Of a stretch of DNA of 64,000 nt, positions 1 to 64,000 are shown in pieces. Source of the DNA: Bacteroidota bacterium (lineage in GTDB: Bacteria > Bacteroidota > Bacteroidia > Sphingobacteriales > Sphingobacteriaceae). Each line of letters opens with the position of its first letter. Positions within the stretch are counted from its first letter, which is position 1. The notes beneath the pieces were generated by a model. The model saw only the letters and a program-made list of their open reading frames with translations, had not been told where the DNA came from and did not search any database. The translations under genes were made by a program, and so were the position numbers. The DNA lies in the NCBI GenBank assembly GCA_013288685.1, contig JABDBM010000002.1:107220-171219 (forward strand), read 5' to 3'.

Positions 1-428
1 ATGGCCACCATCATCAGCATACTGGGGTTTAAGGCCCGCACAGTAAGCCCGAGCCTGCTTACCACAGCCGGCAGCAATGGCGAGGCTATGCTTACGCGAT
101 TTTGAACATCAAGCGCGGCCACGTCAATATCAGTACCTATTTTAAAGGTAACATTCATTGACATTTGACCATTGTTGGTGCTGTTGCTTTGCATGTATTC
201 CATGCCGGGGGTGCCGTTTACCTGTTCTTCAACCGGGGTTGCCACGGTTTGCTCAACGGTTTGCGCATCGGCGCCGGTAAACTGCCCGTTCACCTGCACA
301 ATAGGTGGTGTAATATCGGGATATTGGTCAATAGGCAACAGCAGGATACATACTGTACCGGTAAGTACCAGTACAATTGATATCACTATGGCCGTTACAG
401 GGCGTTTTATAAACGTATTAGCAATCAT
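1..428 (-). CDS. RND efflux transporter, AcrB-like, N-terminal part (runs off window)
   Basis: Reverse complement from ATG at 428 reads MIANTFIKRPVTAIVISIVLVLTGTVCILLLPIDQYPDITPPIVQVNGQFTGADAQTVEQTVATPVEEQVNG..., the typical AcrB N-terminus; follows MFP and TolC genes. Confidence 0.93.
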   Translation of the reverse strand, partial: MIANTFIKRPVTAIVISIVLVLTGTVCILLLPIDQYPDITPPIVQVNGQFTGADAQTVEQTVATPVEEQVNGTPGMEYMQSNSTNNGQMSMNVTFKIGTDIDVAALDVQNRVSIASPLLPAVVSRLGLTVRALNPSMLMMVA

Positions 429-550
429 ACTTTGTTCGTCATTTTTCGAGTCGATAGTCTTAAGTATCGAGTCTTAAGTCTTAATCGTCTATTATTTGAA
501 ATATCGGACTTTCGACTAAAGACTTAGGGCTTCAGACTAAAGACTTAGAA

Positions 551-1729
551 CTATTTCCTTTTACCGCCTGCCGAAGGTGGAACCTTATTTTTAGTAGTAA
601 TCGGCGATCCATCGTGCAGCGATTGCAGGCCGTCAACAATTATCCGGTCGCCTGCATTAATGCCGCTTTTAATAATCACATCAGGCCCAACAGTTTGTCC
701 CGGCATCACTTTCTTTTGCACTGCTACCAACTGGCGTTTAGTGCGGCCGGTATCGGTTGTTGCTTTTGGATTAGTGATGGTGCTGTCTTTTGCCACGTAA
801 ATAAAGTACTCGCCCATTTGTTCAACAACTGCTTTGCCGGGTACTACCAATTGCGGACCAACATCCTGATTATGCACCCTGACTACGCAGCTCATACCTA
901 CCCTTAAATAACCCTTAGGATTATCAAATACCAGCCTTACTTTTATCGATCCGGTCTGGGCATCAACCGCGCGGTCAATCACCGATATTTTACCGGTTGA
1001 CGGATATAAAGAGTTATCGGGTAACAAAAGTGTGAATAGTGAATCGACATTGCTGCCTTTTCCGCTTTGCAATTGCTCAAAATGCGGCAATTGTTTTTCG
1101 TTGATGATGAAGTCAACAGCCATAGGGCTATCAGTCGATATTGTATTTAAAATGGTAGACCCGGGATTTACAACATCACCCAGTTTTACCATGCTGAAGC
1201 CGATAGTGCCATCAAAAGGCGCATAAACCACTGCGTAGTTTAAGTTGGTTTTAGCAGTTTTCACAGCCTGATCCGATGCTTTAACGGTATTCTTCGCATT
1301 TTCGAGTGTTATAATGGCATGATCGTATAGCTGCTTGGCAACCGCGTTGTATTTATTTAAATATTCGTACCGGTCGGCATCCTGCTTGGCCTGATCCAGA
1401 TTACCTTGCGACACTTTTAAATTTGCCACCGCCTGATCGTAGTTAGCCTCGTATATGCGCTTATCAATTTCGTAAAGCCGTTCGCCCTTGGTAACATGCG
1501 ATCCTTCTTTAAAAAATATAGCGGTAATTGCGCCGGTTATTTGTGGCAACAGGCTAACCTGGCTTAAAGCAGCTGTGGTTGATGGATACTTATCGTAATA
1601 TAAAACCTGCTTTGGTTTTACCTTCATTAAATTAACAGGCACCTCGGGGGTCGATGGCGGTTGTTTTTTTTCACAAGCGGCAAATAGCAGGCAACTTATA
1701 AAAATGCTATTTAATATTACTCTATTCAT
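551..1729 (-). CDS. RND efflux periplasmic adaptor (MFP/HlyD family lipoprotein)
   Basis: 392 aa, lipobox-like CLLFAACEKK, barrel-sandwich region (QVSLLPQITGAITAIFFKEGSHVTKGERLYEID), AcrA-like. Confidence 0.93.
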   Translation of the reverse strand: MNRVILNSIFISCLLFAACEKKQPPSTPEVPVNLMKVKPKQVLYYDKYPSTTAALSQVSLLPQITGAITAIFFKEGSHVTKGERLYEIDKRIYEANYDQAVANLKVSQGNLDQAKQDADRYEYLNKYNAVAKQLYDHAIITLENAKNTVKASDQAVKTAKTNLNYAVVYAPFDGTIGFSMVKLGDVVNPGSTILNTISTDSPMAVDFIINEKQLPHFEQLQSGKGSNVDSLFTLLLPDNSLYPSTGKISVIDRAVDAQTGSIKVRLVFDNPKGYLRVGMSCVVRVHNQDVGPQLVVPGKAVVEQMGEYFIYVAKDSTITNPKATTDTGRTKRQLVAVQKKVMPGQTVGPDVIIKSGINAGDRIIVDGLQSLHDGSPITTKNKVPPSAGGKRK

Positions 1730-1750
1730 TTAGGCTGTTTATTTTATATG

Positions 1751-3157
1751 TTAATAAGATACGCTCCCCATTGCTTTTTCCAGATCGATTTTATTCGACA
1801 ATACCTGGAACAAAGCATTTAGGTAGCTTATTTCGGATGTTATTAAATTCGATTCGGCTGTAATTACATTCAGGTAAGGCACAATGCCTTGTTTATATTG
1901 CAGGTCAACCACAAAATAAGTGCGTTTGGCCAAAGCAACATTACGCTGCAATAACTGTAAATTATAATAGTTGCCTTTGTAGTTGGCTAATGCCGTTGTA
2001 TATTCTGCATAAATAGTAAATTTCAGATCTTTTTCGTTCCAGTCTAAAATTTGCCCCTGCAATTTTGCCTTGTGCAGGTTATTAAGCCTTGCAAAGCCGG
2101 TAAATATGGGTATACTGACAGACAAGCCTATGGTTGATGTAGGGTACGAACTGGTTAACAGGTTGTTATAGTTATTATTTTGAAACGTGCGGTTATAATT
2201 AAAAAATGCCGATGCTGTTGGTAAAAATGAGTATCCATAATAGTTAATCAACTCCCCCTGCAATGCTTTGGTAGTTTCTAACGATTGTAATTCGATACGT
2301 TTCTCGTACTGTAATTGTACTGTAGTATCAATATGGATACCTTTCATCATCTGCAAAGTATCAAAAACAATATTAAACTGCCTTTCGGAAGGGAAGCCCA
2401 TTAGCTTTTTTAAGGCCGCGTACTGCGGTATCACATTCTCGTTGGCTTGCTTTAGCTGTGCCATAGAATTGTTGAGGGTAATTTGCGCCTCATCGTAATC
2501 TGTTTCGTCAACAATGCCGCCTTTGTATTGGTGATACGCGTCGCGTACACTTTTGCCCAGGCGGGCAGTATCTTCCTTTAAAACATTAATCTGCTCTAAA
2601 TTCAACAGTAAATTATAAAACGATTTACTTACCGATGTTACCAGAAATATCCTGGTGCTATCCGTTGCCTGTTGAGCCTGCTTAACATATAGCGGAGCAG
2701 CACGATGTGCATACAGCAGGGCCGGGTTGAAAATAGCCTGCGAAACGGCTACGCCTGGCGTAAAGGTATTTGCATACCCCTTCCCTTGCTGGCCCCCGTT
2801 ATTTTGAGCGATGAAATGCGTTAAATCGCCCGATGCACTTACCTGTGGCAGCGCGCCCGCCAAATTGATGGCATTGGTAGTTTTAGCTACATCAATATTT
2901 ATTATGGCAATATTTAGGCCGGGCTGGTTGTGCATCGCATACTCAATACACTGTTGCAGGGTTAGGTATTGCACCCCGCCGTTTTTACCGCTATCTTTTA
3001 CCGTTACCGGGATTAGCAAGTTAGCTCTGCTGGTATCAGGCACTACTACCGGGGCCGATACACGGCTGGTATCCCTATTGTTCTTCTTATTTTGCGCGTA
3101 AGCAACTGACAAAGAAAACAAACCGGCAATAAACAACAGAAAGGTAATTTTACGCAT
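1751..3157 (-). CDS. TolC family outer membrane efflux protein
   Basis: TolC-like heptads; signal peptide MRKITFLLFIAGLFSLSVAYAQ starting at ATG 3157 (ORF track extends to 3217). Confidence 0.9.
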   Translation of the reverse strand: MRKITFLLFIAGLFSLSVAYAQNKKNNRDTSRVSAPVVVPDTSRANLLIPVTVKDSGKNGGVQYLTLQQCIEYAMHNQPGLNIAIINIDVAKTTNAINLAGALPQVSASGDLTHFIAQNNGGQQGKGYANTFTPGVAVSQAIFNPALLYAHRAAPLYVKQAQQATDSTRIFLVTSVSKSFYNLLLNLEQINVLKEDTARLGKSVRDAYHQYKGGIVDETDYDEAQITLNNSMAQLKQANENVIPQYAALKKLMGFPSERQFNIVFDTLQMMKGIHIDTTVQLQYEKRIELQSLETTKALQGELINYYGYSFLPTASAFFNYNRTFQNNNYNNLLTSSYPTSTIGLSVSIPIFTGFARLNNLHKAKLQGQILDWNEKDLKFTIYAEYTTALANYKGNYYNLQLLQRNVALAKRTYFVVDLQYKQGIVPYLNVITAESNLITSEISYLNALFQVLSNKIDLEKAMGSVSY

Positions 3158-3588
3158 AATTAATAAAACACTCGCTATTTTAGTCATTGATAAATTAGTC
3201 GTTAGGTTGATGGTCATCAGGCAGTTGTCAATAGCAAAATCAATATTTAATAATCAATCAAATTTATTATATTCCTTCAAATAATATATTCCAAATTATA
3301 CTTGATTTTGTAAAAGTGGGAAAAACATAAGTTCTTTCAGGTAACAATATTGTTAGGCGGGCTTAATAAAGGCATTACAATAATATTGTTACTCCAGACT
3401 ACTGTTTTCCTGTGAATTTGTTTTAAAAATCGCCTTCATCCAAAAAAAATAAAATTTTGCCGCGTCATTGTAGCAAATTCCCTTTTTACCTCGTTATGGC
3501 TAATAAATGGCGCTAATTAATCAGCAAAGGCTGGCCAGCTAAAACAGAATTTTGGCGCCGAATAAGTGCGGGTGAATATACATTGTTA

Positions 3589-4308
3589 ATGAATAAAAAA
3601 ATGAAAAACTACAGAAAACTACTTTCAATATTTACAGCGGCAGGTTGCTTATCATTGCTGTTATCTTCGTGTTTAAAACAGAACAAGTCTGATTATCCCA
3701 ATCCCAACCTTGGGTTGTTAACTTTTATTCAGGCCTCGCCTGATCAGCCGGGGGTTGATTTATATCTGGATGCCAACATGGTAAATGCCTATCCTGTTAA
3801 TTACGCCAATGGAATTAACTATTTCCAGGTTTACACCGGCAGCCGCAAGGTTAATGTGTATGCAAGTGGTACACAAACGCGTATTGCTTCAGACACCATT
3901 GCGATAAATGCTAACGCAGCCTATTCGTTGTTTTTGGCAAACACGACAACCAAACCTGAGCTGTTGTTTTTAACCGATTCACTGGCTAAACCAGCCGACG
4001 GAAAAGCAACCATCCGTTTTATTAATCTTAGCCCTGATGCTCCGGCGGTCGATCTTGCTATAAAAGGCGGCGATGTGATAGTTGCAAACAAAGCGTTTAA
4101 AGGCTATTCGCCGTTTTTACCCGTAGCAGGATCAAGTACTTATACGTTCGAAGTAAGGCAGGCAGGCACCAGTACGGTATTGGCTACGCTTAGCAATGTA
4201 AGTATTAACACCGGCTTTGTGTATACCATTTGGTTTCACGGTCTTGCAACGCCGGTTTCAACTACCGATAAATTGACGGCGAGTTTAATGAACAATGCGT
4301 ACTATTAG
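3589..4308 (+). CDS. DUF4397 domain-containing lipoprotein
   Basis: Lipobox LLSSCLK; two DUF4397-type repeats (FIQASPDQPGVDLYLDAN..., FINLSPDAPAVDLAIKGG...). ATG at 3589. Confidence 0.85.
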   Translation: MNKKMKNYRKLLSIFTAAGCLSLLLSSCLKQNKSDYPNPNLGLLTFIQASPDQPGVDLYLDANMVNAYPVNYANGINYFQVYTGSRKVNVYASGTQTRIASDTIAINANAAYSLFLANTTTKPELLFLTDSLAKPADGKATIRFINLSPDAPAVDLAIKGGDVIVANKAFKGYSPFLPVAGSSTYTFEVRQAGTSTVLATLSNVSINTGFVYTIWFHGLATPVSTTDKLTASLMNNAYY

Positions 4309-4376
4309 GTTTTATCGACTATAGGCGCAAAAGGCAGACAGAAAGCAAGTACCAAGTCAAAAGTATTGAGTCGAGA

Positions 4377-4411
4377 GTCTGTTTTTCTAAGTTTCACTTA
4401 GAAAAACAGAC
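4377..4411. terminator. Perfect 15-bp inverted repeat hairpin after DUF4397 gene
   Basis: GTCTGTTTTTCTAAG-tttca-CTTAGAAAAACAGAC. Confidence 0.6.
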
Positions 4412-4584
4412 CTCTGGCTAATGACTGTGCGATATCTGTCTGCCTTCTGTATTTTTGGGCCACACCCTTTGGGCCCCAGGGCCACCACCGCGTTTATCCC
4501 CAAATATCGTCGTTGGTGTATTTTATCTTTTAACTATACAATAGTTTTAGTTGCTTTGGCTTATTAATTAGTTAAGGCACTCCT

Positions 4585-5646
4585 TTGAACCCAAAATTCG
4601 CTATATCGCTTTACTGGAAATGCCAGCTCATCGGCTGGTCGGTTGCTTCTTTGTATTGGGGATACCTGGGTTATATTAGTCATAATTTCAAATTTTTCCC
4701 TGGTTTGCTCGAGTTTATTTCGGATGTAGCCACGTACATTCTGATTACCCATTTATACCGGAATTTTGCATTGAAGCACCGTTGGCAATTGTTGAACCTT
4801 AACCAGTTGCTAAAAAGGCTTATTCCTGCTGTATTTATTTTAGGCCTGGCGTATTTAGTGGCCACATTGGCCAAAATCTACTGTTTCCAGGTATTGGTAA
4901 AGCCGGATTTTGCTCAGTCCTTTTCTCTTTTTGTGCAGCTAAACTGGCTTGGAATGTTAATAGCAGGCATCAGACTTATGTCTATTTGGTTACTGGCTTA
5001 TCATTTATACCAATATGCACAGCGCGAGATTAACATCACCAAAGAGAATGCCCGGCTGGCGCTTATTACCCGCGATGCGCAATTAAACAATTTGTCGGCA
5101 CAGCTAAACCCGCATTTCCTGTTCAATTCATTAAACAATATCAAGGCCCTGGTTATTGAAAATCCTAAATCGGCCAGGCGCGCCATCGACCTGCTGTCAG
5201 ACTTGTTGCGTACCGCGCTTTATGGCAAGGATGTGCTGCTGATTGCTATTGAAGAAGAACTTGGCCTGGTAAAAGACTTTTTGGAACTGGAAAAACTTAG
5301 GATGGAAGAGCGGCTGCAATTTGATATTGAAACCGGCGATAATGTTAGCAAGGCTTTAGTTCCCAGGTTCAGCGTACAAACGCTGGTTGAAAATGCTATC
5401 AAACATGGCATCGATCAACAAAAAAAAGGAGGGCTTGTTAGCATAAAGGCCATATTGGAAAACGGTTTTGTCAAAATAATGGTAAGAAACCCCGGCAAAG
5501 TTAAAATCGATCCCGAAAAGGAAGGGCTTGGCCTTAGAAACTTAACAGAGCGCATTAATCTTCAGTTTAAAGGAAAAGCAAGCTTTACTATTACAAATGA
5601 TACTGATAGTTCTGTATTATCAACCTTAATTATTCCGGTTGTATGA
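4585..5646 (+). CDS. Sensor histidine kinase, LytS/YehU (His_kinase) type
   Basis: AQLNPHFLFNSLNNIKALV H-box, LVENAIKHG N-box, GLGLRNLTERI G-box; TTG start; overlaps the next gene by ATGA. Confidence 0.93.
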   Translation: MNPKFAISLYWKCQLIGWSVASLYWGYLGYISHNFKFFPGLLEFISDVATYILITHLYRNFALKHRWQLLNLNQLLKRLIPAVFILGLAYLVATLAKIYCFQVLVKPDFAQSFSLFVQLNWLGMLIAGIRLMSIWLLAYHLYQYAQREINITKENARLALITRDAQLNNLSAQLNPHFLFNSLNNIKALVIENPKSARRAIDLLSDLLRTALYGKDVLLIAIEEELGLVKDFLELEKLRMEERLQFDIETGDNVSKALVPRFSVQTLVENAIKHGIDQQKKGGLVSIKAILENGFVKIMVRNPGKVKIDPEKEGLGLRNLTERINLQFKGKASFTITNDTDSSVLSTLIIPVV

Positions 5647-6341
5647 AAAAAATAAGGGTAATTATTGTTGATGACGAACGTGCTGCCAGGGACGAAATAA
5701 AAAGGCTGCTGGATGACTATCTGGATTTTGAAATTATTGGAGAGGCTAAAAATGTGGATGATGCCAAAATATTGATAGAACAACAACATCCCGACCTGTT
5801 GTTTTTGGACATACAAATGCCCGAAAAATCGGGCTTTGATTTATTGGAATCGCTGGACCAGGTACCGCAGGTTGTATTTACTACAGCGTACGATAATTAC
5901 GCTGTAAAAGCTTTTGAAGTGAGCGCGCTCGATTACCTGATGAAGCCCATAAGGGAAGAGCGATTTGCCAAAGCGATTGAACAAATACAATCAAAACAAA
6001 TAACACCGGCAGCCGAACAGCAAATATTTGTAAAAGACGGGCAACAATACCATTTTGTGATTTGGAGCAAAGTTTATTTAATTGAATCAATGGATAACTA
6101 TGCACGATTATTTTTTGATGATAAAAAGGTGTTTCTGAAAAGCTCGCTTAATCAATTGGAGAAAAAATTAGATGATGCTGTATTTTTCCGGATAAACCGG
6201 GCGCAGATTGTCAATTTGAAATTTGTACAGAAAATTAGTGCAGCATCGAACGGCAGGATAAAAATTACCCTTAAAAATGCGGAGGTTGTAGAAATGTCAG
6301 AGCGGCAATCAGCTAAGTTTAAAGCGCTTAAACGCCTTTAA
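5643..6341 (+). CDS. LytTR family response regulator
   Basis: Receiver domain (VDDERAARDEI, LLFLDIQMPEKSG, TAYDNYAVKAFEVSALDYLMKPI) plus C-terminal LytTR domain. Confidence 0.95.
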   Translation: MKKIRVIIVDDERAARDEIKRLLDDYLDFEIIGEAKNVDDAKILIEQQHPDLLFLDIQMPEKSGFDLLESLDQVPQVVFTTAYDNYAVKAFEVSALDYLMKPIREERFAKAIEQIQSKQITPAAEQQIFVKDGQQYHFVIWSKVYLIESMDNYARLFFDDKKVFLKSSLNQLEKKLDDAVFFRINRAQIVNLKFVQKISAASNGRIKITLKNAEVVEMSERQSAKFKALKRL

Positions 6342-6392
6342 AGGGATTTCGGATTTTAAAGAGTTAAATCAAACAATATTAATTACAAAAAA

Positions 6393-8648
6393 ATGAACAG
6401 AAAAATCTGCATGGCATTGCTATGCCTAATTTTAACTAATTGTTGCCTGGCGCAAGAATACTACATTCCGAAGACGGATGATAGTACAGCGCTGGCAAAA
6501 CGGATGCCTTTATTAGCAAGCAATGTTTTATTAAATTATAAAACAGATAACGATGAGAAGACCTATTTGAACAATTTGTTCCGGCTGCAAATACTTGCCG
6601 GTAAATATAGCGGGGCGCTGAAAACTATTGCCTCGTTAAGGAATATTTCGGACGCCGATGATCCCGGATTTACAAACCTGCTATGTGTACAGCACGAATT
6701 GTATGCAAAGGCAAAGCTTCAACAGTCATCATCAGATACCGGGTTTAATAAAACTTTTACCGGCATCTTCCAAAACCTGTTTCAGGGCATTGGTGATATG
6801 CAGGCGTTCCACATTTCCACGGCTTTTATTACGCGGAATGGAGTGGCCGAGTTAAAAAATAATTTCATGCAGGCACTGGCAAATGCGCAGCAAAGGGATA
6901 GCGTTAGTATCAGCGATGCCATCGCACTTTGCAGAAATTACTATATTATGGTGCTTTACCAACATATACAGGTGCTTGCACATCCATTGCTGTCCGCAGA
7001 TGAAAACCGGCGCTATACTATTGAAAACGCATTGATAAAAACGCAGGATGGCGCAACCATTCATGCAATTGTTGTCCGCAAAAAAGGGGTAACAACACCG
7101 CAGCCGGTGGTGCTTCAATACACTATTTATGCGGATAGCAGCAGCCGAAGGTCAATAATTGAACCTGCCGCTTATGGTTACACCGGGGTTATGGCTTATT
7201 CGAGAGGGAAAGGGTTGAGCACCGATGTTATTGTACCGTTTGAACATGATGGGCGGGATGCCAATGCCGTTATTGATTGGATAAGTAAACAAAGCTGGTG
7301 CAATGGCAAAATCGGGATGTATGGAGGCAGCTACAACGGTTTTACTCAATGGGCCGCCGCAAAATACAGGCACCCGGCGCTTAAAACCATTGTACCTTAT
7401 GTGGCGGCAATACCGGGCCAGGGTTTGCCGATGGAAAACAATGTGTTTATTACACCTAATTATGGCTGGAACTTTTACGTTACCGGCAACCACTATCTCG
7501 ACAATAAAGTATACAACAATCCGCAACGGTGGCAGGCGCTTGATAGTAACTGGTATGCAAGCGGCGCGGCTTACCGCAAAATTGACAGTATTGACGGAAC
7601 ACCAAATCCGTTATTGCAGAAATATTTAAAGCATCCTGCTTTTGATAAATTCTGGCAGGACCAGGTACCCTATAAAAAGGACTTTGCAGGTATCAACATC
7701 CCGGTATTAACCTTCTCGGGCTATTACGATGACGGGCAGATATCAGCCCTTACTTATTTGATTGAGCACAATAAATATAACCCTAAGGCCAATCATTACC
7801 TCATCATCGGGCCTTATGATCATTTTGGCGCGCAGCGCGGCGGTGAAGCCGTATTGCGCGATTACGCGGTGGACCCCGTAGCATTAATCAGCACCAGGAA
7901 TATTGCCTTTCAATGGCTGGATTACATTCTGAAGGGAGGCAAAAAGCCTGAGATTTTAAAAGATAAAATCAATTATGAAGTGATGGGTGCCAATGTATGG
8001 AAACACGCGCCAACCCTGCAAAAAATGGCCGATAAAACGCTAAAGCTGTATCTTACTGCTGTCAAAAAAGGGGAATATTACAATTTATCCCAAAAAAAAC
8101 AGGCAACTACAGTTACTCTCAACCAGCAGGTTGATTTTGCTGACCGAAAAACCTCCAATAATGACTATTATCCCTTCCCCATCATTAAAAAGGAGCTTGA
8201 TCACAGCAACGGCCTGTTTTTCATCACCCAACCGTTTGATAAGCCTTTTTCGGTTAACGGTATGTTCAGCGGTGAATTAAAAGCACTTATCAATAAAAAG
8301 GACATGGATATCGGTGTAGTGCTATATGAGGTTACGCCAAAGGGTGAATATTTTGAATTATCTTATTTTTTGGGACGGGCAAGCTATGCAGGGGATATGA
8401 GCAAACGAGTACTGCTTCATCCTGGTAAAGTGGAAACTATTCCCTTTTCCAGGTCGCGGCTGGTAAGCCGGCAATTGAGCAAGGGTAGCCGATTGCTGGT
8501 TGTTTTAAATATTAACAAAAACTCATCCGGGCAAATTAATTATGGCACGGGTAAAGATGTTAGTGATGAAACCATTAAAGATGCTAAAACCCCATTGAAA
8601 ATTAAATGGTATAGCGATAGTTTCGTAAATATCCCGGTTGCCTATTAG
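6393..8648 (+). CDS. CocE/NonD family hydrolase (X-Pro dipeptidyl-peptidase S15-like), secreted
   Basis: Signal peptide; nucleophile region GKIGMYGGSYNGFTQWAAA; C-terminal X-Pro DPP-like domain. Confidence 0.9.
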   Translation: MNRKICMALLCLILTNCCLAQEYYIPKTDDSTALAKRMPLLASNVLLNYKTDNDEKTYLNNLFRLQILAGKYSGALKTIASLRNISDADDPGFTNLLCVQHELYAKAKLQQSSSDTGFNKTFTGIFQNLFQGIGDMQAFHISTAFITRNGVAELKNNFMQALANAQQRDSVSISDAIALCRNYYIMVLYQHIQVLAHPLLSADENRRYTIENALIKTQDGATIHAIVVRKKGVTTPQPVVLQYTIYADSSSRRSIIEPAAYGYTGVMAYSRGKGLSTDVIVPFEHDGRDANAVIDWISKQSWCNGKIGMYGGSYNGFTQWAAAKYRHPALKTIVPYVAAIPGQGLPMENNVFITPNYGWNFYVTGNHYLDNKVYNNPQRWQALDSNWYASGAAYRKIDSIDGTPNPLLQKYLKHPAFDKFWQDQVPYKKDFAGINIPVLTFSGYYDDGQISALTYLIEHNKYNPKANHYLIIGPYDHFGAQRGGEAVLRDYAVDPVALISTRNIAFQWLDYILKGGKKPEILKDKINYEVMGANVWKHAPTLQKMADKTLKLYLTAVKKGEYYNLSQKKQATTVTLNQQVDFADRKTSNNDYYPFPIIKKELDHSNGLFFITQPFDKPFSVNGMFSGELKALINKKDMDIGVVLYEVTPKGEYFELSYFLGRASYAGDMSKRVLLHPGKVETIPFSRSRLVSRQLSKGSRLLVVLNINKNSSGQINYGTGKDVSDETIKDAKTPLKIKWYSDSFVNIPVAY

Positions 8649-8661
8649 TTCAATGGTGGGT

Positions 8662-8717
8662 TGATTGAGTTGGATCCGGGTTCGAAAACAACCTCCTGAA
8701 ACCGGCCAACTCAATCA
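8662..8717. terminator. Inverted repeat between convergent genes (bidirectional terminator-like)
   Basis: TGATTGAGTTGG (8662-8673) ... CCAACTCAATCA (8706-8717). Confidence 0.5.
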
Positions 8718-8719
8718 CC

Positions 8720-9682
8720 TTATTCCAGTGTGCCCAAGGTCATTAACTCTTCCCACCTGCACTTATCAAAGTCAATGGCAGCTACCTGTATTTGGTTATT
8801 ATTATCGGTCCAGGCAATCCAGGCAGTATTGTTAAAGCTGCATACAGCGGGCGAGAAATCACTCTCCACCCCTAATTGGGTCTGGCGCACAATTGAACGG
8901 TAACCGGCATCTAATTTTTGAACAAAAAGTTGCTTATACGTGTAACCACGATAACATACTACAATTTCGCCGCCGTCCGAAAAAGCCATGGCAGCCGGAC
9001 TGGCCGCGCTCATTCCGCCTATCTTTTTAACATGGTCTATCGTCATAGTCAAAACGCCATCGTGCAGATTATGGATAATAGTTCCACTATATAATTGATG
9101 CGTATTGTAATCTGTCCAAATAAGTTTATTGTCGATGCACTTCGGCGCAGTTAAGCTTTTTAGCACTTCGGTAGCCATGTAAACCGGGTTGCTGCTAAAG
9201 TTTATCCCGTCGTACGAGGTTGACCAGTTCAAGTTATTTCGTTTATCCTTGTAAATAAAACAACTTTCGTTACGGTAATGAACATCAGCCGGATCAGGAA
9301 AAAACGGAAAAATAGCCGGGCTGGAATCGGTTTTTATATCTGCTTCTAAAATATTTTTCGGCGCCAATTCATTAGCGACATTAATAGATACCATACCCAC
9401 CTTTCCCTCGTTTTCATCTACCCACGAAACGTTAATGCGGCTATCATAAATAAAAGGGTTAATAGATAACGACGGCGGGCAATTACTTTTGCGTCCGAGA
9501 TTCAGTATTTCACCGAACGTAATTTCTTCGCCTAAGAAAACCTGGGAAACAAAAATATCGTTTTCCATATTTATCCACGCAAGATAAGTGAGCTCCCCAA
9601 CTGTTTCGTCGAAATAAGAAACCATAGAAGGGCCAAATTTACTCTTCTGGTTGTTAAAGGCGGTAGTGTTAAACAAAGGCAT
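8720..9682 (-). CDS. Hypothetical protein, beta-propeller/sialidase-like repeats
   Basis: Repeated W/D-rich blades (FSPAVCSFNNTAWIAWTDNNNQIQVAAID...). Confidence 0.6.
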   Translation of the reverse strand: MPLFNTTAFNNQKSKFGPSMVSYFDETVGELTYLAWINMENDIFVSQVFLGEEITFGEILNLGRKSNCPPSLSINPFIYDSRINVSWVDENEGKVGMVSINVANELAPKNILEADIKTDSSPAIFPFFPDPADVHYRNESCFIYKDKRNNLNWSTSYDGINFSSNPVYMATEVLKSLTAPKCIDNKLIWTDYNTHQLYSGTIIHNLHDGVLTMTIDHVKKIGGMSAASPAAMAFSDGGEIVVCYRGYTYKQLFVQKLDAGYRSIVRQTQLGVESDFSPAVCSFNNTAWIAWTDNNNQIQVAAIDFDKCRWEELMTLGTLE

Positions 9683-9799
9683 AGTTGTGTGTTATTTTGC
9701 GGTAAAATTACCGGCAACAACATAAAACACCCTTAGTAATACCACGGGACTTGATGCGTAGTTTTACGCTTTAACTATTGATGATTGGGGAACTGCCCG

Positions 9800-11218
9800 T
9801 TAGGTAGGTCTGTTTCGCCTGGTATATAAATTATACTTCATTAATTTTTGATGTAAATATCCCCGGCGTTTCATCGCCAAAGCTAACGATGCGTCGCCAG
9901 CGGCATCGCCGTTGGAAATTTTTGAAACGGCAATTTGCTGCGAGCTGTATATTCCGGAATGCCCGCTAAAAAAATAGGCAGTGAAACATGCCACAGCAAA
10001 TAACAGTGCATGCTCGCCACCAAACAATTCAATACCCATAAAGGTGCAGGCGAGCGGCGTGTTGGTAGCCCCGGCAAAAACAGCGATAAAGCCGAGCGCG
10101 GCAAAAAGGCTTACCGGCGCATTTAATATAACAGATAAAGTATTGCCCAACGTTGCACCTATGTAAAACAAAGGCGTAACCTCGCCGCCCTTAAAACCGG
10201 TGCCAATGGTTAAAGTGGTGTAAATAGTCTTCCATAACCAGCTCCATGTATCGGCGCCACCGGGATGAAAGGCCGAGGGAATAGTTATGGCGCCGGGATA
10301 TTCTGCATCAACGCCTAAACTCAAATAATCAGGCTTACCGATAAGATATGTGAGCCCAATAATGATCACGCCTCCCGCAACCAGGATAAGCCATTTATGC
10401 TTGAATATTTTCTGAAAAACCGCTTTAATTTCATAAACCATCCCCGCAAAAAGATAGCTTGCCAGCCCAAAAAATGCAGAAGCAGCTATAACTTTTGCCA
10501 ACAGCAACAAATCAAAAGGTAACCAGGCCGACAACAAATACGGCGTTTTGGCGGCTTCAGTAATATGATAGGCCGTATGATGTATTCCTAAAGCCGATAC
10601 CGTAAAGTCAGCCACAACACTCGCAATAAGCGCAGGCAACATGGCGTCATATTGCATACTGCCAATAGTCAACACCTCCATTGCAAATACAGCACCGGTT
10701 AAAGGTGTTCCGAAAACAGCGCCAAAGCCCGCCGCTATCCCGGCAATTAAAACCATCCGCATATCAATTGCATTCAACTTAAACCAATTGCCAAACATGC
10801 CTGCAATACTCCCGCCTATTTGCACAGCGGTCCCCTCGCGTCCGGCCGAGCCGCCAAACAGATGTGTTATTACCGTGGTCAGCAAAATAACAGGTGCCAT
10901 TCGTTTGGGCACGCCTCCGCCTGGTTCATGTATTTCTTCCATTATCAGGTTATTCCCTTTTTCGGAGTTCTTGCCAACAAATTTGTAAATAAAATGGATC
11001 AGCACACCGGCAACGGGTAGCAGAAATAAAAGCCAGGTATGGCCAAATCTGAAATGGATGGCTGCACTAAGCAGCCATAAAAAAAATGCAACCACGCTCC
11101 CTATCGTGATGGCTATCGGTAAAATCAATACGGTCCAACGGGTTACGTGCTTAAGTACGCTAAAATGTTCGGAAGAGAATAGTGTCTTTGGCATGGAAAA
11201 AGTTCTGAAAATTTTCAT
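9800..11218 (-). CDS. CLC-family anion transporter, CLC-F (fluoride/proton antiporter) type
   Basis: Multi-TM CLC protein with GGSAGREGTAVQIGGSIAG and GTGFKGGEVTPLFYIGATLG; NNLIMEEIH in place of the canonical GSGIP; fluoride riboswitch directly upstream. Confidence 0.88.
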   Translation of the reverse strand: MKIFRTFSMPKTLFSSEHFSVLKHVTRWTVLILPIAITIGSVVAFFLWLLSAAIHFRFGHTWLLFLLPVAGVLIHFIYKFVGKNSEKGNNLIMEEIHEPGGGVPKRMAPVILLTTVITHLFGGSAGREGTAVQIGGSIAGMFGNWFKLNAIDMRMVLIAGIAAGFGAVFGTPLTGAVFAMEVLTIGSMQYDAMLPALIASVVADFTVSALGIHHTAYHITEAAKTPYLLSAWLPFDLLLLAKVIAASAFFGLASYLFAGMVYEIKAVFQKIFKHKWLILVAGGVIIIGLTYLIGKPDYLSLGVDAEYPGAITIPSAFHPGGADTWSWLWKTIYTTLTIGTGFKGGEVTPLFYIGATLGNTLSVILNAPVSLFAALGFIAVFAGATNTPLACTFMGIELFGGEHALLFAVACFTAYFFSGHSGIYSSQQIAVSKISNGDAAGDASLALAMKRRGYLHQKLMKYNLYTRRNRPT

Positions 11219-11252
11219 CTACAAACTATTGGGGCCACAATAATTGCAGCAA

Positions 11253-11318
11253 AGTTTGTAGGCGCCATCAGCATTATGCGGTTTGTTAAATTAACGGGAA
11301 GACACCATTTCCTGACGT
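11253..11318 (-). ncRNA. Fluoride riboswitch (crcB RNA motif)
   Basis: Minus strand reads CGTCAGGAAATGGTGTCTTCCCGTTAATTTAACAAACCGCATAATGCTGATGGCGCCTACA, matching the crcB motif layout GG..ATGG...TTCC...TTAAC...AACCGC....GCTGATG.C.CCTACA. Confidence 0.9.
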
Positions 11319-11455
11319 AAAAGTAGATATTTTTAAATTAAATCACAAATTTTCAATTTTTGGCAGGAAATGTTTTACGATAAAATCAAACTTTCCATTT
11401 ATTGGTATGTTCAATAAAAATCTATCTTAAAAACAACACAGGTTATTGCAAAAAA

Positions 11456-12898
11456 ATGATTAATTATCTGATACGTAAGATACAACCCGGCGTTAAATTT
11501 GTAGTGAAGCAAATCACAAGTCTTTTGCTCTTATTGTTACTTGCTCCGCTTCCGCTACTCGCTTTTCAACAGCCGTTACCAGGTCAACAAATTAATAAAG
11601 ACACTACGGTAAAACCGCCGGCAAAGCCGGATTATTTTGCCAGCAGGAAAAAGTTTGGCCGCTCGGCCCTGTTATTGGGCGTTGCTGAACTTACACCATG
11701 GACATTCGACCGGTTTATTGGAGGCGCTTATGATTATAAAGTGGACTTCGGGACAATAAAACACAATATAAATCTCAGAAACTGGGCATTTGACAACGAT
11801 CCCTTTGTAACCAACCAATTTGCACACCCCTTTCACGGCAGCACTTATTTTAACGCATTCAGGGCTAATGGTTATACTTTTTGGCAATCGGTACCGGCGC
11901 CTTTTGTGGGAAGTTACATCTGGGAGACACTGTCTGAGCGACAATCGCCCGCGCCGAACGATTTCATCAATACCAGCTTTGGCGGGGTTATATTAGGCGA
12001 AATGACGTTTCGCTTATCCACAAGGATTGTGAACAATCAAAGCAGGGGCTTTAAGCGCCAGGCTGCCGAAGCCGTGGCGTTACTAATTGATCCGATGAAT
12101 GGTCTCAATCGTATTATAAACGGGAAATGGGGCAAAGTGACACCTAACTCAAGCGAGCACGATTCATCGAAGGTATATGGCGAAATTGACATCGGCATGC
12201 GCCGGATCAACGGCTACAACAAAGCGGGTAACCTGGGATGGTACGGACATGCCAAATTACTATACGGCACGCCTGATGAAAACTACCGGGTACCGTTTAG
12301 CAATATTGCTATCAACGCCGAGTTTGGTAAAGACGACAGTACGGCAGTTAACGTAGTAAGTGCTTATGGTTCACTGGCGGGCTGGGAAGTTACGTCGACG
12401 GACAAGGTAGAGCAGGTGGCAGTTCTGTCGGCCAATTACGATTATATACATAACCAGCAGTTTTTTTATGGCGGTCAGAGCATAAAAATAAATCTGTACT
12501 CAGAATATGATCTCGCTAAAAAGATCAAGATCAACACCGTTATAAGTGCCGGGCCAATCATATTAGGCGCTGCTCCGGATATTTACCGCTATCACGGACG
12601 CGATTATGACTACGGCAGCGGCGCATCAGCAAGCGTATCGGCCGGTATAAAGTTCGACGACCGACTGTCCTATACTATTCACTATGGTACCGGTTGGCTC
12701 GGATCACTTAACGGCTATGCCTCCCATTATTTCATACATACAGTTTCCAGCGAGATTAGCGCCAAAATTATAGATGGCTTTTCGCTTGCCGGCGAACCCG
12801 GATATTTCAGCTTGAGCAGTTACTATAAAAACCATCCGGAACTCCATAAGAACTATCCTTATTTAAGGCTTTCAGCGAGGTATAGTGTGAATTTTTAA
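11456..12898 (+). CDS. DUF3943-like domain-containing outer-membrane-associated protein
   Basis: Signal-like N-terminus; HPFHGSTYFNAFRANGYTFWQSVPAPFVGSYIWETLSE region; ATG at 11456 preferred over TTG 11402. Confidence 0.7.
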   Translation: MINYLIRKIQPGVKFVVKQITSLLLLLLLAPLPLLAFQQPLPGQQINKDTTVKPPAKPDYFASRKKFGRSALLLGVAELTPWTFDRFIGGAYDYKVDFGTIKHNINLRNWAFDNDPFVTNQFAHPFHGSTYFNAFRANGYTFWQSVPAPFVGSYIWETLSERQSPAPNDFINTSFGGVILGEMTFRLSTRIVNNQSRGFKRQAAEAVALLIDPMNGLNRIINGKWGKVTPNSSEHDSSKVYGEIDIGMRRINGYNKAGNLGWYGHAKLLYGTPDENYRVPFSNIAINAEFGKDDSTAVNVVSAYGSLAGWEVTSTDKVEQVAVLSANYDYIHNQQFFYGGQSIKINLYSEYDLAKKIKINTVISAGPIILGAAPDIYRYHGRDYDYGSGASASVSAGIKFDDRLSYTIHYGTGWLGSLNGYASHYFIHTVSSEISAKIIDGFSLAGEPGYFSLSSYYKNHPELHKNYPYLRLSARYSVNF

Positions 12899-12986
12899 CG
12901 GGAAGAAATGATGCAATGTAATTTTTCCGTTTCAAACGCATCCACCGATAAAATTTCATCATATTTAAAAGCTAATAATTTGCTTA

Positions 12987-15797
12987 ATGAAGAAATTTTT
13001 ACTTCCCCTACTCGCCTTATTCAGTTTTTTTTTCGCATCTGCCCAAAAAAATGTTAAAAAGCCGCTCGACCACTCGGTTTATGATGGCTGGCAGGCCATA
13101 GCCAACCAGCACATCAGCAGCGATGGCAATTGGGTGCTTTATGTGGTAAAACCGCAGGAAGGAGATGCTGATCTTTTTGTAAAGGATATTAAAAACAGCC
13201 GTCAGGTTAAAGTTGCGCGCGCTGATACCGGCCGAATTACTTCCGATTCGAAATATGCAGTGGTATTGATCAAACCTTTTTTTAAGGATACCCGCCTGGC
13301 TAAAATAAAAAAGAAGAAACAAAGCGAGTATCCAAAAGACTCTTTAGCAATAATAACACTGGATAAAAATCTGGTGGAAAAATTCCCTTACGTGCGCTCG
13401 TTTAAAATGGCCGAAAAGGCGTCCGTAGTGGCGTATTTATCGCCTTCAGATACCATCAGGAAACCTGCGGCATCAGATACGTCAAAAAAAGCCATTGCCA
13501 CCACGGTTGCGCCACCAGTACGTGAAGGCGCCGAACTTACAGTGCGTCAATTGTTAACCGGCGCAGCACGATCTTTTGACTATGTAACCGAATATCAGTT
13601 AAGCAAAAATGGCAAGTGGCTGGCTTTTTCGGTAACCGGGCCTAAGAAATCAAAAACTGTTAAATCGGGTTTATTTGTTTATGATATTGAGGGTGATAGC
13701 TTAAAAATGGTAAGCACCGGGCGGGGAAACTACCGTAACCTGATATTTGATGATGCAGGCATGCAGCTGGCTTTTACCGCCGAAAAGAATCCGGAAAAGG
13801 CTTTGGTAAAACCGTTTAAGCTTTACTATTACACTGCCGAAAAGGATAGTGCCGATATTATTGCTGCACCAAACTCAACCGGAATGCCCAAAAACTGGGC
13901 CGTTAGCGGTGACGGACGGGTGTACTTTAGCAAAAACGGAAGCAATTTATTTTTCGGCACCGCCCCAATCCCAAAGCCGATAGATACTACGATTGTTGAT
14001 TTTGAAGTAGCGAAACTGGATATCTGGAATTATAAAGACGACTACTTGCAACCCGAACAACTAAAAAACCTACAGCGCGACTTGAAACGCAGCTATCTGG
14101 CCATTATCCACCCGGCAGATGCCGGCAACAAATTGGTTCAACTTGGCGATCCTGATATCCGCGACATTATGGTGCCTGATAACAACAACGGGGATTTCGT
14201 ATTGGGTATATCAGACACCGGCGCCCGGGTACAATCGCAATGGGAAGGTGGATCGAACAAAGAAGCCTTTTTAATTAATACAAAAACCGGCGGGCGGACG
14301 CGTATCAATAACCGTTTAAAGGCCAGCTACAGCATTTCGCCGGGTGGTAATTACGTGGTTTGGTTTGATGCAAAAGACCAGAATTTCTATAGCTACGCTA
14401 TCACCACAGGCAAAAAGATAAATTTAACCGGCACTACGGGCGTAAAAATGGGTGATGAACAAAATGACGTACCTGATGACCCTGCTGATTACGGAATTGC
14501 CGGGTGGGAACAGAATGATAAAACCATATTATTGTACGACCGTTACGACATTTGGAGCATCGACCCGGCGACTGGTAAAGCCGTAAATTTCACTAATGGC
14601 ATAGGTCGAAAGGAAAAAATCATTTTCCGCTACCAAAACACAGATCCCGATCAAAAATTTATCCCGTCGCAAAAAGTGCTTTGGCTAATCGCTCAAAACG
14701 ACGAGAACAAACAATGGGGTTATTACAAAAAAGCATTGGGAAGCATAACGCCTCCCGAGAAAGTAGTAATGGCGCCAATAGGTTACAGTGCACTGATAAA
14801 AGCAAAGAATGCTGATAATTTTATCTACACCAAATTCAGCTATCAGCAGTCGCCGGATATTTATGTATCCACCGATTTTAAAAACGAGACTAAATTAAGC
14901 GCCATTAACCCGCAACAGGCCCAATACAACTGGGGCACTGCCGAATTGGTGCAATGGACAACACCAAAAGGCTACCATTCAAAAGGAATATTGTATAAGC
15001 CGGAAGATTTTGACCCGACTAAAAAATACCCGATGGTAGTTTATTTTTATGAAAAGCTATCCGAGGGTTTGTATAGCTATGTGCCGCCGGCTCCTACCCC
15101 ATCACGTTTACCCATTTCGTTTTTTGTGAGTAATGGTTATTTAGTTTTTGCGCCGGATATTAGTTATGAAACCGGGCACCCTGGTGCCTCCGCAGTAGAG
15201 TTCGTTAATTCGGGCGTTGAAACACTGAAGAAAAACGCCTGGGTAGATGGTGCGCATATTGGCATACAGGGCCAAAGCTGGGGCGGCTACCAGGTGGCGT
15301 ATTTAATTACCCAAACCAATATGTATGCAGCAGCCTGGGCGGGGGCACCAGTTGCCAACATGACCTCGGCTTACGGAGGTATTCGTTGGGAATCGGGCGT
15401 AAACAGGCAGTTTCAATACGAAAAAACGCAAAGCCGCATAGGTGCTACGCTGTGGGAAAAGCCTGATTTGTACATAGAAAACTCGCCGCTTTTTCATTTA
15501 CCGAAAGTAAAAACACCCGTGATGATTATGAGCAATGATGCTGATGGGGCCGTACCATGGTACCAGGGCATTGAGATGTTTACAGCCCTGCGCCGCTTGG
15601 GCAAGCCTGTTTGGTTACTGGAATATAATGGCGAAGCTCATAACCTGGTACTGCGCCAAAACCGTAAGGACATATCTATCCGTGAGCAGCAGTTTTTCGA
15701 TCATTTTTTGAAAGGAGCGCAAATGCCTGTTTGGATGGATAAAGGCGTGCCTGCTGTGGATAAAGGTAAGGATTGGGGATTTGAATTAGAGAAGTAG
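12987..15797 (+). CDS. S9 family prolyl oligopeptidase-like serine peptidase, secreted
   Basis: Signal peptide; [18 protein letters not shown] (GxSxGG), [21 protein letters not shown] catalytic motifs. Confidence 0.92.
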
Positions 15798-15804
15798 CGT
15801 CGCA

Positions 15805-15862
15805 GGTGATTGATTCAAATATAATATTATCATTCGGAAATATTATATTTAAATCAATCACC
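15805..15862. terminator. 24-bp inverted repeat (one mismatch) downstream of S9 peptidase
   Basis: GGTGATTGATTCAAATATAATATT ... AATATTATATTTAAATCAATCACC. Confidence 0.5.
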
Positions 15863-16210
15863 AAACCAATCAATAAAGGCAAAACTAATACCGTAAAGGA
15901 CTTTCAAGATTTCTGAAAACTGCTTAAATCAAAAAAATATCTTCACCCAATTTAACGCGTGGATCAAATTTGGCGGCTACACCCGCTGTGCGCCATGGAT
16001 TGATGCCCATTATAGCCAAAGTAAATTAGGCCGCTAACGTCTTATCAAACTGCATGGCATCGGTATTGTACGTTTCATGAGGTAGGTTTGTATGTAAGCG
16101 AAATTATTTTTCACCAAACCCTTATTATTCATATTATTTTATATTATTTTTAGTGAGCCAATTATTTATAGTTAATAAATCAATACTTATAACCATCACT
16201 AAAATTAAAT

Positions 16211-17515
16211 ATGAAAACCTTTTTCCTTATTTTTTCATTAGCCGCTCTGTTATGTATAAAAACCTGTTTTGCCCAAAACTTTTACGAGGTTAAATGGACC
16301 GGCGATAAAATGGTTAAATACACAGGCTTTTTAATTTATAACAGCGATAACGATGCCCTTATGCGCGTGGGTTACACCGCAGACGGCGTTTACAGAGTGG
16401 CCGAATATAAAGTAAATTCCAAACACTTCACCTCACAGGATGGCACCAACTATTATATGATGGAGGGAAAAGACGCCCGTTTAGTGTATGGCGCAGCGGC
16501 CCACTCCTATTCTGCCGATAAATTTCTATTTGCTGATCTGGATGCTACACACCATTTTAAAAATCTGTTTACTTACGATGAAAACGACCTGAAGAAAAGC
16601 AATTTAGCTGATTTGATGAAACATGCCACCTGGCGAAAGCTTGATCCTAAGGTTGATTTTAACCAAACCTATATCCATGAGTTTTATGGCACCAACGAAC
16701 ATAACTATACTGCACTGCTCAGTTTGGTAAATACGCCAAAGGATTATTCAACCAGCAACGCTAAATTATATTTGGTAGTGGTAGCCAATACGCTTGATAA
16801 CAGTATAGGAACCGGCTGCGAGGTTGACCGGCGAAAATTAGTGAATGAAATGCACAGCATTGCCAGCGCCTTAAACATTGGCATTGAAGAGCATATAATA
16901 TACGGTTCTGATTTTAGCAGTGCCAATGTACTAAATACAATTGAGGCTATGCACCCATCGGCTGACGATATTGTGCTGTTTTTTTACCGCGGACATGGCT
17001 TCCGTTGGAATAATCAAAAAAGTTCCTGGCCGTCAATGTCAACCCGGATATCCTCGTATGATCCTTTTACCTATGTTAGTTTAGATGATGTTTACGCTAA
17101 AATTATAGCAAAAGGCGCCAGGCTCAATATGGTTTTTGGTGATTTATGCAACAGCGATGTAGGGATAGACAAGCCGGAAGTTACCAACCAGGGCACCAAT
17201 TCCCTGCAATCAAACTTCTATCCCGATGCTGATAAGTTGAAGAAATTATTTCTGCGCTCGAAAGGTAATTTAATGTCGGTTGCGGCAAGCCCGGGCGAAG
17301 TTTCATGGACAAGCGCTTATGACGGGGGCTTTTTTACTTCCAGCTTTTTTGAATCGTTACATGCCGAAATCGGAACGCTTTCGGGTTCAGGGAGTTGGAA
17401 AAACATCCTGATATCAACTATTAACAAAGCCAAATACAAATCGCAGTTTGCGTGCAACACCTGTTCGGTACAGAATGGAGAATATTATGTATCGGCAGAT
17501 TTAGACAATCAATGA
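16211..17515 (+). CDS. Caspase-like (peptidase C14) protein with signal peptide
   Basis: Signal peptide MKTFFLIFSLAALLCIKTCFAQ; His motif DDIVLFFYRGHGFR and Cys motif LNMVFGDLCNSDVG with caspase-type spacing. Confidence 0.8.
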   Translation: MKTFFLIFSLAALLCIKTCFAQNFYEVKWTGDKMVKYTGFLIYNSDNDALMRVGYTADGVYRVAEYKVNSKHFTSQDGTNYYMMEGKDARLVYGAAAHSYSADKFLFADLDATHHFKNLFTYDENDLKKSNLADLMKHATWRKLDPKVDFNQTYIHEFYGTNEHNYTALLSLVNTPKDYSTSNAKLYLVVVANTLDNSIGTGCEVDRRKLVNEMHSIASALNIGIEEHIIYGSDFSSANVLNTIEAMHPSADDIVLFFYRGHGFRWNNQKSSWPSMSTRISSYDPFTYVSLDDVYAKIIAKGARLNMVFGDLCNSDVGIDKPEVTNQGTNSLQSNFYPDADKLKKLFLRSKGNLMSVAASPGEVSWTSAYDGGFFTSSFFESLHAEIGTLSGSGSWKNILISTINKAKYKSQFACNTCSVQNGEYYVSADLDNQ

Positions 17516-17964
17516 AAAGGCACAGCAGGTATGTGATGATATTGGGTTTAACGCTGCTTGGTTGTAGTTCGTTAAAAAACGGTGACGAAAAAAAAAGCAG
17601 CGTAATTTTATACAAAATTTCGGGCATGCCCGTTAGGGCTTTAAACTACAAGCCAAATACGCAGTATATTGATGACTACGAAGTACTAAACACCTATGCA
17701 GTAGGCGATAACGCTTCGGTTGGATTGAACAAAATCCTGTCGGCAGATTCATTAACGATAAAAGATATTCACCGGAGCTGCGATTTTTTTCCGGCTTATG
17801 CGTTAAAGTGGGTATCAGGTAAAGTAATATTAATCAGTTTATTGCCCTGTGCAAAAATACAGCGGATTAATAAACCAGCGGATGGATTATTAGCGGTAGA
17901 CGATATAAAACCACACAGTCAATTGGAAAATTGGGTGTTAAAAGTGGCCTCCGCCACTAAATAG
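17512..17964 (+). CDS. Hypothetical lipoprotein, translationally coupled to the caspase-like gene
   Basis: ATG at 17512 overlaps the upstream TGA (ATGA); lipobox LGLTLLGCSS. Confidence 0.7.
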   Translation: MKRHSRYVMILGLTLLGCSSLKNGDEKKSSVILYKISGMPVRALNYKPNTQYIDDYEVLNTYAVGDNASVGLNKILSADSLTIKDIHRSCDFFPAYALKWVSGKVILISLLPCAKIQRINKPADGLLAVDDIKPHSQLENWVLKVASATK

Positions 17965-17966
17965 TA

Positions 17967-20900
17967 TTAACGCCCCTCCCCTTTCTTTAAAAATCCCCCG
18001 TCTATCAGCACGATACCCAACGCCAACGCTAACTCGATCGAATTCAAAACATCCCTCTTCATTTCTTCCGTCACCCTTGCAAATCCAAACAGCCGTGCTA
18101 TAAATAGCACAGCTGCCTCAGGTTGTATAGCTACCGCTTCTTCAACTACTTTTTGAATAGCCAGGTTCATTTCTTCGGGTGCTATGTATTGCAGTTTTTT
18201 GGAAGTAACAGGCAGTGCGCTGCGGTCACGTATCACAGGCATCTCCATATCCGGGTGCCAAAGAAAATCAACAATAATTTTTATAGTGCCGATTTGTTGG
18301 GCATAGGCGCTTGCTTGTGTCAGCGTATATTTTACCCGCGAATTTACCCTCGCAATTTTGGCGGCTTCAGCCATACGCCGGGTCATTTCGTCAAAATGGA
18401 CTGGGCCTTCAACCCGTACAATTTCGGTTATCCAGCCCGCCAGCCTGGCAAACGAATATAAATTCAGCTCTTGTATAGCAACTTCAGCGGGAAGTTTGGC
18501 AAACACATAAGGTGGTACTGATGAGCTGGCCGGTTTTAAATGCTCGCGGCTCACCGTAAGTATTTCGTTTTGCTCTTCCTCTTCTGCATCATCCAGTTGG
18601 GTTTGTTCTTTGGCCTTTTCAATAGCAATTATTAATCGATCCAACTCCTGTTTAGGGTTGCGGAACCAATCCGTACTCCAAATGCGGAATATCTTCCAGC
18701 CCATGGTTTCAAGCACCTGTTTTCGTAGCCTGTCTCTATCGCGGGCCGATTTGGCCAATGCGTAGGCATCGCCATCGCATTCAATGCCGATGATATAACG
18801 GCCGGGATTTAGCGGATCAACAATTGCCAGATCAATATAAAAAGCTTCTGAGCCTACCTTTTTGCGAACGGTGTAGCCTTTTGCGGTTAAATGGCCGGCA
18901 ACTTCGTCTTCAAACGGCCGTGGCGTTGGTGCTAAAACAGCGCCCTGCATATCAAAACGGCCATGCTGAGCGAAATAAAGAAAGCTTTTCAACGCTTTTA
19001 CCCCAAATTTAGTGAGCGCAGTTATTTTAATATCGTCGGCAGTGATATTGGTAAACACCTCACAGCGCATTTTGGCCCGGGTAATTAGTACGTTTAGGCG
19101 CCGCTCGCCGCCTTCGTTATTCAACGGACCGAAACTCATAGGCACGCTACCGTTTTCGATTTTTCCGTAACCGATGCTGATGTAAATAACATCACGTTCA
19201 TCGCCCTGCACATTCTCTAAATTTTTGATAAAGAAAGGCTCATGTGCATGACTGCCAAAAAAACTTTCAGCGTCCGGCGATTTTCGCCGGCGCGACTCCA
19301 AGGTGTTTTGGATAGCCTGCATTTGCGCTGTGCTAAACGCAACCACACCCAAACTTTGTTTTGGGTTATTAATGGCATGGGCAATCACCGCGTCAGCCAC
19401 TGCTTCAGCTTCTATGGCATTAGCCCGTGTTTTTCCCCTGTCGTAAATTGCATGCTCAAGGTAATGAAACACCAACCCCATTCGTTGCCGGTGGCCCGGA
19501 CTTGGAAATATCACCAGCTTATCTTCATAAAACTCCCGGTTCGACAAGCTGATTAACGACTCATGCTGACTACGGTAATGCCACCGTAACATTTGTTGAT
19601 GCGCGCCCTGCGCATCGCACATACCTAATATACTTTGCATATCAGCCGTCACATTGTCTTCATCATCAATGTCGGTATTCATCCGGTCGAAGAAGCTGGT
19701 TGGCGGCAATTGCTTCGAGTCGCCCACAACCACAAGTTGTTTCCCGCGCATTATGGCGCCTAATGCCTCTACAGGGCGCACCTGGCTGGCTTCGTCGAAT
19801 ATCACCAGATCAAACTCAATACTTGCAGGAGGTAAAAATGCAGCTATCGACATTGGGCTCATCATCATCACCGGCTTTATAGCCTGGATGGCCAGCCCCG
19901 CTTCCTGTATCAATTTACGGATAGGCATTAACCGCGATTTTTTATTGAATTCGCCGCGCAATACGTTAACCTGACCACCCGCTTGTTGCCGCGGAACGTT
20001 TTCCCAATGCTTCAAAGCCACAAGCACGCGGTTGTATTGCAAATTCAGCATATCCATCCTCCTGAATTTCTCTACCACTTCTTCGTGACTTGCACGCTCA
20101 AATTTTATCAGGGCCGGATTTAAGGAAAACGCCTGTTCAATTAAATATTCGTACCACGTTTTTTGCAGGGCAGTTTTTAAATGCTCTGCGGCGCCGTTCC
20201 ATTCCAGGCAGGCTGCCGTTAAAAACGATAAATGCTCCTCAGTTGCGGTATTAGTGAGATTATTCCAGGCTATTACTTTTTGTATCTCCGCAAAATGGCT
20301 TATCCACTGCTCCATGGTTTGTAACTGGGCCTGAAAATACAACTGATCCAGCGATATACCCGGCGAGCGGACAGCCAAATCCATCTTTATCCTGTCCATA
20401 AACGCCTGCAGCGTACCTTGCTGCTGGTTGAGTTTGCCGCTAAGCAGTTCAGCACTCTTTTGGGCAGCTTCTCCGTTTTTAACGTGATCGAGATAATTAA
20501 TAATCACTGGTGGAACCGCGCCATCGGCAACAGCCTCCTGCAAATTGGCCATATAAACGGCAATCTTTTGTAATGCCGCCCAATCCGACCGTTGTTTTAA
20601 CCAGTTTTTGCCGAACAACTGCATGGCCAAAGGCTCCAACTCTGTCAGCGTATTTTTTAGCTGCCGCGATTCGGAAATAGCATCAATGTACCTGATCTTT
20701 CCGGCGGCATCCGGTGGCAATGGTGTTTTACATAAGGCTGCCAATTGTTTATTGCTGTTGCGATAGCCTCCTATAAAAGTTTTATACCATTTATCGCCAT
20801 AAGCCATCAGGTTTTGTCGTATCTCTAAAACATTCTGATCCCAGGCCTCGGGCATTAAAATATCTTTATACTCCTGCTGCAGGCCGGCATAGCGCTTACC

Positions 20901-22634
20901 TGTGTCCAATAGCTCGTCCACATCATGCCGGTTAAGTAACCATGCGTCGTTTTTAATATCAATACCGCGTAAATCAGGGCTTTGCGCAGCAAGTTTGCAT
21001 AATTCGAGCAATTTAAAAGTGCTTACCCGATTTTTTGGCGCGGGGGTAGCAAACTGACTGGCTATGTGCTCGCTCTCCTGCTGTAAATCCAGCAATGCCT
21101 GCTGCGCTGCACGTAACTGTTGTTGTATGGCGGGTTCCTCATGCGGGAAAAAAACTGTAAGCTGACTACCCCAGAAAAGTAACTTTGATGGTACGCCAAT
21201 CTCTGCAAGCCGGGCCTGTATTTTGTCGGCCATGGCTTCGGCTTTTTGCATCCGGTCAATGTCCCAATGATCAATTTGCTCCAGCGGGATTTTGGGCAAT
21301 TCAATTTTGGCAGTAATGTTATAAATCCCCAGCAAAAAACCTATTACCTTTTGCGGCGAGAAATTGCTGCCTAAAATAGCATTGTTAATAGCTGTGCAAT
21401 AGTCATTCAATTCTTTACGGTAAGCGCCCAGCAGCGTCAGTTCCTGGTTTAACTGGGTAACAGTGGGCTTACCTAATTCCATTACCCGCCGCAGTTCTTC
21501 CAACAAATCTTTTTTATTGGCTTTGTGGCTGTGCAGTTCAAGGCAGGCCTCGCCCAGGTTTATGGCATCCATGCGTCGTTTTACAACCTCCAGCGCAGCC
21601 ATTTTTTCGGCCACAAACAATACCTTTTTGCCTTGTCCTACAGCATCAGCTATGATATTAGTAATGGTTTGCGATTTGCCTGTACCGGGCGGCCCCTGTA
21701 TCACCATGTTGCGACCTTCGTGCACTGCCAGCATGGCCAGCACCTGCGAGCTATCAGCATCCACCACCTGGAAAAGTCCGTTGGCGTTGGTTTCAGTGTC
21801 CAACTGATCCTCGTCTGTGGCGGTGGGCGCCTGCTCATGAAAACCATCGTCAAATAGCGCTATCAGGTTTTGATGGGCGTAAGGTTTGCTTTCATCGGGC
21901 CATTTTTCGCTGTCAAGATCGTGATAGAGCATAAATTTCCCGAATGAGAAAAAGCCAAGCTCCATGGCATCCGGATCCATTTTCCATTTTATGTTGCGTG
22001 CAACCCGGCCAGCAATATCAGCCAGATAATCATCAATATTAAAATCGTCCGCTTCGGGTATATCGGGGATGGTAATATTAAAATCCGCCATCATTTTGGC
22101 CTGTAATGATAGGTTTGCGCCAATTTCACTACCAGTATACCGCAGCCTAAACCGCTCATTGGCGCTCGACCGCTCCAGCGATACCGGAATCAACACCAAT
22201 GGCGCCAGCCGAACATCTTCATTATTACCATCCTCATACCAGTTGAGCGTACCTAAGGATAAGTATAGCGTGTTTATGCCCTGTTCTTCGATACTGGTTT
22301 TGGCAAAATAATAGGTGTTTAATAGTTTAACCTGAAGTTTTTGCTCCGTTTCGCTGGTTTGCAGTTTGGTATCGCGATAGCTTTCCTGCGATACAGGTTG
22401 CGGCAAAACCGGGAGATCATTGTCTTCTTCGGTGGTTGCCGGGTCCGGTAGCCCCAAAAAGGTCATCGCCTTGTTTTGACTCACCAAAATATCATAAATA
22501 TAGCGCGACTTTTCCTGTATAATGTGCAGTCCCCTTGCTTTGGAGGCTTTGTAATTTAACAAAGGGTTGCGCAATCCCAAATCCAGCAACTCCTTACGCG
22601 AGGCCTCCAAACCGGCCAGTATCGTTTCGTTCAT
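17967..22634 (-). CDS. DUF4011 domain-containing superfamily 1 helicase with C-terminal PD-(D/E)XK/Vsr-like nuclease and DUF3320-like region
   Basis: LLDLGLRNPLLNYK (DUF4011); Walker A IQGPPGTGKSQT; DEAS motif II; NVQGDERDVIYIS and RRLNVLITRAK helicase motifs; nuclease segment YIDLAIVDPLNPGRYIIGIECDGDAY...GWKIFRIWSTDW. Confidence 0.88.
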   Translation of the reverse strand: MNETILAGLEASRKELLDLGLRNPLLNYKASKARGLHIIQEKSRYIYDILVSQNKAMTFLGLPDPATTEEDNDLPVLPQPVSQESYRDTKLQTSETEQKLQVKLLNTYYFAKTSIEEQGINTLYLSLGTLNWYEDGNNEDVRLAPLVLIPVSLERSSANERFRLRYTGSEIGANLSLQAKMMADFNITIPDIPEADDFNIDDYLADIAGRVARNIKWKMDPDAMELGFFSFGKFMLYHDLDSEKWPDESKPYAHQNLIALFDDGFHEQAPTATDEDQLDTETNANGLFQVVDADSSQVLAMLAVHEGRNMVIQGPPGTGKSQTITNIIADAVGQGKKVLFVAEKMAALEVVKRRMDAINLGEACLELHSHKANKKDLLEELRRVMELGKPTVTQLNQELTLLGAYRKELNDYCTAINNAILGSNFSPQKVIGFLLGIYNITAKIELPKIPLEQIDHWDIDRMQKAEAMADKIQARLAEIGVPSKLLFWGSQLTVFFPHEEPAIQQQLRAAQQALLDLQQESEHIASQFATPAPKNRVSTFKLLELCKLAAQSPDLRGIDIKNDAWLLNRHDVDELLDTGKRYAGLQQEYKDILMPEAWDQNVLEIRQNLMAYGDKWYKTFIGGYRNSNKQLAALCKTPLPPDAAGKIRYIDAISESRQLKNTLTELEPLAMQLFGKNWLKQRSDWAALQKIAVYMANLQEAVADGAVPPVIINYLDHVKNGEAAQKSAELLSGKLNQQQGTLQAFMDRIKMDLAVRSPGISLDQLYFQAQLQTMEQWISHFAEIQKVIAWNNLTNTATEEHLSFLTAACLEWNGAAEHLKTALQKTWYEYLIEQAFSLNPALIKFERASHEEVVEKFRRMDMLNLQYNRVLVALKHWENVPRQQAGGQVNVLRGEFNKKSRLMPIRKLIQEAGLAIQAIKPVMMMSPMSIAAFLPPASIEFDLVIFDEASQVRPVEALGAIMRGKQLVVVGDSKQLPPTSFFDRMNTDIDDEDNVTADMQSILGMCDAQGAHQQMLRWHYRSQHESLISLSNREFYEDKLVIFPSPGHRQRMGLVFHYLEHAIYDRGKTRANAIEAEAVADAVIAHAINNPKQSLGVVAFSTAQMQAIQNTLESRRRKSPDAESFFGSHAHEPFFIKNLENVQGDERDVIYISIGYGKIENGSVPMSFGPLNNEGGERRLNVLITRAKMRCEVFTNITADDIKITALTKFGVKALKSFLYFAQHGRFDMQGAVLAPTPRPFEDEVAGHLTAKGYTVRKKVGSEAFYIDLAIVDPLNPGRYIIGIECDGDAYALAKSARDRDRLRKQVLETMGWKIFRIWSTDWFRNPKQELDRLIIAIEKAKEQTQLDDAEEEEQNEILTVSREHLKPASSSVPPYVFAKLPAEVAIQELNLYSFARLAGWITEIVRVEGPVHFDEMTRRMAEAAKIARVNSRVKYTLTQASAYAQQIGTIKIIVDFLWHPDMEMPVIRDRSALPVTSKKLQYIAPEEMNLAIQKVVEEAVAIQPEAAVLFIARLFGFARVTEEMKRDVLNSIELALALGIVLIDGGFLKKGEGR

Positions 22635-22787
22635 TTAGTGCTTTAAAATCTTAAACTTAGTAAAAAAAAATCATTCACTTCGTGGTCATTGAGTCATTTC
22701 ACTGCGTTGTCATTCAGTCATTAACGCGTTATCACTGAATTATTATATCAACCAAACAATGACTCAATGACCAAATGACTCAATGAT

Positions 22788-23681
22788 TCACCTAACCGGT
22801 TCAATAAATATCTGTTTTATCCTCGGGAACTCCATCTGTATGGTTTTGGTGATCCGCTCAATAGCATCGGTAATTTGCCGGGTAGTAAGATTTGGCTTAA
22901 AAACAGTGTTCAGGTGCAATAATACTTCTTCCGGCCCCATATACATACTAAAATGCTTCTTCACTTTTAAAACTGCCTCATCGGCCTGTGTAAGCACTAC
23001 TATTTTTCGTAATGTTTTACGGCTGGTTGTTTCGCCCATCAGCAGGCTTTTACTTTCCCGAACCAACACAGCCGAAATCGTTATCAATATCAATCCGATT
23101 AGCATAGACGCAGCGCTGTCATAATATGGATTATGAAGCAGGTGACCTAAAAACACACCTAAAAAAGCTACTATGAGGCCTGTCATATCGCCAACGTCGC
23201 CTAAAAGCACAATAATTACCGATGGGTCCTTGGTTTGCTTGACCGCCCTCCAAAAAGAAAGATGCCCGCGTTGTTTGTTAAACGTTTTTAACGCCGTGTA
23301 AAGCGAAACCGCATTAAACACAAAGGCAATGGCTAAAACACTGTAATCCCACGCCTCGTTGCCATCCAGCATGGGTTGCTGCAGCCGCATCAATCCTTCA
23401 TAAAAGGAAACGCACCCCCCCAAAACAAAGATCATTAGCGATACGATAAAGGACCAGAAGTACAGCTCCTTGCCATAACCAAACGGGCGGTCGAGGTCTG
23501 GCTTTCTTGAACTTGTTTTTATCCCCCAAATCAACAGCACCTGGCTGGCGGCATCAATTATAGAATGTATGCCTTCCGATACCATCGATGCACTGCCGGT
23601 AAATGCAGCCGCAATAAATTTTGATATAGCGATGAGCAGATCGACCGCTAAGGAAACATAAATAAATAAGCGCGACTTCAT
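22788..23681 (-). CDS. Cation diffusion facilitator family transporter
   Basis: CDF TM pattern; SMVSEGIHSIIDAASQVLLIWGI; DPSVIIVLLGDVGDMTGLIVA. Confidence 0.9.
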   Translation of the reverse strand: MKSRLFIYVSLAVDLLIAISKFIAAAFTGSASMVSEGIHSIIDAASQVLLIWGIKTSSRKPDLDRPFGYGKELYFWSFIVSLMIFVLGGCVSFYEGLMRLQQPMLDGNEAWDYSVLAIAFVFNAVSLYTALKTFNKQRGHLSFWRAVKQTKDPSVIIVLLGDVGDMTGLIVAFLGVFLGHLLHNPYYDSAASMLIGLILITISAVLVRESKSLLMGETTSRKTLRKIVVLTQADEAVLKVKKHFSMYMGPEEVLLHLNTVFKPNLTTRQITDAIERITKTIQMEFPRIKQIFIEPVR

Positions 23682-23825
23682 GGATATTTATAAATACGTG
23701 TCCTGTTTAATTTATTTAATAACAGCAATATACCTAAGATGTTGGCATTTCTTTCAGCAACTCATTCTTTTTTACAAAACTAAAACACCATCACCGGGTT
23801 TTCTTAAAATCTGCAACCCAATTAA

Positions 23826-24563
23826 ATGATATATACAGGTACAAGTGGCTTGGTACTTCCGGTTCCTAATAAACAGGCATTTCCGCCCGAATTTCAGGAT
23901 AAAAGCCGCCTTACTTATTATGCTTCACGATTCAACAGCATTGAGATCAACAGTTCATTTTATAAAGTACCGATGGTGTCGACCGTTAAAAAATGGGCCG
24001 AAAGTGTGCCGGATAACTTTCAGTTCACTTTTAAGTTGTGGCGTCAGATTACCCACAACAAGCAACTCGCTTTTGAAGCCGCAGATGTGGAGCATTTTAT
24101 GAATGTGATTAATAACACGGGCGATAAGAGCGGATGTTTGCTGATACAATTTCCAAAAAGCATAACCATAGCCAGCGCCACTCAGCTTGAAAAGTTATTG
24201 TCATCAATACAGGCGGCTAATCCGCAACATCAATGGAAGGTGGCCGTTGAGTTTCGCAGCCCAACCTGGTATCAACAGGGCGTTTATGATTTATTGGCTT
24301 ATTACCAGGCAGGTATTGTACTGCATGATATGCCTGCATCAATAACGCCGTTAATTCATGTAAACCAAACCTTTGTTTATCTGCGCTTTCATGGCCCGAA
24401 CGGTAGCTATAAGGGCAGTTATAATGATGATTTTTTACACGAATATGCCTTGTATATAAAGGAATGGCAGGATGAGGGCAAAACAGTTTATGTCTATTTT
24501 AACAACACCGTGGGAGATGCTGTTAAAAATCTAATCACACTTAAACAATTTATTAACGGTTGA
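23826..24563 (+). CDS. DUF72 domain-containing protein
   Basis: YTGTSGLV...SRFNSIEINSSFYKVP...YLRFHGP...VYVYFNNT typical of DUF72. Confidence 0.92.
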   Translation: MIYTGTSGLVLPVPNKQAFPPEFQDKSRLTYYASRFNSIEINSSFYKVPMVSTVKKWAESVPDNFQFTFKLWRQITHNKQLAFEAADVEHFMNVINNTGDKSGCLLIQFPKSITIASATQLEKLLSSIQAANPQHQWKVAVEFRSPTWYQQGVYDLLAYYQAGIVLHDMPASITPLIHVNQTFVYLRFHGPNGSYKGSYNDDFLHEYALYIKEWQDEGKTVYVYFNNTVGDAVKNLITLKQFING

Positions 24564-25044
24564 GCCAATAAAAAGAAAAATTGAGTACGCCAGCAAAAAT
24601 AACCCACAATAGATATGGTATCAAAAACCAGGCGGCTGCGTTATTTATTTTACCGAACGCTTTGATATTTAAAACAATACTCACAATAAGCGCTAAAATA
24701 ACAATGAATCCGGCCAAAATTTGGTGAAAATTAAAAAACACTACCGACCATGATGCATTTAAAATTAGCTGAACAAAATAAATAAACCTCGCTTTAACAT
24801 AATCAATCCTTTTGCGGCGATGGTACCAGGCCAGGTAGGCGGCGAAAGCAATCATGATATATAAAAAAGTCCAAACCGGTGCAAAAATGGCGTTGGGCGG
24901 GTTAAATGTTGGTTTATGTAAACCAAGATACCAACCCTTAATTTGCGATTCGGAAAAAAAACCTGTTATAGCAGCGATGCTTAGCGTAATGGACATACTG
25001 ATAATAAAAGGAAAAAATTTAAAAGGCTTGCCGCTATCGGTCAT
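24553..25044 (-). CDS. TspO/MBR family protein
   Basis: WYLGLHKPTFNPPNAIFAPVWTFLYIMIAFAAYLAW, five-TM TspO pattern. Confidence 0.92.
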   Translation of the reverse strand: MTDSGKPFKFFPFIISMSITLSIAAITGFFSESQIKGWYLGLHKPTFNPPNAIFAPVWTFLYIMIAFAAYLAWYHRRKRIDYVKARFIYFVQLILNASWSVVFFNFHQILAGFIVILALIVSIVLNIKAFGKINNAAAWFLIPYLLWVIFAGVLNFSFYWLNR

Positions 25045-25111
25045 AGGTTAGATGAATAAAAATATTTAAAAGTAATAAGCAATTTAGGAGCAATTTTGTT
25101 TTTTTTTGTTT

Positions 25112-26530
25112 TTAAGCTTCCTCCCCTCCCACAAAAAACTGCTTATTAAAATTCACCAAATAAAGTTCGCTGGTGGCCCGGGTACAAGCGGTATAAAACC
25201 AGCGTAAAAAATCAGTGTTCACCATTTCGTCGGTTAAATAACCCTGATCTACGAAAACAGCGTCCCATTGGCCCCCCTGGGCCTTGTGGCAGGTAATGGC
25301 ATAAGCAAATTTTATTTGCAGGGCATTGTAATAGGGATTTAGTTTTAGTTCCTTCCATTTATCGCGTTTGGCGGGGATATGATCGTAATCCTTCATCGCT
25401 TCCAGGTATAATCTTTTCTGATCATCGGGCAGCAGCGCAGGTGCTTCGGAGTAAAGTGTATCGAGTAGTATCTTACAATCCAGCACAGGGTCTTCTGCGT
25501 AATCAATAAACTCAAGCTGCACATCGGCAAAGCGGAAACCATACATATCCTCAATACGGCGCACTTTTTTTATGCGGGCAATATCGCCATTGGCAATAAA
25601 GCCGGTGCTTTTTTCCTCTTCATCCTGCATCCAGAAATAGTTGTTTTTCACCACCATTACCTGGTCGCCGCCGGTAAGCTCTTCTTCGCGGTATAATATA
25701 CGCGCCCGTATTTGCCGGTTATAGGCATTAGCATTTTTGTTCGAGCGGCAAATGATTAGCGTATTATCGTGCCCGTATTTGCTATAGGCATAGTTAAGCC
25801 CCTCTTCCAGCATATCGCCCCCCATGCGAAACATATCGCTATATCCTTTGGTGACAATTTGTGGCATCTTCTCTTTTTTCTTGCGGATAATATCGCGCAC
25901 ACGGGTAACATTAAATAAAATGCCTGAATCTTTTTGCTGGCGCAGTACATCAGTTAGTTCGAAGCTAAAAACATCCAGTCCGAATTTATCTTTCATGTTT
26001 TTCACATCCAGCGCCGGGCTATCCTCCGAACCGACAGGGGGCAACTGTGCGGTATCGCCCACCAGCATCAGTTTGCAGTTTTTCCCGTTGTAAACAAACC
26101 TTAACAGATCAAACAACAAGGAACCCTTTTGATTAAGGCCAATTTCGTCCGAAATCATGGATGCTTCGTCAACAATAAACAGTGTATTATCGGCCAGATT
26201 ATCGCCAATTAAAAAACCTTCATCAACATTAAACGCCGTTTTTTTGCGATAAATGCGTTTATGAATAGTAAAGGCCTTACGGCCCGAGTAGGCAGTGATT
26301 ACTTTTGCCGCCCTACCGGTAGGTGCCAGCAACACATACTTAAAATTATATGCCCGCAAAGCTTTTGTTAATGCGCCTAAAACAGTGGTTTTACCTGTCC
26401 CGGCGTAGCCCTTCAAAATGAAGCATTCGTCGCCATTATTAGTTAGCAAAAACGTGTGCAGTTTGCCAAAAAGCTCCAATTGTTGCGGCGTAGCTTCGTG
26501 CGGGAATGCTTTTTGGATATAATCGGACAC
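25112..26530 (-). CDS. AAA family ATP-dependent RecD-like DNA helicase
   Basis: GYAGTGKTTVLGAL, DEASM, GDTAQLPPVG, UvrD_C_2 motif AYAITCHKAQGGQWDAVFVDQ. Confidence 0.92.
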   Translation of the reverse strand: MSDYIQKAFPHEATPQQLELFGKLHTFLLTNNGDECFILKGYAGTGKTTVLGALTKALRAYNFKYVLLAPTGRAAKVITAYSGRKAFTIHKRIYRKKTAFNVDEGFLIGDNLADNTLFIVDEASMISDEIGLNQKGSLLFDLLRFVYNGKNCKLMLVGDTAQLPPVGSEDSPALDVKNMKDKFGLDVFSFELTDVLRQQKDSGILFNVTRVRDIIRKKKEKMPQIVTKGYSDMFRMGGDMLEEGLNYAYSKYGHDNTLIICRSNKNANAYNRQIRARILYREEELTGGDQVMVVKNNYFWMQDEEEKSTGFIANGDIARIKKVRRIEDMYGFRFADVQLEFIDYAEDPVLDCKILLDTLYSEAPALLPDDQKRLYLEAMKDYDHIPAKRDKWKELKLNPYYNALQIKFAYAITCHKAQGGQWDAVFVDQGYLTDEMVNTDFLRWFYTACTRATSELYLVNFNKQFFVGGEEA

Positions 26531-26696
26531 GAGTTGGGTTGATTAAGTTGGATTTAGTTGATTGGGTTGATTCAGTTAACAACTATTTAATTAATAACGC
26601 AAACTTAATTCTTAAATCAATTAAAGCTGTCAAATTCAGTCTTGATTATTTATTTTCATGAAAGCTATTCAACTTATTCAACTCAACATAACCCAA

Positions 26697-27218
26697 TCAT
26701 CCCTTCTCCCCTCTGGCTCTAAAAAAATAATAAGTCTGGCTGCTGTAGCTAAACACCACCACGATAATAGTGGTTAGAATTTTTGACGGCGTAGGATACC
26801 ACCCCAAATAGTCGACAAAAAATTTGAGCAGCGCATAGTTGAAGAATATACAGATAACCACCACCAAAATATACCTCTGCAACTGGCTCCGGCCATTTAG
26901 TCCCGATTCCTGGAAGACGACGTATCGGTTTAAAAAGAACCCGGTTGGCAGCGAAATACTTAGTGCGGAAAACAACGCAGCAATATGCGGGCTTAAAGTA
27001 AAAAAGCCCAGTGTTACCAAATGTCCTTTAAAAATAAAATTATAGGCGATAGAAAAAAGAGAGATATCAAGCGCCGTATTTGCGCCTCCACAGGCAGCGT
27101 ATCTGAATGTTTGCAGCGGCATAATTTTTTTGAAAATAGGATAAAAAAAATCTATCAGCCGCAAAATAAACAGCCTGATGCTTTCATGAATTCTCTTCCA
27201 CAAGGGGTATTCTGTCAT
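26697..27218 (-). CDS. GtrA family membrane protein
   Basis: FRYAACGGANTALDISLFSIAYNF..., four TM; ATG at 27218 preferred. Confidence 0.85.
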   Translation of the reverse strand: MTEYPLWKRIHESIRLFILRLIDFFYPIFKKIMPLQTFRYAACGGANTALDISLFSIAYNFIFKGHLVTLGFFTLSPHIAALFSALSISLPTGFFLNRYVVFQESGLNGRSQLQRYILVVVICIFFNYALLKFFVDYLGWYPTPSKILTTIIVVVFSYSSQTYYFFRARGEKG

Positions 27219-27367
27219 TTTAAATATGGATTGGGGCTGAATATAACAATTTCGGAATGGTTGAGCTATTAAATTATTTTTCAAGTTCTTAAAAAAAACG
27301 CAACCAATAATTTTCGTTTGCGTATAGCGATTTACATATTACAATTTTAAGACCTAAAGCTAACGTT

Positions 27368-28615
27368 ATGAAAAAAATTTATCTTGAGTTTCTAAGAGGA
27401 ATTTCATCAGTGTTCATCCTTGGTTGGCATTTAATTTTCCTTGCGCCTACCGGTCACCCCACAAGATTTGCAGGTTATTGGGGCACAGATGCTTTGATGT
27501 TATTTTTCATGCTATCGGGGCTGGTAATCAATATGTCTCAAAGTACTAAGCCAAAAACTACCATCCCTTTCTTAACCAACCGTTTTATTAGAATTTATCC
27601 GCAATTCCTGATTGGGATATTATTGGCATTCATTGCATTATATATTACAAATACCACATTTCCATCCATAAAAACTACTATAGGTAACCTTTTCCTGGTG
27701 AGCACCATGAACGATTATATGGGTTACATCGTCCCAAGTATTCAAAGCAACCTCGCTGTATGGTCATTGTCATTCGAGGTTGCATTTTATGTGCTTTTTG
27801 CATTCACCATTGGCCGGTATCAAAAAAAAGCACTGATATGTTGGTTCATGATTTCGTTGATTGCCATACCACTTCATTTTTTAAGATCAGATCGTGACGT
27901 TTTTACACATGCCATCGCTATTTTTTCATTTTCATCTATCTGGCTGGTAGGCTATTATATTTATGAATACCGTCACCTCATTTATACCGATAAATATGTT
28001 GTACTCTTTAGTCTTGGAGTTCTGCCCTTAATTTCGCGAATGCATTTTTCCGCAAACTTTTATGATCCATTCCGTTATTTTATCTTTGCTATTTTTGCCA
28101 TCCCGTTCTTCCGTTACTGTTTACAATTACCACCCGCCGGCAAAAAAATAAAGATAATTTATGTGGTGATACCCCATATTCTTATTGTTTTTGCCGCTTT
28201 AACTATACGTTATTTGCCGCTTAAAAACGCCATTGCATACAGCACTTTGCCATACGTTTATATAGGTTTGGGCTATCTGGCTGACGTGTTAAAAATTAAT
28301 GCAAGGCTAAAAGATTTTATCAATAAATCGGGTGCTATTATGGGTAAATATTCATATTCGTTATATATCAGCCATTTCCCAATCGTATTTATTTTTTCTA
28401 AGCTAATGCATAACATTTGGGGCTATGTATTTTTTTGCCTTCCGGTTGTTTTTGTTGTTGCATACAGCCTTGAAACCTGGTTGCAACCTGCTGTAGTAAA
28501 ATATTTTAGAAAAGCGAAAGCCATGGTGCCTGCTACAGAGTCCACTGCGGGCAATTACCCTGAAACAATTTCGCCCTATTTATTCCCTGCAGGCAGGCCC
28601 GAAATAATCGCATAA
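27368..28615 (+). CDS. Acyltransferase 3 family protein
   Basis: LEFLRGISSVFILGWHLIFL, WSLSFEVAFYVLFA, GKYSYSLYISHFP. Confidence 0.9.
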   Translation: MKKIYLEFLRGISSVFILGWHLIFLAPTGHPTRFAGYWGTDALMLFFMLSGLVINMSQSTKPKTTIPFLTNRFIRIYPQFLIGILLAFIALYITNTTFPSIKTTIGNLFLVSTMNDYMGYIVPSIQSNLAVWSLSFEVAFYVLFAFTIGRYQKKALICWFMISLIAIPLHFLRSDRDVFTHAIAIFSFSSIWLVGYYIYEYRHLIYTDKYVVLFSLGVLPLISRMHFSANFYDPFRYFIFAIFAIPFFRYCLQLPPAGKKIKIIYVVIPHILIVFAALTIRYLPLKNAIAYSTLPYVYIGLGYLADVLKINARLKDFINKSGAIMGKYSYSLYISHFPIVFIFSKLMHNIWGYVFFCLPVVFVVAYSLETWLQPAVVKYFRKAKAMVPATESTAGNYPETISPYLFPAGRPEIIA

Positions 28616-28683
28616 AAAATGTAACCAAAAATTCAAAGTTTCGTATAAAGTTTCTGAGCATAGGGCACTCGGCGTTTATCAAA

Positions 28684-29985
28684 ATGACTATGAAGAAACT
28701 TTACCTTGAGTTTATACGTGGTGCTGCAGCTATAACTGTGCTTGTATATCATTTTTTGGAGTTGCAAACGCTCCGGAACCATTCCAAACATTTTTATTTT
28801 GCCAATTGGGGTACCGATGCCGTTATTATATTTTTCATCCTATCGGGCGTTGTTATTAATATTTCGCAAACCAATAATCCTAAGGAAAAAGGTCAGTTTT
28901 TAGGCAACCGTTTACTTCGTATTTACCCGCAATTGGTTACCGGTTTAATTTTGGGTTTGGCAGTATTGTATGTAACCCAGTCCGAATTACCATCCGTCGG
29001 CACCATAGCCGGCAATTTTCTGATGATCAGCGCTATAAAAAGCTATATGATCAATATAGTCCCTTGTATTGAAAGCAATAGCCCATTGTGGAGTATATCA
29101 TACGAAATTGTGTTTTATCTCCTTTTTGCTTTGTCTATTGGTAAATATCAAAAAAAGGCGGTTGTAGCGTGGTTTATAACCGCGCTTTGCGTAATGCCAC
29201 TTTACTATTTGCAAATTGGCCCTGATGTTTTAAAGCACTTTGTAGCAGTACTGGCATTTTCGTCTATTTGGCTTACCGGCTATTATGTTTATCAGTTCCG
29301 TAATAAATTTTATGTCAACAAGTATACCGCTTTGTTTAGCGCAGGTACGTTGCCATTAATTTCGCGGATGCATATCTCTTCCATCTATTACGATCCGGCC
29401 AAGTATCTGTTGTTTGCTGTATTTGCAATTCCGTTTTTTAGATTTTGTTTGCAAACGCGAAAACAAGGTAAAAAAATCAATCTCTTTTATTTAATAATTC
29501 CTTACCTGCCAGTTGTTTATATTGTGTTTAATCAACCTTACTTAACATTTACCAGTTTCGCTCTGTATAGTATTTTACCAGCAGTTTTAATGAGCATTTG
29601 CTTTGTTGTCGATATCCTAAAAATTAAAGCCGTAGTTATCAATTTTATTAACAGTACGGGTAACTTTTTAGGTAAATATTCCTACTCAATATATATTTGC
29701 CATTACCCTGTGTTGTTCTTTTTTGCAGCATTTGTTCATAACCCTGTGTTAAACCTGCTGCTAAGTGTTGCTTGCATTGCCCTTATTGCTTACGGCCTCG
29801 AAACTTATTTGCAGCCCGCCGTGGTAAGTTATTTCAGAAGACCACAAGCCGCCGGTCAATCGCCTGTTTTCAGCTTCCGGGCATGGCTTAAACCTGCCTT
29901 TGAACTGGCATTAGTGAAACGAATAATCGTATCGTTAATGACTACTGTTGTTTGGTTGCTGCTACTCCCATTCCATAACCGTTAG
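28684..29985 (+). CDS. Acyltransferase 3 family protein (tandem paralogue)
   Basis: Collinear with the upstream gene: LEFIRGAAAITVLVYHFLEL, WSISYEIVFYLLFA, GKYSYSIYICHYP. Confidence 0.9.
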   Translation: MTMKKLYLEFIRGAAAITVLVYHFLELQTLRNHSKHFYFANWGTDAVIIFFILSGVVINISQTNNPKEKGQFLGNRLLRIYPQLVTGLILGLAVLYVTQSELPSVGTIAGNFLMISAIKSYMINIVPCIESNSPLWSISYEIVFYLLFALSIGKYQKKAVVAWFITALCVMPLYYLQIGPDVLKHFVAVLAFSSIWLTGYYVYQFRNKFYVNKYTALFSAGTLPLISRMHISSIYYDPAKYLLFAVFAIPFFRFCLQTRKQGKKINLFYLIIPYLPVVYIVFNQPYLTFTSFALYSILPAVLMSICFVVDILKIKAVVINFINSTGNFLGKYSYSIYICHYPVLFFFAAFVHNPVLNLLLSVACIALIAYGLETYLQPAVVSYFRRPQAAGQSPVFSFRAWLKPAFELALVKRIIVSLMTTVVWLLLLPFHNR

Positions 29986-30015
29986 AGGAATCTGATCAAA
30001 TTTTTTCCAGCTTTA

Positions 30016-30043
30016 CAGCGAAAACCTTACCGGGTTTTCGCTG
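30016..30043 (+). terminator. Rho-independent terminator-like hairpin
   Basis: CAGCGAAAACC-ttaccg-GGTTTTCGCTG followed by TTTTCGTTTT. Confidence 0.75.
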
Positions 30044-30106
30044 TTTTCGTTTTAATATTTGGCGTATGTTTATTTATTATAAAAATAATTACTTTTGTTA
30101 ATCTAC

Positions 30107-30913
30107 ATGAGCAGCAACAACTACACAGATAATTCGTTCAATTTATACCAGGCTTATAGCTACACCTTGTTATTACAGGTTGACGCTACATCATTTAGTT
30201 ATGCGGTTGTATATCAAAACCGGTTGCTGGTTTCGGCGCAAAACTGTTCTTTAAATGAGCTTTCCCGTCCGCAACAACTGGCTGATTTACTGTCGGCTAC
30301 CTATAAAAAAGTAATTATAGGCTTACCAGCAACCGGGTTAACCCTGGTACCAAAAAGCTTATTCAGCGAAGAACGTATTGCGGCTTTTGCCCGTTACCTT
30401 GATGTTAAGGAAACCGAGAAAGTATTGGCCCAACCGCTGGACGACCAAAACGTAATTATTTATAAAACCAATGCTAATTTGATTGCAGCGGTAGAGAAAT
30501 TCAATCTGGGCAACACCGTATATACCGCGAAGGGCTGGATAAAAGCGGTTGCCAAAGGTAATCCCGGTAGTAACAACCTGTACCTGGAGATTGGAAAAAA
30601 TACAGTTCAGCTATTATATTTTTCGTTAGGAAGCCTGCGTTTTTACAACACTTTTGAATTCGGTAGCGAAGATGAGCTGGTTTATTTTGCCACGTTTGTT
30701 TGCGAAGAACTGAATTTAAAACCACTGCAAACTACATTAGTTTTAAGTGGCGAAATAAGCCTGGGCGATAAAAATATGAACCGGCTGAGCGATTTCTTTA
30801 TAAAAGTTCAATTAAATACCACGCAGGTTTTAGAGTTACCCGGCCAAATTCCGGGGCATAAATTCCTGTCGCTTGCTGCTTTATCGTTATGCGGATCATC
30901 GGAGGCACTTTAA
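30107..30913 (+). CDS. DUF3822 family protein
   Basis: Family-like sequence and position immediately upstream of rsmD; ATG at 30107. Confidence 0.75.
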   Translation: MSSNNYTDNSFNLYQAYSYTLLLQVDATSFSYAVVYQNRLLVSAQNCSLNELSRPQQLADLLSATYKKVIIGLPATGLTLVPKSLFSEERIAAFARYLDVKETEKVLAQPLDDQNVIIYKTNANLIAAVEKFNLGNTVYTAKGWIKAVAKGNPGSNNLYLEIGKNTVQLLYFSLGSLRFYNTFEFGSEDELVYFATFVCEELNLKPLQTTLVLSGEISLGDKNMNRLSDFFIKVQLNTTQVLELPGQIPGHKFLSLAALSLCGSSEAL

Positions 30914-31440
30914 GGGGACTAAGGCTTAATCCGCCAAATGATTTGCCCGTTCGCCCTACTACAGATCTGGCTAAAGAAGCACTATTTAATATTCTGCAAA
31001 ACCAAATTGAGTTTGAAGGCATACGTGTGCTCGATCTATTCAGCGGCACCGGCAATATATCTCTCGAATTTGCCTCGCGTGGCGCCGAACAGGTAACGTC
31101 TGTAGATCGCAGCATTCAATGTGTACACTATTTGAAAGATACCGCCCGCCAGCATAAACTAACCAATATCACGGCGCATAAGGACGACGTTTTTAAATAC
31201 CTGCAATTAGAAACCGAACAGTTCGACCTAATTTTTGCCGATCCCCCTTACGACTTAAACCGCATACCCGAAATACCGGGGATTATTTTCGACAAAAACC
31301 TGCTGTTGCCAGATGGTTTATTGATTGTTGAACATCAGTCGCTGCAAAACTTAAGCAAGCACCCGGCATTTGTGGAGCAACGGAAGTACGGGCATTCGTC
31401 GTTTTCTTTTTTCAGGGCGGGAAGCTCTGAGGAACTTTAA
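30889..31440 (+). CDS. rsmD: 16S rRNA (guanine(966)-N(2))-methyltransferase RsmD
   Basis: MRIIGGTLRGLRL...RPTTDLAKEALFNIL...VLDLFSGTGNISLEFASRGA...FADPPYDL. Confidence 0.95.
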   Translation: MRIIGGTLRGLRLNPPNDLPVRPTTDLAKEALFNILQNQIEFEGIRVLDLFSGTGNISLEFASRGAEQVTSVDRSIQCVHYLKDTARQHKLTNITAHKDDVFKYLQLETEQFDLIFADPPYDLNRIPEIPGIIFDKNLLLPDGLLIVEHQSLQNLSKHPAFVEQRKYGHSSFSFFRAGSSEEL

Positions 31441-31454
31441 CCTATCCATTTTTT

Positions 31455-31550
31455 GTCATTCAAAGTGAAGAATCTTCTGAGCCATGCAATAGTCGCTGTT
31501 CATATTCGAGAAGTTCGTCGGAGAAGATTCTTCACTTTGTTCGGAATGAC
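31455..31550. repeat. Dispersed palindromic element, copy 1 (GTCATTC...GAATGAC)
   Basis: Arms GTCATTC(5-nt gap)AAAGTGAAGAATCTTCT / AGAAGATTCTTCACTTTGTTCGGAATGAC; core agccatgcaat shared with 56524-56627. Confidence 0.85.
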
Positions 31551-31582
31551 AACGGGGCTATATTATATAGGATTATACCTCT

Positions 31583-32329
31583 TCAAACTTCAATTACCTT
31601 AACGTCCAACTCTTTTATAAATCCTAATTCATCCGATTGTGAATTAGTAATCACCGTATCAATCATCTTTAAATCCCCAAACTTCAAATAAGTCTCCTTT
31701 CCAATTTTACTCTCGTCGCACAATAAATAGGTTGCCGCGCTGTGGTTGGCAAATGCCTGCGTAATATCGGCTTCCAATTCACTGTTGGCAAATAAGCCAT
31801 TGCGCGAAATACCGTCCACACCTAAAAATGCTTTCGTAGCTTTGTAATTGGCTATGTGCGCATTAGCTATGCGTCCGTGCATGGCTTTGCGTTCTGCATC
31901 GTACTCCCCTCCTATTATATTCAGCGACACCATGCTACCCTGTAATTCGAAAATAACCGGTACAGAGTTGGTAATTACCTTTATCTTTTTGCTTTTTATA
32001 AACTGGCAAAGGCGAAAAACCGTGCTGCCACAATCCATAAAAATAATATCGCCATCGTTTATCAGGGCGGCTGCAGCGCGGCATATCCTATCTTTAGCCT
32101 CTACGTTTTTTGCCGCTTTGTTTACAAAATCATGTGGTATCTCCAGCGGATTCACTTTCATGGCCCCACCATGAGTGCGAAAAAGCAGGCCATCCGCAGC
32201 CAATTGATTCAAATCGCGGCGTACGGTTATTTCTGAAATAGCCAAATCAACGGCTAATTGTTTGATATCTGCCTCGCCCGCAGCTTTCAGTTTTTCTAAA
32301 ATTATTTGCTTTCTTTTTTGAAAGTTCAT
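31583..32329 (-). CDS. DeoR/GlpR family transcriptional regulator
   Basis: N-terminal HTH (ISEITVRRDLNQLAADGLLFRTHGGA) plus DeoRC sensor domain. Confidence 0.94.
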   Translation of the reverse strand: MNFQKRKQIILEKLKAAGEADIKQLAVDLAISEITVRRDLNQLAADGLLFRTHGGAMKVNPLEIPHDFVNKAAKNVEAKDRICRAAAALINDGDIIFMDCGSTVFRLCQFIKSKKIKVITNSVPVIFELQGSMVSLNIIGGEYDAERKAMHGRIANAHIANYKATKAFLGVDGISRNGLFANSELEADITQAFANHSAATYLLCDESKIGKETYLKFGDLKMIDTVITNSQSDELGFIKELDVKVIEV

Positions 32330-32346
32330 TTTTTATATTTTACTTT

Positions 32347-32384
32347 GATCAAAAATAATCATTTCCAATCAAAAACAATCAAAC
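32347..32384. promoter_or_regulatory. Putative DeoR-family operator: four ATCA half-sites at 10-bp spacing
   Basis: gATCAaaaataATCAtttccaATCAaaaacaATCAaa; ATCA at 32348, 32358, 32368, 32378, in the divergent intergenic region. Confidence 0.6.
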
Positions 32385-32388
32385 TATT

Positions 32389-32976
32389 TTGAAAAATATA
32401 AATATTCTTCACACTGATATACTATCCGACAACTGGTATGTACTAAAAAAAATAACATACCAGGATACCGCCGCAGACGGCACAGTGACAACACAAAGCC
32501 GCGAAGCTTATGATCGCGGTAACGGCGCTACCATATTATTATACAACAAACAACGCGAAACTGTGATACTAACCCGCCAATTCCGGATGCCGACATACAT
32601 CAATGGTAATGCCGACGGTTATTTAATTGAATGCTGCGCAGGTTTGCTGGATAAAGATAACCCCGAGGACTGCATCAGGCGCGAAACACAGGAGGAAACC
32701 GGGTATAAAATTTCAGCAGTTAGGAAAGTATTTGAAGCCTATATGTCGCCCGGGTCGGTGACCGAGATATTGCATTTTTTTATAGCCGAGTACAATCAGG
32801 ATATGAAAATAAGCGAAGGCGGCGGACTTGAAGCCGAAAACGAAAACATTGAAGTGCTGGAGCTGCCATTTAAGCAGGCGCTGCAGATGATAAAAACCGG
32901 CGAGATACGGGACGCAAAAACGATAATGCTATTGCAATATGCTTTGATTTCGGATTGTCTGAACCATGATTTTTAG
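32389..32976 (+). CDS. NUDIX hydrolase, NudK-like
   Basis: Nudix box [43 protein letters not shown] start. Confidence 0.9.
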
Positions 32977-33017
32977 GATTTAAAGATGGCCATGATGCAT
33001 ATCCATGATTAAATGTT

Positions 33018-33123
33018 GATCACAGATTGAAATTGATTAGCGTGATTACACTGATTTTACATTATACCCAAATAAATGACATACCATCTGCGCAATCAAA
33101 AAAATCATCTTTAATCTGTGATC
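33018..33123. repeat. Intergenic inverted repeat
   Basis: GATCACAGATT (33018-33028) ... AATCTGTGATC (33113-33123). Confidence 0.6.
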
Positions 33124-33145
33124 AAAAAATAAATCCGAAATCCCA

Positions 33146-33496
33146 ATGATGATACTTATAGCAGGCCCGTATCGCTCGGGCACAAACGACGATCCCGATT
33201 TGATTCAGCAAAATTTAGACCGCATGGAAGCCATGGCCTTGCCGTTATTCCGGGCCGGACACATACCGCTTATTGGCGAGTGGCTGGCGCTACCCTTGTT
33301 AAAATCAGCAGGCTCCAAATACCCGGGCGATGATGCCTACCAGGAAATATCCTATCCAATAGCCCGGCGCCTGCTCACCAAATGCGATGCTGTGTTGAGA
33401 ATAGAAGGCGCCTCAAAAGGTGCCGACGGTGACGTAAAATTGGCCAAAGAATTAGGCTTGAAGATTTATTACAAGCTGGAAGATATTATTGGCTGA
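33146..33496 (+). CDS. DUF4406/nucleoside 2-deoxyribosyltransferase-like protein
   Basis: MMILIAGPYRSGTNDDPDLIQQNLDRMEAMALPLFRAGHIPLIGEWLALPL. Confidence 0.75.
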   Translation: MMILIAGPYRSGTNDDPDLIQQNLDRMEAMALPLFRAGHIPLIGEWLALPLLKSAGSKYPGDDAYQEISYPIARRLLTKCDAVLRIEGASKGADGDVKLAKELGLKIYYKLEDIIG

Positions 33497-33531
33497 AATG
33501 TTACCTTTGGCAGGATTTATTCAGGAAAACA

Positions 33532-33993
33532 ATGAAAATCGCGCTCTTCCCCGGTTCATTTGACCCGGTTACCAAGGCTCATGTCGATATTGTAAAAAGA
33601 TCTGTCGGCTTGTTCGACAAGGTCTATATCGGCATTGGTGTTAACAGTACCAAAGCCGGCTTTTTAAGCATCGAAAAAAGGGAGCAAATGCTTCGGGCGG
33701 TTTTCGAAACCGATCCGCGCATTCATATCGTAGCGTATGAAGGTCTTACGGTAAATTTTTGTAAAAGTATAGGCGCAACTTATATGATACGCGGCATTCG
33801 TACTGTATCAGACTTTGAGTACGAAAAAGCCATCGCACAAATGAATCATTCGCTCGAACCTGAGATTGAAAGCATTTTCATCGTAAGCAAGCCAGGCTAT
33901 TCGTCTATCAGTTCGAGCATTGTGCGCGAAATTATGCGTTATAACGGCGATGTAAGCCAGTTTATTCCGCAGCAAGCGCTACCCTACCTGTAA
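33532..33993 (+). CDS. coaD: Pantetheine-phosphate adenylyltransferase
   Basis: MKIALFPGSFDPVTKAHVDIVKRS...YMIRGIRTVSDFEYEKAIAQMN...SSISSSIVREI. Confidence 0.97.
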   Translation: MKIALFPGSFDPVTKAHVDIVKRSVGLFDKVYIGIGVNSTKAGFLSIEKREQMLRAVFETDPRIHIVAYEGLTVNFCKSIGATYMIRGIRTVSDFEYEKAIAQMNHSLEPEIESIFIVSKPGYSSISSSIVREIMRYNGDVSQFIPQQALPYL

Positions 33994-34600
33994 CTAATTT
34001 TTGTTTTACCAGCACATCCATAATGGATGGGAAGGTATTTTCAACAATCGGTTCAATATGGTGCTTTTTAAACCAGCGTACGTCAGTAATGCCTTCTTCT
34101 TTTTGGGGCTTTAATTTTCCCTGGGCCTTGCAGCGCATTTTAAACCAGTGTGTTTTCTTTAACACAACCTCGCCCCGGTTAATATAAACGTGGTAGGTTT
34201 TGCAAATTTTATCGCCCAGCTCGCTTACTTTAATACCGCATTCTTCTTCTACCTCGCGTACCGCTGCCTCCTTAACCCGTTCATCTTTTTCAATTTTCCC
34301 TTTCGGGATATCCCATTTGCCATTACGAAAAATAAACAAATATTCGCCATTTTCGTTTTTAACTAAGCCACCGGCAGCCTCAATAAGGGTGATGTTTTTT
34401 TTAATTACCTTTAAAAAGGTACGGGCATCGTTACAATGCACATAGAAGAAATTACTGCGATGAGCGAGTATCCACGTATACAAAATTTTCAGGTCAAATG
34501 CCTCGGCATCAATGGCTGTGTAATTTTCTTTGCGCTTTGGCAGCGATTCTGTTAGCAGTATCACTTTTTCGTTAATATAAATTCTGTATTTTTGGGCCAT
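33962..34600 (-). CDS. NUDIX hydrolase
   Basis: Nudix box GKIEKDERVKEAAVREVEEECGI; start MAQKYRIYINEKV at 34600. Confidence 0.88.
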   Translation of the reverse strand: MAQKYRIYINEKVILLTESLPKRKENYTAIDAEAFDLKILYTWILAHRSNFFYVHCNDARTFLKVIKKNITLIEAAGGLVKNENGEYLFIFRNGKWDIPKGKIEKDERVKEAAVREVEEECGIKVSELGDKICKTYHVYINRGEVVLKKTHWFKMRCKAQGKLKPQKEEGITDVRWFKKHHIEPIVENTFPSIMDVLVKQKLVTGRVALAAE

Positions 34601-35240
34601 GTTTGATAAATCAGAGACAGAACAAAAGGTTGCTGAATTCCTCTTGCAAATTAAAGCAATAAAATTACAACCTGCCAATCCTTTTACATGGGCCTCGGGC
34701 TGGAAGTCGCCAATTTATTGCGATAACCGGATTACACTCTCGCACCCAACTATACGCACGTATATAAGGCAGCAGTTAAGTGAGCTGGTGCAGGATAAAT
34801 TTGGATCGGCTGGTTGCATTGCCGGGGTGGCTACAGCGGGTATTCCGCAGGGTGTATTGGTTGCACAGGAATTGGGCCTGCCCTTCATCTATGTGCGCGC
34901 AAAGCCAAAAGATCATGGCACCGGAAATTTAATTGAGGGCGATGTATTGCCGGGCCGACGGGTGGTGGTGATTGAAGATTTGATATCAACTGGCAAAAGC
35001 AGCCTGCAAGCCGTTGAGGCCCTGCGCGATGCAGGTTATGACGTAGCCGGACTGGCAGCCATATTTACTTATGGTTTTGACGTAGCTACGGAAAATTTTA
35101 AACAAGCCAACTGCCCGTTTGTAACGTTAAGCAATTACAATGCATTGGTAAAGTATGCCGGCGATAACCAGTTTATATCCGAAAGCGATATTGAATTACT
35201 GAGCCAATGGCGGGTTGATCCGGGTGCCTGGGGAAAATAG
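34599..35240 (+). CDS. pyrE: Orotate phosphoribosyltransferase
   Basis: FTWASGWKSPIYCDNRITLSHP; PRPP motif VVVIEDLISTGKSS. Confidence 0.97.
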   Translation: MFDKSETEQKVAEFLLQIKAIKLQPANPFTWASGWKSPIYCDNRITLSHPTIRTYIRQQLSELVQDKFGSAGCIAGVATAGIPQGVLVAQELGLPFIYVRAKPKDHGTGNLIEGDVLPGRRVVVIEDLISTGKSSLQAVEALRDAGYDVAGLAAIFTYGFDVATENFKQANCPFVTLSNYNALVKYAGDNQFISESDIELLSQWRVDPGAWGK

Positions 35241-35405
35241 TTTGCAATGTGCAGTTTGCATTTTGGCAGATATTTGTTTGCAGTGCACAAATATCCCGAT
35301 TCCGGTAAAAAACTAAAACAACATGCCACCCCAATTGTTACATGCTGACTATTTAACAGATAAAAAACTGCAAACTGCCTGCCGGCAACTGCAAACTGAA
35401 CAAAA

Positions 35406-35801
35406 ATGAGCATCTTTAAAAGTACAACCACTATAAATCGCCCGGTAAATGAAGTTTACCAGTTTTTAGCCGACTTAAAAAACCATAGCCAGTTAATGCC
35501 CGAGAACGTAGAGAACTGGAATGCAACCAATGATGAGGCCAGCTTTACCATAAAAAACATGGGAAAGCTTAGCCTCAAGGTAAAAAACCGTGTGGAAAAC
35601 CGCGAAATCAGTATCGTTCCAGCCGAAAAACCGCCATTTGATTTGGAGTTAAAATGGACCTTAACTGAAAACAATAACCGAACAGATGTTTTATTTACAA
35701 TCGACGCGAATTTGAATATGATGATGAAAATGATGGCGTCCGGCCCTTTACAAAAATTGGCCGATCACGAAACTCAAAGTATATTATCTATATTAACTTA
35801 G
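35406..35801 (+). CDS. SRPBCC family protein
   Basis: Polyketide cyclase/SRPBCC-like: STTTINRPVNEVYQFLADLKNHSQLMP. Confidence 0.8.
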   Translation: MSIFKSTTTINRPVNEVYQFLADLKNHSQLMPENVENWNATNDEASFTIKNMGKLSLKVKNRVENREISIVPAEKPPFDLELKWTLTENNNRTDVLFTIDANLNMMMKMMASGPLQKLADHETQSILSILT

Positions 35802-35835
35802 ATACCTCAACAAATCACCCGCACACATCCCGGAA

Positions 35836-35916
35836 CTAATATTCCTTTTCCTTCAACACACGGAACGTGAAAACAAACACATTTGCTAATAATAGCAATG
35901 CAATAATCAGTGCCAT
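35836..35916 (-). CDS. Putative small single-TM protein (26 aa)
   Basis: Minus strand MALIIALLLLANVFVFTFRVLKEKEY*: hydrophobic helix with basic/acidic tail, in an otherwise empty intergenic region. Confidence 0.5.
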   Translation of the reverse strand: MALIIALLLLANVFVFTFRVLKEKEY

Positions 35917-36313
35917 AACCTTTTAATTTAATGTATAATTTATATTAGATTTATACACATTATAACGTGTCATGTTATCTTAAAGTTTACCCTTTCTAAT
36001 TAATACTTATTTTTCAATAAATAGTGGCATTTATTATGCAATTAAAGTTAAAGAGGCAATAATTGGATAAATTTTGCAACATTTTTACATTTAGCTATAG
36101 CTACAAAACTGCGAAAAACAGTGGATTTGAGTTTAAAAACGCCTGAAACGGCGAATAACCCAAAAACAAGGGATTATAGTATAAAGGAATTTAAATACTG
36201 TGAACCCACTCCATGCAGCTACGTTTTCCAACTTTCCAAACTTTTCCGGCCCGATAATTATCGGAATTCCGGACTTTCCGACTTCCCTCCCCTTGCTTCC
36301 CGGGCAATTTTAA

Positions 36314-37966
<1,653 letters not shown>

Positions 37967-37977
37967 TAATTAAGGGG

Positions 37978-38337
37978 TTAATTTGAAAAGGTTTTCGCCA
38001 ATGGATTAGGGTAATTGTCACTTTGATCCTCGGCTACATTGTCCAAACATTTAAAATCCTTCTCAACCAACAGGAATAGCCCGTTATCTTGGTATTCAAC
38101 GCCAACGTTATCGGGCAATTCCCATTTGTTTGCCAGCGTCGCAGGCATAAACAGGGTAATTTTATTGTCTTCGAAAACAGCCGACAAATTGTTAAGCCGG
38201 TTTTGCTGCAGGGCGTACGTAAGCCTTTGCGCGCCAAAATCTGTTATCTCTTCAATATAGCCGTTTTTCATAAACTTATCTACATCGCTCTTGGTAAGCC
38301 TGTATCGCAGAGAGTTTCCTTTTATCCTGATCTTCAT
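37978..38337 (-). CDS. Conserved hypothetical protein (DUF7009-like), cotranscribed with cobA
   Basis: 119 aa MKIRIKGNSLRYRLTKSDVDKFMKNGYIEE...; 11 bp downstream of cobA on the same strand. Confidence 0.7.
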   Translation of the reverse strand: MKIRIKGNSLRYRLTKSDVDKFMKNGYIEEITDFGAQRLTYALQQNRLNNLSAVFEDNKITLFMPATLANKWELPDNVGVEYQDNGLFLLVEKDFKCLDNVAEDQSDNYPNPLAKTFSN

Positions 38338-38348
38338 GGTGCTGCTTT

Positions 38349-39077
38349 CTATTGGGGAATATTGGTTACTTCGCCTATAATAATAATAGCCGGGTAGGTT
38401 AATTGCATGCTTTCGGCAATTTCCGGCAGGTTTTTCACCAGCCCTCTCGCTGATTTTTGATTCGGAAGTGAGGCATGCTGTATAATTGCCGCTGGTATAT
38501 CACCGTTTCCCGATTCTATATAAGCTTCTGCTATTTCATGTAATTTTTTCATCCCCATATAAACAACTACCGTTGCCTTGCTCTGGATGGCCAATTTCAA
38601 ATCGGCAGATAAGCGGCCATCCTTTTTTGTGCCCGTAACCATCCATACGCTTTCACTTAGTGACCGATGTGTTAATGGTATATCTTCAAACCCCGATGCC
38701 TGCATACTGGTAATACCGGGGATAAAATGCGTTTTTATCCCGTGTTCACGAGCATATATAATTTCTTCGAAGCCCCGGCCAAATATAAACGGATCGCCCC
38801 CTTTTAGGCGCACTACTTTTCCTTTGGTAAATGCAAAGTGTTTAATCATCTCGTGAATTTGTTCCTGTGGGGTGTATTCGCCATAGGGCTGTTTGCCAAC
38901 ATATATTTTGTCGCAGTGTTCGGGCGCCAGGCTTAAAAGATCTTTGTTAGCCAGGTTATCATACAATATAACATCGGCCTGTTGTAGTATTTTATAGCCT
39001 TTAACGGTAATTAATTCAGGATCACCGGGGCCAGCACCCAGGACAAATAACTCTGGAATAACAGTTATATTTTTCAT
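38349..39077 (-). CDS. cobA: Uroporphyrinogen-III C-methyltransferase (siroheme synthesis)
   Basis: FVLGAGPGDPELITVKGYKILQQADVILYDNL...RLKGGDPFIFGRGFEE...GITSMQASGFEDIPLTHR. Confidence 0.95.
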   Translation of the reverse strand: MKNITVIPELFVLGAGPGDPELITVKGYKILQQADVILYDNLANKDLLSLAPEHCDKIYVGKQPYGEYTPQEQIHEMIKHFAFTKGKVVRLKGGDPFIFGRGFEEIIYAREHGIKTHFIPGITSMQASGFEDIPLTHRSLSESVWMVTGTKKDGRLSADLKLAIQSKATVVVYMGMKKLHEIAEAYIESGNGDIPAAIIQHASLPNQKSARGLVKNLPEIAESMQLTYPAIIIIGEVTNIPQ

Positions 39078-39174
39078 GTTTTTAGCAAATTATTAAAAAT
39101 CAGTCCATTTTAAGTGATAATAAAATCATTTTTTCAATAAATTATAACATTTGATATAAAATATTGAGTAAATT

Positions 39175-39188
39175 ATGATTTAAATCAT
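39175..39188. promoter_or_regulatory. Putative Crp/Fnr-type site upstream of nirB
   Basis: ATGATTTAAATCAT, perfect palindrome containing TGATnnnnATCA. Confidence 0.5.
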
Positions 39189-39354
39189 ATAAATATCAAT
39201 TTTATATTTAATTAATCATTTAATTTATGACCAAATTAATAAAATATATTTGAATTATCGATTTAATTGTTTAAAATTGCTATTGTAAATGCAAATTAGG
39301 TCGCACTTGTTGTATTTACGGGTTAAAACGCTTTAACAATTTAAAAAACTCGAT

Positions 39355-41847
39355 ATGATCAAACCAACAATTATTGTAGTTGGCAATGGCATGGTAGGTT
39401 ATAAGTTTTGCGAAAAACTGGTAGCCCGGTCGGCAGACTTCAACATCATTGTTTTTGGCGAAGAACCGCGCCACGCTTATGACAGGGTTCACCTCAGCGA
39501 ATACTTTAACGGAAAATCGGCTGATGATCTTTCTCTTTCAACATTTTCCTGGTATCAGGAACATGATATAACCCTGCACCTTGGGGACCCCATTCAGGAT
39601 ATAAACCGCACTGCCAAAACGGTACATTCATTATCAGGCATTACTTTCCAATACGATTTCCTCGTATTGGCCACCGGCTCTTCGGCATTTGTGCCGGATA
39701 TTCCTGGTGTTGAAAAAGAAGGTGTTTTTGTGTATCGCACTATTGAGGATCTGGAGCTAATGAAAGCTTATGCCCCTAAAGTTAAAACAGGCGCTGTAAT
39801 GGGTGGTGGTTTGCTGGGCCTGGAAGCGGCCAAAGCGTTAATGGACCTGGGCGTTGCCGAAACACATGTAATTGAATTCGCCCCCCGCCTGATGCCCAGG
39901 CAGATTGATTCTGCCGGGAGTGCCATGCTGCAATCCAAACTCAAAGAACTTGGGTTAAGCATTCACTTAAATAAAAGCACTGCTTATATAGGTGGTGGGC
40001 ACAAAATAGAAAACCTGCATTTTACCGACGAAAGTGTGCTGGCTATAGACATGCTGGTAATATCCGCAGGAATAAGGCCGCGCGATGAGCTGGCAAAACT
40101 TTGCGGACTGCAAACGGGCATACGCGGGGGAATTGTTGTTAACGAAAAAATGCAAACCAGCGACAGCTGCGTTTTTGCGATTGGCGAGTGCGCTTTGTAC
40201 GAAGGCATGATATACGGCCTGGTAGCACCCGGCTACGAAATGGCCGATATTGTAGTTAACCAGTTAACTGCAGGCAGCAAACTATTTTACGGCTACGACA
40301 TGAGCACCAAACTAAAACTAATTGGTGTTGATGTGGCCAGCTTTGGCGATGCTTTTGTAACCGAGCCCGATTGCCGCACCATTGTTTTTGAGGATACCCA
40401 CAAAGGCATATATAAACGCATTAATATAAGTACTGATGGTAAGCAATTATTGGGTGGCATTTTAATTGGCGATGCCGATGCCTATAACATGCTGCTGCAA
40501 ACCGTTAATAATAAAATAGTACTTCCGCCTAATCCCGAAGATTTAATATTAGGTGCGCGGGGCGGCGCTGAAAGTGAAGGCACCGGGGTGATGAGCTTGC
40601 CCGACGATGCGCTTATTTGCTCGTGCGAAGCAGTTAATAAAGCTGCCATTTGTTCAACTGTCAGCGATTTGGGCATTACGACTATTGAGGGAATGAAAAA
40701 ATGCACCAAAGCCGGAACCGGCTGCGGCGGCTGTGTTCCTTTAGTTAAGGACCTGATTGCAGGCACCATGAAAGCCAATGGCCAGTATATTAAAAATGTA
40801 ATTTGCGAGCATTTTGAATATTCAAGACAGGAGCTTTTTGATTTAGTAAAGATTGGTCAAATTAAAAACTACGACCTGGTGCTAGATCATTTTGGAAAAG
40901 GGGACGGTTGCGAGGTATGCAAACCTGCCGTGGCCAGTATACTATCCAGCCTGTGGAACGATGTAATTGTTAAGCAGGATACCATACAGGATAGTAACGA
41001 CCGCTTTTTGGCGAACATTCAAAAAGGCGGAACCTATTCGGTAGTGCCACGCATTCCGGGAGGAGAAATCACCCCTGATAAATTAATTGTACTGGGGCAG
41101 GTGGCCAAACGGTACAGATTATATACCAAGATTACCGGCGGACAGCGGATTGACCTGTTCGGCGCGCATCTAAATGATTTGCCTGCCATTTGGGAAGAGT
41201 TAATAGATGCCGGCTTTGAAAGCGGCCACGCCTACGGCAAGGCGCTGCGGACCGTAAAAAGTTGTGTTGGCAGCACCTGGTGCCGGTTTGGCTTGCACGA
41301 CAGTGTATCGTTCGCTATTGAAATTGAAGACAGATATAAGGGCATACGCGCTCCGCATAAAATTAAGGGAGGAGTAAGTGGCTGTGTACGCGAATGCGCC
41401 GAAGCGCAGGCAAAAGACTTTGGAATTATTGCCACCGAAAAAGGTTGGAACCTGTATGTATGCGGTAACGGCGGTTCGAAACCCCAGCATGCCCAGTTGC
41501 TGGCTACTGATATTGATAAAGAAACACTGGTTAAATACCTCGACAGATTCCTGATGTTTTATATAAAAACCGCCGAACCGTTGTCCCGCACCGCAACGTG
41601 GTTAAATAAAATGGATGGTGGCTTAAGTTATTTAAAAAATGTAATCGTGAACGATAGTCTTGGTTTAGGCGCTCAATTGGAAGAAGAAATGCAATCATTA
41701 GTAAACAGCTATCACTGCGAATGGAAAGAGGTTATTGAAGACCCCGCTTTGCGCAAACGATTTACACATTTTATTAATGCGCCCGACGAAAAAGATCCGA
41801 GCGTACAGTTCGAGCCCATGCGGGATCAGGTTAAAGCGAAATGGTAA
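39355..41847 (+). CDS. nirB: Nitrite reductase (NADH) large subunit
   Basis: FAD/NAD domains, BFD [2Fe-2S] (CSCEAVNKAAICS...CTKAGTGCGGC), siroheme/4Fe-4S cysteines (CVGSTWCRFG; CVRECAEA). Confidence 0.96.
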   Translation: MIKPTIIVVGNGMVGYKFCEKLVARSADFNIIVFGEEPRHAYDRVHLSEYFNGKSADDLSLSTFSWYQEHDITLHLGDPIQDINRTAKTVHSLSGITFQYDFLVLATGSSAFVPDIPGVEKEGVFVYRTIEDLELMKAYAPKVKTGAVMGGGLLGLEAAKALMDLGVAETHVIEFAPRLMPRQIDSAGSAMLQSKLKELGLSIHLNKSTAYIGGGHKIENLHFTDESVLAIDMLVISAGIRPRDELAKLCGLQTGIRGGIVVNEKMQTSDSCVFAIGECALYEGMIYGLVAPGYEMADIVVNQLTAGSKLFYGYDMSTKLKLIGVDVASFGDAFVTEPDCRTIVFEDTHKGIYKRINISTDGKQLLGGILIGDADAYNMLLQTVNNKIVLPPNPEDLILGARGGAESEGTGVMSLPDDALICSCEAVNKAAICSTVSDLGITTIEGMKKCTKAGTGCGGCVPLVKDLIAGTMKANGQYIKNVICEHFEYSRQELFDLVKIGQIKNYDLVLDHFGKGDGCEVCKPAVASILSSLWNDVIVKQDTIQDSNDRFLANIQKGGTYSVVPRIPGGEITPDKLIVLGQVAKRYRLYTKITGGQRIDLFGAHLNDLPAIWEELIDAGFESGHAYGKALRTVKSCVGSTWCRFGLHDSVSFAIEIEDRYKGIRAPHKIKGGVSGCVRECAEAQAKDFGIIATEKGWNLYVCGNGGSKPQHAQLLATDIDKETLVKYLDRFLMFYIKTAEPLSRTATWLNKMDGGLSYLKNVIVNDSLGLGAQLEEEMQSLVNSYHCEWKEVIEDPALRKRFTHFINAPDEKDPSVQFEPMRDQVKAKW

Positions 41848-41867
41848 TATTAAAAAGATCAGAAAAA

Positions 41868-42224
41868 ATGGAAACAATTATTACAACAGCAATTGATTGG
41901 GTTTTGGCTTGTTATGCCGATGATGTACCTGCAAATGGGGGCGCCTGTGTTAAACTAAGGAATGAACAAATTGCGGTTTACAATTTCGCCCGCCGGGGTG
42001 AATGGTATGCAACCCAAAATTTATGCCCGCACAAACAGCAAATGGTTTTATCGAGAGGTATGATTGGCAGCGCCGGCGAAACATGCGAACCAAAGGTGGC
42101 CTGCCCCTTTCACAAAAATACTTTTTCCCTTTTAAGCGGGCAATGTTTAACTAATGAAGAATTATCCATCAAAACCTTCCCGGTAATGGTAGACAATGGG
42201 AAAGTTTACATTGGTTTTGCCTGA
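41868..42224 (+). CDS. nirD: Nitrite reductase small subunit, Rieske-type
   Basis: CPHKQQMVLSRGMI...CPFHKNTFSLLSGQCL; follows nirB. Confidence 0.92.
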   Translation: METIITTAIDWVLACYADDVPANGGACVKLRNEQIAVYNFARRGEWYATQNLCPHKQQMVLSRGMIGSAGETCEPKVACPFHKNTFSLLSGQCLTNEELSIKTFPVMVDNGKVYIGFA

Positions 42225-42296
42225 CATTTTATATAGAGAAATTTCGGTTCATCAACAGGGCGTCGTACTTATTTAAGTTTGAGAATAATGGCTATG

Positions 42297-42330
42297 TCTC
42301 TCCGCCGCCTGGCGGGGAGCTTCGTTTTTT
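42297..42330 (+). terminator. Terminator-like hairpin after nirD
   Basis: CTCTCCGCC-gcct-GGCGGGGAG followed by CTTCGTTTTTT. Confidence 0.7.
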
Positions 42331-43021
42331 ACAATTGTTCATCAGTTAACGCCAAAAGCTTTTCTTCGTCGTTCACAATTATTTTTTTACCTTTTGCCTC
42401 TATAATTTCCTCTTTCAGCATTTCATTTAACACACGGAATACTGTTTCATAGGTGGCACCAGCATAAGATGCCAGATCCTGCCGTGAAAGCTCAATGTTA
42501 ATTGAACCATCGGCTTTTTTTCCGAACTGTTTTTGTAATGAAATTAATGCCTGAGCCACCCTTCCCTTAACTGACATGTGCGCCAGGTTGCGCATCTTCT
42601 TTTCCGATTCTTGTAATTCGCTTGCTAAAAACATCATCAGGTTATATGTAAAATCGGTATTAACCTTTAAGGTCGATTCAAAAAAATCAATATCTACAAA
42701 GCAAATAACACCATCTTCAAGCGCAGTTGCCGAAATGGGATAAACGTTGTTTGGACCAAGGCCCCTATGACCAAAAATAGCGCCACTTGAAGCAAACCGA
42801 ATGATCAGCTCTTTTTCGGGCCCCCATTTTTTGTGAACTTTAACAATCCCTTCGTAAACAAAGTAAACTCCTTTAACCGCATCACCTTCATTAAATATTA
42901 CCTCGCCTTTTCTTACTTTAAAATTCTTTTTATTGGCAGCAATTGCCGGCTGCCACTGCTTTAAACAGTTTTGGCACATAAAACAGCTATTTATATCACA
43001 TTCGCTTTTACTTTTCTTCAT
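42329..43021 (-). CDS. Crp/Fnr family transcriptional regulator
   Basis: cNMP-binding domain plus C-terminal HTH (LSRQDLASYAGATYETVFRVLNEM); N-terminal Cys cluster CDINSCFMCQNCLKQW. Confidence 0.92.
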   Translation of the reverse strand: MKKSKSECDINSCFMCQNCLKQWQPAIAANKKNFKVRKGEVIFNEGDAVKGVYFVYEGIVKVHKKWGPEKELIIRFASSGAIFGHRGLGPNNVYPISATALEDGVICFVDIDFFESTLKVNTDFTYNLMMFLASELQESEKKMRNLAHMSVKGRVAQALISLQKQFGKKADGSINIELSRQDLASYAGATYETVFRVLNEMLKEEIIEAKGKKIIVNDEEKLLALTDEQL

Positions 43022-43293
43022 TTACTCCCAATTATATACATGCGTTAACTTTATGGACACAATTTATTTAATTACATCGACCAAAAAGACAAAACTATCA
43101 TAAATAGACAACAAAATTTTAAAAAACAACGGTTTAAATTGTTTAAATCACAAAAACAGTCATAAATTTTTATTAAAACTCAACAATAATCTAATTAATT
43201 TAAACATAATACCAAAAACACATTATAAAATTTACATTTTACCAAAAAAATAGATTTACATTTTTGAAATTTTGATAAAAAACAAGGTTTTAT

Positions 43294-43307
43294 ATAATTT
43301 ATATCAT
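43294..43307. promoter_or_regulatory. Putative Crp/Fnr-type site upstream of the nitrate porin/transport operon
   Basis: ATAATTTATATCAT, 12/14 match to the nirB-upstream palindrome ATGATTTAAATCAT. Confidence 0.35.
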
Positions 43308-43448
43308 AAAAGTGTGTAAAAAATACACAACTAATTTAATTTTAGCATTAAATACGCTATATTTATAACAATTAAACAGATTAATAAAAAATAGCTAACA
43401 ATAACACGCCGCGTATGAAGAAACAGTAATACCAAGAAAAATAAAAAA

Positions 43449-43480
43449 GCCCTGCCGGGAGGTCGCATTCCCAGACAGGG
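43449..43480. promoter_or_regulatory. Leader hairpin in the nitrate operon 5' region (strong terminator-like form on the minus strand)
   Basis: aaaaaaGCCCTGccGGGAggtcgcatTCCCagaCAGGG; minus strand reads CCCTG...CAGGGCTTTTTT. Confidence 0.55.
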
Positions 43481-43522
43481 TTAAACAGTTTTTATCGCTT
43501 TAACAAATAAAAAACTAATCAA

Positions 43523-44878
43523 ATGTACAAAAATGTATTAAACCAACGCATTATTGGCATAATTCTATTGTTTTCATCATGTTTAATGACGGTCACGGCG
43601 AAAGCACAGACGTCAAATGAAAATTCAACAGTTAGTTATGCAAATGCTGATCTGAAATCGGGTAAAAAATCAGATCAACCCTCCACCCTACCCGCAACCA
43701 CTACAAAATCAGCCGAAACAGACACCGCCTGGAAACCGACAAGACGGTTATGGGGTTATGCCTTCGGCGATTTTTATTACAATGCACACGCCGATGCTGG
43801 TAACCGCGGGCCAGAGACCAACTATAATGGCGTGCCAACTTACCGAAACGCCTTCCAGTTTCGGCGCATCTATTTGGGGTACGAATACGACATCAACAAA
43901 AAATTTACCGCCGAAGTTTTGCTCGCATCCGAGCCAAGTGCCAATACAGCTGTTTCAGGCACTACAAGCATACCCAACAGCGACAATTTGGCAGATGGCA
44001 AAATGGCCTTCTATATCAAAAACTTCGACCTGCGATGGCATGGCGTTTGGAAGGGAACAGATTTTGTTGTCGGCGAAATGCTTACGCCCGGCTTCCCTAT
44101 GTTAACCGAAAAGATATGGGGCTACCGTGCAATTGAAAGGACCGTCGCCGATTTTCACAGAACCAACGCTTATGATATTGGTGCTTCCCTGCAGGGCGTT
44201 TTTGATCCTGCAACAAAAAACTTCGGTTATAATATATTAATCGCGAATAATAGTAATGGCAGTTCCGCCAGTTTAGGGGCAGCCGCAAATGCCAATACCG
44301 GTTTTTATAAAGCTTTTTACGGCGATGTGTACGCCAAGTTTTTAAACCAAACATTGATTTTCGACTTGTATGCCGATTATATGAAAACCACGCCTGCTAC
44401 GGCAACGGTTGGCGGACAATACCGCAGCATGATCAAAGGGTTTGCAGCCTATACCACACCGAAAATCACCTTCGGACTGGAGGCGTACACACAGAAAATA
44501 GCAAACGCCGTGTCGGACGCCACAACCAAAAGCGCCGCCGATGCAAGGGTTGAGGCAATTTCAGTTTACGCACACGGCGCCATCTATAAAGATAAATGGG
44601 GATTTTTTGCACGCTACGATGGCTACAACCCGGATAACGACTTTAACGCAGCAGATGTTTATACTGCTAACACCAACCTGCCCGCCTACAGTCCCTTTGC
44701 AAAAGAGCATTTTATAACAGCCGGTTTAGATTTTACCCCTGCAAAAAACATTCATTTTATGCCAAATCTGTGGTTCATTCAATATAAAGATCAACGAAAT
44801 CCAACAACGGCAGGGTATTTACCCGATAGCCATGTATTGGTTTACCGGGCAACATTCTTTTACATTTTTGGCAAATAA
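43523..44878 (+). CDS. Outer membrane porin-like protein in nitrate operon
   Basis: Signal peptide, beta-barrel-like alternation, aromatic C-terminus (RATFFYIFGK), position before narK-like gene. Confidence 0.7.
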   Translation: MYKNVLNQRIIGIILLFSSCLMTVTAKAQTSNENSTVSYANADLKSGKKSDQPSTLPATTTKSAETDTAWKPTRRLWGYAFGDFYYNAHADAGNRGPETNYNGVPTYRNAFQFRRIYLGYEYDINKKFTAEVLLASEPSANTAVSGTTSIPNSDNLADGKMAFYIKNFDLRWHGVWKGTDFVVGEMLTPGFPMLTEKIWGYRAIERTVADFHRTNAYDIGASLQGVFDPATKNFGYNILIANNSNGSSASLGAAANANTGFYKAFYGDVYAKFLNQTLIFDLYADYMKTTPATATVGGQYRSMIKGFAAYTTPKITFGLEAYTQKIANAVSDATTKSAADARVEAISVYAHGAIYKDKWGFFARYDGYNPDNDFNAADVYTANTNLPAYSPFAKEHFITAGLDFTPAKNIHFMPNLWFIQYKDQRNPTTAGYLPDSHVLVYRATFFYIFGK

Positions 44879-44895
44879 ACAAGGAGAAAACGATC

Positions 44896-46191
44896 ATGAA
44901 AAATCAATTAACCAAACTCAACATATTTTCAATAAAAGGAGTGCAAATGCGCACCTTCCATATTACCTGGCTCATGTTTTTTGTATGCTTTTTTGGATGG
45001 TTCGGCCTTGCGCCGTTAATGCCAACCATAAGGGGCGAACTTCATTTAACCAAGGGGCAGGTGGGCGATATTATTATCGCATCGGTTACTGCAACCATTA
45101 TAGCCCGGTTAATTATAGGGCGACTTTGCGATACCTGGGGTCCCCGTAAAACGGCTATCCGCTTACTGCTGATAGGTTCGTTGCCGGTATTTTTTGTTGG
45201 CCTTGCGCATAGCTATATGACCTTTCTTTTATTCAGGCTGGCGATAGGTGTTATCGGCGCATCGTTTGTGATCACGCAGTTCCACACCTCTATGATGTTT
45301 GCCCCTAAAATAAAGGGCACAGCCAACGCCGTTACCGGCGGCTGGGGAAATCTCGGCGGTGGGGTAACCAATATGGTTATGCCATTAATCTTCGCGGCTA
45401 TTGTGGGCTTCGGCTATACAAAAGGCGAAGCCTGGCGCTATGCCATGATCGTTCCGGGAGTAATGATGTTAATCATTGCTTTTCTTTATTATAAATACAC
45501 AAAAGATACTCCTGATGGTAACTATGACGAAATAGGATATAATAAAGGAAAATCATCAAAAACCGACTGGTCCGTTTTGGCTGACTGGCGCATTTGGGCA
45601 CTTACAGCTGCTTATGCTATGTGCTTTGGCATGGAAATAACCTTCGATAATGTGGCCTCACTGCACTTTGTAGATAATTTTCATCTTAGCCAAAGTGCGG
45701 CAGGCTTTTGGGCCGGTGCTTTTGGTTTTATGAACCTTTTTGCAAGAGCGCTCGGAGGTATTGTATCCGATAAAGTAGGGGGCAAATTTGGCATGAGAGG
45801 CAAAGGTTTGCTACTTGCGGGTGTTTTATTACTCGAGGGCTGCGGACTGATCTTATTTGCACAGTCAGGCAGTTTGATGATTGCAATCATATCCATGCTG
45901 TCTTTTGCCTTATTCCTTAAGATGTCAAACGGCGCTACCTATGGGATTGTGCCCTTTGTAAATACAAAAAATGTAGGGATGGTGAGCGGCATCGTAGGTG
46001 CTGGGGGCAACCTTGGCGGGATGTTGTTTGGCTTCCTGTTCAAATCATCCACCATCACTTATGTGCAGGCCTTTACTTATATCGGCTACGCGGTGATAGC
46101 TGTAGCCTTAATTGTATTGATCACCAGATTCACAAAAGCGGCCGAAGAAACCGAAAGTATTGAAATGGAGCCGGTATTGGCTGGGGCTTAG
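44896..46191 (+). CDS. Nitrate/nitrite transporter, NarK/NasA MFS family
   Basis: ITWLMFFVCFFGWFGLAPLMPTIRGEL; nitrate signature-like GGWGNLGGGVTNMVMP and GAGGNLGGMLFGF. Confidence 0.95.
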   Translation: MKNQLTKLNIFSIKGVQMRTFHITWLMFFVCFFGWFGLAPLMPTIRGELHLTKGQVGDIIIASVTATIIARLIIGRLCDTWGPRKTAIRLLLIGSLPVFFVGLAHSYMTFLLFRLAIGVIGASFVITQFHTSMMFAPKIKGTANAVTGGWGNLGGGVTNMVMPLIFAAIVGFGYTKGEAWRYAMIVPGVMMLIIAFLYYKYTKDTPDGNYDEIGYNKGKSSKTDWSVLADWRIWALTAAYAMCFGMEITFDNVASLHFVDNFHLSQSAAGFWAGAFGFMNLFARALGGIVSDKVGGKFGMRGKGLLLAGVLLLEGCGLILFAQSGSLMIAIISMLSFALFLKMSNGATYGIVPFVNTKNVGMVSGIVGAGGNLGGMLFGFLFKSSTITYVQAFTYIGYAVIAVALIVLITRFTKAAEETESIEMEPVLAGA

Positions 46192-46212
46192 GCTAATTAA
46201 AAACACAAATAA

Positions 46213-49200
46213 ATGCCCCTAAAAAAGCAGCAAATAAATACATCAACTTCTACCTGCTGTTATTGCGGAGTGGGTTGCGGTGTGCTTGTTCACAAGGATA
46301 AAAGCGGCAATGTTTTGATTGAGGGCGATATGGCGCACCCGGTAAACAAAGGGATGCTTTGTAGCAAAGGTCTTAACCTGCATTACACTGTGAATGATAA
46401 AAGCGACAGGCTGTTATATCCGCAAATGCGATATAACAAAAGCATGCCTATGCAGCGTGTAAGCTGGGACGCCGCCCTTGACCGTAGTGCAGCTGTTTTT
46501 AAAACTTTTATTGATAAATACGGGCCTGACTCGGTGGCGTTTTATGCCTCGGGTCAGTGCCTTACTGAAGAATATTATGTGATCAATAAACTAATGAAAG
46601 GGTTTATTGGTAGCAATAATATCGATACCAACTCGCGCCTATGCATGAGTAGTGCAGTTGCAGCCTATAAAATGGCTCTGGGCGAGGATAGTGTACCTGT
46701 TTGTTACGATGATATTGAACTGGCAGATTGCTTTTATGTAACCGGCGCTAACCCCGCCTGGTGCCATCCTATTTTGTGGAGGCGGGTAGAGGCGCATAAG
46801 GCCGCCAATCCGGATATAAAAATAATCATTGTTGACCCCCGGGTTACCGACAGTTGCGGCATTGCCGATTTGCACCTCCAGCTTAATCCGGGCACCGATA
46901 TTACCCTAAATCATGCCATTGGCCGTGTATTGATAGAAAACGGCGATATTGATTTAGATTTTGTGCCCCACCATGCCGAAGGCTTTGAGCAATACAGCAA
47001 AATAGTATTTCAAAAAAGCCTGGCTGAAGCAGCAGAAATTTGTGGTGTAAATGAGGAAAATATCCGCCTGGCGGCAAAATATATCGCCGAAGCAAAAGGT
47101 TTTATTTCGATGTGGACCATGGGGCTTAATCAAAGTTCGGTTGGTGTAAACAAAAACCTCAGTTTGATCAACCTTAATTTAATCACCGGGCATATTGGCA
47201 AACCTGGTTCGGGCCCCCTATCGTTAACAGGTCAGCCCAACGCCATGGGCGGCCGAGAAGTTGGCGGGCTGGCCAATTTGTTGCCAGCTCATCGCGATTT
47301 AAGCAATCCCCTGCACCGCGCCGAAGTACAAAAGTTTTGGGGTGGAGTAGCCATCAACCCCAAACCCGGATTAACTGCTACTGAAATGTTCGAGGCGTTG
47401 GATAACGGTAGTTTAAAAGCAATATGGATACTTTGCACCAACCCCTTAACCAGCTTGCCTAATGTACGGCTGGCCGAAGCAGCTTTAAAGAAAGCTAAAT
47501 TTGTGGTGGTGCAGGAGATTAGCAATAAGCCCGAAAGCCTGGCTTATGCCGATGTTATATTGCCCGCAGCGGCCTGGGCCGAAAAGGAAGGAACGATGAC
47601 GAATTCTGAACGGCGCATAAGTTACCTTAATAAAATAGTTGAAGCGCCAGGTGAAGCCTTGCCGGATGCCGAGATCATTTGCCGCTTTGCCAAAAAAATG
47701 GGTTACAAGGGGTTTGATTTTGAAAACCCTGCAGCCATTTATGCAGAACACGCCCGCTTAACCACAAAAACCAATATTGATATCAGTGGATTGAGTTATG
47801 CTATCCTCAAGGAAAAAGGAACCGTACAATGGCCCTATACCAGGAAAAAAGCGGAAAGCACCGCGAGGTTATTTACCGACAAGCGTTTTTATACCCCATC
47901 AAAAAAAGCAATTATACATGCTGTTCCTGACGCCAACGGCGGTGAAAAACCAGATAACGATTTTCCATTCATCTTAACCACGGGCCGTATCCGCGATCAG
48001 TGGCATACCATGAGTAAAACCGGGAAGGTAAATAAACTAAACCAGCATTATTCACAATCATTTATAGAAATACATCCGGCGGATGCCACAACACTCGGGA
48101 TATGTGAAGGAGACATTACGGTAATCAATTCCCGGAGGGGCGAGGTGCAGGTGAAAGCCAAAATATCATCCCAAATAAAACAAGGCGTTGTTTTTTTACC
48201 CATGCATTGGGGCAAAATATTGGGCAACGACCTTAACCGCGTAAACAACCTTACATCGGACCGGGTTGACCCCATTTCGAAAGAGCCCGATTTTAAATAC
48301 TGTGCGGTAAGCGTAGTTAAATATAAAAAGCCATTTCAGCGCATCGTTGTAATTGGGGCGGGCGCCGGTGCTTACGGTTTTGTAAAATCGTACCGCGAAA
48401 TTAATCCCGATGACGAAATAACCATCTTCAGCAAAGAAAACTTCCCATTTTATAACCGCGTAATGCTACCGGATTATATCAGCGGCGAGCAAAAATGGGA
48501 ACAACTGGTAAAAATGAGCGATGAGGACGAACCAGGCTACCATATTAGTTTATTGCGCGGCGTAAGTGTTGAGAAAATTGACCGCGCCAATAAACAAGTA
48601 ACCGACTCGCGGGGGATAAAAACCAATTATGATGTTTTATTGATTGCTACCGGCAGCAGGGCCTCCATTCCTAAAAACGTACCAGCACTGCCTGGTATAT
48701 TCAGTATGCGGAGCCGTACAGATGCTGATAATTTTAAAAAACACGTCCCGCTTGACGGGCATGTGGTAATTGTTGGCGGCGGACTGCTTGGCCTCGAGAT
48801 GGCAGCTTCTTTACGGGAAATGGGTATAAAAATCACTATCGTCCAGCGAACATCGAAGTTTTTAAACCGGCAGCTGGATGATTTGGGTAGCAGGTTATTG
48901 CACGAGGAAATGGTTGACCAGGGCTGCGACATTTTTTATGACGATGAAGTGCAATTGTATTACGGACGCTCGAAACTAACTGGCATAGGTTTAAAAAGCG
49001 GTCGTAAAATTAACTGTGATGCCATGATATTGGCTATTGGCACCACACCAAACCTTGAATTGGCCAAAGATTGTGGGCTCGACTGTCGCCGCGGTGTTAC
49101 CGTAAACGAGCGCCTGCAAACCAGTGACCCGGCCATTTATGCTATCGGCGAAATAGCCGAATTTAAAGGCACATTGTATGGTATTACTGCCGCCGCCGAA

Positions 49201-49728
49201 CAACAGGCCCAGGTAGTTGCCAACTACATGAACGGGGATATTGCCAGTTATTATAAAGGCAGTTTGTTTATGAATATCATAAAAATCCATGGTTTTGATC
49301 TTTGCAGTATAGGGATACCCGAATGCCCCGATGAGAAAGATTACGAAGAAGTAGTATTTATTGATAAGGCCAAACGATATTATAAAAAATGCATCATCCA
49401 CCAGGACAGGTTGGTTGGCGCAATACTGATAGGCGACAAAAGTGAGTTCCTTGAATTTAGGGATCTGATTGCCAATAAAACCGAACTAAGTGAAAAGAGA
49501 CTTCAACTGTTACGCAGCGGCAACACGGCCGACCCTGTTTTGGGCAAGTTAGTGTGTAGCTGCAATAACGTGGGGGCCGGGAATATCCACAAGAAAATAG
49601 AATCGGGCTGCGATACCATGCCGGCGTTATGTGCCGCCACCGGTGCGGGCACAGGCTGCGGTTCGTGCAGGCCCGAGGTAAAGCGGTTGCTGGATGAAGC
49701 ATTAAAAAACATGGCTATTGTAAATTAA
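46213..49728 (+). CDS. Fused assimilatory nitrate reductase: molybdopterin catalytic domain + FAD/NAD(P) oxidoreductase + BFD-like [2Fe-2S]
   Basis: N-term CCYCGVGCGVLVH...GMLCSKG (4Fe-4S/MGD), MGD-binding FILTTGRIRDQWHTMSKTG, then IVVIGAGAGAYGFVKSYREINPDDEITIFSKE (FAD) and C-term CSCNNVGAGNIHKKI...CAATGAGTGCGSCRPEV. Confidence 0.93.
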   Translation: MPLKKQQINTSTSTCCYCGVGCGVLVHKDKSGNVLIEGDMAHPVNKGMLCSKGLNLHYTVNDKSDRLLYPQMRYNKSMPMQRVSWDAALDRSAAVFKTFIDKYGPDSVAFYASGQCLTEEYYVINKLMKGFIGSNNIDTNSRLCMSSAVAAYKMALGEDSVPVCYDDIELADCFYVTGANPAWCHPILWRRVEAHKAANPDIKIIIVDPRVTDSCGIADLHLQLNPGTDITLNHAIGRVLIENGDIDLDFVPHHAEGFEQYSKIVFQKSLAEAAEICGVNEENIRLAAKYIAEAKGFISMWTMGLNQSSVGVNKNLSLINLNLITGHIGKPGSGPLSLTGQPNAMGGREVGGLANLLPAHRDLSNPLHRAEVQKFWGGVAINPKPGLTATEMFEALDNGSLKAIWILCTNPLTSLPNVRLAEAALKKAKFVVVQEISNKPESLAYADVILPAAAWAEKEGTMTNSERRISYLNKIVEAPGEALPDAEIICRFAKKMGYKGFDFENPAAIYAEHARLTTKTNIDISGLSYAILKEKGTVQWPYTRKKAESTARLFTDKRFYTPSKKAIIHAVPDANGGEKPDNDFPFILTTGRIRDQWHTMSKTGKVNKLNQHYSQSFIEIHPADATTLGICEGDITVINSRRGEVQVKAKISSQIKQGVVFLPMHWGKILGNDLNRVNNLTSDRVDPISKEPDFKYCAVSVVKYKKPFQRIVVIGAGAGAYGFVKSYREINPDDEITIFSKENFPFYNRVMLPDYISGEQKWEQLVKMSDEDEPGYHISLLRGVSVEKIDRANKQVTDSRGIKTNYDVLLIATGSRASIPKNVPALPGIFSMRSRTDADNFKKHVPLDGHVVIVGGGLLGLEMAASLREMGIKITIVQRTSKFLNRQLDDLGSRLLHEEMVDQGCDIFYDDEVQLYYGRSKLTGIGLKSGRKINCDAMILAIGTTPNLELAKDCGLDCRRGVTVNERLQTSDPAIYAIGEIAEFKGTLYGITAAAEQQAQVVANYMNGDIASYYKGSLFMNIIKIHGFDLCSIGIPECPDEKDYEEVVFIDKAKRYYKKCIIHQDRLVGAILIGDKSEFLEFRDLIANKTELSEKRLQLLRSGNTADPVLGKLVCSCNNVGAGNIHKKIESGCDTMPALCAATGAGTGCGSCRPEVKRLLDEALKNMAIVN

Positions 49729-49731
49729 TTT

Positions 49732-51189
49732 ATGGCACAAGGTATAACTCATTTAATTAAAATAAACCTTCCGGGAGGCTTTGTGTCAGCCGGTGATTTG
49801 TATGAAATACTACTGATTGCCGAGAATGCAGGCGCACGGGATATCCGTTTTGGCAACAGGCAGCAACTATATTTCGCAATAGAGGAAAATTGCCTGGAGG
49901 ACCTCGAAAACGAAATGCTCCGGACCGAAATTCAGTACGAAACTGACGCTGATTTGTATCCCAATATTGTAAGTTCTTATGTGGCCGATACTATTTTTAA
50001 CCAGGAAGGCTGGCTGCGCGAGGGTGTTTATAAAGATATTATAGACGCATTTGATTTTCAACCCCGGCTAAAAATCAACGTGGTTGACAATCAGCAATCA
50101 TTTGTTCCATTTTTTAGCGGAAACATCAATTTCATCGCTTCCGATATAAGTAATTATTGGTTTATGCATGTTCGTTTTCCAAAATCAGGAACGCATCACT
50201 GCTGTCCGTCGTTGTTTTATTCGGATGATATCCCATTAATTGCAAAAACTGTTGAGGAAATCATTTTGGAGAATAAAAAACTTTTTTACGATCAGAAAAA
50301 AGCGGATGAACAACTATTTTTTAAAATGCTTGCTAAAAAAGCAAGTGCCGCATCTCAACAATCAAAAGCTGCTTTAAAATTGCCCGATTTTCAGCTTCCC
50401 TATTACGAGGGTTTCAATAAATACAATAACCGTTATTGGTTGGGGATTTACCGCCGTAATGAGCTTTTCCCCCTCGGTTTTTTAAAAGATGTTTGCTTAC
50501 TATGCCTTAAAACAAGGATTGGGCAGATATACACCACACCATGGAAATCAATTATCATTAAGGGTATTGAAACCACCAACCGGAACGAATGGGGTTTGAT
50601 ATTAAGTAAATACCACCTTAATGTAAGGCATGCGGCGAATGAGCTAAACTGGCAGATTGAGGACATTTGCGACGAAGGTTTAGCCTTAAAACAGCAATTA
50701 GTTCGCGAGTTTGAAGAAGCCGATTTGCGCACCTACCAGCTTTGTTTTGCCATTAAAACACAGCCAAAAACGGGGTTGTCAGGATCTATTATCATAAAAA
50801 AGAATAAAGAAGATCTGTACGATTTGTTGCATACCAAAGATTTTAACCCCAACTCGAAAGATTATGTACCTTATTTGCAAGGGGTAACGACAACCGGATT
50901 GAGCAAACATTTGGTCACCCTTTGCAATGATTTTTATAACAAGCAAAGCAACGATATCATAAAAAGCAAAGTCGATTTTAATGAGGAAGCCACAGCTGAA
51001 AGCGCAGAAACAGAAATTTATCAGTGCAACTGCTGTTTAACCCGGTATGATAAAGCTTATGGCGACAGCATTAATGATATTGAAAAAAACGTTGACTTCA
51101 AAACGTTAAGTCATTATAACTGCCCGGTTTGCGACGCGCCAATGGATGATTTTAGTTTGCTAAATGAAAATCTTTACACAAACAATTAA
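49732..51189 (+). CDS. NiR/SiR half-domain protein with C-terminal rubredoxin domain
   Basis: N-term ferredoxin-like half domain (GGFVSAGDLYEILLIAENAGARDIRFGNRQQLYFAI); C-term CNCCLTRYDKAYGD...YNCPVCDAPMDDF rubredoxin CxxC...CxxC; 3 bp after the nitrate reductase. Confidence 0.85.
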   Translation: MAQGITHLIKINLPGGFVSAGDLYEILLIAENAGARDIRFGNRQQLYFAIEENCLEDLENEMLRTEIQYETDADLYPNIVSSYVADTIFNQEGWLREGVYKDIIDAFDFQPRLKINVVDNQQSFVPFFSGNINFIASDISNYWFMHVRFPKSGTHHCCPSLFYSDDIPLIAKTVEEIILENKKLFYDQKKADEQLFFKMLAKKASAASQQSKAALKLPDFQLPYYEGFNKYNNRYWLGIYRRNELFPLGFLKDVCLLCLKTRIGQIYTTPWKSIIIKGIETTNRNEWGLILSKYHLNVRHAANELNWQIEDICDEGLALKQQLVREFEEADLRTYQLCFAIKTQPKTGLSGSIIIKKNKEDLYDLLHTKDFNPNSKDYVPYLQGVTTTGLSKHLVTLCNDFYNKQSNDIIKSKVDFNEEATAESAETEIYQCNCCLTRYDKAYGDSINDIEKNVDFKTLSHYNCPVCDAPMDDFSLLNENLYTNN

Positions 51190-51265
51190 ATGGTGAAAAA
51201 TCAAAAATCAGGTGTCTGAATTCAAAAAAAAAAACCCATATTTGCAACCCGGTAAAAAACCGCAT

Positions 51266-51338
51266 GACTTGGTAGCTCAGCCGGTAGAGCAACTGACTCT
51301 TAATCAGTGGGTCGAGAGTTCGATCCTCTCCCAGGTCA
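51266..51338 (+). tRNA. tRNA-Lys (anticodon CTT)
   Basis: Cloverleaf: acceptor GACTTGG/CCAGGTC, D-arm GCTC..GAGC, anticodon stem ACTGA-CTCTTAA-TCAGT, T-arm GAGAG-TTCGATC-CTCTC. Confidence 0.95.
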
Positions 51339-51348
51339 CAACAATTTT

Positions 51349-51384
51349 AAAAACAGCCCTCACGTTATCGTGATGGCTGTTTTT
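51349..51384 (+). terminator. Rho-independent terminator after tRNA-Lys
   Basis: AAAAACAGCCctCACgttatcGTGatGGCTGTTTTT. Confidence 0.85.
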
Positions 51385-51633
51385 ATGTTTCGCAAACGCA
51401 AGCCGCTACATGCTTTATATGTCCAATTTCGCGGTATAACAATCCTTTGTTTGTCGCATTTTACTTTGTTTCGCATACAATTGATACTTCTATCAAACAT
51501 AACACAGGATTTAAAATCAGATTTGGTAATATCCAAAATTAAAAGGAAATTGCCCGTAAGGATTTAGCACCCGGCTTTCCTTCGTTTTAAACCAATTTTT
51601 CAACCGGCCCGCACATCCAATTAACATATCTTT

Positions 51634-52908
51634 ATGTCAAACAAAGAAACTATTGATAATAAGCAAGTTAGCATACTATACCGAAACTACGTTTTGGCGG
51701 CGCTTACGCTGGTGTACGTCTTCAATTTTATCGACAGGCAACTCCTTGTTATTTTACAGGAATCGATAAAAAAAGAATTACACCTGTCAGATACCCAGCT
51801 CGGCCTGCTTTCGGGCTTTACATTTGCTATATTTTATGTCACGCTGGGCATTCCGATTGCGCGCATTGCCGATAGAAAGAGCCGCAGGAACACCGTTGCC
51901 ATATCCCTTGGCTTATGGAGCATCATGACGGCCTGCTCGGGCATGGCGCGCAATTTTGTGGCTTTGCTACTGGCCCGCATAGGAGTTGGCGTTGGGGAAG
52001 CAGGCGGAAGTCCCCCGGCACATGCCATGATCTCGGATTATTTCCCACCCCAAAAACGGTCCACGGCGCTATCTATTTATTCGGCGGGGATTTATATGGG
52101 GATATTGATTGGCTTTTTAATGGGCGGCTATTTGAACCAACATTTGGGATGGCGCACCGCATTTTTTGTGGTGGGTACACCCGGCATTGTTTTCGCATTG
52201 CTGTTTTATGTTACGGTAAAAGAGCCACGAAGAGGCGCAACCGATATCGACAACACCGAAACAGCAAACCCGCATACTTTGGGCGAAGTACTGAAAGTGT
52301 TATACTCCAACAAAACCTTTGTTTTTTTGGCGCTGGCATCGGCGCTCAATGTGTTTTGTATCTATGGATTGTTGAATTGGGCACCCTCGTTCCTTAGCAG
52401 GCTTCATGGGATGAAAAGTTCCCAAATCGGCGCTTCACTGGGTTTAATTTATGGCATTGGCGGGGCAATCGGCTCGTTTGCCGGTGGGTTATTGACCGAT
52501 CATTTCGGCAAAAAAGATAAACGCTGGTACCTAAAAATTCCGGCTTATGCTATCCTTATCGGGATTCCATGCGCAGCGGGAGCCATATTTTTGCACGATA
52601 AGTATTTAGCCCTGGCCTGTTTAGGTTTATGCGGATCGCTGCAAAGCGTGTACCTGGGGCCATCGCTTTCGGTAGCACATGGCCTTGTACCGGCATCAAT
52701 GCGGGCGATGACCTCGGCAGTTTTCTTTTTGGTGATTAACCTTGTAGGGTTGGGTTTCGGGCCATTAGTTGTTGGTTTAATAAGCGATTTGCTAAAGCCA
52801 GCCCTGGGTGTCGAATCGTTGCGTTGGGCAATGTCAATTGTAATTGTAATCAGCGCCGCATCGGCAATCTTGTTTTTCAATACGGCTTCAAAAGTGAATA
52901 GACACTAA
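51634..52908 (+). CDS. MFS transporter (spinster-like)
   Basis: VFNFIDRQLLVILQESIKKELHLSDTQLGLLSGFTFAIFYV...RIGVGVGEAGGSPPAHAMISDYFP. Confidence 0.92.
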   Translation: MSNKETIDNKQVSILYRNYVLAALTLVYVFNFIDRQLLVILQESIKKELHLSDTQLGLLSGFTFAIFYVTLGIPIARIADRKSRRNTVAISLGLWSIMTACSGMARNFVALLLARIGVGVGEAGGSPPAHAMISDYFPPQKRSTALSIYSAGIYMGILIGFLMGGYLNQHLGWRTAFFVVGTPGIVFALLFYVTVKEPRRGATDIDNTETANPHTLGEVLKVLYSNKTFVFLALASALNVFCIYGLLNWAPSFLSRLHGMKSSQIGASLGLIYGIGGAIGSFAGGLLTDHFGKKDKRWYLKIPAYAILIGIPCAAGAIFLHDKYLALACLGLCGSLQSVYLGPSLSVAHGLVPASMRAMTSAVFFLVINLVGLGFGPLVVGLISDLLKPALGVESLRWAMSIVIVISAASAILFFNTASKVNRH

Positions 52909-52910
52909 TT

Positions 52911-52978
52911 TCACGAATTAATCGAATTTCACGAATTTTAAATCACAAGATAATTCGTGAAATTCGATTAATTCGTGA
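52911..52978. repeat. Perfect 27-bp inverted repeat between convergent genes
   Basis: TCACGAATTAATCGAATTTCACGAATT (52911-52937) / AATTCGTGAAATTCGATTAATTCGTGA (52952-52978). Confidence 0.9.
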
Positions 52979-53024
52979 TGATTCGTGTTCATTTCAATTC
53001 GTAAAATTCGTGTTCTCAATCATT

Positions 53025-53762
53025 TTATCGCGCCGCTCCGCCATCAATAGTTAAACAAATGCCGCTTACAAACGACGCTTCATCCGATGCCAGGTACAGG
53101 TAGCCGTTGGCAATATCCTCAGGCACTCCCCATTTGCCCAGCGGGATCATCGGAAGTGTTTGATTGCGTACTTCTTCGGGCATCAGGTCCGTCATGGCGG
53201 TGGTGATAAAGCCGGGGGCAATACAGTTGGCGGTAATGCCATAGCGGCCCAGTTCCATGGCCCATACCTTCGTCATCCCAATAATAGCCGATTTAGTGGC
53301 CACGTAATTGGTTTGCCCATAGTTACCGCGAATGGCCACGTTGGACGACGCCGAAACAATGCGGCCATAGTTTTGCTCTTTCATTATCGGCGCCACTGCC
53401 TGCGTGCAATTAAAAACACCGGTAAGGTTTACGCCAATCACATCATCCCACTCCTGTTTGCTCATTTTTAGCAAAGTCCTGTCCTTGGTGATGCCGGCGT
53501 TGTTGATCAGGATATCAATACGGCCAAAATGCGCATGAGCTTCCGCGACCGCCTTTTTTACCTGCTCTTCGTCCGTCACGGATACCTTTTGAAAGAGCAC
53601 CTCGTGTCCGTCCGCTTTTAAGCGCCCGGCTACTTCGGACCCTTTGGACGACACATCCCACAAAATAATTTTCGCACCTTCTTTGGCAAACCGTTCGGTA
53701 GTGGCAAGGCCTATTCCATTGGCGCCCCCGGTAATGAGCGCAACTTTGTCTTTTAGTCGCAT
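53025..53762 (-). CDS. SDR family oxidoreductase, FabG-like 3-oxoacyl-ACP reductase
   Basis: ALITGGANGIGLATTERFAKEGA; NNAGITKDRTLLKM; YVATKSAIIGMTK; CIAPGFI. Confidence 0.93.
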   Translation of the reverse strand: MRLKDKVALITGGANGIGLATTERFAKEGAKIILWDVSSKGSEVAGRLKADGHEVLFQKVSVTDEEQVKKAVAEAHAHFGRIDILINNAGITKDRTLLKMSKQEWDDVIGVNLTGVFNCTQAVAPIMKEQNYGRIVSASSNVAIRGNYGQTNYVATKSAIIGMTKVWAMELGRYGITANCIAPGFITTAMTDLMPEEVRNQTLPMIPLGKWGVPEDIANGYLYLASDEASFVSGICLTIDGGAAR

Positions 53763-53829
53763 ATTGGTATAATTTGGTTGGAGGAAAGATAGGGAAAAAG
53801 TTGGAAAAGTGTGTTAATGCTGCTCTCAT

Positions 53830-53965
53830 AGTTAACTCACCCCGCCGTGCTTCGCCGGCACCCCTCTCTACTGCGTAAAGAGGGGAAGCTGCAGGAGGCC
53901 CCCTTTTCCCCCTCTCTACAACGTAGAGAGGGGTGACGAGCGCAGCGAAGTCGGGGTGAGTCAAC
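53830..53965. repeat. REPIN-like palindromic element, copy A (long form)
   Basis: gttaactcaccccg...cggggtgagtcaac ends; two internal hairpins CTCTCTACtgcGTAaAGAG and CCTCTCTACaacGTAGAGAGG. Confidence 0.85.
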
Positions 53966-54045
53966 TAACCGCCATGCATTTACGCATATTTCCCCCTTGC
54001 ACCTTTCAACTAAATCCTTATTTTTGATTAACCAATTAAAACCCA

Positions 54046-55350
54046 ATGAACCGTTATATCATCGCCCTGCTGGTGCTGTTTGCGTTTATCATTTGCGCGA
54101 ACCCTGCACGCTCACAATCAAAAATATTAACCGAAGCCCCGGCTGCGGCTGCCGGATTTTCCGCTGCCCGGCTGGCCAAACTCGATTCGGGCATGAATGC
54201 CTGGGTAAAACAGAAATGGGTAAACGGCTCGGCCGTACTTATAGCCCGGCATGGCAAAATTGTGTTTTATAAGGCCCATGGCTATAACGATATGGCTACC
54301 AAAGCACCGTTAGATAAAAACGGCATCTTCCGCATTGCCTCGCAAACTAAGGCCGTTACCGTAACCGCCGTAATGATGCTGTGGGAAGAAGGCAAATTTT
54401 CGTTAGACGACCCGGTTTCCAAATTCATCCCCACCTTTGCCAACCAAAAGGTGCTGGCCAACTTTAACCCTAAGGATACTACCTACACCACCGTTAGGGC
54501 TAACCGGCCCGTTACCATCCGCGATTTGCTGACCCATACCTCCGGCCTTGGGTACCCCGCCATTGGCACCCCGGCCGAAAATGCCATTTATGCCAAAGCT
54601 TATATGACCGGTGGCGTAGGCACTAGGGGCCAAACCCTGGCCGACGCCATGACCCGCCTGGGCAGCCTGCCCCTGTTTTTTCAACCTGGCACACAATGGA
54701 AATATGGTCTCAATATGGACGTATTGGGCTACCTGGTAGAGAAATGGAGCGGCATGACGCTGGAGGAGTTTTTTACGAAACGCATTTTTAAACCACTGGG
54801 CATGAACGATACCTATTTTAACCTGCCCGCAGCAAAGGGCCCGCGACTGGTTAACTTTTTCCAGGGCGACTCTACCGGCACCATAGCCAAACAGGCATCC
54901 GTTTTTGGCGGCGCGCTGGATATGAACTACCCGCTGCAACACTCCGACTATTTTTCGGGCGGGGGCGGTTTGGTGAGTACCATGTACGATTATGCCATTT
55001 TACTGCAAATGTTTTTAAATAAAGGCGAATACAACGGCGTGCGCATCCTCTCGCCCACTACAGTGCGGATGATCACCATGAACCAAATTGGCGACATGCA
55101 CCCCACCCTGGGCGACCATGCCGAGGCCAATAAATTCGGGTTCGGTTTTTTTGTGATCTCGGACGAGGGCAGCAAGTTTGGCCCCAGTCTGCCCGGCACC
55201 TACAGCTGGGGCGGCGTATTCTCCACCTCGTACTGGGTTGACCCTAAGGAAGACATGCTGGTAATAGCCTACGAACAAATGTGGGGGCCGTATGTGGCCA
55301 ATACGGCTAAGGCGTTTAAGAGTTTGGTGTATGGGGCGCTGAATGAGTGA
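54046..55350 (+). CDS. Serine hydrolase, beta-lactamase/class C family
   Basis: FRIASQTKAVTVTAVMML (SxxK), YGLNMDVLGYLVEKWSG (YxN), signal peptide. Confidence 0.93.
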   Translation: MNRYIIALLVLFAFIICANPARSQSKILTEAPAAAAGFSAARLAKLDSGMNAWVKQKWVNGSAVLIARHGKIVFYKAHGYNDMATKAPLDKNGIFRIASQTKAVTVTAVMMLWEEGKFSLDDPVSKFIPTFANQKVLANFNPKDTTYTTVRANRPVTIRDLLTHTSGLGYPAIGTPAENAIYAKAYMTGGVGTRGQTLADAMTRLGSLPLFFQPGTQWKYGLNMDVLGYLVEKWSGMTLEEFFTKRIFKPLGMNDTYFNLPAAKGPRLVNFFQGDSTGTIAKQASVFGGALDMNYPLQHSDYFSGGGGLVSTMYDYAILLQMFLNKGEYNGVRILSPTTVRMITMNQIGDMHPTLGDHAEANKFGFGFFVISDEGSKFGPSLPGTYSWGGVFSTSYWVDPKEDMLVIAYEQMWGPYVANTAKAFKSLVYGALNE

Positions 55351-55360
55351 GGGGGCATTT

Positions 55361-55382
55361 CCCCCGCTGACAGAAGCGGGGG
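55361..55382 (+). terminator. Terminator-like GC hairpin
   Basis: CCCCCGCT-gacaga-AGCGGGGG just after the serine hydrolase stop. Confidence 0.5.
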
Positions 55383-55481
55383 CCACGCTTTACACTCATA
55401 CCGCACAGGCCTTAGCCGCATTGGCCGGTATCCGCTTCAATCGTTAATGCGACACAAGTAATCCTCCCGGCCTTGGTAACC

Positions 55482-56231
55482 TCAAGGAACAATGCCTGAC
55501 GCTCTGCCACCTGTAGTGATTCGGTCTAAAGTTTCGTCAGTGAGCGGGAAATGAGATGGTTTCTTCCTTAACGAAAGACTCATAAAAGCCCAATTTTCCT
55601 CTGATTTAAAAAAAGAAGAAGAAAAGTGATCCAAGAAATTCTCATAAAGCTCTTTACTTACGATTGCACTTAAAGTATCGTTGACAAATGGGTGTTCGCA
55701 TTTATTTCTATAAACAATTTCTTTAGTGGCATCATTTAATTTATAAAAAGAACTTAGTGTATTTTCAATATCCCGATCGTTATAGTTTCTTATTTTTTCT
55801 AAACTAACAAACGGGGTAATTCCGTATCTATCGTAAATTTCATAATTACCCGTTTGGATTTCGTGATATAGTTTCAAACTCTCTATGTCGCTACTTCTAA
55901 AACCAAATATTTTCAAGAGATCTTTGTCAGGAATAACCAAATAGATCTTCCAAACATCCCATATTTGCACTAACTGTTTGACAACACGTAGGTCGATCTC
56001 TGTAGTGGGAATCCCTTTCTTAAAGAACACTATTTCGAAATCAATAGATTTAGCCACCAAGTATTTTATTACCCCAGTAAAAACAAGTAATTCTTGATTC
56101 GAAATCCATTCAACTTCAGTCAGGTCGAAAATATATTTGTCTTTTGGGACCGATATAATGTTTCTATAAATCCGGTCAACTAATCGATCTATTTGTTTCT
56201 CGGTAAATTTTTTTTCGAATTTGAAGAGCAT
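55482..56231 (-). pseudogene. STAS-like N-terminus + start of a HATPase-type domain, apparently truncated at the 3' end
   Basis: STAS-like IFDLTEVEWISNQELLVFTGVIKYL; N-box-like VSKELYENFLDHFSSSFFKSEENWAFMSLSLRKK; ends before any G-box with an anomalous tail (DRITTGGRASGIVP). Confidence 0.5.
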
Positions 56232-56523
56232 TTTATTGAATTGGCGTCTAGGTATAATATAGCAATATTACAAATACTATTTTATTATAAATATTTTCCG
56301 GCAAAGTATTCTTTTAGCCATTTTTAAGAAAACTGCCTGTAGCATGACGCGCAAGCAAGCCCGCAAAGGCTCACGAACGGATGAGACATATTCTTGTCCA
56401 CATCCATCACCGTTACCCTCTACTCAACCGAACGAGCAGAAAATAACAAACCACGCCCTTGTCAATTTGTTAGAGAACCCCTTTAAAATAGGCCGCCTTT
56501 TTTTACGGGAAATAAGTTTTTTT

Positions 56524-56627
56524 GTCATCCTTGAGCGAAGCGAAGGATCTTCTCAGCCATGCAATTGCCCGCATGCATAGTTCGCTATACATGTCGCAGA
56601 AGATCCTTCACTGCGTTCCAGGATGAC
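56524..56627. repeat. Dispersed palindromic element, copy 2 (GTCATCC...GGATGAC)
   Basis: Arms GTCATCCTTGAGCGAAGCGAAGGATCTTCT / AGAAGATCCTTCACTGCGTTCCAGGATGAC; shared core with 31455-31550. Confidence 0.88.
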
Positions 56628-56631
56628 AAAA

Positions 56632-57029
56632 GCGTTTCAGCAACCAAAACGGCTCACCGTTAAACTTGTCGGTTTGCAGGTAATAAAAGGGCTGGGTAAA
56701 GTCGGCGGAGTGTGGGGTATTGCCAAGTCAAAAGTCTTTAGTCATAAGTCTGAAGTGATATTTTCGTTTTTTCTGACTTAGGACTTAAGACTGTCGATTA
56801 CAGACTAAGCTATAATTTAGATCTGACACGACACTCCAAAGTCCCCAGTTTCGGGGAAGGCGCCAACGAGGTCGGCATCCACATACACCTGGTTTTGGGT
56901 GAGCAGGCCTTTGTCGAACAGGTCGGTAAACGCCAGCAGCAACACGGGTTTATGCGGGGCGGTACCGTATTTGGTAACGCCGCGTTTAAGCCGGGTTAGT
57001 TGATGGAGGAATTGATGGAGCAAAGGCAC
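56632..57029 (-). pseudogene. HNH endonuclease (restriction-type) remnant, frameshifted and interrupted
   Basis: LTRLKRGVTKYGTAPHKPVLLLAFTDLFDKGLLTQNQVYVDADLVGAF, then frameshift to RNWGLWSVVSD, then after an AGTC-rich insert PHSADFTQPFYYLQTDKFNGEPFWLLKR in another frame. Confidence 0.75.
56723..56816. repeat. AGTC/GACT-rich dispersed repeat inserted in HNH remnant
   Basis: ccaagtcaaaagtctttagtcataagtctgaagt...ctgacttaggacttaagactg; CCAAGTCAAAAGT also at 4352-4364, related words at 440-550. Confidence 0.6.
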
Positions 57030-57077
57030 GGGGGAAGGTACGGTATTTTTTTGTGTTGAGTTAACCTCGCTCGCATA

Positions 57078-57170
57078 GTTGACTCACCCCCGACCATCGC
57101 TGCGCTCGGCCACCCCCTCTCTACTGCGTAGAGAGGGGTGTCGAGCGAAGCGCAGACGGGGTGAGTCAAC
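57078..57170. repeat. REPIN-like element, copy B (short form)
   Basis: gttgactcacccccg...cggggtgagtcaac with a single internal CTCTCTACtgcGTAGAGAG hairpin. Confidence 0.85.
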
Positions 57171-57207
57171 CGGGTCGCGTGCATTGGCCGCTGACCTCGC
57201 TCGCATA

Positions 57208-57348
57208 GTTGACTCACCCCCGGTCTTTGCTGCGCTCGACCACCCCCTCTCTACTGCGTAGAGAGGGGGAAGTTCCCGGACATCATTTTTTCCCCTCTCT
57301 ACAACGTAGAGAGGGGTGTCCAGCGAAGCGCAGACGGGGTGAGTCAAC
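57208..57348. repeat. REPIN-like element, copy C (long form)
   Basis: Same ends as B but two internal hairpins separated by gggaagttcccggacatcatttttt. Confidence 0.87.
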
Positions 57349-57786
57349 CGGGTCGCGTGCATAGCCCGCTGACCTCGCTCGCGTAGTTGACTCACCACGG
57401 AGCAGCTGACTATCAGCTAATTACCAATATTAATCAATAGTTAAATTTGCAATTATTTGATTATTAGATATTTACTATCATTTCTCGCTGAATTTTGCGT
57501 ATCACGCCCTATTAAAACCGTAAATTTTCTTTAAAACGGAACGCTTTTTAGTAATAAATACATCAATAAAGGCAGGACGCGGGTTTTTATTGATAAAAAC
57601 GTACATTTGGAACGACTGATTATCAATCAATTGACAAATATTAACTAATGATTAAATGTTAATTATTTAATAATCAGCATGTTTCGCCAAATTTAAAGTA
57701 CTCCGCGTGTGCAAAAGTGGAACACGTGTTTTTTCGCCCCCGCAGGGTAGCCTGAAAGAGCCCTTGCGCTGCCTGTTGCCGGGACG

Positions 57787-57820
57787 AAAATCATGGTTTA
57801 CAGTTGTAAACCATGATTTT
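57787..57820. repeat. Perfect 16-bp inverted repeat
   Basis: AAAATCATGGTTTACA-GT-TGTAAACCATGATTTT; further TGTAAACCATG copies at ~57871-57893. Confidence 0.85.
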
Positions 57821-58073
57821 TAATTAGCTAATTGATTATGAGTTGTTTAGCTAAAAAATATGCGAAAAAGTGTAAACCATGTGTAAACCATGATTTCGTT
57901 TCTGCAGGGCCTCCTGAAAGGGCTCCTGCGCTGCACCATGCCGGGAGAACGCAGGGTCCTCGTCGAGAGACCCTGCGGAGACAAGACCTCCGAATTAAAC
58001 CTTGTAGCCTGTCGCTTCGGACGCAAAGTTCAGAGGTTGCCGCGCTCGTTCCTCGCTCGCAATGACGCAGCGG

Positions 58074-59690
58074 CTATCCCCCTTCCCGCTCATACCGCTC
58101 CCGCAGCGCCGATTTTAAAAACTTCCCCACCGAAGTTTTGGGTATGGCATCAATAAAGGCATACCCTTCGGGGATCCAGAATTTGGCAAACTTGCCGGTT
58201 AAAAACTCTTTTAGTTCGGCAGGCGAAATGGTTTGGCCCTCTTTGGGCACTACGTAGGCAAAGGGGCGCTCCATCCATTTTTCGTCGGGCACGCCAATTA
58301 CGGCTGCTTCCAATACCGAGGGGTGGCACATCAGCGCACTCTCCAGCGCTACGGAACTCACCCATTCCCCACCCGATTTGATGACATCCTTGCTGCGGTC
58401 CTTTATTTCAATACAGCCGTCGGGGCTGATGGTGGCAATGTCGCCGGTTTTTAGCCAGCCGTCGGCCGTAAATTTACTGTGCGATTCGGTGTCGCGGTAA
58501 TACGAAGCGGCAACACAGGGGCCGCGTACTTCCAGTTCGCCGGGTGTTTCGCCATCCCAGGGCACCAGGCCCTGGTCGTTCCTGCCGCGAATCTCCAAAA
58601 AGGGTACCGGGTAACCCTGTTTGGTGGCATGGTCGTACTGCTCCTCTTGGGTTGCCTGCTCCAGTTCGCTGGTGACGACGGCCGTGGTGCCCAGGGGCGA
58701 TAGTTCCGTCATACCCCAGGTATGTAATACCGGTATGCCATACCGCTCGTGGAACGCTTTTATTAAAAAGCGCGGCATGGCCGAGCCGCCCAATGCTATA
58801 CAGCGCAGGCTGAGCTTGTACCGGCCGGGGTGGGCATCGAGCTTGTGCAGGATGCTCATCAGCACCGTGGGTACGCCGCCGGTAAAGGTCACCCTTTCGG
58901 CCTCGAAAAGCTGCAACAGGCTTTCGGCGTCGAGATACGGTCCCGGGAAAACCTGTGTTGCGCCTGTAAACGCGCTGTTGTAGGGCAAACCCCAGGCGCC
59001 TGCATGAAACATGGGCACCATGGGCAATACCACATCGCTTTCGGTAATACCCACCCCAACACAAGTTAACATCATCGAAATGGCATGCAGCACGATGGAC
59101 CGGTGGGAATATAAAATGCCCTTGGGCTTACCCGTTGTGCCCGAAGTATAGCACATAAAAGCGGCCGTATGTTCGTCGCCTTCAAAGGGTTCAAAGCGGG
59201 TTTCATCGCCGCCGGCCACTACATCTTCATAATTTAAATATCCGCCGGGCGTAGGTTCGCCGGATTGTGAAATAACAATAACTGCCGAAACATTAATGGC
59301 CTGTTTAAATTTTTCGAACAAAGGCAGCAGCACCTCATCCACGATGATGATCTTGTCTTCGGCGTGGTTAACAATATAAGCCAGTTCATCCGCACTAAAA
59401 CGGATATTGAGCGGATGCATCACCGCCCCCATGCAAGGCACGGCAAAATAGGCCTCGAGGTGCTGGTAATGGTTCCAGCAGAGGGTAGCCACCCTGTCGC
59501 CGCGCCGGATGCCGAGCTGGTGCAAGGCTGCCGCCAACTTTTTGGTGCGCCTGCCGAAATCCCGGTAAGTATAACGGTGAATACTTCTGTTGGGCAGGCA
59601 GGTCACAATTTCTTTTTTTGAAAACAAGCTTTCGGCCCGCCGTAAAATGGTGGGGATAGTAAGCTGTACATCCATCATTAAACCTCTCAT
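58074..59690 (-). CDS. Long-chain fatty acid--CoA ligase / AMP-binding protein
   Basis: [61 protein letters not shown]. Confidence 0.95.
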
Positions 59691-59710
59691 AGGCCGTGTG
59701 AATTATTGAT

Positions 59711-60676
59711 TTACGATTTAAACGTTTTATCCAGCCAGGCCACCACTTCTTCCCAGTTTTCGCGGGATATTTTGGCGTGGGTGGCATTTTTCATAATCAA
59801 AAATGTTTTCTGATTGCCGGGTATCAAATTGTAAAAATCCCGCACTTTATCAATTGCAAATAATTCATCTTTATCGCCAACGCCAACCAGCACAGGCACA
59901 TTCATAGTTGCAGGCAGCCGTAGTTTTTTCACATCAAGCATGGTCAAAAACCGCAGTGTGTACCTGAAATTAAACAAGGTATCTTTTGATACCGTCATCC
60001 CGTCGCGGTAATATTCAACCGCCGGGTAGGACGGACGGACAATGGAGCTTGCCAAAATCTTAGCCTGTTTAAAAAACGGAATGGGTTTGCTTAGCCCTTT
60101 GCGGCCTTCGTAAGCGCCCGAGAGTAATATCAACCCCGCAATATCATTGGGAACGGCGTCGGCAGCGCATATCGCCGACGCTACGCCCAGGCTATGGCCC
60201 AGTACAATCACTTTTGTGAAACCCAACCCTTTGATATATTTTACCGATTCGGATAAATCGGCAATCCACCTGTCTTTACCCGGACTATCACCCCGGTTGC
60301 CGCCGGATAAGCCATGGCCACGGTAATCAAGCCCGAATACGGTGTAGCCGCCTTTGGAGATCGGCTCGCCGGCCATTGCATAAGGGCCACTATAAGCTGT
60401 AAAGCCATGAAAAATTAAAACAGCAATGCCTTTTTTAGCAGGTGTAATGGTATCGGGGTTCCAACGCCTCAAAAAGAGTGTTTCGCCATCCGTTGTTTTT
60501 AACAGGTTATGTGGGCCGGTGTAGTTTTGCCTCAAAACAGCAGCTTGTTCGGCAGTTATACCCTTATTGGTTATTTTGGATTCGGTTGGAAGATATGCGA
60601 GTATTAGCCCGAAAACTACGATTATCGCCACCAGGACAAGCAGCGTGTACAAAACTCTTTTTACGATTTTTTTCAT
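59711..60676 (-). CDS. Alpha/beta hydrolase (monoacylglycerol lipase-like)
   Basis: GLDYRGHGLSGG; VIVLGHSLGVASAICAA; N-terminal TM helix. Confidence 0.9.
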   Translation of the reverse strand: MKKIVKRVLYTLLVLVAIIVVFGLILAYLPTESKITNKGITAEQAAVLRQNYTGPHNLLKTTDGETLFLRRWNPDTITPAKKGIAVLIFHGFTAYSGPYAMAGEPISKGGYTVFGLDYRGHGLSGGNRGDSPGKDRWIADLSESVKYIKGLGFTKVIVLGHSLGVASAICAADAVPNDIAGLILLSGAYEGRKGLSKPIPFFKQAKILASSIVRPSYPAVEYYRDGMTVSKDTLFNFRYTLRFLTMLDVKKLRLPATMNVPVLVGVGDKDELFAIDKVRDFYNLIPGNQKTFLIMKNATHAKISRENWEEVVAWLDKTFKS

Positions 60677-60690
60677 GTAAGTATTTAAGT

Positions 60691-61869
60691 TTACAATAGT
60701 TCAAATATGCCGGCGGCGCCCTGTCCGGTGCCCACACACATGGTAACCATGCCGTATTTTGCTTTTCTGCTTTTAAGCTCCTCAAAAAGCTGGACGGACA
60801 ACTTCGTGCCGGTACAACCCATCGGGTGCCCGAGTGCAATGGCGCCGCCGTTTACATTAACTATTTCCGGATTTAGCCCCAACTCATTAATAATAGCTAC
60901 TGACTGCGAGGCGAATGCTTCGTTCAGTTCAATCAGTTCGATATCCTGCTGCCGCATCCCGGCCATCTTTAAAACTTTAGGCACGGCTGCTATAGGACCG
61001 ATACCCATAATACGCGGAGGAACACCTGCTACTGCGTAGTTTACCAGGCGGGCTATAGGCCTCAGGTTATTGGCCCTCATAAAACGTTCGCTCACCACCA
61101 TTACAAATGCTGCGCCGTCGCTGGTTTGCGATGAGTTGCCTGCGGTTGCTGCACCTTTGGCATCAAATACAGGTTTCAATTTGGCAAGTGCTTCTATCGA
61201 AGTATCGGCACGCGGGCCTTCGTCGGTATCTACTACAAACTCCTTGTTTTTCTTTTCACCATTTTCATCAATATATGTCTCAATAACTTTTAGGGGTACG
61301 ATCTGATCTTTAAACCGGCCGCTCTTAATGGCGCTGACAGCCTTTTGATGCGAATAATACGCAAACTCGTCCTGCTCGGCCCGGCTAACGTTAAATTCCC
61401 TGGCAACAGCTTCTGCGGTTAAGCCCATTCCCCAGTAATAATCGGGGTTGGATAGCACCACGTCGGCATTGGGTATAATACGCCAGCCGCCCATGGGTAA
61501 CAGGCTCATGCTTTCAACCCCACCTGCAATTATGCAGTCGGCCAGGCCGCTATGTATTTTTGCCGATGCGATGGCAATGGTTTCCAGGCCCGAGGCACAA
61601 TAACGGTTTACCGTAACGCCCGGCACCTTGTCGGTTTCCAGCGCCATTAACGAAATCAGCCGGGCAACGTTTAAGCCCTGTTCGGCTTCGGGAGTTGCAT
61701 TGCCTACTACCACATCATCAATTTGCTCCTTGTCCACATTGGGCACTGTTTGTATCAAGCCCTTAATAACTTCAGCGGCAAGCGTATCAGGCCGGGTAAA
61801 TCGAAATCCTCCACGGCTGGCTTTACCAACGGCGCTTCGTCGGGCCGCTACTATATATGCATCCATCAT
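60691..61869 (-). CDS. Acetyl-CoA C-acyltransferase (thiolase)
   Basis: VNRYCASGLETIAIASAKI; GGAIALGHPMGCTGTKL; MVTMCVGTGQGAAGIFE. Confidence 0.96.
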   Translation of the reverse strand: MMDAYIVAARRSAVGKASRGGFRFTRPDTLAAEVIKGLIQTVPNVDKEQIDDVVVGNATPEAEQGLNVARLISLMALETDKVPGVTVNRYCASGLETIAIASAKIHSGLADCIIAGGVESMSLLPMGGWRIIPNADVVLSNPDYYWGMGLTAEAVAREFNVSRAEQDEFAYYSHQKAVSAIKSGRFKDQIVPLKVIETYIDENGEKKNKEFVVDTDEGPRADTSIEALAKLKPVFDAKGAATAGNSSQTSDGAAFVMVVSERFMRANNLRPIARLVNYAVAGVPPRIMGIGPIAAVPKVLKMAGMRQQDIELIELNEAFASQSVAIINELGLNPEIVNVNGGAIALGHPMGCTGTKLSVQLFEELKSRKAKYGMVTMCVGTGQGAAGIFELL

Positions 61870-61878
61870 TTCTTTTTA

Positions 61879-64000
61879 TTAATTCTTAATTGTTTTGCCG
61901 CCGTTTAAAACGGATTGCATCCTTTCCAGTGTCTTTTCTTCCGCGCAAAGCGATATAAACGCTTCACGTTCCAGGTTTAGCAAATAAGCTTCACTCACCA
62001 GCGAAGGCTGTGAGAGGTCGCCCCCTGCTAACACATAAGCCAATTTTTGGGTCACCTTAACATCGTATTCGCTGATATAATTGCCACTGTACATCGCATT
62101 CGCCCCTGCATAAGCCAGTCCAAGCGCCTGTTTGCCCAAAACCCTGATCTCCCTGCGCGGAACCGGTGGGGTGTAACCTTCATTGGCCATCATCAGGCAT
62201 TGCTTTTTGGCTTCGGCCAGTAACCTGTTGCGCGAGATCACAACCACGTCGCGGCCTTTTTTAAGGTAACCCAATTCAAATGCCTCGTAGGCGGATGTAG
62301 AAGTTTTGGCTTGCGCGATGGTTAAAAACCGCGCACGGAAATTATTTAGTTCGATGTCGCCTTCCTGTAGTTCATCGGCAAGACGTAACGCAAACTCTTT
62401 AGTGCCGCCGCCGCCCGGTATCAGGCCGACCCCAAATTCAACCAAACCCATGTATAATTCGGCATGTGCAACTACTTTATCGGCGTGTAAACATATTTCG
62501 CAGGCGCCACCCAAAGTCAATTGATGAGGTGCCACCACTACGGGTACAGACGAATATCTTATCCGCATCATGGTATTTTGAAAGGCTTTTAAGAACAGGT
62601 TCAACTCATCAAATTTCTTTTCACCTGCTAAAGCGTATACCAATCCCAAATCGGCCCCGGCGCTAAAGTTGGTCCCTTCGTTAGATATAACAAGGCCTTT
62701 GCAACTGTTTTCAGCGCGGGTTATTGCTTCATTAATCCCCAGTAACACTTCATTGTTAATGATATTCATTTTGGTACGGAACTCCAGGTTTAATATACCG
62801 TCGCCAATGTCAATTATGGAACTGCCACTATTTTTCCATAGTAAATTCGACTCGCGGATGTTATCTAATAAAATAAAATCCTTTGCACCCGGCACTAATT
62901 GATAGTGTTTTGAAGCGGTGTCATAATAAAAACGTTTGCCGCCTTCTATTTTATAAAAGCTTTGTGCGCCGGCAGCCAGCATACTATGTACCCATTGGGC
63001 AGGCTTATAACCCTTGGCTTCCATTGCTTTAACAGTTTGCTCCACTCCTATTGCATCCCATTTTTCGAATGGCCCCAATTCCCAGCCGAAGCCGGCTGTC
63101 ATAGCTATATCTATTTTATAAAGTTCATCAGCAATTTGGGGGATGCGATTACTGGCGTATGCAAATAGTTGATAAAGGGTCGCCCTGTAAAAATCTCCGG
63201 CTTTATCTTCTGATGCGACCAGGATACGCAGTCTTTCTTTTAACTGGCCCGTTTTTTTGGCAATATCAGGGATTGGGAAGCTAACTTTTTGCGATGGTTT
63301 ATACTCGAGCGTTTTTAAATTGAGTGCGAAAAATTGGTTACCGCTACCCGCTTTTTCTTTTTTATAAAACCCCTGCCCTGTTTTGCTGCCAAGCTGGTTG
63401 TTCTTTACCATTTGAGTTATAAAATCGGGGGTATTGAATTGCAGGCTGGCTTCATCCCCGGCAACATTTTGCGCAAGGCCCCCCGGCTACATGTACCATA
63501 GTATCCAGTCCAACCACATCGAACGTACGAAAAGTTGCGGATTTGGGGTGACCGATAATCGCACCAGTCAACTCATCTGCCTCTTCAATTGTCAGCCCTG
63601 TGTTATTCGTATAATGCAGGGTCGACATTAAACTGAAAACCCCTATCCTATTACCTATAAATGCTGGCGTATCTTTGGCTAAAACGGGCGTTTTCCCTAA
63701 AAACTTTTCCCCGTATTCCAGTAAAAAGCTGGTTACATCGGGTAAGGTAAATTGCGTAGGGATAATCTCCAGCAGCGCTAAATAGCGCGGCGGATTAAAA
63801 AAGTGACTGCCACAGAAGTGTTTTTTAAAGTCATCGCTTCGGCCTTCAGCCATTAAATGAATGGCTATGCCCGATGTGTTGGAGGATATCAATGTGCCCG
63901 GTGTGCGATACTTTTCAATATTTTCAAATACCGCTCGCTTAATGTCCAGCCGCTCAATAACTGCTTCTATTATCCAATCGCAATCCGCAATTTTGGGCAT
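61879..64000 (-). pseudogene. 3-hydroxyacyl-CoA dehydrogenase/enoyl-CoA hydratase (FadB/FadJ-like), frameshifted at 63479-63484; runs off window
   Basis: ORFs 63452..64000 and 61879..63411 are consecutive parts of one protein; removing one base of the six-C run restores VAGGLAQNVAGDEASLQFNTPDFITQMVKNNQLGSKTGQGFYKKEK. Confidence 0.88.

Follow-up and report, generated by a model that had tools for sequence, protein, structure and literature searches.

CobG, the precorrin-3B synthase of the sulfite reductase (SiR) superfamily, carries a 4Fe-4S cluster, and Bacillus NasB is a possible precedent for a degenerate nitrite reductase (NiR)-like domain in an electron-transfer subunit. In Paracoccus, the Rieske carrier NasG is encoded with the assimilatory nitrate reductase and was proposed as the relay from the NADH-flavin side to molybdenum (PMC5424462). 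NasN of Mycobacterium smegmatis, a single-chain NADPH-dependent assimilatory nitrate reductase, is described as monomeric in the sections of the source cited here (PMC7816997).

The window analyzed here is a stretch of 64,000 nucleotides from a Bacteroidota bacterium, and it encodes a nitrate cluster with a fused NADH-nitrate reductase, NasA (Table 1). The name RSR was coined in this study for the product of the gene directly after nasA and for its relatives. We consider, with a probability of roughly 55%, that the fused NADH-nitrate reductase of the Bacteroidia type has in RSR an obligate accessory subunit, which combines docking with a rubredoxin electron relay.

Table 1. Features of RSR and of the surrounding nitrate cluster (positions are those of the window)
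Feature	Position	Strand	Basis
NirB, genuine siroheme nitrite reductase large subunit	39355..41847	+	Pfam/NCBIfam; co-occurs with NasA and RSR
NirD, Rieske-type nitrite reductase small subunit	41841..42224	+	TIGR02378
NarK-family nitrate/nitrite transporter	44896..46191	+	TIGR00886 subfamily, 300.9 bits, just below the cut-off of 311.7
NasA, fused NADH-nitrate reductase, putative RSR partner	46213..49728	+	Pfam/NCBIfam, co-occurrence, adjacency
RSR, rubredoxin-tailed sulfite/nitrite-reductase-fold protein, 485 aa	49732..51189	+	ORF, family of at least 585 GTDB loci, purifying selection
RSR body, predicted complete two-half SiR/NiR fold, residues 1-410 (approximate end), without 4Fe-4S/siroheme Cys	49732..50961	+	AlphaFold2 and Foldseek, hhalign, Cys columns
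RSR NIR_SIR_ferr half domain 1, residues 7-62, including R43-Q44	49750..49917	+	Pfam, conservation, hhalign
RSR second half, residues 222-400: TPWK motif, C258, C255, R299-H300	50395..50931	+	Residue conservation; hhalign of half 2 alone weak
RSR variable flexible linker, residues 401-428	50932..51015	+	Low pLDDT, low identity
RSR C-terminal rubredoxin domain, residues 429-478, Cys4 = C432, C435, C464, C467	51016..51165	+	Pfam, Cys4 conservation, Foldseek

The RSR reading frame starts with ATG and lies 3 bp behind the stop of the fused nitrate reductase gene (49728), as the preliminary description of this DNA had stated. Pfam detected NIR_SIR_ferr at residues 7-62 (33.7 bits, cut-off 24) and Rubredoxin at residues 430-474 (30.7 bits, cut-off 23). 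The latter displayed the knuckles C432-N-C-C435 and C464-P-V-C467, which confirmed the C-terminal rubredoxin previously read from CNCC...CPVC. No Pfam match to the 4Fe-4S/siroheme domain NIR_SIR was found in RSR, whereas NirB of the same window matched both NIR_SIR_ferr and NIR_SIR and carried CVGSTWC...CVREC, in agreement with the earlier observation that Cx5C...Cx3C is present in NirB and missing from the N-terminal half domain of RSR. Profile searches with Pfam and NCBIfam also gave no match to a Rieske 2Fe-2S domain in RSR; NirD is the product of a separate gene. The linker showed 11-46% identity to the nearest relatives, and its pLDDT was below 50 at residues 410-425.

Relatives spanning most of RSR were identified in 23 of 297 genomes sampled across the phylum. 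A scan of GTDB yielded at least 585 RSR loci, and the best 80 of these, which were kept, belonged mainly to Mucilaginibacter, Pedobacter, Sphingobacterium, Hymenobacter, Niastella and their kin. RSR is labeled "rubredoxin" on Hymenobacter and Spirosoma plasmid records, and literature searches retrieved no publication on it. RSR is thus a conserved Bacteroidota family known to databases only under this name, and the suspicion that it was under-described was borne out: it is a real, conserved component that is apparently undescribed. Among 20 relatives, NIR_SIR_ferr was matched by all and Rubredoxin by 19 (best 1.2e-16), far exceeding chance.

The rubredoxin Cys4 was retained in all 102 domain-bearing members among 103 RSR sequences. 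However, conserved cysteines at the 4Fe-4S/siroheme positions were found in none of the 103, and both the residue columns and hhalign indicated that all four usual NiR/SiR cysteine positions are lost. Other positions of the body were near-invariant, namely R43, C258, W271 and H300 (102/103 each), Q44 and K114 (101/103 each) and N116 (103/103), while C255 was present in 94/103. A conserved second metal site at C255xxC258 was considered and weakened, with Ala, Gly or Ser replacing C255 in nine members. The pN/pS values were about 0.16-0.24 for the body against 0.20-0.34 for the rubredoxin domain, which points to tighter constraint on the SiR-like body than on the rubredoxin and leaves room for an additional role of the body, for instance as an anion site or in assembly. 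A decaying pseudogene was ruled out by the more than 100 conserved relatives and by purifying selection. Of the "degenerate scaffold" proposed before, the loss of the cofactor cysteines stands, but the body shows no decay: its conservation exceeds that of the rubredoxin, and it keeps R43. In one RSR member, L023 / L118 (G190), which lies next to an intact fused NasA, little more than a tight pair of CxxC knuckles is left of the rubredoxin; this protein keeps the four Cys without the rubredoxin loop and has lost the Pfam Rubredoxin match.

AlphaFold2 models were obtained for the window RSR (pLDDT 84.7, pTM 0.68) and for a distant relative, L013 (pLDDT 85.7, pTM 0.78; built from 53 sequences), the two having different query members. 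The PDB structures closest to the RSR body were SiRHP and NirA (Foldseek, E about 1e-16). Both halves of the L013 model superposed jointly on NirA (1zj8) with a TM of 0.64 and an rmsd of 4.9 Å over 457 columns, and its TM to SiRHP (1aop) was 0.66. Since the window model superposed poorly as a whole chain (rmsd about 17 Å), the relative placement of the domains was taken from the L013 model. The tail matched rubredoxin structures with a TM(target) of 0.84-0.93, whereas a viral fold library gave no significant match for RSR.

The whole body also aligned with a mixed NirA/SiR profile (hhalign, global E 1.7e-11), placing R43 on the siroheme/anion Arg of NirA, the Arg in TTRxN. Smaller profiles gave weaker scores, above all for the second half; thus, the sequence support is good for half 1, and half 2 is based mainly on the models. 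Together, these data predict for RSR a complete sulfite/nitrite-reductase fold of two halves, spanning residue 1 to about residue 410. A single half domain was ruled out by AlphaFold2 and Foldseek, so that the half domain named in the preliminary description was correct in locating NIR_SIR_ferr at residues 7-62 and too narrow for the body as a whole. The AlphaFold check on RSR alone that had been set beforehand returned the SiR/NiR-fold body with the rubredoxin tail. To our knowledge, the ferredoxin-like half domain of NiR/SiR never carries the Cx5C...Cx3C cysteines. Their absence from that half of RSR is therefore uninformative by itself, and it is the absence at residues of about 220-400, in the second half, that counts. 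As for an origin from NirA specifically, group-wise hhalign comparisons with NirA, SiR and NirB were similarly weak, and NCBIfam leaned slightly to CobG.

Fused NasA was detected in 20 and RSR in 21 of 395 Bacteroidia genomes, and all 20 NasA genomes have RSR. The additional RSR (G126) is located at a contig start, truncated and without rubredoxin, in a genome without fused NasA and NirB. Of the 80 nearest loci, 79 had RSR downstream of NasA in the same orientation, and so did all 12 more distant loci; the median gap was 7 bp and the maximum 1.2 kb (78 measured loci). The sole exception among the 80 was Pinibacter, where NasA is on another contig. Co-inheritance (20/20) and co-encoding (79/80), both looked for in a NasG-like nitrate reductase relay, were thus found, and the tie to the fused nitrate reductase proposed earlier held. 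A single-chain fusion of RSR and NasA was sought as well and did not occur in the sampled genomes, where the open frames reached up to 571 aa.

NirB occurred in exactly the same 20 of 395 Bacteroidia genomes as fused NasA, and co-occurrence by itself therefore cannot tell NasA from NirB as the partner. NasA is favored because of its position and co-divergence. The mirror-tree correlation of RSR and NasA distances was 0.85-0.91, a value that genetic linkage alone can raise, and the partial correlation was 0.76-0.79 given NarK or NirD (0.76 given NirD). With NasA controlled for, RSR and NirD gave a partial correlation of 0.09. The divergence of RSR thus appears to follow NasA and not NirD. Both the RSR-NasA partnership and the loss of cofactor ligands in RSR are well supported.

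Five genomes of other classes (L125, L126, L127, L128 and L129) encode fused NasA without RSR. In all five, a NirA with both halves (two NIR_SIR matches) is encoded close to NasA, and no siroheme protein of NirB size was found in any of them. Pfam identified flavodoxin and FNR-like reductases in L125 and L126; in L127 it identified an FNR-like reductase. In our samples, fused NasA therefore pairs either with catalytic NirA or with RSR plus NirB, and in these five genomes nitrate assimilation is wired differently around this fused enzyme. This points to RSR as a possible descendant of, or replacement for, a NirA-like partner of NasA.

Within the window, NasA consists of an Fe4S4 and Mo-bisMGD part (residues 1-703), a NirB/NorW-like FAD module with Rubredoxin_C (about 710-1090) and a BFD [2Fe-2S] domain (1113-1162). 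The FAD module matched the NorW profile with 166 bits, and its near structures include the NirB-family reductase 3klj and the putative rubredoxin reductase 3fg2; it groups with NirB, NorW and putative rubredoxin reductases. NasA residue 116 (46558-46560) is Cys in 28 of 29 RSR-associated NasA and Leu in all four compared NasA without RSR. The NarK-family gene upstream of NasA is conserved among relatives. A Crp/Fnr-family regulator with a Cys-rich N-terminus, CDINSCFMCQNC, is encoded inside the cluster (42329-43021, minus strand), holds the same place in many relatives and is possibly a redox or NO sensor. Between it and NarK lies a putative outer-membrane porin-like protein (43523-44878, plus strand) that has no convincing family match and has close relatives at the same position in L035 and L038. 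Further downstream, a perfect 27-nt inverted repeat with a 14-nt loop (52911-52978) directly follows an MFS gene, and a REP-like dispersed palindrome of 25 nt, CCCCTCTCTAC..CGTAGAGAGGGG, is present in five copies (53861, 53909, 57114, 57244 and 57292) within larger repeats of 75-105 nt.

An NiR shape without cluster cysteines, a rubredoxin tail and the constant company of NasA make RSR probably a dedicated electron-feeding partner. RSR would be a pseudo-enzyme of the SiR/NiR fold, in which the 4Fe-4S/siroheme ligands were lost and the fold was kept as a body that may dock on NasA. Its rubredoxin, on a flexible C-terminal arm and presumably holding iron rather than zinc, could accept electrons from the NADH-reduced FAD module of NasA and pass them to the molybdenum half. 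The simplest path would be NADH to the FAD/[2Fe-2S] of NasA, to the rubredoxin of RSR, to the 4Fe-4S/Mo of NasA, and the direction of flow is likewise a proposal. NasG, the Rieske protein that connects NasB with NasC in Paracoccus, would be the counterpart of RSR in this role (PMC5424462). However, NasA has its own FAD and [2Fe-2S], and the five genomes of other classes run it without RSR; a relay is thus chemically non-obligatory for this enzyme type. The relay is also countered by a rubredoxin domain whose rate of evolution equals or exceeds that of the SiR-like body, by the short CxxC knuckle pair of L023 and by the equally strict co-occurrence of NirB.

The complete internal NADH-FAD-[2Fe-2S] path of NasA, the more conserved body of RSR and the four Cys that L023 keeps without a rubredoxin loop would equally fit a purely structural, maturation or regulatory subunit of NasA, whose Cys4 holds zinc or senses redox and carries no turnover electrons. 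We regard this as unlikely, given the good matches of most RSR members to true rubredoxin profiles (19/20 for Pfam and 19/20 for flavorubredoxin) and the rubredoxin-reductase-type FAD module in NasA. It is improbable that RSR handles substrate or product, with an emptied siroheme pocket keeping its anion site and binding nitrite/nitrate or passing it between NasA and NirBD: the half-2 TxxQN motif is altered to TPWKS, the rubredoxin is left unexplained, and RSR and NirD do not diverge together after correction for NasA. This idea draws on R43 (102/103) aligned with the NirA pocket Arg, on K114 and N116 placed, in an uncertain register, at the NiR PRK-x-N motif, on the co-inheritance of NasA, NirB and RSR, and on the position of fused NasA, which adjoins RSR or NirA in all examined genomes except for one unlinked RSR. 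A combined model, in which the cofactor-less NiR fold was kept as a NasA subunit in the place of NirA, acquired a rubredoxin for electron supply and still has an anion pocket that binds nitrite or hands it to NirBD, seems quite unlikely.

Two further explanations were considered. Each of the 32 intact-RSR genomes searched contained a siroheme protein of the NirB type (about 830-860 aa), and 31 of them contained a distinct SiR-like protein as well (about 550-750 aa); the window's own assembly, which is 71% complete, yielded NirB and no SiR-like protein. The presence of NirB in every such genome would allow RSR to donate electrons to NirBD or another acceptor instead of NasA, but RSR adjoins NasA, in many loci NirB is several kb away, on a different contig or encoded on the other strand, and the partial correlation with NirD is about 0.09, which makes such a donor very improbable. 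That RSR is itself still a reductase that binds siroheme or a tetrapyrrole through unusual ligands (C258 or H300, for example) is hardly credible. Its complete fold and conserved pocket Arg, the retention of these two residues in 102/103 members each and a weak CobG profile similarity in 11 of 20 members would fit such an enzyme, but all four usual Cys positions are gone and a separate siroheme NirB accompanies it in 32/32 genomes. RSR is thus apparently no nitrite reductase of the usual kind, as the preliminary description had concluded, with the cluster cysteines absent, a genuine NirB elsewhere and mostly an SiR too.

If the relay is real, RSR would represent a siroheme-reductase-fold pseudo-enzyme turned electron-transfer subunit, and it raises the question whether an NADH-nitrate reductase that looks complete in itself depends on a rubredoxin from outside. 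Nitrate assimilation in Bacteroidota, which are abundant in soil and sea, seems to include RSR, and because of its strict co-inheritance with NasA it can be used as a marker for this nitrate reductase.

Compared with described systems, RSR resembles NirA, CysI/SiRHP and plant NiR in its predicted two-half fold (TM about 0.64-0.66), NIR_SIR_ferr and pocket Arg, but differs from them in lacking the 4Fe-4S/siroheme Cys and an NIR_SIR match and in carrying a C-terminal rubredoxin. CobG profiles matched 11 of 20 RSR members weakly (best 8.3e-6) and the window RSR not at all, and the context of CobG is cobalamin while that of RSR is nitrate. The flavorubredoxin NorV shares with RSR a C-terminal rubredoxin on a large body, and NorW, the NADH reductase paired with NorV, is of the family to which the NasA FAD module belongs. 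However, the NorV body is a flavodiiron NO reductase and the RSR body an SiR fold; the flavodiiron core is absent from RSR, and profile searches limited the likeness to the rubredoxin (residues 410-478). NasN shows that single-chain nitrate reductases can be self-sufficient, and an RSR-like partner is not mentioned in the sections of that source cited here (PMC7816997). In the NasB-NasG-NasC system of Paracoccus, NasG, like RSR, is a one-electron carrier candidate encoded with an assimilatory nitrate reductase. NasG is a Rieske 2Fe-2S protein, whereas RSR is a predicted Fe(Cys)4 rubredoxin on an SiR-fold body whose partner is the fused NasA.
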